This document shows positions 1-32,394 of a stretch of DNA of 32,394 nucleotides, piece after piece. The notes beneath the pieces are model-generated. The model searched no databases. It saw nothing but the letters and a program-made list of their open reading frames with translations, and had not been told where the DNA came from. Position 1 is the first letter of the stretch. Every line of letters begins with the position of its first letter. Source of the DNA: Gammaproteobacteria bacterium (GTDB taxonomy: Bacteria > Pseudomonadota > Gammaproteobacteria > Steroidobacterales > Woeseiaceae); contig JAOUGX010000034.1 of NCBI GenBank assembly GCA_029865385.1, positions 1 to 32,394 of the forward strand, given 5' to 3'. The translations under genes and the position numbers were made by a program.

Positions 1-606
1 GAACAGGCCGGATACCGACATATAGGGACGTTCCTTCGCCGAGAATTGCCACAGGATGATGAACAACAACAGGCCTTCGAGGAGCGCTTCATAAAGCTGT
101 GACGGGTGCAGGCCTACGCCGTTGATATCGAACGCCCAGGCCACGTCGGTCGGCTTGCCCCATAGCTCGCCGTTGATGAAGTTGCCGATGCGTCCGAAGA
201 AGAGACCGAGTGGTGTCAGCGGCGCCACGAAATCCCATACGCCCCACATGCGTACGCCAAGCCGCCTCGAATACCACCACATCGCGACCATGACACCGGC
301 CAGCCCGCCGTGAAACGACATGCCGCCCTGAGTAATTTTGAAGATGTACAGCGGATCACGCAGCAGGTCCTGCCAGCCGTATACGAGACAGTAGCCAAGC
401 CTGCCTCCGATGATCACGCCAAGCATCGAATAGAAAATCAGATCGTCGACCTGGGCTGGTTTGATCACGGACCAGCTCCTGACCGCGCGCCTTTTCGCCA
501 GCCACCATGCCAGCACGAAACCGATGACGTACATCAGTCCGTACCAGCGAATCTTGACGACGCCGATCGAGAAGATGATCGGGTCGATTTCGGGATAGGT
601 GAGCAT
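1..606 (-). CDS. lgt: Prolipoprotein diacylglyceryl transferase (C-terminus cut by window edge)
   Basis: Lgt transfers diacylglycerol from phosphatidylglycerol to the lipobox cysteine of prolipoproteins in the inner membrane, the first step of lipoprotein maturation. The reading frame runs from an ATG at 606-604 to the window edge with no stop, giving the first 202 residues. Visible family features are the MSFHGG segment (His99), the Lgt signature GRIGNFINGELWGKPTD at about 138-154, and several hydrophobic helices (about 10-37, 57-75, 100-115, 125-138). About 60 C-terminal residues are missing because the window ends. No Shine-Dalgarno precedes the ATG; a TAAACT hexamer lies 7 nt upstream, so translation may be leaderless (inference). 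It is divergent from the DUF255 gene across 69 bp. Confidence 0.95.
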   Translation of the reverse strand, partial: MLTYPEIDPIIFSIGVVKIRWYGLMYVIGFVLAWWLAKRRAVRSWSVIKPAQVDDLIFYSMLGVIIGGRLGYCLVYGWQDLLRDPLYIFKITQGGMSFHGGLAGVMVAMWWYSRRLGVRMWGVWDFVAPLTPLGLFFGRIGNFINGELWGKPTDVAWAFDINGVGLHPSQLYEALLEGLLLFIILWQFSAKERPYMSVSGLF

Positions 607-675
607 GCGCGCTAGTTTAGCATTGCTACCGGATTAGGCGAGCGGCGTGCCTGGCCTGGGTTATAGTGCCCAGCC
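607..675. promoter_or_regulatory. Divergent promoter region between lgt and the DUF255 gene
   Basis: This 69-bp gap must hold both divergent promoters. Reading toward lgt, TAAACT (614-619 on the complement) sits 7 nt before the ATG. Reading toward the DUF255 gene, TATAGT (662-667) sits 8 nt before its ATG. Neither has a good -35 at 17 nt, and neither gene has a Shine-Dalgarno. Both calls rest on position and -10 similarity only. Confidence 0.4.
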
Positions 676-2763
676 ATGACGAAAAACAACGAAAAACCGA
701 ACCGCCTCGAGGGCGAAACCAGCCCCTACCTGCAGCAGCACGCGGCCAATCCGGTCGACTGGTATCCGTGGGGTGAGGAGGCACTGCGAAAAGCACGTGA
801 AGAGGACAAACCGATCCTGCTTTCCGTCGGTTACTCCGCCTGTCACTGGTGCCACGTGATGGCGCACGAATCCTTCGAAGACGACAGAACGGCCAGCCTT
901 ATGAACGAACTGTTCGTCAATATCAAAGTGGACCGTGAGGAGCGGCCGGACATCGACAAGATCTACCAGACGGCGCACCAGCTGCTGACGCAGCGCGGCG
1001 GCGGCTGGCCGCTCACGATGTTTATCAATCCCGAGGACCAGCGCCCCTTCTTCGGCGGCACCTATTTCCCGAATGAGGCGCGCTACGGCATGCCCTCTTT
1101 CGGCGACCTGTTGCGTCGTGTCGCCGAATATTATCGCGACAACAAAGACGATGTGCGCGCTCAGGGAGAGCAACTGAGCGACGTTTTCGTTCGCCTGAAG
1201 CCCCGGCCGGCCGCCGGCAGGACTCTGGACGACGCGCCTCTGCGTGCGTCCCGCGAAGCGCTCGCAAAATCCTTTGATCGCGAATTCGGCGGCTTCGGTG
1301 CCGCACCCAAATTTCCGCACCCGACCAGCATCGATCGGGTTCTTCGACACTGGCACAGTACGGCGAACGGTGCCGAACCGGATGTCGACGCCTTGTTCAT
1401 GGCGTCGCTGACTCTGACGCGAATGGCCGAGGGTGGAATCTACGACCAGCTCGGCGGCGGCTTCTGCCGTTATTCCGTCGACCGTTACTGGCAGATTCCG
1501 CATTTCGAGAAAATGCTATACGACAACGGGCCGCTGCTCGCGCTGTATGCGCAGGCCCACGCGGCCACTGGCGAAGCATTGTTCGAACGCATCGCCAATG
1601 AGACGGCAGACTGGATCCTCGCGGACATGCGCTCGCCGGATGGAGGGTTTTACTCAACCCGTGATGCAGACTCGGAAGGCCATGAAGGTCGCTTCTTCGT
1701 CTGGAGCCGCGAGCAGATCGAAGAATTGCTCACCGCGGATGAGCTTTCCATCGTAACACCGCATTATGGCCTCGATGCCGAAGCGAATTTCGAAGGCTAC
1801 TGGCACCTGACGGTGCATGAAACCCTGCAAGCCATCGCGAAGTCCTCGAAATCCCCGGTATCAGATCTGGCAAGACGGCTGGCTTCTGCCAAGGCGAAAT
1901 TACTCGCCGCCCGCTGCACTCGCGTCTGGCCGGCTCGCGACGAGAAACAGCTGACCTCGTGGAATGCGCTGGCAATTCGCGGACTGGCGATAGCCGGTCG
2001 TGCGCTTGGCCGACCGGAGCTGACGGCGGCGGCGGGACAGGCGGCCGATTTCATCCGGCAGACTTTGATCAAAGACGGACGCCTTTACGCCAGTTACAAG
2101 GATGGCAGAGTCCGTTTCCCTGCCTACCTCGACGATCACGCGTTTCTGCTCGATGCGTTGCTCGAGTTGCTGCAGTCGGACTGGCAAACGCGACACCTCG
2201 AATTCGCCATGGATCTCGCGGACCTGCTGCTCGAGCATTTCTACGATCGGCAGGAAGGCGGCTTTTACTTCACCGCCGACGACCACGAAACGCTGATCGA
2301 CAGGCCGAAACCGTTGGCGGACGAAGCGGTCCCGTCCGGAAACGGCATCGCGGCATTCGCACTGCAGCGGCTGGGATTCCTGCTCGGCGAAACGCGTTTC
2401 CTGGATGCCACGGAGAAGACGCTGCAGAATGCCTGGCAAGCGATGCGCGAGTACCCGCACGGTCATGTCTCACTGATTACGGCGCTGGAAGAATATCTCG
2501 AGCATCCCGAAATCATCGTAATCCGCGGTGACGCCGACGAAGTCGCGCACTGGCGCGATGCTGCGGCAAAACTGTATGCCCCCGCGAGGCTCGTGTTCGC
2601 CATTGAAAGGGCAGCCACAGGTCTGCCCGGCGTACTCGACGATCGGCGTCCCTTGGCCGGAGAAACTGTCGCGTATCGTTGCAAGGGCACGCACTGTTCG
2701 TTACCGCTGACGAGCTTCGAAGCTCTGGCGACCGCCATGCGCGAGCCCGCACAGGATCAGTAG
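676..2763 (+). CDS. DUF255 / thioredoxin-domain protein (YyaL / SPATA20 family)
   Basis: A 695-residue protein of the DUF255 family (bacterial YyaL, animal SPATA20). An N-terminal thioredoxin-like domain (about 5-165) carries the family motif [16 protein letters not shown] with a CHWC pair at Cys56 and Cys59. It is followed by a long helical six-hairpin-glycosidase-like region (about 190-690) with segments such as [14 protein letters not shown] and [12 protein letters not shown]. The length is close to the family norm of about 680-700 residues. No signal peptide is seen, so it is probably cytoplasmic. The biochemical role of the family is not firmly established and none is assigned here. It stands alone on this strand and its stop overlaps the end of the convergent M23 gene by 7 bp. 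No Shine-Dalgarno precedes the ATG. Confidence 0.93.
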
Positions 2764-3746
2764 GCGCGAAGCTCGACTCCGGTTTCGGGTGTCACCTCGC
2801 TGCCGCCCTGGCCTTCAAAGACGAACGGAACCGAATCCATGCGCAGATTTCGGTTGCGCACGATGGCGAAATGCAGATGCGGACCGCTTGAGAAGCCGGT
2901 GTTTCCGGACTCGGCAATGTACTGGCCGCGCACAACCTCGTCGCCCGGCTTAACCCGGATCGAATTGAGACTGAGGTGCGCGTATATGGCGAAAGTGCCA
3001 TCGTCGTGCAGGATTCGCACCAGGTTCGCCTCGGCACCTTCCCTGCTTGTGTCGAGACCGCCACGATAGTTCGTGGCAGCCACTTCAACAACGATTCCGC
3101 CACGGGCCGCGTAGACATCGGTGCCAACCGGCATTGCGATGTCGACGGCGTAACGGCTGTCTGGAGTCGTGTGCGTTATGCCGACGGGAAACGCCTGCGA
3201 AATTCGATAGGCTCGTGACAGCGCAAACGGTGCGCGATAGGGGCGCGGCGGCAGGTGCTCACTGTCCGGATCACCCGCAACCCAGATGAATCGATAGCTG
3301 ATGCCGGACGCCGCGTTGTCCTCGATCGCATCGAGCCGCAGCAGTTCGGCGCTGCTGCGCGCCGGCACTACCCAGCGCAGGCTCGTATCAGGTGGAGGCA
3401 AGCCGACGTTGCGCAATTCGTCCAGTGCCAGCACAACTTCGACCGGCGAGTAGAATTCGTTCAGGGCTATGAGCCCTATCTGTCGATCGAAACGCCGGTC
3501 GACCACCTGCACCTTCGGCTTCCCCGGGCCCCTCTGCAGTTCGCGGATCTCGACCGTGCGTTCCTCGGCCGGCGGCCGATCCGAGAAGATCCATTCGCCG
3601 TCGGCGCCTCGATACTTGTACAAGGCCTGCGCGACTGCAACATGGCTCATCACGACCACGGCAACGAACAGGCCAGCGCCGGCAGTCAGGGCAGATCGAC
3701 GACGAGCTGAGGATACGTCAGCCGATCTCAAATCGCTGCCAGCCAT
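2757..3746 (-). CDS. M23 (LytM-type) peptidoglycan endopeptidase with N-terminal DUF4124-like segment
   Basis: A probable exported zinc endopeptidase that cuts peptidoglycan cross-links, or a regulator of such enzymes. Numbering is from the first possible ATG (3767). A signal-like hydrophobic stretch (about 27-47, ending AVAQA) is followed by a DUF4124-like strand region ([17 protein letters not shown]) and a C-terminal M23 domain (about 195-310). Its metal and catalytic residues look intact: His199 and Asp209 in [15 protein letters not shown], His264 in IYAHLS, His297/His299 in GPHLHF. The start is uncertain. ATGs lie at 3767 and 3746 and a TTG near 3731, all inside the 3' end of the upstream protease gene; 3746 is used here because it keeps the whole signal peptide with less overlap. 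The overlap suggests translational coupling. Confidence 0.85.
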
Positions 3747-6507
3747 CCCTGGTTTTTCTGATCTCATAAGCGGGCCAGTAGTGGTTGTCCAGCTTCAGGG
3801 TAATGACTTCTATCGAATCATTCCACGTTATGGTTTTCAGCCGGACCGAAGTCTGGTCCTGTTTTCCCGCTACGACCCGCAGGAAAGTCTGCAGATCCGA
3901 CGTCGGGATTTCATCCACCTCGACGATGCGCCGCCCGGCCCAGAGCCCGTAACGGGTTGCCGGCGAGCCGTAACTGAAGAAAGCGACGTACACGCCGTAC
4001 GGCTCTATTCCTCTTTGTGCCGCCATGGCGCGATGGGGATTCTGCAACAGAGCACCGGCCCAGGAGACGACCCGGTCGAGACCGTTGCCACCCAGCGAAA
4101 CGGTTTCTGTCCTGATCTGCTGCGCCGCGCCGTCGCGCCATACGGTCAGCAGAACTTTCGCTTTCTGCACGGCACGCTCCAGTTCCCGATAGGTGGTGAC
4201 GATCTTGCCGTCTACGGCAAGAATCATGTCGCCGTTGCGCAGTTTTTCCGCTGCCGGCGTACCGGCCACCAGCCGGCTTATATTCAGCGCGCGCCTGCCC
4301 TTCGGGTTGTGCTGCTCGAGCTTCGCCAGCCATTCATCATCCAGACCGAGCTTGCGCGCAGCAAACAGCGGCAGGTATACAAACTCAGCCTCCAGCGAGT
4401 ATACGGGCTTCCCGGAGCGCACAATGTCGACGAATTCGCTCACGAGTTCGCTGGCTATGCCGCGATTGAACTGATCGGATTCACCGCCTGCCTGGTAAGC
4501 GAAGCTCGACCACATCGCGAGAACCTGGCCGTCGTCATTGATCACGACGCCGTCGAAATCATTGGGTCCATTGACCAGCGAGACGCTTTCCAGGTTCGAA
4601 TCGCGAAACCGGAACGTCCGCGACAACGGCAACATCATCGGTTCTACCGACGCCACGATGGCTTCCTGGTGCACCAGCTGGTGATCGCCTTTGAGACCGG
4701 CCACCCATACCGCGCGACCCGGTATCAATTCCGTCGTATCGAAAACCGCCGCACGCACCGGCGTGTCGCCGATCAGTGCAGGATCATAGGCCACGACGGC
4801 AAGGTTGTGCAGCGGATGAACGTACTTGACTGTGCCTTTGATCTGAAGCGAACCCGCCAAGGTTATCGTCACGTCGCCCATGTCGATCGGAACCGTGTTC
4901 CTGTCGACGACGACGAAACCGCGCTCCACATCGACGATGAGGCCGGTGCCGTAGTAATTCTTGTCCGCCACGCCGGATACCGTGTAAGGCAGGTCGAAAG
5001 TAACGACCACCAGTGACGGTGCAATGGCATTGATGTACGGATCATCGTAGGTCGAGAATCGCGTGCTGCCGGACTCCGGCGGCGAAGGAGCGGGCCCGGC
5101 TGCCAGAGCGCGGCACGGCCACAGGCCCGTTTCATCATCCCGGTGACAATAACGCGCCGGAAACCAGTTGCGGTCCATTTCCACGGGGCGCAAAACGCTG
5201 TTTCGCGGATCTTCGATCGTATGGAAACGAATTGCAGCGCGGTCGCCTTCGGCCAGCTTGTCGATCTCGCGTTCGAGGTCATTGATATTGTGTACCGGCG
5301 TGCCGCTGACCTCGGAAATCACCGCGCCGCGCGGAATGGCGGCCTTGCCAAGCATGTATCCCGGATTCGCAACGTAAACGCCACTGACCGCACGGTTGTA
5401 ATGCCGGGCCTGCTGATACGACAGGTTGTTGACGATAGCGTCGCCGAACTCGAGGTACTCGGCCGGCGTAATAGCATGCAGGTCGTCAACGACGATTTTT
5501 TCGATTTTGTGTTTGCCACCGCGTTCGAATTCAATCGTGATAGTCCGGCCGACGCTTTCGTCGAGAATCGCCGCCAGCGGTACAAACTCGGTGACCAACT
5601 CGCCGTTGATACGAAGCAGGATATCGCCGGCCTGCAGTTTGCCATCGGCGGCGGACTCGGGAATGACCTGCTGCACGCTGAGCATTCCCGTCGCATCGGG
5701 GTCGACCTTGCGCGCAAGCGCTTCAGACTCTTCACTGAGGCCGAGCCGGCGCAATTCATCGTAGGCATTGCTGATGAAAACCGTCTGCAATGTGCCACGC
5801 GTGATCGGTTCATTGTCCTGAATCAGCTTCAGGGCACGTTCGATTCGATCGAGCGGCAGGAAAAAACTGCTTGCGGCAGCGTTGTTCGCGCCGGCATTCA
5901 ACGCAACGACCTCCCCTTCTATGTTCACCACCGGCGAGCCGGACGATCCTCCCGACGTTCCCGAGGCCGCCTGGTAATAGAAAGTATTGAAATCGTTGTA
6001 CTTGCCTCGCCCGTAGTCCGGCGCCCGGCGATCGAGGCGCGCGATCGTGCCAGCGAGAATAGAGAGTTGTTCTCCCGCATCATTGCCCACGACACGAATC
6101 TCGCGGCCGATGGCAGCTCCCCTGGGAACCAGCGGCAGTTCTGCCGGTTTGATGTAGTGCAGTGCCTTCGGATCGTAGCGATAGAAGCCAAAGTCGTGCA
6201 CCGGATCGCGATACACCGGTGTCAGCCTGACCTCTTCGTTATTCAGGAATACGGCTTCGGCAACGACTGGTCCCGGCGTGACGACGTGCCGGTTGGTCAG
6301 TATCAGGCCACGCTCTGCATCTACGACAAAACCGGTGGCCTGGCTCGATGAATTCCACTCGGTATCGAACGCCCGCGTGCTGTCGACGCGTATCGAAACG
6401 ACACCGCTCGAGATACGTTCCAGGGTTCCGACCCACTCCGGCACTTCCGCTGCGGCAGCCTGCAACAGGCAGAGCGAGATCATTGCCGGGATCAATTTGT
6501 TTCGCAT
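3718..6507 (-). CDS. Large HtrA-like protease with two trypsin-PDZ modules, the second degenerate (NMA111/DEG7-like)
   Basis: A 929-residue secreted S1C protease. The chosen start (6507) has AGGA 5 nt upstream and a clean signal peptide (residues 1-20); the longer frame to 6564 adds 19 unlikely residues. The first protease domain has an intact triad: His74 in LTNRHVV, Asp105 in DPVHDFGFY, Ser189 in GGSSGSPVVN. A PDZ-like segment follows (about 275-360). A second protease-like domain (about 510-710) has lost all three residues: VVDRNTVP replaces the His motif, LHNLAVVAYD the Asp motif, and VNGPNDFDGVV the Ser motif. Further PDZ-like segments follow to the end. This architecture is like fungal NMA111 and plant DEG7 rather than DegP/DegS. 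The role is probably envelope protein quality control (inference). It is followed directly by the M23 gene. Confidence 0.88.
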   Translation of the reverse strand: MRNKLIPAMISLCLLQAAAAEVPEWVGTLERISSGVVSIRVDSTRAFDTEWNSSSQATGFVVDAERGLILTNRHVVTPGPVVAEAVFLNNEEVRLTPVYRDPVHDFGFYRYDPKALHYIKPAELPLVPRGAAIGREIRVVGNDAGEQLSILAGTIARLDRRAPDYGRGKYNDFNTFYYQAASGTSGGSSGSPVVNIEGEVVALNAGANNAAASSFFLPLDRIERALKLIQDNEPITRGTLQTVFISNAYDELRRLGLSEESEALARKVDPDATGMLSVQQVIPESAADGKLQAGDILLRINGELVTEFVPLAAILDESVGRTITIEFERGGKHKIEKIVVDDLHAITPAEYLEFGDAIVNNLSYQQARHYNRAVSGVYVANPGYMLGKAAIPRGAVISEVSGTPVHNINDLEREIDKLAEGDRAAIRFHTIEDPRNSVLRPVEMDRNWFPARYCHRDDETGLWPCRALAAGPAPSPPESGSTRFSTYDDPYINAIAPSLVVVTFDLPYTVSGVADKNYYGTGLIVDVERGFVVVDRNTVPIDMGDVTITLAGSLQIKGTVKYVHPLHNLAVVAYDPALIGDTPVRAAVFDTTELIPGRAVWVAGLKGDHQLVHQEAIVASVEPMMLPLSRTFRFRDSNLESVSLVNGPNDFDGVVINDDGQVLAMWSSFAYQAGGESDQFNRGIASELVSEFVDIVRSGKPVYSLEAEFVYLPLFAARKLGLDDEWLAKLEQHNPKGRRALNISRLVAGTPAAEKLRNGDMILAVDGKIVTTYRELERAVQKAKVLLTVWRDGAAQQIRTETVSLGGNGLDRVVSWAGALLQNPHRAMAAQRGIEPYGVYVAFFSYGSPATRYGLWAGRRIVEVDEIPTSDLQTFLRVVAGKQDQTSVRLKTITWNDSIEVITLKLDNHYWPAYEIRKTRDGWQRFEIG

Positions 6508-6660
6508 GGTTATCCTGTCTGCGCGGACGATGTGTCCGTATCTCTGGACTGATAAACGGGGCATGCAGTTCCCCGGTTTTTCAGCCAGCTCGGGATTCGA
6601 CGGCCATTATGCATAAATCCGCGCTGCGCGGACGAGCGGTCCGGTCACAAAAAAAAAGGA

Positions 6661-8121
6661 TCAGGCACCCGGTTTGTAGGCGAGATCGAGGTTGCGAGCA
6701 GCCTTGACGTCGTCCAGCCGTCGAACCGGCATGGTATAAGGCGCACCCTTGACCTTGCTGGCGTCGACCTTTGCCTGTTCGGCAATGGCGATCATCGCAT
6801 CCGCGAACCGGTCCAGCGCCTCGCGGGTCTCGGTTTCAGTCGGCTCGATCAGCAGGCATTCGGGTACGAGCAACGGAAAATAGGTGGTTGGCGCATGCAG
6901 CTGCTGATCCAGCAGGGCTTTAGCGACATCCATGGCGGTGACGTGCAGGGTTCGCGCCATTGTCTTCAGCGTGATAATGAATTCATGGCTCGCGCGACGA
7001 TGCGGGAATGCCGGTTCGAACCCGGCAGCCTTCAGTCTAGCTTGCAGGTAATTCGCATTCAGGGTGGCGAACTCGCCGATGCGACGCATGCCGTCCTTGC
7101 CGACCATGCGCATGTAGACGTAAGCACGAAGAAGCACTCCGGCATTGCCCATGAATCCGGACAGGCGGCCGATGCTGTGCGGCAGATCCTCTTCCGAGAA
7201 CCATCGGTACGCGCCGCCGTCGTCTTTGCCTACCACGGGAATCGGCAGAAACGGTTCCAGTCGCTTGCCGACGCCTACCGCGCCGGAACCCGGACCACCG
7301 CCGCCATGTGGCGTCGAAAAAGTCTTGTGCAGGTTCATGTGGATGACGTCGAACTCCATATCGCCCGGCCGCACCTTGCCGAGAATGGCATTGAGATTGG
7401 CGCCGTCGTAATACAAAAGTCCACCGGCCTCATCCACTATGCGCCGAATCTCGCTGATCCTGCGTTCGAACACACCGAGCGTTGACGGGTTGGTCAGCAT
7501 GATGCCCGCCGTCTTTGGCCCGACCGCCGCTTTGAGCGCTTGCATATCGACGTCGCCGTCCGGACCCGTGGAAATCTCCCGAACCACGCAGCCGCACATT
7601 GTTGCTGTTGCCGGATTGGTGCCGTGCGCGGCATCCGGAACGATGATCTCCGTCCTTGTATGATCGCCTCGCGACGTGTGATAAGCGCGCATCATCAGTA
7701 CGCCGGCCAGTTCGCCCTGTGCGCCTGCCATCGGTGTCAGCGAAACGGCGCGCATGCCGGTGACGGCCTTGAGCATCTCCTGCAATTCGTACATGCAGGC
7801 GAGGAATCCCTGGCCTTGACTGACCGGGCCGAGCGGATGGCGATTCGCCAGGCCCGGTAACATCGCCAGCGCATTACAGGCACGCGGATTGTATTTCATC
7901 GTGCACGAACCCAGCGGATAGAAGTTCGTATCGATTGAAAAATTTTGCTGAGACAAGCGCGTGTAATGACGGACAACCTGCAACTCCGAGACTTCCGGCA
8001 ACAGCGGTCTGTCGGTACGAAGGAACTGCGCCGGAATATCGATCGTATCCTCGGCCGCCGGCGCCTGTGCGTAAGCCCTTCGCCCGGGCCGCGATCTCTC
8101 GAATATCAACATTTCAGTCAT
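6661..8121 (-). CDS. gcvPB: Glycine dehydrogenase (decarboxylating) subunit 2
   Basis: The C-terminal half of the glycine cleavage P-protein, encoded as a separate subunit (486 aa). Together with GcvPA it decarboxylates glycine and passes the aminomethyl group to lipoyl-GcvH. The PLP lysine is Lys266 in [18 protein letters not shown]. Other family segments are the SCTMKYNP loop (about 72-79) and [11 protein letters not shown] (about 161-171). The ATG at 8121 follows a GGA about 9 nt upstream. It is the last gene of the operon, 15 bp after tpx. A run of nine T (coding strand) lies just after the stop without a clear preceding hairpin, so the terminator is not certain. Confidence 0.97.
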
Positions 8122-8136
8122 TGAGTCGTTCCAGTA

Positions 8137-8667
8137 TTAATCGTCAAGTAGGTGGGGATCGACTTCGATCCCAAGCGCATTGTAGGCCGCGATATAGTCC
8201 GGCTCGTCGCCGATGTCAGCAATTTGTTCGTTGTGTACCACGGTGTTGTTCTCGTCCAGCACGACGACCGCCCTGGAAAACATGCCGGCAAGCGGGCCTT
8301 CGACTATTTGCACTCCGTAGTTCTCGCCGAAGCCTGCGTGACGAATGGCGGAGAGGCTGACCACGTGGGTCAGGTCGTGCTCCTGGAGGAAACGTCGATG
8401 AGCGAACGGCAGGTCGTAGGACACCATGAGCATCGCAACGTCGTCGTGATCCTTTGCGAGCCTGTCGAAAACGACCACAGAGCGCGCGCACACCGGTGTG
8501 TCGATGCTCGGAAAAATATTCAGTACCTTGCGCAGGCCCAGCCAGTTTGCAAGCGATACATCCTGAAGCTCGGTATTGACCAGGGATACGTCCGGTGCAC
8601 GGCTGCCAACGGCAGGTAGATCACCGTAGGTACGATAACTCGATCCGTCGTAGACTATCCGCTGCAT
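8137..8667 (-). CDS. tpx: Thiol peroxidase (Tpx, atypical 2-Cys peroxiredoxin family) lacking the resolving cysteine
   Basis: A 176-residue Tpx-type peroxiredoxin that reduces hydroperoxides. The start at 8667 is supported by AGGA about 8 nt upstream and by the family N-terminus ([20 protein letters not shown]). The peroxidatic cysteine is Cys60 in [12 protein letters not shown]. Other family motifs are [29 protein letters not shown] and [12 protein letters not shown]. In E. coli Tpx the resolving Cys95 follows DLPFAQSRF; here that position is Leu94 (RRFLQEHDL), and Cys60 is the only cysteine in the protein. It must therefore work as a 1-Cys enzyme or be resolved by another thiol (inference). 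The gene overlaps the end of gcvPA by 13 bp and precedes gcvPB by 15 bp, so it is cotranscribed with glycine cleavage. Confidence 0.95.
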
Positions 8668-10034
8668 CGGGTTTTTCCTTTCGCGAGGATGTTGCCCAAC
8701 GCCGCCTGGTAGGCTTCCAGATCGGCATCCGTCTTGGTCTCGGTCGCGCACACCAGAAGCGCATTGCCCAGTTCCGGGTAGTGTGTCGAGAGATCGAAGC
8801 CACCGAGAATGCCTTGCGCGGCCAGCGCATCGAGCACCGGTGCAACCGGCCTGTCGAGGCCGATCACAATTTCGTGGAAATGCGCGCCGTCGAACAGCAA
8901 ACTGACGCCGTCGATCTGGCTCAGCAACCCGGCAAGCCGCGCTGTCGCCGCCTGAGAACTCCGCGCAACCCGTGCGATGCCCTGGTGGCCAAGCAGCGAC
9001 ATGTAGATAGTCGCTCCCGTTACCATTAGACCCTGGTTGGTGCAGATATTCGAGGTCGCCTTTGTTCTTCGAATGTGTTGCTCGCGCGCCTGCAGTGTCA
9101 GCGTAAATCCCGGTTTGCCATCGACGTCGGAAGTTCGCCCGACAATACGTCCGGGCATTTGCCGCACCAGCACTTGCTTGCACGCCATGAATCCGAAATA
9201 GGGGCCGCCGGACGACAGTGGCACCCCGAGCGGCTGCCCTTCACCGCAAGCGATGTCGGCACCGTTCTTTCCCCAGGCTCCTGGCGCTTTGAGTATCGCA
9301 AGCGACGTCGGATTGACAACGGCAATGAGCAGCGCGCCGTTCGCGTGCGCCCAGTCAGTCAGTTTGTCCATTGGTTCGAGCGTGCCGAAGAAAGACGGTT
9401 GCTGAACGACCAGGGCAACCGCTTGCTGCCGGTCACCTTGCAGCGCCGCCAGATTGGTCGTGCCGCTCTTCTTGTCCAGCGGCAAGCGCTCGAAGTGCAG
9501 GCCCTGGCTACCGGATATGGCAGCAGCCACTTTTTCATAGGTCGGGTTGACGCCGGCAGCCAGCAGAATGCGGCTGGATTTGGCGGTGCGATTCGAGCGA
9601 ACCGCCATCAGCGACGCCTCAGCCAGCGCCGATGCACCGTCATAAAGCGACGCGTTACTGGTATCCAGGCCGGTCAGCGCCGTGATCATCGACTGGTATT
9701 CGTAAATGACCTGCAAGGTGCCCTGGCTCGCCTCTGCCTGGTAAGGTGTGTAGGCACTGTAGAACTCCCCGCGCGTGGCTATGTCCCACACCGCTGTCGG
9801 AATGTGGTGCTCATAAGCGCCTGCACCGATAAAACACAGCGGCACGCCGTCCTGCCGGGATCGTGCCCGCATCAGGCGCGTGATTTCCATTTCGGAGAGC
9901 GCCTCCGGAACCCCCTTCAGTTCATCGATCCTGAGTTCTTTGGGTATCTCGTCAAACAGCTGTTCGATGCTGTCGACCCCGATGGTCTCCAGCATCGCTT
10001 TGACGTCGTCGTCCGTGTGCGGAATAAATGGCAT
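8655..10034 (-). CDS. gcvPA: Glycine dehydrogenase (decarboxylating) subunit 1
   Basis: The N-terminal half of the P-protein as a separate 459-residue subunit, normal for split GcvP systems. Recognisable segments are the start [33 protein letters not shown] (about 69-86), [14 protein letters not shown], and [21 protein letters not shown]. It has no PLP lysine, which is supplied by GcvPB. It begins 31 bp after gcvH, and its end overlaps tpx by 13 bp, which points to translational coupling. A clear Shine-Dalgarno was not seen; a weak purine run lies upstream. A fused gcvP is usual in enterics, so the split form is a lineage marker. Confidence 0.97.
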
Positions 10035-10065
10035 GAGTCTCTGTTGTCCCTTCTGTTACTGACGC

Positions 10066-10458
10066 TCAGTCTTCCAGCGAATCCAGCAGTTCCTGGTACG
10101 CGTCCGGATCCATGGTGTTGCTCTCGTCCAAGTCGTTCGGCTGCATACGCACGATCCATCCGTCGCCGTAAGGATCGGAATTGATTTTCTCGGGATCGTC
10201 CGCGAGATCGCTGTTCACCTCGAGAACGGTCCCGCCCACCGGCGCGTATACGTCCGATGCCGCCTTGACCGACTCGACGACCGCCATCTCGTCGCCCGCA
10301 TCCAGCTCGGCGCCGACTTCCGGCAACTCGACATACACGAGGTCACCGAGGGCAGCCTGCGCATGGTCGGTGATTCCAATGGTAACGCTGCCATCTTCCT
10401 CCTGGCGCAACCATTCGTGTTCTTCCGTATATAAAAGCTCGCCTGGCAATTCGCTCAT
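10066..10458 (-). CDS. gcvH: Glycine cleavage system H protein
   Basis: A 130-residue lipoyl carrier that shuttles the aminomethyl group between the P, T and L proteins. The lipoylated lysine is Lys65 in [19 protein letters not shown]. The fold is typical: TEEHEWLR near the N-terminus, [19 protein letters not shown] in the middle, and the end segment [11 protein letters not shown]. The length matches E. coli GcvH (129 aa). A GGGGAG sequence sits a few nt before the ATG as ribosome-binding site. It lies 34 bp after gcvT and 31 bp before gcvPA in the riboswitch-controlled operon. Confidence 0.98.
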
Positions 10459-10492
10459 CGTTCCACTCCCCTAAGGTGTTCCAAAAGTGCTC

Positions 10493-11584
10493 TTACAAGT
10501 CAATACAGGATTTACCGTTGCGCACGAACGGCGGTCGAACGACGCGAACGTCGAGCAGTCGCCCCCGGATGTCAACCTGCGCCTTGTCGTAGTCGCCGGC
10601 CGGCACTCTCGCCAACGCAATCGATCGTTCCAGAGTGGGCGAAAAACCGCCACTCGTGATTTCACCCTCGCCATGACCGGCGACAACCACACGCTGATGA
10701 TTTCGCAACACGCCTTTGCCTTCGAGAATCAGGCCGACGAATCGCGGCTTGCTGCTGTCCCCGCGTACGCTTTCCAACGCCGACCTGCCGATGAAATCAC
10801 GATCCGCGGGCTCCCAGGCAACGGTCCAACCGAGTCCTGACACCAGCGGTGAGGTGCTTTCATCCATGTCGTTGCCGTACAGGTTCATTGCCGCTTCGAG
10901 GCGCAGCGTGTCGCGCGCGCCAAGGCCGCAGGGCCGTATGCCGACATCAACGCATTGTCGCCAGAAATCCGCAGCGGCTTCGCCTGGCAACATGATTTCC
11001 CAACCGTCTTCGCCGGTATAGCCAGTCCTGGCAATGAACATCGTGTCCGTCTCCAGCGCACAGAATGGCGACAGGTCGCGTGCCGCCTCGCGCCACTCGA
11101 TTCCGACGAGTGGCACTGCGAGATCGCGGGCTTCCGGACCCTGCATCGCGATCATTGCCAGCTGCGGCCTTTCGTCAACGGCAACGTCAAAGGCATCGGC
11201 CTGCCTGTCGATCCATGCCATGTCCTTGTCACGCGTGGCAGCGTTGACTACAACACGGTAGCGTTGTGGCCCTCTGTAATAGGCGATCAGATCGTCAATG
11301 ACACCACCTTCCGGAGTCAGCATGCAGCTGTAAAGCGCCCTGCCTTCGGTCTTGAGTTTGGCAACGTCGTTGGCCAGGAGTCGTTGCAGGAAGCGTTGAG
11401 CATCCGCACCCGCCACATCGACGACGGTCATGTGCGACACGTCGAACATGCCGGCCTTGCGCCGGACGGCGTGATGTTCTTCGATTTGGGAGCCATAGTG
11501 CAGCGGCATGTCCCAGCCGCCGAAGTCGACGATCTTTGCACCGCCGTCGACGTGACTCTGATAGAGCGGTGTTCGCTTGCCCAC
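10493..11584 (-). CDS. gcvT: Aminomethyltransferase (glycine cleavage T protein)
   Basis: A 363-residue T protein that moves the methylene unit from aminomethyl-lipoyl-GcvH to tetrahydrofolate and releases ammonia. The start MGKRTPLYQSHVDGGAKIV and the family segments FGGWDMPLHYGSQIEEHHAVR, GMFDVSHM, ARTGYTGEDGWEIM and CGLGARDTLRLEAAMNLYG are all present. The length equals E. coli GcvT (364). It is the first gene of the operon and is preceded by the riboswitch and terminator; the terminator T-run ends about 30 nt before the ATG. Confidence 0.98.
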   Translation of the reverse strand: MGKRTPLYQSHVDGGAKIVDFGGWDMPLHYGSQIEEHHAVRRKAGMFDVSHMTVVDVAGADAQRFLQRLLANDVAKLKTEGRALYSCMLTPEGGVIDDLIAYYRGPQRYRVVVNAATRDKDMAWIDRQADAFDVAVDERPQLAMIAMQGPEARDLAVPLVGIEWREAARDLSPFCALETDTMFIARTGYTGEDGWEIMLPGEAAADFWRQCVDVGIRPCGLGARDTLRLEAAMNLYGNDMDESTSPLVSGLGWTVAWEPADRDFIGRSALESVRGDSSKPRFVGLILEGKGVLRNHQRVVVAGHGEGEITSGGFSPTLERSIALARVPAGDYDKAQVDIRGRLLDVRVVRPPFVRNGKSCIDL

Positions 11585-11613
11585 AGTTTTCCCCAGCCGT
11601 ATTTTTCAGGTAC

Positions 11614-11693
11614 AAAAAAAAAGGGCGACTGCCAAATCCCCGTGCCACACCAATGTCGAAAATTGGTGTGGCCGGAGACCTTCGCAGTCGCCC
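11614..11693 (-). terminator. Riboswitch-controlled intrinsic terminator with nested hairpin
   Basis: On the minus strand, GGGCGACTGC (11693-11684) pairs perfectly with GCAGTCGCCC (11632-11623), followed directly by nine T (11622-11614). Inside this 10-bp stem is a second perfect 11-bp hairpin: GCCACACCAAT (11672-11662) with ATTGGTGTGGC (11654-11644) and a 7-nt loop. The stem begins at the base next to the P1 3' strand of aptamer 2, the usual arrangement for a riboswitch expression platform. It is probably relieved by glycine so that the cleavage operon is made (known for most gcvT glycine riboswitches; inferred here). Confidence 0.9.
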
Positions 11694-11860
11694 CTCTGTC
11701 CTGATTACCTGAGAGATCTTACGCCCTACCGGCCGCTTACCCCTTCGGCGGACCGTTGCCGGCCTCTCTCCAGAGCCAATCAGCGTATGCAGTCCGTTTG
11801 CCTGAGCGTTTCCGAGCGAGTTGCGCCTTCGGCGCCCCGTTAGGGGTCTCTTCTGCATAC
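11694..11860 (-). promoter_or_regulatory. Tandem glycine riboswitch (two aptamers) upstream of gcvT
   Basis: Two glycine aptamers lie in tandem on the minus strand. Aptamer 1 (about 11860-11785) has a perfect P1 of GTATGCAG with CTGCATAC, an AGAGACCCC start, the core GCCGAAGGCGCAA, and CTCAGGCAAACGGAC. Aptamer 2 (about 11775-11694) has GGAGAGAGG, the core CCGAAGGGGTAAGC, and TCTCAGGTAATCAGGACAGAG, with P1 CTCTG/CAGAG. These are the conserved elements of the gcvT glycine riboswitch class. The target, gcvT-gcvH-gcvPA-tpx-gcvPB, fits exactly. Linker and leader boundaries are approximate. Confidence 0.95.
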
Positions 11861-11867
11861 CCTGTGG

Positions 11868-11910
11868 ATTGGTGCGCGCATGATAGCCAAGACAGCATGT
11901 GGTTGCCAGC
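11868..11910 (-). promoter_or_regulatory. Probable promoter of the riboswitch leader
   Basis: On the minus strand TATCAT (11885-11880) lies about 20 nt before the first aptamer stem and would place the start near 11873. A weak TGGCAA-like -35 lies 17-18 nt further upstream. It is inferred from position and -10 similarity only. Confidence 0.4.
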
Positions 11911-11959
11911 TGCAAAGAAGGCAGCAACAATGCCTGCCTGACTTTTCCGGAGTGCCGTC

Positions 11960-13714
11960 ATGAGCGTGGTTCGAACTGTTGTTGCAACATTACTGATTCT
12001 TATCGGAAATCTTTCAATCGCGGCGCCCACGGACGAGTTCGCTGTGCTGCTGAAGGATGCCTGGGAGTGGCAGCTCCGGGAAAACCCGGTGATGGCCTCA
12101 TCGCTGGGTGACCGGCGTTACAACGATCGCTGGAGCGATTCGAGCCTGCAAAACATCGAAGCGCAGCAGCAGCAGCAACGTGATTTCATGCGGCGGCTGC
12201 TGGCGATCGATCCAACGCAACTCGATTCCGCCAACCAGCTGAACTACGAACTGTTTCGGCGCGACCTGATGACCGAGATCGAGGGCTTCCAGTTTCGCAA
12301 TTACCTGATGCCCATCAGTCAGCGTGGCGGTGTGCAAACGCTGGATTCCGTAGCCGAAAGGATCCGCCTGACCACGGTCGGCGACGTGGAGGATTGGCTG
12401 AAGCGTATGGCAGCCATCGACCAGGTCATCGCGCAGACCATGGCGTTGCAGGAGGAAGGCAGAAAGAGGGGCTACATGCCGCCAAAAGTGCTGATGGACC
12501 GCGTGCCCGACCAGATCGCTGCACAACTGGTCGAGAACGCCGAGGACAGCCCGTTTTATGGTGCCTTCAAAAACCTGCCGGACAACATTCCGCCGGCAGA
12601 GCAGGAGCGGCTCCGGGCGGCGGCGAAAAAGATCATCGACAGTTCCATCGTGCCTGCGTACCGGGACTTCGCAAGATACTTCAGTGAAACTTACCTGCCG
12701 GCCAGCCGCGCGAGCATCGGCGCATCCGAACTGCCCGACGGCAAGGCCTTTTACGAATATCGAACCAGGGTTTATACGACCACCCCGATGACGCCGGACG
12801 AGATACATCGCCTGGGTCTTTCGGAAGTGAAGCGCATCCGTGGCGAAATGCAGCTGATCATCGACGATCTCGAATTTGCCGGCAGTTTCACCGATTTCCT
12901 CGAATTCCTGCGCAATGATCCGCAGTTCTACTATGAGACGCCGGAGGAACTGTTCGATGCCTACTTGGCGATCTGCAAACGTATCGATCCGGAACTCGTG
13001 AAGCTGTTCGGCGTATTGCCGCGCATGCCTTACGGTCTGCGCCCGATTCCGGACAACATCGCGCCAGACACGACCACTGCGTACTACAACCAGCCGGCGG
13101 CCGATGGCAGTCGCGCCGGTTACTACTACGTGAATCTCTACAAACCGGAAGTACGGCCGAAATACGAGATGGAAGTATTGTCAGTGCATGAAGCGATGCC
13201 TGGCCACCACCTGCAGATTGCGTTGCAGATGGAACTCGGCGACATGCCCGAGTTTCGGCGCTTTTCCGGGTTCACAGCGTTTACGGAAGGTTGGGGGCTT
13301 TACAGCGAAAGCCTCGGATACGACCTCGGCCTCTACAAAGACCCGTACTCGCGTTTCGGCGCGCTCACCTACGAGATGTGGCGCGCCGTCCGACTGGTGG
13401 TCGATACCGGCATGCACTACAAAGGCTGGACCCGGCAACAGGCAATCGACTTCTTCAAGGAAAACGCCGCGAAGACCGAACTCGACATCATCAACGAGAT
13501 CGACCGGTATATCGGCTGGCCGGGGCAGGCTCTGGCTTACAAGATCGGTCAACTGAAAATGCTGGAACTGCGACGCACCGCGGAACAGACGCTCGGCGAT
13601 GCCTTCGATATTCGCGCATTCCACGACGCGCTGCTGGGCGGCGGCGCACTGCCGCTGGAGGTGCTGGAGACCCGCATGCACCGCTGGCTTGCCGGGCAAA
13701 TAACCGTCGATTAA
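11960..13714 (+). CDS. DUF885 family putative metallopeptidase (exported)
   Basis: A 584-residue protein of the DUF885 family. It has a short signal peptide (about 1-21, ending SIAAP), so it is probably periplasmic or a lipid-free exported protein. The family's HExxxGHH motif, HEAMPGHHLQ, is at about residue 410, followed by the FTEGWGLYSE segment whose glutamate is expected as another metal ligand. The family is treated as zinc carboxypeptidase or dipeptidyl peptidase-like, but the substrate is unknown. GGAG is 7 nt before the ATG. The gene is divergent from the glycine riboswitch and ends with a 4-bp tail-to-tail overlap with the ATP-grasp ligase gene. Confidence 0.9.
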   Translation: MSVVRTVVATLLILIGNLSIAAPTDEFAVLLKDAWEWQLRENPVMASSLGDRRYNDRWSDSSLQNIEAQQQQQRDFMRRLLAIDPTQLDSANQLNYELFRRDLMTEIEGFQFRNYLMPISQRGGVQTLDSVAERIRLTTVGDVEDWLKRMAAIDQVIAQTMALQEEGRKRGYMPPKVLMDRVPDQIAAQLVENAEDSPFYGAFKNLPDNIPPAEQERLRAAAKKIIDSSIVPAYRDFARYFSETYLPASRASIGASELPDGKAFYEYRTRVYTTTPMTPDEIHRLGLSEVKRIRGEMQLIIDDLEFAGSFTDFLEFLRNDPQFYYETPEELFDAYLAICKRIDPELVKLFGVLPRMPYGLRPIPDNIAPDTTTAYYNQPAADGSRAGYYYVNLYKPEVRPKYEMEVLSVHEAMPGHHLQIALQMELGDMPEFRRFSGFTAFTEGWGLYSESLGYDLGLYKDPYSRFGALTYEMWRAVRLVVDTGMHYKGWTRQQAIDFFKENAAKTELDIINEIDRYIGWPGQALAYKIGQLKMLELRRTAEQTLGDAFDIRAFHDALLGGGALPLEVLETRMHRWLAGQITVD

Positions 13715-14697
13715 TTAGTGTCGTCGAGCGGCAGGGATTCCTGGCGTTCGGCGGCAAATTCGATTCGCGAAATCCTTGCGCGCTCGACAGGATCGTCGTC
13801 GGCGTTGTAAATCTCGTCGATTCTCCGGGTTCGCCCGGAAATACCAATCCCATTCGCAATCTGTATATTCAGTCCGGGCCTCGCGTTCATCTCGAGAATC
13901 AATGGACCGAGATTTCGGTCGATCACCATGTCGACACCGAGATAGCCCAGTTCCGTCACCTCGAGGCCGCGCGCCGACGATTGCAGAATGAAATCCCACT
14001 GCGGGATCTTCAGACCGGCGATCAATGCCCCGGTGTCCGGGTGTTCATCGACGACGTCGTTGCCGAGCACGCCGGACAAGGTCATCCCGGTGCTCATATC
14101 GATTCCGGCACCGACCGCACCCTGGTGCAGATTCGCTTTTCCGTCAGAGGAACGGGTTGGCAGGCGCACCATCGCCATCACCGGGTATCCGCGATAGACG
14201 ATCACGCGTATATCCGGGACACCCTGGTAACTGACATGTTCGAACAGTGGATCGAACTGCACGCAATACTCGATCAGCGCGACGTCCTTGCCGCCGCTCA
14301 GGCTGTACTGGCCGCTGACGATATTCGAGATATGGTGTTCGAGTTCAGCCGTTGTGATTAGCAATCCGCCCGCGGTCCGGAACGTGTCCTTTTTCCGCTT
14401 GGTGCGACTGACAATGACGATGATTCCGTCGCCGCCGCTGCCCTGCGCCGGCTTGATGACGAAGCTTTCACGGTCCTCGACGATTTCTGCGAACTTCCGC
14501 ACATCGCCCTGGTGATCGATGACACCGTAAAGTTCCGGCACGGCCATGCCAGCCTCGATGGCCAGCTTCTTTGTCAGTACCTTGTCGTCGACGCGAGGAT
14601 AATAATGCCGCGGATTGAGACGCATGATGAAATCGGCGTTGCGCTCGTTCAGGCCGAGCACACCGGCATTCCTCAGGCGTCTGACGGTCTCGAGCAT
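13711..14697 (-). CDS. RimK-like ATP-grasp (alpha-L-glutamate ligase-like) protein
   Basis: A 328-residue ATP-grasp ligase of the alpha-L-glutamate ligase-like group related to RimK. The N-terminus (LRNAGVLGLNERNADFI) and RHYYPRVDDKVLTKKLA are typical of the group. The ATP-grasp core contains FVIKPAQGSGGDGIIVI (about 99-115), GAVGAGIDMSTG, and a metal-binding end segment LILEMNARPGLNIQIANG (about 270-287). It probably forms an amide or peptide bond on an unknown acceptor (inference). It starts 1 nt after the UUP1-like gene, and the two families are usually neighbours. The usual third partner, a retropepsin-like putative zinc protease (RimB-like), is not in this window. Confidence 0.9.
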   Translation of the reverse strand: MLETVRRLRNAGVLGLNERNADFIMRLNPRHYYPRVDDKVLTKKLAIEAGMAVPELYGVIDHQGDVRKFAEIVEDRESFVIKPAQGSGGDGIIVIVSRTKRKKDTFRTAGGLLITTAELEHHISNIVSGQYSLSGGKDVALIEYCVQFDPLFEHVSYQGVPDIRVIVYRGYPVMAMVRLPTRSSDGKANLHQGAVGAGIDMSTGMTLSGVLGNDVVDEHPDTGALIAGLKIPQWDFILQSSARGLEVTELGYLGVDMVIDRNLGPLILEMNARPGLNIQIANGIGISGRTRRIDEIYNADDDPVERARISRIEFAAERQESLPLDDTN

Positions 14698-14698
14698 C

Positions 14699-16219
14699 TC
14701 AGTCCTTTCCTATTGCCTTGAATCGACCGAGTTCGGTGAACCGGTAGCCCGTATAGCGTCCAAGCAGAATGACGCCGGCGAGCACCACAAGCAGCAGTTC
14801 GGGAAAAGCGAAGATCAGGTGCTCCAGCCAGTTCATGCCCATAGCCAGGTAAGCAACGACTGCAACGACGAGGCTGCCGAGACCGGCGCGCATCGCATCT
14901 CCCGGACCGCGTTCTTCCCATACCACGGACATCCGTTCGATAGTCATGGCAATGATGACCATCGGGAACAATGCGACCGACAGCCCCGTCTCCATGCCGA
15001 GTTTGTGCGAGAGAATGCTGATAAGCATCATCAGTATGACGACGACGATCAGCACGGAGGCCAGTCTCGGCACCAGCAACAGCCGCAGCCGTTCGAGCAG
15101 GAAGCGAATGCTCAGGCCCATCGCGACAAGCAGCACGAACAGAATCGTACCCCACAACAATTGCGTCTCGCGGAATGCCAATGCGATCAACACCGGCATG
15201 AACGTGCCGAATGCGTCGATGCCGACAACGTTTCTCATCAACACCATGATCAGGGCACCGATTGGAATCATCAGGATAACGCTGTACACAGCCTGAGTCT
15301 GGATCGGCAGACTGAACAAGGAAAAATCGAACAAGGGCGACTGCTCGAGTTCAGCACGCTTCTCTGCAATCGCCATGGCATCGATATAATTCCTTTGTGC
15401 GGCGAAGCTGACTTCAACGTTGCTGCCACCCTCGACGCGAATCAACGGCTCACTGCCGCGCCACCAGATGAGATAATTGTCCGGCAAGCCCTCCGCGCCG
15501 CTATTCGGATTGAAGTAGCGCCATCGATCGCCGTCGTGAATTTCCAGCCAGGCAACCGGACTTACATTGCGTTGTTGATCCTGCAGTATGATTCCGCGCA
15601 CCATGCGCGCCGGAATGCGCGCGAACGCCAGTACGTCTGTCATCGTCTGCACGAAATCCGACGGAGATTCTGCGGTAGCGAGCAAGAGCTCGATATTCGG
15701 ATCGGGTGACGGACTGTTGACCAACCGCAACAACTCTGCGGTAAAAGTCGCCGGATCGGCGGAATGATCCCGAACCTCGGAGACCAGTACTTCGACCGCC
15801 GTTTTCCGCGGCTCTTCAATCACCGGCGGAATCGGGAACGGAGGCGTCGTATCCGACTGAATGCTGCCTTTGTCTTCGTAAACCACAATTCGATAGAAAA
15901 GAGTCTGTCGGCCGTCCGCTCGCCGCACGGTCCACTGCGCCTCGCGGCCACCGCCTGCGTAGTTGACGCCAAATCCGAAATTTTTCGATACCGAATAATG
16001 ATCCAGCTTGCCGAAGCCCGGCGTCAGGTTGGGAATCTGCAGATTGACCTTGATCGATCCCGGTCCGCTGTCAAATCGAATCGCAGTTTCGATTGTCCAG
16101 GCGGGCGTTTCCTGTTTCGCATACAGAGGAAAACCGAGTACCAGCCACTTGTAGAGAAAGGTTAGCATGCCGATGGCAACAAGAATTGCTGCCAGTATCC
16201 AAACAGTGTTCTTTGTCAT
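14699..16219 (-). CDS. UUP1-family membrane protein: inactive transglutaminase-like domain plus C-terminal membrane helices
   Basis: A 506-residue inner-membrane protein. It has an N-terminal anchor (about 7-30: WILAAILVAIGMLTFLYKW), then a periplasmic transglutaminase-like domain (about 40-260) with TFTAELLRL, TDVLAFARIPARMVRG and WLEIHDGDRWRYFNPNSG. No catalytic Cys is seen where an active transglutaminase would have one. From about 300 onward there are roughly seven hydrophobic helices (AVYSVILMIPIGALIMVLM and so on). This matches the inactive transglutaminase fused to seven TM helices family. AGGG lies about 8 nt before the ATG. It is cotranscribed with the RimK-like ligase (1-nt gap). 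The function is unknown; it may transport or present the ligase product (inference). Confidence 0.88.
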   Translation of the reverse strand: MTKNTVWILAAILVAIGMLTFLYKWLVLGFPLYAKQETPAWTIETAIRFDSGPGSIKVNLQIPNLTPGFGKLDHYSVSKNFGFGVNYAGGGREAQWTVRRADGRQTLFYRIVVYEDKGSIQSDTTPPFPIPPVIEEPRKTAVEVLVSEVRDHSADPATFTAELLRLVNSPSPDPNIELLLATAESPSDFVQTMTDVLAFARIPARMVRGIILQDQQRNVSPVAWLEIHDGDRWRYFNPNSGAEGLPDNYLIWWRGSEPLIRVEGGSNVEVSFAAQRNYIDAMAIAEKRAELEQSPLFDFSLFSLPIQTQAVYSVILMIPIGALIMVLMRNVVGIDAFGTFMPVLIALAFRETQLLWGTILFVLLVAMGLSIRFLLERLRLLLVPRLASVLIVVVILMMLISILSHKLGMETGLSVALFPMVIIAMTIERMSVVWEERGPGDAMRAGLGSLVVAVVAYLAMGMNWLEHLIFAFPELLLVVLAGVILLGRYTGYRFTELGRFKAIGKD

Positions 16220-16304
16220 GTAGACCCTATTTTCTTGTGATTCTTGCTGACGGTCGCAGCAGCGCTCCCCGGGAGACCTGCGGGATTCTACACTGTCCTG
16301 ACTT

Positions 16305-17510
16305 TCAACGGCGCAGGCCGAGCGCTACCTGGATAGCCTGGCGGCGAATCGGGCCGCTTCGATTGAAAAGTCGCATACCGCCGCTGCGCAGGCTGGCCAT
16401 CGGCCGTGTCTCGGCCGCAAATAGGCGGCTGATGCTATCGATGAAACGCAACATCAGCTGATTCGCGCCTTTTCTTGCACGCTCGTAGCGGCGCAGTGCC
16501 GGCAGGTCACCGGGAAATTCGCCGCCAGCCAGTGCGGCTTCGATTTCAGCAACGAGGGCGGCGGCGTCGGCCAGGCCGAGATTCGCTCCCTGTCCGGCGA
16601 GCGGGTGCACGCTGTGCGCCGCGTCGCCCGTCAGCACCAGACCCGGCCGTGCATATTGCTCTGCAAACTGGGCGCGCAACGGAAACGTGGCACGCGGACC
16701 ACCGGGTACCAGCTGGCCAAGCACGGCGTCGCTTGCGTCGGTCAGCATTCGTCCGAGTTCTTCATCCGACGCGACCGCTGCTCGTTCGGCCTCATCCGTC
16801 GATGTCGACCAGACTATCGACACGCGACCGTCGGACAGCGGCAACAGTGCCAACGGGCCACTGCGCAGAAAACGTTGCCAGGCAGTGTAAGCGTGATGTC
16901 TTTTGCAATGCACCTGCGTGACAAGTGCCGATTGCGAGTAGTTCCAGGACCGAACCTTGATCCCTGCAGCATTGCGTACACCCGAATTGCTTCCGTCTGC
17001 CGCAACCAGCAGCTCCGGCCTGAGCGATGGCCGATTGGCCACACTGACCAGGTACCGATCGCCGGCTGCATGAAGATCCAGTATGCGCGTGTTGAATTGT
17101 ACCGACTGTCCGGACTGCGCGAGATTTCGTAACAGTCTGTCCCGGATAAGTGCGTTCTCGACAATGAACCCCAGTTCCGGGACGCCGAGGTCTGCGGCAT
17201 CGAAATGCAGCGTCTCGGGTCCATCGATGTCACCGGTGGCATCCCAGACACGCATTGACTGATAGGGACAGGCGCGCGTGGACAGGATGTCGTCCCAGAC
17301 CCCCGCATCGCTCAGGATTTCGGCCGAACCCGGAGAGATGGCTGACACTCGCAAAGCCGGTTCTTGCGCTACATCGAAATGCGGTTCGGGACCTGCATCG
17401 AGCACGCTGACATTGAATCGCTCCGCATGCGTGCTTTTTGCCAGTAATGCCGCGATGGTCAAGCCGACCATGCCGGCGCCGGCAATGACGATGTCAAAGC
17501 GCTCATTCAT
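16305..17510 (-). CDS. ubiI: UbiH/UbiF-family FAD monooxygenase, probably UbiI (ubiquinone C5 hydroxylase)
   Basis: A 401-residue FAD-dependent aromatic hydroxylase of the UbiH/COQ6 family. The dinucleotide-binding motif is GAGMVGLTIAALLAKS at about 9-24, the DG motif is VAADGSNSGVRNAAG, and the FAD ribityl motif is LTGDAAHSVHPLAGQGANLGLADA at about 290-313. The position directly after ubiH, with ATGA overlap (17507-17510), matches enterobacterial ubiH-ubiI (visC), where UbiI hydroxylates C5 of the ring. Because a Coq7 enzyme in this window covers C6, this gene most likely serves C5 (inference). Family membership is certain; the regiospecificity is not. Confidence 0.85.
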   Translation of the reverse strand: MNERFDIVIAGAGMVGLTIAALLAKSTHAERFNVSVLDAGPEPHFDVAQEPALRVSAISPGSAEILSDAGVWDDILSTRACPYQSMRVWDATGDIDGPETLHFDAADLGVPELGFIVENALIRDRLLRNLAQSGQSVQFNTRILDLHAAGDRYLVSVANRPSLRPELLVAADGSNSGVRNAAGIKVRSWNYSQSALVTQVHCKRHHAYTAWQRFLRSGPLALLPLSDGRVSIVWSTSTDEAERAAVASDEELGRMLTDASDAVLGQLVPGGPRATFPLRAQFAEQYARPGLVLTGDAAHSVHPLAGQGANLGLADAAALVAEIEAALAGGEFPGDLPALRRYERARKGANQLMLRFIDSISRLFAAETRPMASLRSGGMRLFNRSGPIRRQAIQVALGLRR

Positions 17511-18736
17511 TTCAGCGGCACGCCGCGCGACAGACGAGGCAAACGTCCCGCAAGTCCCATGGTATGCCGGGCAAACAGGGATCGGACGCCGGGAACCAGG
17601 TCGAACCCGAGCATGCCGATGTTGCGTAACAGCCGAAGTGACCTGCGCTCGTCACCGAACAGCCGCACCAGTCCGTCGGTAAATCGGACGAGTTTTCGTT
17701 GATCGTCACGGCGCCACGCGGCATAGGCCTCGAGTATTTCCATCGCGCCAGGATCAAAATTCTCACGCCGCGCATCCAGCAGGCAGTCGCACAGCGCCGC
17801 AATATCGCGCATGCCCAGGTTGAATCCCTGTGCTGCCACAGGATGCAGGCCGTGCGCCGCATTGCCGACCAGCACACCGCGCCCTGAATGCAGACCATTG
17901 GCCCGGGTCAGTGCCAGTGGATACGCTGCACGTTGACCGACTCGTGAGAATGCCCCGAGACGCTGGCCGAATGCGTCCTGCAATGCATTCGTGAAAGACC
18001 TGTCGTCGAGCTGTAAAACCGACTTTGCCCGGCCCGGTGGCAGAATCCATACGAACGCTGCCCTGTTGTCCGCGATTGGCAGCAATGCAAGCGGTCCTTC
18101 GTGCGTAAATCGTTCGAATGCGCGATGGTCGGGATCTTTCTCCGGCAGCACATTGCCGATGACCGCAACCTGCTCGTAGTCGACCTTACTGGCGCTGATG
18201 CCCAGCATCTCGCGCACAGTCGACCCTGCGCCATCGGCAGCAACAAGCAGGCGGCAACGGAGTCTTTTGCTGCCGGCCGAGGATTCCAGCGTGGCGATGA
18301 CAGATTCATCAGCCTGCTCTAAAGAGGAGATCCTGGCAGGGCAATGCAGGTCTACCCGGTCTTGTCGAGACAGCGCGTCCTGAAGAACGCTGCCAAGGAC
18401 GCGATTGATAACTACATATCCAAGTGCTTCGACACGTTGTTCTGCCGCATCAATATGCGAAAAGCCGAAACGACCTTTCTCCGACACGTGAATGCTGCGA
18501 ATTGGCGTGGATGCGGCGACGATCTGCGGCCACAAACCGATCGCCTCGAAGGTGCGTTGAGTGCTCCTGGAGAGCGCGGTGGACCGCTCATCGAAACTGG
18601 GTTGCTGTTGCTCGGTGCGCGCGACTGCCTCAACGACGGCGACTTTCAGCCCGAGCGGATCGAGCGCAATTGCCAGACTCATTCCGATCATGCCGCCGCC
18701 GGCAATGACGAGGTCGTAGTCCAATCGCTGTGCCAT
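17507..18736 (-). CDS. ubiH: 2-octaprenyl-6-methoxyphenol hydroxylase (ubiquinone C1 hydroxylase)
   Basis: A 409-residue FAD monooxygenase of ubiquinone biosynthesis. The Rossmann motif AGGGMIGMSLAIAL is at about 12-25, the DG motif VAADGAGSTVREMLG at about 184-198, and the C-terminal FAD motif is GNAAHGLHPVAAQGFNLGMRD. The Asn in GNAAH rather than GDAAH is the form seen in UbiH. It starts 11 bp after pepP and overlaps ubiI by 4 bp (ATGA), the same gene order as in E. coli. It probably acts at the inner membrane in the Ubi protein complex (known for the family). Confidence 0.92.
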   Translation of the reverse strand: MAQRLDYDLVIAGGGMIGMSLAIALDPLGLKVAVVEAVARTEQQQPSFDERSTALSRSTQRTFEAIGLWPQIVAASTPIRSIHVSEKGRFGFSHIDAAEQRVEALGYVVINRVLGSVLQDALSRQDRVDLHCPARISSLEQADESVIATLESSAGSKRLRCRLLVAADGAGSTVREMLGISASKVDYEQVAVIGNVLPEKDPDHRAFERFTHEGPLALLPIADNRAAFVWILPPGRAKSVLQLDDRSFTNALQDAFGQRLGAFSRVGQRAAYPLALTRANGLHSGRGVLVGNAAHGLHPVAAQGFNLGMRDIAALCDCLLDARRENFDPGAMEILEAYAAWRRDDQRKLVRFTDGLVRLFGDERRSLRLLRNIGMLGFDLVPGVRSLFARHTMGLAGRLPRLSRGVPLK

Positions 18737-18747
18737 TGTGGAAAACC

Positions 18748-20049
18748 CTAGGCCGCCATCAACTTTTCTATGGCATCAGGTTCCTTGACCAGGCCGCCGG
18801 TCAGCACGTCCGGACCATTGCTGCTGACAGCCACGTCGTCTTCTATGCGAATTCCGATATTTCGCCACCTGGCCGGTACTTTTCGACTTGCGGTGATATA
18901 GATGCCGGGCTCGACCGTCGTAACCATGCCGCTTTCCAGTTGCCGCCACTCGTCCCCTACTTTGTAGTCGCCAACGTCGTGCACATCCATTCCGATCCAA
19001 TGTCCCGTCCGATGCATGAAAAACTCACGGTACGCGCCATCGCGAATAAGCTTCGGCAATGAACCCTGCAAGAGCCCCAGTTTTTTCAGGCCGCGCGTGA
19101 TAACGGCAACCGCGGCATCGTGCGGATCGTTCCAGTGATTGCCGACACGCGTCTTGTCGATTGCAGCAAGCTGCGCCTGCAGCACGATTTCATACACCGC
19201 GAGTTGTTCCGGGGTGAAGCGACCACTGACTGGCAGGGTCCTGGTGATGTCCGACGCGTAATAATCCAGTTCGCAACCGGCGTCGATCAGCACCAGGTCG
19301 CCGTCCTCAAGCCTCGAATTATTGCGGATGTAGTGCAAGGTACAGGCATTTTCCCCTGAGCCGACGATCGGGCTATAGGACATCGTGGCGTTGTGGCGGC
19401 GAAATTCATGCAGGTACTCGGCCTCTACCTGGTACTCGAAGAGTCCCGCCGATATCATCGATATGGCGCGGGTATGCGCCGCGACGGCGATTTTCGCTGA
19501 TTTACGCATTGCCGATATCTCGGCGCGGCTCTTGTACAGGCGCATGTCGTGTAACACGTGATCCAGCGCCACGAATTCCTGCGGTGTATGAATTCCGGAG
19601 GAGCCCTTGGACCGCAGCGAATTGACCCACTCTGCCACCTGCGCATCGAAATCGGCGTAAGCGCCCATCGTGTAGTAGACGCTGCTTCTGGACTCCATGA
19701 TGCCGGGAAGAATGTCGTCTATATCCGAAATCGGAAACGCATCATCAGCGGCGTAGTCCGATACTGCCCCGTCCGTTCCGGCACGGGACCCATCCCAGCG
19801 CTCCTTGTCGTTGTCGCGCTCGCGACAAAAGAGGATGAATTCGCCGTTCTCGCGACCAGGAGCCAGTACCGCGACCGATTCCGGTTCCGCAAAACCGGTC
19901 AGGTAGTAAAAGTCGCTGTCCTGACGGTACTTGTATTCGACGTCGCGACTGCGAATTGCCTGCGGTGCGCTTGGCAGGATGGCGATGCCGTTTTCGCCCA
20001 CCATTCGCATTAGCGTCTGGCGTCGTCGTGCAAATTCCTTGCTGTTCAT
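18748..20049 (-). CDS. pepP: Xaa-Pro aminopeptidase (aminopeptidase P)
   Basis: A 433-residue M24B metallopeptidase that removes the N-terminal residue before proline. The start at 20049 (MNSKEFARRRQTLM) matches the family N-terminus; the open frame extends 70 codons further but overlaps ygfB and is not protein-like there. The creatinase N-domain is about 1-170 and the pita-bread catalytic domain about 175-430. Metal ligands are visible in LIDAGCELDYYASDITRT, HRTGHWIGMDVHD, TVEPGIYI and IGIRIEDDV. No strong Shine-Dalgarno is seen. It lies between ygfB (40-bp gap) and ubiH (11-bp gap), as in E. coli. Confidence 0.95.
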   Translation of the reverse strand: MNSKEFARRRQTLMRMVGENGIAILPSAPQAIRSRDVEYKYRQDSDFYYLTGFAEPESVAVLAPGRENGEFILFCRERDNDKERWDGSRAGTDGAVSDYAADDAFPISDIDDILPGIMESRSSVYYTMGAYADFDAQVAEWVNSLRSKGSSGIHTPQEFVALDHVLHDMRLYKSRAEISAMRKSAKIAVAAHTRAISMISAGLFEYQVEAEYLHEFRRHNATMSYSPIVGSGENACTLHYIRNNSRLEDGDLVLIDAGCELDYYASDITRTLPVSGRFTPEQLAVYEIVLQAQLAAIDKTRVGNHWNDPHDAAVAVITRGLKKLGLLQGSLPKLIRDGAYREFFMHRTGHWIGMDVHDVGDYKVGDEWRQLESGMVTTVEPGIYITASRKVPARWRNIGIRIEDDVAVSSNGPDVLTGGLVKEPDAIEKLMAA

Positions 20050-20089
20050 ACTCAATAGAGACTTGGTTGGTTGACGGGACGGGCGCAGC

Positions 20090-20707
20090 TCAATGCAAGT
20101 GGCCCGACGGGCTGCCGCCCGCAAGTTTCGGGGTAACCGGTTGGCGAAACTCCGCCAGCTCTTCATAAACAAACTGGGCGGCCACTCGAAGATACTCCTG
20201 AAGCTCGACGAAAGCCGCTTCGTTCGTTTCTTGGTCCGTACTGTCGTCCACCTCGGCACGGGTAATCTCGAGCAGGTCTTTTATCAGCTCGCTTAGCGGC
20301 TCGGACGCCAGCCGTTTCCTCAGTCGATCTCCCTCCGCACGGATAACGAGTCCGTGCAGGAATCCCTCGCACCACTGCCCCATTGCTTCGGTACGCAAAG
20401 CCGTACTCTCGGTTTCGTCCGGCAGCAACAGGCGGAATTCGGAACCACGCTCGGCCAGCTGCTGCAACGTATCGTCATGCAATTCACGCAATTGGTCCGC
20501 ACACTCCTTGCGCGCCGAACCGGACTCATCCGTGCCCTCGAGAACCTGTTGCAAGCATCCCTCGAGCGCATCGGCACCCTGCAGCGCCAGGCGACTGCAC
20601 ATCAGCCCATGCGCCTGCGATGCATTCCAGCTGGAACCGCAGCGCCGCAGTACCGAGTCGAGCACCAATTGTTCGATTTCGTGTGCCATACGCCTCTGGC
20701 TAGTCAT
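20090..20707 (-). CDS. ygfB: UPF0149 family protein YgfB
   Basis: A YgfB/UPF0149 family protein of about 205 residues. Recognisable features are the helix with SWNASQAHGLMCSRLAL near the N-terminus, GQWCEGFLHGLVI in the middle (family motif WC.GFL.G), and EELAEFRQP near the C-terminus. YgfB-type proteins are small, acidic, helical and cytoplasmic; a regulatory role has been described in Pseudomonas, but none can be read from the sequence here. The start is ambiguous: ATGs at 20707 and 20689 both precede the conserved region, and neither has a well-spaced Shine-Dalgarno. It is the first gene of ygfB-pepP-ubiH-ubiI and divergent from the zapB-like gene. Confidence 0.88.
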   Translation of the reverse strand: MTSQRRMAHEIEQLVLDSVLRRCGSSWNASQAHGLMCSRLALQGADALEGCLQQVLEGTDESGSARKECADQLRELHDDTLQQLAERGSEFRLLLPDETESTALRTEAMGQWCEGFLHGLVIRAEGDRLRKRLASEPLSELIKDLLEITRAEVDDSTDQETNEAAFVELQEYLRVAAQFVYEELAEFRQPVTPKLAGGSPSGHLH

Positions 20708-20797
20708 TGTTAAATGCCCGGACCGCCTATTAACCGGGAATGATCCCATGTAACACGGCAACAGGCCATTTCAAACCCAATTAGGCCTGACCACCGA

Positions 20798-20832
20798 TTG
20801 ATTCTGTATCGTTGCGGCTCTATATTGCCGCT
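20798..20832 (+). promoter_or_regulatory. Strong sigma70-like promoter ending at the zapB-like start codon
   Basis: TTGATT (20798-20803), a spacer of exactly 17 nt, then TATATT (20821-20826). Initiation about 7 nt after the -10 falls at 20833, the A of the ATG. No Shine-Dalgarno precedes that ATG, so the mRNA would be leaderless (inference). Confidence 0.6.
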
Positions 20833-21063
20833 ATGGCCGACAACGTCAATGCCGCATTCGAACAGCAGCTGAAGCGACTGGAGCAGCGCGTGGACGCGCT
20901 GGTTACAGTTTGTGACCAGCTGCAGGACGAAAACCGTTCGCTGAAGCAGCGCCAGGACGTCCTTACCGCGGAACGTGCCAATCTGTTGCAGAAAAATGAG
21001 CAGGTTCGGGCGCGGGTCGAGGCGATGATCGGGCGACTCAAAGCAATGGAGCAAGGCGGCTGA
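20833..21063 (+). CDS. Small coiled-coil protein, TIGR02449/ZapB-like
   Basis: A 76-residue, almost wholly helical protein with heptad-like spacing of Leu, Val and Ala (FEQQLKRLEQRVDALVT, DENRSLKQRQDVLTAERANLL, RARVEAMIGRLKAME). It resembles the TIGR02449 small coiled-coil family that commonly sits just before zapA. A ZapB-like role bridging ZapA and the division septum is inferred from context only. The ATG at 20833 is chosen because the promoter points to it; a TTG at 20812 in frame is an alternative. zapA follows after 48 bp. Confidence 0.8.
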   Translation: MADNVNAAFEQQLKRLEQRVDALVTVCDQLQDENRSLKQRQDVLTAERANLLQKNEQVRARVEAMIGRLKAMEQGG

Positions 21064-21111
21064 CGTCGACGCCCCGAATGGTCAGGACTGCATGATGATG
21101 GGACAAACCGG

Positions 21112-21426
21112 ATGAACGATATATATGCGCACGTCAGCGTTCGAATACTGGAAAAGGAATACCAGGTATCGTGCCCTGCCAGCGAGAGGACCGACCTTCT
21201 GGATTCAGCCGAGGTTCTCAATGCCAAGATGCGAGAAATCCGGGACAGCGGCAAAGTCGTCGGCCTGGATCGTATCGCCGTAATGGCGGCTCTGAATATG
21301 GCGAACGAGTTGCTGCATTCGCGTGCCAAGGACAAGGCGCTGGAATCGAATTTCGGACCGCGCCTCAAACTGATTGCCGACCGGGTCGATGCGGCCTTGG
21401 GCGCCGGCCGGCAGCTCGACCTTTAA
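21112..21426 (+). CDS. zapA: Cell division protein ZapA
   Basis: A 104-residue ZapA, which binds FtsZ and stabilises the Z ring. The N-terminal domain shows the family pattern VSVRILEKEYQVSCPASERTDLLDSAEVLN, followed by the helix MAALNMANELLH and a C-terminal coiled coil. The size matches E. coli ZapA (109 aa). It lies between the coiled-coil gene and the 6S RNA gene, as expected. GGGA about 8-9 nt before the ATG may serve as ribosome-binding site. Confidence 0.95.
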   Translation: MNDIYAHVSVRILEKEYQVSCPASERTDLLDSAEVLNAKMREIRDSGKVVGLDRIAVMAALNMANELLHSRAKDKALESNFGPRLKLIADRVDAALGAGRQLDL

Positions 21427-21486
21427 TAATCGATTTCGGACCGCGAATGGCTGGAATTGGTCCGGCCCCGCTGGTCAAACAGGATT

Positions 21487-21676
21487 GACGCCTCCTGCAG
21501 TGTACGATGCTGGCCTGGAAACCTTTCGACCCTAACGTTTTACCTCGGGGTCGTGCACTGTCGGCAACATATGAGCACTACCACTTCGTGTGGAATGCCT
21601 GTTGTTGTCACGGCTGACCCCACTTGTTGCTCCGGTTCGAGAGCGACGGCTGGTAACGGCACAGGCGGGAGGCGTC
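21487..21676 (+). ncRNA. ssrS: 6S RNA
   Basis: A 190-nt segment 60 bp after zapA, the conserved place of ssrS in gammaproteobacteria. Its ends form a closing stem: GACGCCTCCTGC (21487-21498) pairs with GCGGGAGGCGTC (21665-21676), with one G-T pair or mismatch near the inner end. The interior can form further imperfect helices, for example GACCC with GGGTC (about 21528-21557). Size, location and terminal stem fit 6S RNA, which binds sigma70 RNA polymerase. The central bubble was not verified by folding, and the exact ends are estimates. No convincing promoter was found. Confidence 0.75.
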
Positions 21677-22537
21677 ACCTCTTTCCCGGACGCCCGATTC
21701 GCGTATCCGATCCAGGAGCGATGCGATTTCACTGGCAAATCGTTTCCAATGCCAGGAATCCTGCCATCGCTTTCGCTATCCTAGCCAACCGTCTTTAGAA
21801 AATTTTTGCGAACCACGTCACGTATTTGCGACAAGTACAAGCGACGCCTGCTTCAATTCGCCAGTCACTCGACTCGGGAACGACAGCGCAGATTTGCGCA
21901 TTGCATGCGCAAAAAGCGCAAATTCGACCCGCAGTCGCAGCGCGATGACACGGTAACGCCGTGGAGAAAATCCAAGCGAATCGCCAACTCGAACTCGTCC
22001 CTTGCGGCAATTCGGATTTTGTCGATAGCGCCGCGCCGATGACTTGATCATCTGGCTTTCCAGATACTACGACCGCCGCAGCCGGTGGCGAAATGGGTCT
22101 CCCAAAAAACCTAAGAGCACCATTTTTGTCGCCGATTCGCTGCTCAACTGTGCCGAAATCATCAAGCCTGTGCAGAGATTTCTGGAGACGCGATCGATTG
22201 GGGAATAATTGAAGAAATCGCGCCAAACCCTTGGGATATACGGGTTTTTCGTGTATATGCCGTCGCCGTCCGGGTGACCGCACGAAACTTTTTTTCTTAT
22301 CCTGGACAGAATTAACGAGGCTGCCCACGAGGCTTATCGAGATGCCGCCGGGGAATTCCTGCCGACGGAATTTCCCCGCCAGGATTTTCGGCCTTGCCGT
22401 TGACAAAGTTGTTGCGGATTCCGGACACTTCCGATTTCGCCATCGGCGGCTCCGCATACGAAGTTTTGTTTCGCTCGTTTTCATGCCGAAAACACCGAAA
22501 TTCGGTATCGTCAAAAATGTTAACCGGTTCACTTAAC
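21677..22537. other. Gene-free segment of about 860 bp
   Basis: No frame here looks like a real protein. The longest open frame (complement, 21795-22532) has an erratic Arg/Ser/Cys-rich composition and no motif. A few short in-frame stretches look protein-like (for example INEAAHEAYRDAAGEFLPTEF near 22310) but have no start, so degraded gene remains are possible. A hairpin with alternative partners lies at 21892-21923. The base composition looks more AT-rich than the neighbours. In the enterobacterial order fau (ygfA) would lie here; it is not present. Confidence 0.6.
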
Positions 22538-22569
22538 TTGCTGGATTTTTGGCTTTTGTTGTATATACT
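22538..22569 (+). promoter_or_regulatory. Probable promoter of the histone-like gene
   Basis: TTGCTG (22538-22543) and TATATA (22562-22567, 18-nt spacer), overlapping TATACT (22564-22569). This predicts a leader of roughly 25 nt that carries the GGAG ribosome-binding site at 22590-22593. Confidence 0.5.
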
Positions 22570-22599
22570 CAACGCCGGGTACCCGACACGGAGAAAATG

Positions 22600-22920
22600 A
22601 TGGCTACCAAAAAGAAGGCAAGCAAGAAAGCTTCGAAGCGCAAAGTCGCCAAGAAGCGTAAGGCACCAAAGCGAGCAGCGAAGAAAAAAGCTGCGAAGCG
22701 TAAGACGAAGAGAAAGACCAAGCGCAAAACAAAGCGCAAGGCTAAAAAGAAAGTAGCGAAACGCAAGACCAAGAGAAAGGCCAAGCGCAAAGCCAAGAAG
22801 AAAGCCAAGAAGAAGGCTAAGAAGAAAGCCAAGAAAAAGGCCAAGCGCAGAACGAAGCGCAAAGCCAAGAAGAAAGCCAGCAAGCGGAAGTCCTCGAAAA
22901 AGGGCTCCAAGAAAGGCTAG
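22600..22920 (+). CDS. Lys/Arg/Ala-rich histone H1-like DNA-binding protein
   Basis: A 106-residue protein built almost entirely of Lys, Arg and Ala, with some Thr and Ser. It has repeated KAKK, KRKTKRK and KKAKKKAKKKAK units and no other domain. Such composition is seen in bacterial H1-like proteins and in the C-terminal tails of AlgP-type regulators; binding DNA or RNA is likely from charge alone. The start at 22600 is preferred over the adjacent ATG at 22597 because GGAG lies 6 nt before it. The gene has its own promoter and a palindromic terminator. The repeats are imperfect at DNA level (AAG/AAA and GCC/GCT alternate), so length variation between strains is likely. The exact role is unknown. 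Confidence 0.85.
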   Translation: MATKKKASKKASKRKVAKKRKAPKRAAKKKAAKRKTKRKTKRKTKRKAKKKVAKRKTKRKAKRKAKKKAKKKAKKKAKKKAKRRTKRKAKKKASKRKSSKKGSKKG

Positions 22921-23005
22921 CTGACTGACGGAAGATTGGCAGCCGAGTGGCCCAGGTTACTTGAACAAGGGTCATGACTTTGCCGTAAGCCTTCTTCCAA
23001 AATAA

Positions 23006-23040
23006 GAAATATGCCCGCAATTGCGGGCATATTTCGTTTT
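23006..23040 (+). terminator. Intrinsic terminator formed by a 30-bp perfect palindrome
   Basis: Positions 23006-23020 are perfectly complementary to 23021-23035 with no spacer, core ATGCCCGCAATTGCGGGCAT, flanked by AT-rich arms and followed by GTTTT. It lies 86 bp after the histone-like gene and before rpiA, so it most likely ends the histone-like transcript. The symmetry would let it work in both directions. Confidence 0.8.
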
Positions 23041-23126
23041 GGGACCTGCGATCTGGTATCGCTTGCATCGATCGGCTAAGCTCACTGCCGAATCGAGCAT
23101 CGACCGGACAATCCGATATCTCCCAA

Positions 23127-23132
23127 TATACT
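23127..23132 (+). promoter_or_regulatory. Possible -10 element of rpiA
   Basis: TATACT at 23127-23132 lies 23 nt before the rpiA ATG and after the palindromic terminator. No good -35 is seen at 17 nt. Confidence 0.35.
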
Positions 23133-23155
23133 CGCAATCGGACAAACACGAGCCA

Positions 23156-23815
23156 ATGCAACAAGCCGAAAAGAAACAGAATGCCGCCAAGGCTGCATTG
23201 AATTACATTGAGAACGATATCGTTCTCGGAGTAGGAACTGGTTCTACGGTCAATTACCTGATTGACCTATTGCCGTCGGTGCGAGACCGTCTTCGAGCGA
23301 TCGTTTCCAGTTCCACCGCGACCACCGCCCGCCTTGAAGAACTCGGCTTCGAAGTCTCTCTGCTAAATGCGGTTGGTGATATCGACCTTTATATCGATGG
23401 CGCGGACGAGGCCAACAAGCACCTGCAACTGATCAAGGGTGGTGGCGGGGCGCTGACAAGAGAGAAGGTTCTGGCCGGCGCTGCGCGAAAATTCGTCTGC
23501 ATTATTGACGACAGCAAGCTCGTTGGCAGGCTTGGCGAGTTTCCACTGCCGATCGAGGTTATTCCGATGGCACAATCCTTTGTGGCAAGAAAAATCGCCA
23601 AAATGCGCGGCCAGCCAATCTGGCGGGAAAAATTCGTAACGGATAACGGGAACCACATTCTCGATATCCATAACCTGGTGATCAGCAACCCGCTGGAGAT
23701 GGAAACTCGCCTCAACCAGCTGCCTGGCGTGCTAACTGTAGGGATTTTTGCACACAGGCCGGCCGATGTGTTGATCATCGGCGAAGATTCAAATATTCGG
23801 GTAATGGGAAAGTAA
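23156..23815 (+). CDS. rpiA: Ribose-5-phosphate isomerase A
   Basis: A 219-residue RpiA that interconverts ribose 5-phosphate and ribulose 5-phosphate. The start [15 protein letters not shown] at 23156 gives the normal E. coli length (219); the frame is open 45 codons further but crosses the palindromic terminator. Motifs are [13 protein letters not shown] (about 24-36), the active-site DGADEAN (about 81-87), [14 protein letters not shown] (about 94-107) and DDSKLV. Only a weak purine run precedes the ATG. It is separated from zapA and 6S by the histone-like gene, unlike enterics where fau intervenes. A partner pentose-phosphate gene, rpe, lies 4 kb away. Confidence 0.97.
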
Positions 23816-23887
23816 AGATCCCCCAGCCAATATAAAGAAGGCCCGCAAGAGCGATAAAGAAGGCCCGCAAGAGCGGATTCGTTCACA

Positions 23888-23995
23888 CGGGACCAGGATT
23901 GACTCGGCTCATCCCTGAGCCTCGCCCTTCGGGCGCGCTTCGCCCGTCCAAAACGGCAATCCTGCCGTTTTGTCGAACCCAGGTTCTCATCCGGG
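23888..23995. repeat. REP-like triple-hairpin sequence inside a tRNA T-arm-like remnant
   Basis: Between GGACCAGGATT (23890-23900) and TCGAACCCAGGTTCTC (23973-23988) lie about 72 bp with three hairpins: GGCTCA/TGAGCC, CGCCC/GGGCG with loop TTC, and AAAACGGCA/TGCCGTTTT with loop ATCC. Joined together, the flanks resemble the reverse complement of a tRNA T-arm and are similar to the intact tRNA-Gln just downstream. The hairpins are seen directly; the remnant is inference. Confidence 0.6.
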
Positions 23996-23998
23996 AAG

Positions 23999-24058
23999 TC
24001 CCCCAGCCAATATAAAGAAGGCCCGCAAGAGCGGGCCTTCTTTATATTGGCTGGGGGA
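23999..24058 (-). terminator. 28-bp perfect hairpin terminator that overlaps the tRNA-Gln 3' end
   Basis: 23999-24026 and 24031-24058 are perfect reverse complements with a 4-nt loop. The core GGCCCGC/GCGGGCC is flanked by an A-rich and a T-rich arm (AAAGAA/TTCTTT), so it can end transcripts from both sides: tRNA-Gln on the minus strand and rpiA on the plus strand. The stem runs into the tRNA acceptor strand. Confidence 0.8.
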
Positions 24059-24121
24059 CTAGGATTCGAACCTAGGTTGGCGGAGTCAGAGTCCGCAGTC
24101 CTACCACTAGACGATCCCCCA
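24048..24121 (-). tRNA. tRNA-Gln (anticodon CTG)
   Basis: A 74-nt tRNA with encoded CCA. The acceptor stem is TGGGGGA with TCCCCCA, followed by discriminator G and CCA. The D-arm contains CTAGTGGTAGG, the anticodon stem is GCGGA/TCCGC around loop CTCTGAC (anticodon CTG, reads CAG), and the T-arm is CTAGG-TTCGAAT-CCTAG. All four stems pair. It lies about 180 bp downstream of rpsI on the same strand, so it might be cotranscribed with the ribosomal protein genes or use its own promoter; none was convincing. Confidence 0.95.
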
Positions 24122-24301
24122 AGTCTGCCCGCGTTGCTCAGCGCCGGCACATTGATTGTTCAATGCAGACCTTTGGTAACGAAACCCAGGAATTGCGTTC
24201 CACGGGCATCAGGGCCGATCCAGGTTCATTAAAACCAGCGCAATTCGCGAGAAGAACCTGTCCGTTTCGAAGCAGGTAGCAGCCAAGCAATAATTGCGAT
24301 T

Positions 24302-24694
24302 CTAGCGCTTCGAGTACTGGGTCGCCCGACGTGCTTTCCGCAAACCGACCTTTTTCCGCTCGACCGCACGGGCATCACGAGTGACAAAGCCGGCCTTTCG
24401 GAGAGCCGCACGAAGCGATTCATCGTATGCCATCAACGCACGTGTCAAACCGTGTCGAATTGCGCCGGCCTGACCGGTGGTACCGCCGCCGCTGACTGTC
24501 ACGTTTACATTGAACTTGTCAGTAAGCTTCATGAGCTCCAGCGGTTGTCGCACGATCATGCGAGCCGTCTGGCGGCCGAAAAACCGGTCCAGCGGTCGGT
24601 CATTGATATTGATCTCGCCAGAACCGGCAGTCAGAAAGACACGCGCAGTCGAAGTCTTGCGCCGGCCAGTTCCGTAAAAATGTGTTGCAGTCAT
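24302..24694 (-). CDS. rpsI: 30S ribosomal protein S9
   Basis: A 130-residue S9, the same length as E. coli. The N-terminus [16 protein letters not shown], the middle [20 protein letters not shown], and the C-terminal [16 protein letters not shown] are typical; the basic tail ending in SKR reaches the ribosomal P site. GAGG is about 9 nt before the ATG. It follows rplM after 32 bp, the universal rplM-rpsI operon order. No convincing hairpin terminator was found between its stop and the tRNA gene. Confidence 0.98.
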
Positions 24695-24726
24695 TATTCT
24701 TGCCTCAATCCTGTTGGCGACACGCC

Positions 24727-25161
24727 TCAGGCATTAATTTCCAGCGGTACCGGTTGTTGCGCCGCATGTGTGTGTTCCGGACCGGTAAAAACACGAAGTT
24801 TCGAAAACATCTTCCGGCCGAGGGGATTGCGGGGCAGCATGCCTTTTACGGCAAACTGCAACGCGCGCTCGGGTGAATCCTGCATCAGTTTCTCGAGCGG
24901 GATGGATTTCAGGTTGCCGACATACCCCGTATAGCGGTGATACATCTTGTCCTTCATCTTGTTGCCGGTCACACGGATCTTCTCGGCGTTGACTACAACA
25001 ATGTAGTCGCCGGTATCCACGTGCGGCGTATATTCGGGTTTGTGCTTGCCACGCAGCCGGCGTGCAATTTCCGTGGACAGGCGGCCGAGAGTCTTGCCAT
25101 CGGCATCGACAACGAACCAGTCGCGACGAACCTCGTCCGGCTTGGCAGAAAACGTCTTCAT
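24727..25161 (-). CDS. rplM: 50S ribosomal protein L13
   Basis: A 144-residue L13 (142 in E. coli). Typical segments are [23 protein letters not shown] (split over the start), [50 protein letters not shown] and [31 protein letters not shown]. It is the first gene of rplM-rpsI. An AGAG run sits close to the ATG. The 258 bp upstream contain no gene; an AT-rich stretch near 25340-25375 may hold the promoter of this operon. Confidence 0.98.
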
Positions 25162-25419
25162 GATCTCTTATTCCAGTTGGAGACTAGCTTCGGGCAGGCT
25201 CGCCGGTCCGGCGAATCACCCCGCCGGATCGGGCAAAGCCCGGTATTTCCCCGGCGAAAGGCGCGAAATTCTACTCGACGGCATGCCGCAATGCAAACAA
25301 AGACAGCAAGTTTTCCGGTCCCGCCCCGGCCGGCCGGAACTTCAATTATCGGTTTATTTTCATACACTTATATAGAACTCGGGAGTTCCCTCGACCAATC
25401 TGCCAACGCCGGCCACTCC

Positions 25420-26142
25420 CTAGAACTCGTATTCGAGGGAAACCGCCGAGTAGGTATCCGTCTTTTCGAGCCCGACCGGGACGTCGCTGTTGTTCTTGAC
25501 AGTATAGGACGCCACCAGTGCCAGGCCGCCGATCAACCGTGCCTTGATTGCCGTAATCGACTCCAGGTACGTGTTGTCCTGGCCGGATTCGACAGCCAGT
25601 TTCTGGGTAAATGCCGCCGTTTCACTGAATTGCCATTTGTAGTCCAGTCCGGCCCGCAGAATGAGGTCACTCTCCGTGATGCCGTCGGTCCTTTCAGCCT
25701 GCCGGGCACCGCCGCCGATTTCGGCGTTCAGGGTGTGCCGAGCCGCATCGATCAATCGTCTGCCATAACCGAGCGATTGCGAAAACTGCTCCGAGTAACC
25801 GCTGAAGCGGTCGTTACGCCAGTTCAGGCGGCCGAACAGGAAATCGACTTCAGAGAGGTTTAGCTCGGTCTTCCAGGCCAGCTCATAGGCCTCCGCCGTC
25901 GTTGTATTGTCGTCGGTCGCGTTGATGGCGAAGGCATCGAACGTATGCACCCACTTGTCCGTGCCGTAGCCCAGCTGGAAACTCGTGTTCAGATTGGAGT
26001 TTTCCGTGTTGCCACTGGTCGCCAGGTAGCCGAACTTGACGTTTCCGAACCATGGGCCCGTCGCTTCTTCCTCAGCCGCCAGCGATGCGGTCGAGGCACA
26101 AAATGCGAATCCCAAGACTAAGCAAATCCTATGCGCAAGCAT
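25420..26142 (-). CDS. DUF481 family outer-membrane beta-barrel protein (YdiY-like)
   Basis: A 240-residue protein with a signal peptide (about 1-23, ending SLAAEEE) and alternating strands typical of an outer-membrane barrel: WFGNVKFGYLATSGNTENSNLNTSFQLGYG, then repeated strand pairs, ending in aromatic SAVSLEYEF with the terminal Phe expected of OMPs. The SGNTE segment is a hallmark of DUF481. The function of the family is not known. AGGAG lies 7 nt before the ATG. It appears monocistronic and is divergent from coq7. Confidence 0.9.
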   Translation of the reverse strand: MLAHRICLVLGFAFCASTASLAAEEEATGPWFGNVKFGYLATSGNTENSNLNTSFQLGYGTDKWVHTFDAFAINATDDNTTTAEAYELAWKTELNLSEVDFLFGRLNWRNDRFSGYSEQFSQSLGYGRRLIDAARHTLNAEIGGGARQAERTDGITESDLILRAGLDYKWQFSETAAFTQKLAVESGQDNTYLESITAIKARLIGGLALVASYTVKNNSDVPVGLEKTDTYSAVSLEYEF

Positions 26143-26348
26143 GCGTTATCTCCTGTTTCTGACAAATAGTTTTTCGCCGGTTCGGTATTTGTATACCGAC
26201 TGCGGCTGGCACAAACGTGATCAATGGACGCGAGGTCCATGCCACTTGCCGGCAAAAAAATGGCCGCGCAGTATAGCTGCTGGTCGACTCAATTCCGAAT
26301 CTGTACCGGCTGGTCAGCAAATCGCTCATAGGCTGCAGCGGACAGCGC

Positions 26349-26361
26349 TATAATGGCTTGA
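26349..26361 (+). promoter_or_regulatory. Consensus -10 element directly before the coq7 ATG
   Basis: TATAAT at 26349-26354 is 7 nt before the ATG at 26362, which would start the RNA at or next to the start codon. No clear -35 is seen at the standard distance and no Shine-Dalgarno is present. Confidence 0.45.
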
Positions 26362-27006
26362 ATGAAAACTCGTAATCTGACACCCATCGACCGACTGATT
26401 TCCGGCATCGACAGCGCGCTTAAGACGGTTGCCACCAGTAACGCACCCGCAGCCCGACCGAACCCCGCTGCGGGAATCGCGGAGAACCCACTGTCCGCGA
26501 AAGAGATCATGCATTCAACCGGACTCATGCGCGTCAACCACGCAGGCGAAGTCGCGGCTCAGGGTTTGTACCAGGGACATGCGGCGGTCGCTCGCGACAA
26601 GAATATCGAACAGCAGATGAACAACGCCGCTACCGAGGAACTCGATCACCTCGGCTGGTGCGAAGAGCGGCTGGCGGAGTTGGGAAGCCGGCCGAGTCGC
26701 CTGAGCCCGCTGTGGTATGCCGGCGCATTTGCGATTGGTGCAGCAAGCGGCGTTCTTGGCGACAAGTGGTCTCTAGGGTTCATCGAGGAAACGGAAAATC
26801 AGGTCAGCCGGCACCTCAGCGGCCATCTGGAGGAACTTCCGGCGACAGACGCCAGGAGCCGGGCTATTGTTCGCCACATGCGTGACGAAGAAGAGCAGCA
26901 TGGCGCCAATGCGAGGAGCGCGGGCGCCGCAGCGTTGCCTGTCCCGATTCGTCAATTGATGCGACTGGGCGCAAGGGTAATGACTCGCACTGCGTACTGG
27001 TTCTGA
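26362..27006 (+). CDS. coq7: 2-nonaprenyl-3-methyl-6-methoxy-1,4-benzoquinol hydroxylase (Coq7 family)
   Basis: A 214-residue di-iron hydroxylase that performs the C6 hydroxylation of ubiquinone, replacing the flavin enzyme UbiF of enterics. The ferritin-like iron-ligand motifs are present: [15 protein letters not shown] (about 53-67), [15 protein letters not shown] (about 90-104), [18 protein letters not shown], and [17 protein letters not shown] (about 172-188). The N-terminal 30 residues are variable in the family. It begins right after a TATAAT hexamer and is followed by crp after 133 bp. Together with ubiI and ubiH it completes the three ring hydroxylations. Confidence 0.95.
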
Positions 27007-27139
27007 GCTGGTGAATCCGTCGTGTGCGAGGTTCCGTCGCAGCGCTTTGCGAAGTTTCCCAATAAAAATTACGCACTTAGCTTGCTCTTCTGAGCTGACT
27101 GTATTAAAAGAATGAGCGCGGCAGCGTCGAGGACCAAAA

Positions 27140-27793
27140 ATGCAGACCACAGCAAAAACCTTAAGTGATGTACCGGCTATCAACCGCTTCCTGAGTTATT
27201 GCCGGGTTCGCACGGTTCCGTCCAAGACGGTAATGATTCACGCCGGGGATCTGCCGGACGTGCTGTATTACATCGTCGACGGTTCAGTTGAAGTCATGAT
27301 TGAAGACGAAGACGGTAACGAGATGGTCCTCGCATACCTGAACAAGGGACAATTCTTCGGTGAAATGGGCTTGTTTTACGAACAACCCACTCGCAGCGCC
27401 TGGGTTCGCACCCGCAGCGAATGTGAAATCGCGGAAATGACCTATCCGCGGTTCCGCCAGATTGCCAGCGAGTCTCCGGGACTTGTATTCGAGTTGGCCA
27501 CACAGCTTGCAACGCGTCTCGACCGGACGAACCGCAAGCTGGGCGATCTGGCGTTCGTAGACGTCACCGGGCGAGTTGCACACGCCATTATGGATCTCTG
27601 CAACGAACCGGACGCAATGACGCACCCGGACGGTATGCAGATCAAGGTCAGTCGTCAGGAACTCAGTCGGCTCGTTGGCTGTTCACGCGAGATGGCAGGT
27701 AGGGTGCTCAAGGTTCTCGAAGACCAGGGCCTGGTATCTGCCAGCGGCAAAACCATTGTCGTTTACGGTGCGCGGCCGAATCGCAAACTGTAA
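27140..27793 (+). CDS. crp: cAMP receptor protein (CRP/Vfr type regulator)
   Basis: A 217-residue CRP. The cAMP-binding domain keeps the E. coli phosphate-binding cassette (GEMGLFYEQPTRSAWVR, equivalent to Gly71, Glu72, Arg82 and Ser83) and a Thr at the position of Thr127. The C-terminal HTH, RQELSRLVGCSREMAGRVLKVLEDQGLV, keeps the Arg-Glu recognition residues and is followed by SGKTIVVYGAR, nearly identical to CRP. GAGG is 7 nt before the ATG. A possible TTGCTC...TTAAAA promoter lies at 27082-27109. It converges on rpe with only 9 bp between stops. The very high similarity to CRP/Vfr makes another family member unlikely. Confidence 0.95.
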   Translation: MQTTAKTLSDVPAINRFLSYCRVRTVPSKTVMIHAGDLPDVLYYIVDGSVEVMIEDEDGNEMVLAYLNKGQFFGEMGLFYEQPTRSAWVRTRSECEIAEMTYPRFRQIASESPGLVFELATQLATRLDRTNRKLGDLAFVDVTGRVAHAIMDLCNEPDAMTHPDGMQIKVSRQELSRLVGCSREMAGRVLKVLEDQGLVSASGKTIVVYGARPNRKL

Positions 27794-27802
27794 GCCGGTT
27801 TC

Positions 27803-28471
27803 TCAGGCAGCACGGGCAATTTCCGCGCGCATCGCCGCAATGGTCTTCGCATAGTCTTTGCTGCCAAAGATTGCCGATCCCGCAACGAAAGTATCCGCGC
27901 CGGCCGCTGCAATGCGGCCGATATTATCCACTTTGACTCCGCCATCGACTTCCAGCCGGATGTCCCGCCCGCTGGCATCGATCATCTTCCGCGCCCGGGC
28001 AAGCTTGGGCAGTGACGAATCGATGAATTTCTGTCCGCCGAATCCCGGGTTGACAGACATGATCAACACCAGGTCCAGCTCGTCGATTACGTGTTCGAGC
28101 CACGTCAGCGGGGTCGCCGGGTTGAAAACCAGTCCGGGTTTGCAACCTTGCTCGCGAATGAGCCCGATAGTGCGATGTACGTGCGTGCTGGCTTCGGGGT
28201 GGAAAGAGATATAGGTCGCCCCGGCTTGCGCGAAGTCCGGGATGAGCCGGTCTACCGGCTCAGCCATCAGGTGCACGTCGATAGGAGCCTTTATGCCGTA
28301 TTTTCGTAGCGCTTCGCAGATCATGGGACCAATCGTAAGGTTGGGTACGAAATGGTTATCCATGACATCGAAGTGCACGATATCCGCGCCGGCTTCCATG
28401 GCTGCATTGACGTCGTCACCGAGACGAGCGAAATCGGCAGAAAGTATCGAAGGTGCAATGAGTGACTTCAC
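27803..28471 (-). CDS. rpe: Ribulose-phosphate 3-epimerase
   Basis: A 222-residue TIM-barrel metal enzyme of the pentose phosphate pathway that interconverts ribulose 5-phosphate and xylulose 5-phosphate. Motifs are [35 protein letters not shown] (metal ligands His and Asp), [26 protein letters not shown] and [12 protein letters not shown]. The GTG at 28471 is chosen over the ATG at 28507 because AAGGAA lies about 7 nt before it and the family begins there. It is near rpiA, though not in one operon. Confidence 0.96.
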
Positions 28472-28583
28472 GGTGGTATTCCTTGCCGGGTGTACTTGCC
28501 TGGGCATTGTCTGACGTCTGGCCTGAGATTGGCCGTCGAACTGTAACCAATCCCGACTCGCATTTCACTCTGCCAAAACGCAT

Positions 28584-29369
28584 CTACCGAATCGAACGTC
28601 TGGCCTTGAGCATTTCGTAAGCACCGCGGATATCGCGGGTCTTTCGCTCGGCTTCGGCAACGACCGCAGGGGCCGGATTATCGGCCGAAATTTTGTCGGG
28701 ATGATTCTTGTTCATCAGCCGACGATATGCCTTCTTGATTTCATCGTTGGTCGAGGACTTGTCGATACCCAGCGTTCGGTAGGCATTGTCGACTTGTACT
28801 GCATCGGCATTCCCTTGCGGCGAACGTTTGAAACTCTTTTGCGCACGTAACATGGCTTCGAGCTGCGCAAGCTCGACTCGACCGATTTCCAGTTGCTGGC
28901 AGATCGTCCAGATGACGGCCCGTTCGCGCTGGTGCAGCATTGACTTCGCAAGAGACACTTCCATCAGCAGGCGCACGAACAATCCGCGCAGTTCAGGCCG
29001 GTTGGCGCCACGGTTGCGAAGCCGTTGCAGTGTCTCCTGCAACGGAAACGAGCCACTCTTGCCCTCTTCGAACCAGGCAATAGCCTGACGCGTATCGGAC
29101 GCGCCGAGATTCAGGCGATGCATGATCGATCTTGCGGCCCTGATTTCGTCTTCCGAGACGCGCCCGTCGGCCTTGGCCAGATGACCCATGGTCTGGAACA
29201 GTGCCGCGATGAATTCCGCGGAAAGGCGTTCATGCTGTCCCGGACCCGGAATTCGCCCGGCAAATCCTCGATCGAACTGGTGCCCGAGGATGAGACCGAG
29301 CAGCGCGAGCAGCGGGCGGCCTGTGGCCAGCCCGATGAGCGTTCCGATGATCTTTCCCCAATACGGCAT
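28584..29369 (-). CDS. djlA: Co-chaperone DjlA (membrane-anchored J-domain protein)
   Basis: A DnaJ-like protein of about 261 residues. It has an N-terminal hydrophobic anchor (about 5-33: GKIIGTLIGLATGRPLLALLGLILGH), a TerB-like central domain with HLAKADGRVSEDEIRAA (about 65-81), and a C-terminal J domain (about 195-262) with the HPD motif in MNKNHPDK. DjlA stimulates DnaK near the inner membrane. The length matches E. coli DjlA (271). An in-frame GTG 6 nt upstream (29375) is an alternative start; both share the weak AGG upstream. It is divergent from purC. Confidence 0.93.
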   Translation of the reverse strand: MPYWGKIIGTLIGLATGRPLLALLGLILGHQFDRGFAGRIPGPGQHERLSAEFIAALFQTMGHLAKADGRVSEDEIRAARSIMHRLNLGASDTRQAIAWFEEGKSGSFPLQETLQRLRNRGANRPELRGLFVRLLMEVSLAKSMLHQRERAVIWTICQQLEIGRVELAQLEAMLRAQKSFKRSPQGNADAVQVDNAYRTLGIDKSSTNDEIKKAYRRLMNKNHPDKISADNPAPAVVAEAERKTRDIRGAYEMLKARRSIR

Positions 29370-29555
29370 GGTCACGCGCCTGTCGCTGTCATCCGGACAT
29401 CAATGCTAACCTCAGCCGCGGGCGAATCCCATGCGCGATTTCCATGTGTTGTTCGCTGCCGGTGAACGGCACGCTGCCCGCCCTTGCCAGTCGGGGACCG
29501 AACCGCCATCATCGACTGATAACAAATCTCTGCACCAATTAACCAGCGGACCAGC

Positions 29556-30467
29556 ATGAGCTCCGGCGACGCACTTTTTCAGTCTGAAATACCCGGCCTT
29601 GCCTTGCTGGCTCGCGGCAAAGTGCGGGACATCTATGCCGTCGACGACGATTACCTTCTGATAGTCACAACCGACCGGCTGTCGGCCTACGATGTCGTCA
29701 TGCCGGACCCGGTACCCGGCAAAGGCGAAGTCCTGACGCGAATTTCAAATTTCTGGTTCAACATGATGACCGACATTCTGCCCAATCACCTGACGGGCCG
29801 AACTCTCGACAGCGTCCTGCCCCCTGCAACGCCCGGTAAGTCGCTGGAATGCCGATCGATCGTATGCCGCCGCCTGTCCCCGCTGCCGATTGAAGCAGTG
29901 GTCCGCGGCTACCTTATCGGATCGGGCTGGCGGGATTACCAGTCGACCGGGCGGGTGTGCGGCATCAGCCTGCCCGCCGGCCTGCAGCAGGCATCGCGGT
30001 TGCCGGAAGTTCTGTTTACACCTGCCACAAAGGCGGATGCCGGCGATCACGATGAAAACATCAGTTTCGAGAAGACTGTAAAGCTCATAGGCCACGACCT
30101 TGCCGCCCGGGTCCGGGACTGCTCGATTCGAATTTACGAACGTGCGGCCGAACATGCACTGGCACGCGGTATTATCATCGCCGATACAAAGTTCGAATTC
30201 GGTCTCGACGGTGATGGTCGTCTTTACCTTATCGACGAAGTACTGACGCCGGACTCGTCACGTTTCTGGCCGCTGGACAGTTACCGGACGGGAACAAGCC
30301 CGCCAAGTTTCGACAAGCAGTTCGTGCGCGACTATCTCGATACGCTGGATTGGAACAGGACTGCTCCCGGGCCGAAGATTCCGCCGGCAATTCTGCAAAA
30401 GACCAGCGAGAAGTATCGCGACGCGCTGCGCATTCTTACAGCGCCGCAGGAGTCGGACAAAATATGA
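29556..30467 (+). CDS. purC: Phosphoribosylaminoimidazole-succinocarboxamide synthase
   Basis: A 303-residue SAICAR synthetase of purine biosynthesis. It joins aspartate to CAIR with ATP. Motifs are [73 protein letters not shown] and [15 protein letters not shown]. It is the longer yeast/Ade1-like form rather than the roughly 237-residue E. coli form. No ideal Shine-Dalgarno is seen; the weak GCGGACC lies before the ATG. Its TGA overlaps the ATG of the YihY-family gene (ATGA at 30464-30467), so the two are translationally coupled. Confidence 0.97.
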
Positions 30468-31789
30468 TCGACAGTTTCCGGAAAATGATCGAGAAACTGG
30501 TCTGGAGCGACTACCTGAAGCGATTCGGCCAGCCCGGACGTTTTGCAGCGACTGTACTGCGATACCTGTACGGCATGTTTCGCGACATGTTGTCTGGCCA
30601 ATTGACACTTCACTCGATGAGCCTCGTGTACACGACGCTATTGTCGATCGTGCCACTGCTTGGCATCAGCTTTGCCATGGCCAAGGGCCTCGGCGTTTTT
30701 GAAAAGCTGAAGGAAAATCTCGACACCTTTCTGGTTCACCTCGGTCCCGACGCGGAAAAAATCTCCAGCCAGTTGTTCGACATGGTCGAAAAGGTCAACG
30801 GTTCCGTCATCGGCGGCATCGGCGTCGCTTTTTTCCTGTGGACCGCGGTCTCGACCGTGCAAAAGGTCGAGTCGAGTTTCAACTACGTATGGTATGTCAG
30901 CAAGCCGCGCAGCCTGGCTCGACGGTTCACCGAGTACCTGGTCGTTCTGCTGGTCGGACCCGTCGCCATCGGCTCGGCATTCACGATGATCGGCGCGCTG
31001 AGCAGCACGACGGCTGTCGCCTACCTGGAGCAATTGCCGGGAATTGCAGAAGTATTCCTTCTGGTTGGCAAATTTCTGCCATACCTGATGGTGTCTGCGG
31101 TATTCACCTTCCTCTACATTTTTATGCCGAATACCGAGGTTCACTTCAAGTCCGCGCTGGTTGGCGGGCTTGCGGGCGGCATCATGTGGGCGACGATGGG
31201 CGTCATTTTCACGACTTTTGTCCTGACATCGGTACGAACGCTCGCGGTATACGCAACATTCGCGATCGGCATCGTGAGCCTCATCTGGTTGTACCTGAAC
31301 TGGCTGATACTGCTGATCGGCGCTCAGCTGGCTTTCTATCACCAGAACCCGGCTTACTTAAGGATGGGGCGGCAGGAACCGCGGTTGTCAAATTCAATGC
31401 GCGAACGCGTTGCGCTCAACATCATGTTATTGGTCGGTGGAGCGTTCCGCGATCCCGGAAAAGGCATAGCCGCCATAGACCTTGCTTCGCGTTTGAATAT
31501 TCCGGCTATCACGCTGGCACCGATTACCGAAGCGCTCGAGCAGGCAGGATTGCTCGTTACGACCGAAAAGGAACTGCTGCTGCCTGGTCGGGAACTGTCG
31601 CGTATCAAATTGAACGACATTCTTCGAATAGTTCGTGAAGTAGGTGAAACAGGATCGCATCGCGCGCCAATCTGGTCCGATCCCATCAATGCGCTGGGTG
31701 GCGCGATCGACACGGCGGTAGCTGGCGTCGTGGCCGACAGTACGCTGGCCGACCTTCTCGACAAAATGGATAATTCGGCAAAGGCCTGA
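30464..31789 (+). CDS. YihY/BrkB family inner-membrane protein
   Basis: A 441-residue integral membrane protein of the YihY family, once mislabelled ribonuclease BN. The chosen ATG overlaps the purC stop. About six membrane helices are visible between residues 45 and 300, including [91 protein letters not shown] and [24 protein letters not shown]. The C-terminal third (about 310-440) is soluble and helical, with a winged-helix-like look ([28 protein letters not shown]). The function is not known; export of a small molecule has been suggested for the family. It converges with pmbA, with 22 bp between stops. Confidence 0.9.
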
Positions 31790-31811
31790 TGATAATCCCG
31801 GCACACGGCGC

Positions 31812-32394
31812 TCAGGCGCCGGCGATTGCCATTTCACCGACCAGCAGGGAGCCGCATCGAATCCCGCCTCGCAGGTCCTGATCATTGCCAATCAATGCAA
31901 TGCGCTTGTAGAGATCGCGCAGGTTGCCGGCAATAGTGACTTCGTGAACAGGAAAAGCGATTTCGCCATTCTCGATCCAGAACCCTGCCGCGCCCCTGGA
32001 ATAATCGCCGGTTACCGCATTCAGGCCATGGCCTATCAACTCGTGCACCAGCAATCCTGTACCCATTGCCCGGATGATCGACTCTCGATTGTCTGTATTC
32101 CCCGGCACCACCAGGTTATGGGCTCCACCTGCATTTCCGGTCGATTCGAGTCCCAGGCGCCGTGCCGAATAGCTGCCGAGCACATAGCCTTGCAACACGC
32201 CATCCGTAACGAGCTCCCGATCGCAAGTCGCAACGCCTTCGGCGTCGTACGCAGCGCTGGACATGCCCTTGAGTATGTGCGGACGTTCCTGAATCTGCAT
32301 GAATGATGGAAAAATCTGCTCGCCCGCCGCAGATAGCAGAAACGACGAACGACGGTATTGCGCGCCTCCGGATATTGCGGCAATAGCATGACCA
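31812..32394 (-). CDS. pmbA: Metalloprotease subunit TldE/PmbA (N-terminus cut by window edge)
   Basis: The C-terminal 193 residues of TldE/PmbA, partner of TldD in a zinc protease that processes peptides such as microcin precursors and antitoxins. The frame is open through the right window edge, so the start lies outside. Family segments are AAISGGAQYRRSSFLL, RPHILKGMSSAAYDAEGV, VLGSYSARRLGLESTGNAGG, and NAVTGDYSRGAAGFWIENGE near the C-terminus, where the NAxTGDYSRGA motif is diagnostic. TldE itself lacks the HExxxH metal motif, which is in TldD, and none is seen here. Confidence 0.95.
   Translation of the reverse strand, partial: GHAIAAISGGAQYRRSSFLLSAAGEQIFPSFMQIQERPHILKGMSSAAYDAEGVATCDRELVTDGVLQGYVLGSYSARRLGLESTGNAGGAHNLVVPGNTDNRESIIRAMGTGLLVHELIGHGLNAVTGDYSRGAAGFWIENGEIAFPVHEVTIAGNLRDLYKRIALIGNDQDLRGGIRCGSLLVGEMAIAGA

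Follow-up and report, generated by a model that had tools for sequence, protein, structure and literature searches.

What does a perfect inverted repeat mean when one of its arms takes in the 3' end of a tRNA gene? The question is raised by the tRNA-Gln(CTG) locus of a Woeseiaceae genome of 3.92 Mb in 198 contigs; the window, the whole stretch of 32,394 nucleotides that was analysed, is contig 134 of this assembly. The tRNA gene, with CCA encoded, lies at 24121-24048 on the minus strand (ARAGORN; 61.7 bits with the Rfam tRNA model), and rplM-rpsI, both identified by Pfam, are located upstream of it. The arms of the repeat, 23997-24026 and 24031-24060, are 30 nt each, 100% complementary and separated by a loop of 4 nt, and they extend past the acceptor stem toward the T-stem of the tRNA. 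The preliminary description of this DNA was right about the perfection of the repeat, its 4-nt loop and the exact reverse complement of the tRNA 3' end in the trailer (30 of 30 positions are paired), but its length of 28 bp falls two pairs short. The window has seven listed inverted repeats with arms of 14 nt or more and no more than 80 nt between them, and this is the only perfect one; chance is therefore no credible source of it. The next ones are of 32 nt at 78% and of 20 nt at 90%. A fold-back chimera made in assembly is extremely improbable too: perfect foldbacks are a known kind of assembly artefact and the window is one of 198 contigs, but the same layout occurs with different sequences in independent assemblies of other species, and a like layout is present in E. 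coli K-12, so that this reading is already largely refuted.

The 30-bp inverted repeat is one piece of a larger tRNA-trailer module, all parts of which are on the minus strand; the preliminary description does not mention this module, nor the direct repeat and the conserved core near the inverted repeat. In the direction of the tRNA, the first arm (24031-24060) consists of the last tRNA bases, AGTCCCCCAGCCA, an A-rich spacer and the 5' arm of a terminator, GGCCCGC-TCTT-GCGGGCC, while the second arm (23997-24026) contains the 3' arm of the terminator, a T-rich stretch (24019-24009) and an inverted copy of the acceptor/CCA end (24010-23997), reading TTGGCTGGGGGACT. Next come GGATGAGAACCTGG, by eye a degenerate inverted T-arm (23979-23992), and GTTCGA (23973-23978), the 5' half of a duplicated T-loop. 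Within the GGATGAGAACCTGG region there is a GGATGAGAA-type motif which, by eye, many relatives and E. coli rtT also have. Inside the duplicated T-loop lies a conserved core of 73 nt (23900-23972), matched by a covariance model, R1, at 23896-23978 with an E-value of 7.8e-15; the model hit begins 70 nt beyond the end of tRNA-Gln, on the same strand, in the tRNA trailer. The hairpins of the core, two taken from the consensus structure and the remaining ones drawn by eye, are separated by GGAC, CGAG and GAGTCA motifs. The core is followed by ATCCTGGTCCC (23889-23899), the 3' half of the split T-arm and a truncated direct copy of the tRNA 3' end (identity 0.61; L009), by a partial extra copy of the terminator 3' half (23854-23875; direct repeat D1), and by a distal copy of the loop, the terminator 3' arm and the inverted tRNA end (23819-23853). 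The distal copy is 100% identical to 23999-24033 and forms with it an exact 35-nt direct repeat of tRNA 3' end and terminator arm, with a third copy at 23841-23875 of 77% identity. It ends 3 nt from the stop codon of the convergent neighbour, rpiA, contained in a reading frame at 23021-23815 on the plus strand (Pfam PF06026, E 3.7e-56, residues 94-256), the true start of which may lie further inside the frame. Judged from its sequence, the trailer contains an inverted and a direct copy of the 3' end of its host tRNA, the direct copy being split in the T-loop by the core.

Several other features of the window can be mentioned. A glycine riboswitch aptamer (Rfam, 66.4 bits) is present at 11780-11865 on the minus strand, upstream of a gene on the same strand which, named by sequence reading, is presumably of the glycine-cleavage type; this riboswitch may also include the imperfect inverted repeat of 32 nt at 11623-11693. 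A 6S RNA is encoded at 21489-21675 (plus strand) directly after zapA, and an extremely lysine-rich frame of 123 aa at 22549-22920 (plus strand), with KKAKKKAKRK repeats and a histone-like composition, has no Pfam match at E <=1e-5.

The hairpin had been proposed to compete with the acceptor stem in the tRNA precursor, and the folding prediction divides this proposal in two. In precursors ending at 24011-24015 the acceptor-stem pair probabilities are predicted to be 0.81-1.0, and in RNA reading on to 23997 they are 0, the minimum free energy changing from -56.0 (terminated) to -80.2 kcal/mol (read-through to 23997). Competition is therefore predicted for the read-through RNA, and not for the terminated precursor, which keeps its acceptor stem; the cloverleaf would be kept if transcription terminates, and the acceptor strand would be trapped only in the read-through RNA. 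A terminator pattern is found in the window, GCGGGCC followed by TTCTTTAT with 6 T of 8, and as this T-rich stretch precedes the inverted tRNA end, transcription probably stops ahead of the anti-acceptor in most transcripts, which would then avoid the competition; this is the case that the preliminary description itself had named as refuting it. A scan for terminator patterns did not report the main hairpin behind tRNA-Gln, perhaps because the stem runs through the T stretch. Of 94 trailers, 68 contain a T-rich 8-mer, with 6 T or more, and 26 do not.

Comparison of the tRNA-Gln trailers in related genomes, the check proposed in the preliminary description, showed that the inverted repeat recurs. 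A search with the 322 bp at 23800-24121, which include the tRNA, gave matches in 34 of 40 related genomes; in many of these it was the tRNA alone that matched. The orthologous set comprises 30 tRNA-Gln(CTG) loci, all searched with R1, and nine of them have a core match at E <=0.01; three further loci are near this limit (L016, L014 and L036, E 0.011-0.02). The hairpin enters the tRNA by 13-16 nt in five of the nine core-bearing loci (G000, G009, G018, G023 and G003), i.e., in five of the 30 loci, and four of these deep hairpins are free of mismatches although the sequences of their spacers and stems differ; the remaining four core-bearing loci (L013, L025, L030 and L031) lack the deep extension. 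In the other 21 loci the reach into the tRNA is 8 nt or less (best in L012), one of them having an N in the trailer and one offering only 10 nt of trailer. The tRNA ends AGT, TGT, TCT and GGT before the C run correspond to inverted copies with ACT, ACA, AGAG and ACC, and since the correct complement accompanies each of these four different ends, the inverted copy changes with the tRNA.

These data bear on the idea of a functional switch, in which the anti-acceptor would act as a kinetic switch or attenuator setting tRNA-Gln maturation through its competition with the acceptor stem. A perfect 30-bp competitor, an acceptor stem that disappears entirely from the predicted fold of the read-through RNA and the compensated sequence changes across relatives all speak for it. 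The T-rich stop ahead of the anti-acceptor argues against it, as do the 21 of 30 orthologous loci without a core hit at E <=0.01 (counting the three at 0.011-0.02), none of which has a hairpin of more than 8 nt into the tRNA, one being unreadable and one short, and the similar arrangements behind other tRNAs and tmRNA. Such a switch is considered distinctly unlikely.

Deep extension of the hairpin goes with the presence of the core: among 84 trailers with both a hairpin and a core unit, the hairpin reaches at least 8 nt into the tRNA end in 36, as against 2 of 34 controls, a set from which 20 members with real units had been dropped and in which one retained member, L056, lies in a core-unit locus. 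Deep extension without the core occurs in G038 and, slightly shorter, in G002; in both, the tRNA-Gln terminators (L012 and L021, respectively) are hairpins of 24-26 bp entering the tRNA by 7-8 nt, with no core hit. Intrinsic terminators of tRNA genes have a G+C-rich stem and then a T-rich stretch right after the CCA, as in the window; they differ in that the stem in the window continues unbroken through the A-rich spacer into acceptor and T-stem bases. Terminators with A- and T-rich flanks are common, and one could suppose an ordinary terminator the stem of which happens to run into the tRNA end, the more so as control tRNAs also have extended hairpins (L012 with 8 nt, L021 with 7 nt, and L120, where a short 10-bp hairpin is 15 nt deep). 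The 30 perfect pairs with an exact 35-nt copy nearby, and the enrichment of deep extension in core-bearing trailers, make this very improbable, and the comparative data already disfavour it. The fold-back copying suggested earlier as the origin of the repeat is compatible with that enrichment and with arms that are perfect despite their differing sequences; the inverted copy may plausibly have arisen in this way. Template switching at a terminator hairpin would yield exactly such inverted copies and would be their simplest source.

The relation between the module and its host tRNA was compared for 94 first units. The direct copy after the core has a median identity of 1.00 to the last 18 nt of the host tRNA and of 0.56 to other isotypes; it reaches at least 0.8 identity to the host end in 61 of the 94, the truncated copy of the window standing at 0.61. 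The inverted copy pairs with its own tRNA better than with the median of the other isotypes in 77 of 94 units, and no better in 17, and none of 1000 permutations reached the observed mean. The core behaves differently. Its similarity between genomes, with named contigs assigned to genomes by hand, has a median of 0.69 both for the same tRNA and for different tRNAs, and of 0.71 within a genome (P = 0.051); cores of different tRNAs in single genomes can be 85-96% alike. Vertical inheritance of each core together with its tRNA locus, which gave no signal (0.69 vs 0.69), was rejected. By sequence comparison, then, the copied ends follow the host tRNA and the core is independent of it.

A very similar core was found in 51 named stretches, from which records of the window's own genome may have been left out; 24 of them are named as Woeseiaceae or Woeseia, the others mostly from other or unspecified Gammaproteobacteria and Proteobacteria, and one is labelled Alphaproteobacteria. 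The covariance model R1 was built from 26 units, and 10 of the 12 pairs of its structure show changes on both sides. It retains tRNA-like flank bases at its edges, six on the left and four on the right, and therefore favours T-loop seats; its E-values are rough. In the genome of the window there are six R1 hits at E <=0.01, three in loci that hold a tRNA (Arg, Gln and Ser), one with the 3' half of a tRNA-Arg and two with neither. The tRNA-Arg half (L080; G000:C145:1-1678) is without a recognisable 5' half, is followed by the trailer module and is not called as a tRNA by ARAGORN. R1 hits are present in 88 of 274 genomes of the class, where the search used stricter filters. At the level of the phylum, 60 of the 299 genomes have hits; by kinship, 45 of the 60 fall outside the class, and 36 of these 45 belong to family f205. 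A tRNA is present in the fetched stretch in 26 of 29 loci from 29 genomes of the class (L086-L114), and a tRNA or tmRNA in 26 of 40 loci fetched by place, nearly all of which surround dispersed matches.

Among 208 distinct units, a set that leaves out 47 hits in 40 loci picked for being dispersed and includes loci first found through a query containing the tRNA itself, 97 lie no more than 150 nt behind the end of a same-strand tRNA or tmRNA, with a count of zero for the opposite strand; for tRNA starts in the 150 nt downstream, the counts are 29 on the same strand and one on the opposite strand. The 97 hosts are Ser (43), Arg (19), Gln (12), Glu (11), Val (4), Tyr (4), tmRNA (2), Pro (1) and Phe (1), and 76 of the 208 units lack any same-strand tRNA in the 1 kb upstream. 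The units are single (106) or form arrays of two to four (44 arrays), spaced by 129-185 nt in 38 of 58 cases. In two loci, L050 (G018) and L202 (G470), it is tmRNA that precedes the module, and the core sits in a duplicate of the tmRNA T-loop region; in L187 (G324) a core unit lies 86 nt upstream of a small SRP RNA gene rather than of a tRNA. Near many modules of several genomes (L011, L014, L033, L050, L066, L075, L076 and L045) another motif, AAAGATCAATC(G/C)GCACC, was noticed by eye, either in this form, slightly varied or as the complement; it looks like a further dispersed repeat.

The seat of the core was determined by joining the flanks of 191 units and aligning them with 138 real tRNA genes, the loop windows being set by us. 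The alignment crosses the junction in 122 of the 191 units, and the junction falls in the T-loop in 113 of these, in the D-loop in six and in the anticodon loop in three. The T-loop seat is GTTCGA^ATC, at 18 nt (110 units) or 19 nt (three units) from the tRNA end; the other junctions are located 53-54 nt (three) or 68-69 nt (six) from the tRNA 3' end, and all nine D-loop and anticodon-loop seats are in copies of tRNA-Ser. Two damaged tRNA-Ser copies carry two cores each, L039 in the anticodon loop and the T-loop, and L159 in the D-loop and the T-loop. For the remaining 69 of the 191 units no tRNA alignment crossing the junction was found; by eye, part of them are degenerate T-loops and part are not tRNA at all. 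The left flank ends in GA in 160 and in CA in 20 of 201 units, many of which share the T-loop.

In several genomes outside the class (G318, G333, G350, G370 and G391) the core is mostly a dispersed repeat. In G350 one host repeat occurs in three versions: the copy of L223 near 820 is empty, that of L227 has a core at a first site, and those of L225 and of L223 near 476 have one at a second site, 20-odd nt away from the first. No bases were lost and the edge is ambiguous by one base; comparison of these versions shows clean insertion without target duplication. That insertion always takes place into hairpin loops holds for the tRNA seats and is not general, the G350 sites lying in or beside hairpin arms. 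Y1 transposases occur in 63 of 88 genomes with the core and 111 of 186 without it (odds ratio 1.7, P = 0.06; 274 genomes, uncorrected for phylogeny and genome size), and mobilisation by Y1/RAYT enzymes (IS200/IS605) is unsupported at this P value. Carriage of the module by phages or plasmids was rejected: searched with a 98-nt query of the core and its upstream motif, the phage set gave nothing and the plasmid set a single match, in an Aeromonas record of 4.9 Mb. Among RtT places in E. coli records, 18 of 14,988 are on plasmids.

A possible, though doubtful, explanation is that the core is a mobile or retro-mobile mini-element entering tRNA loops in the tRNA sense and sheltered there, with RtT of E. 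coli as a settled remnant. It would enter T-, D- and anticodon loops, typically after ...GA and almost only in the tRNA sense, and damaged extra tRNA copies or duplicated tRNA ends would shelter it. The near-exclusive tRNA-sense orientation hints at a single-stranded or RNA-level insertion step. REP/BIME, PATE and the Rickettsia palindromic elements are, like the core, short and hairpin-rich, with no evident reading frame and with clean insertions; the core differs from elements of the REP/BIME type in its preferred seat inside tRNA loops and its tRNA-sense orientation. A search of the open-licence full-text literature, with partly noisy terms, found nothing like this tRNA-loop insert.

The closest known counterpart of the module is RtT of E. 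coli (RF00391, rttR). In both, the element is located behind a tRNA on the same strand, the tRNA 3' end (ATCC...CCA) is repeated directly (in the window as a truncated copy), a complement of the tRNA end (GGGGAAGGAT in RtT) stands before a GGATGAGAA-type motif, and a hairpin core lies between GGTTCGA and ATCC, the split T-loop; by eye, GATGAGAA upstream of the core and CCCGAAGGG with a GAGT-type motif inside it are also common to both. At the tyrT/tyrV locus of E. coli K-12 the order is ATCCTTCCCCCACCACCA, a spacer, GGGGAAGGATGAGAAG..., GGTTCGA, hairpins with CCCGAAGGG, GAGTA and ATCCTTCCCCCACCACCA, and the annotated RttR small RNA ends exactly at the CCA of the second tRNA end. Fusion of a terminator to the inverted tRNA end and truncation of the downstream copy set the window member apart; the E. 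coli sequence compared has a spacer without such a hairpin, and full tandem copies. The Rfam RtT model lists the window neither at E <=1 nor at its gathering cut-off (45 bits) and has no match in the genome of the window at E <=0.01; because this test fails, the element is called RtT-like and not a member of RF00391. Sub-threshold Rfam hits on the region (SpF41, Thr_leader, miRNA models and Rev11) were dismissed as unrelated hairpin look-alikes. When ten other loci were compared with the RtT model, E. coli scored above the cut-off, and L088 (of the class) and L061 (of the family) scored 40.5 and 39.8 bits, respectively. RtT hits at E <=0.01 occur in 61 of the 274 class genomes, 18 of them above the cut-off; 43 genomes have hits of both models, 45 of R1 alone and 18 of RtT alone, and in 18 of 20 RtT loci the window-derived R1 hits the same place at E <=0.1. 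BLAST with the K-12 unit matched 4695 of 5426 complete E. coli genomes, in 1-14 places each (median 3). The window module is regarded as a new RtT-like variant. We know of no explanation for the origin of the RtT/tyrT repeats of E. coli.

Whether the trailer works as RNA can be judged in part from the pairs of its stems. Trailer hairpins have 107 G-U and 54 A-C cells, an excess such as RNA-level selection would give, and tRNA acceptor and T-stems have 50 and 0; the stems of the core hairpins have 8 of each, with no G-U excess, and RNA-level selection on the core was rejected on these equal counts. The evidence for the trailer hairpin being maintained as RNA is thus mixed. According to PMC4986893, RtT RNAs give Northern signals in Actinobacillus; the paper refers to Bosl and Kersten 1991 on amino-acid limitation and the stringent response. 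If functional, an RtT-like small RNA would be processed from read-through RNA, have a tRNA-like CCA end and act in trans, a role suggested for E. coli rtT in connection with the stringent response, its closing stem being formed by the inverted tRNA end and the downstream direct copy. The Actinobacillus signals and the cited link to the stringent response fit this proposal, and so do the annotation of E. coli rttR as a small RNA ending at the second CCA, the R1 hits in the RtT loci and the G-U excess of the trailer hairpins. It is made rather unlikely by the terminator that precedes the unit in the window and in many Woeseiaceae units, by the truncated downstream copy of the window, by the balanced core stems and by the patchiness of the family (the 88 of 274 class genomes, under the stricter filters).

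The reading that we prefer, and hold to be fairly probable, is that of an RtT-like trailer repeat of which the inverted repeat forms the part running from the tRNA end through the terminator to the inverted tRNA end. The hairpin would be mainly the intrinsic terminator of the tRNA transcript, and most precursors would stop before the inverted tRNA end is made and fold normally. Read-through RNA would form the 30-bp helix and lose the acceptor stem, as a dead end or a fail-safe. The module would be kept and reshaped mostly by DNA processes, namely template switching at the hairpin of the terminator, recombination among the repeated tRNA ends and shifts of the core from one tRNA loop to another. 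The capture fold would then be chiefly a by-product and not a regulated switch. This is supported by deep hairpins in five of nine core-bearing tRNA-Gln loci against at most 8 nt in the 21 others, by the same order of parts in E. coli rtT and by core stems without a G-U excess. Against it stand the G-U excess of the trailer hairpins, the 17 of 94 inverted copies that match their host no better than other isotypes, the 26 of 94 trailers without a T-rich 8-mer together with the silence of the terminator scan on the main hairpin, the 76 of 208 units without a same-strand tRNA and the mere three of six hit loci with a tRNA in the genome of the window. The same-strand orientation is also unexpected for a purely DNA-level insertion into the palindromic TTCGAA.

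With this module RtT, a small-RNA label in Rfam and annotation, is tied to a recurring architecture at tRNA genes, spanning Gammaproteobacteria and another class of the phylum, in which the tRNA end is copied forward and backward around a terminator and a conserved insert sits in the T-loop. The inserts in D- and anticodon loops and the clean empty sites lead to a testable proposal of what the tyrT repeats are and how they spread. The locus also names a bacterial setting in which, according to the folding prediction, a read-through RNA would unfold its own tRNA.
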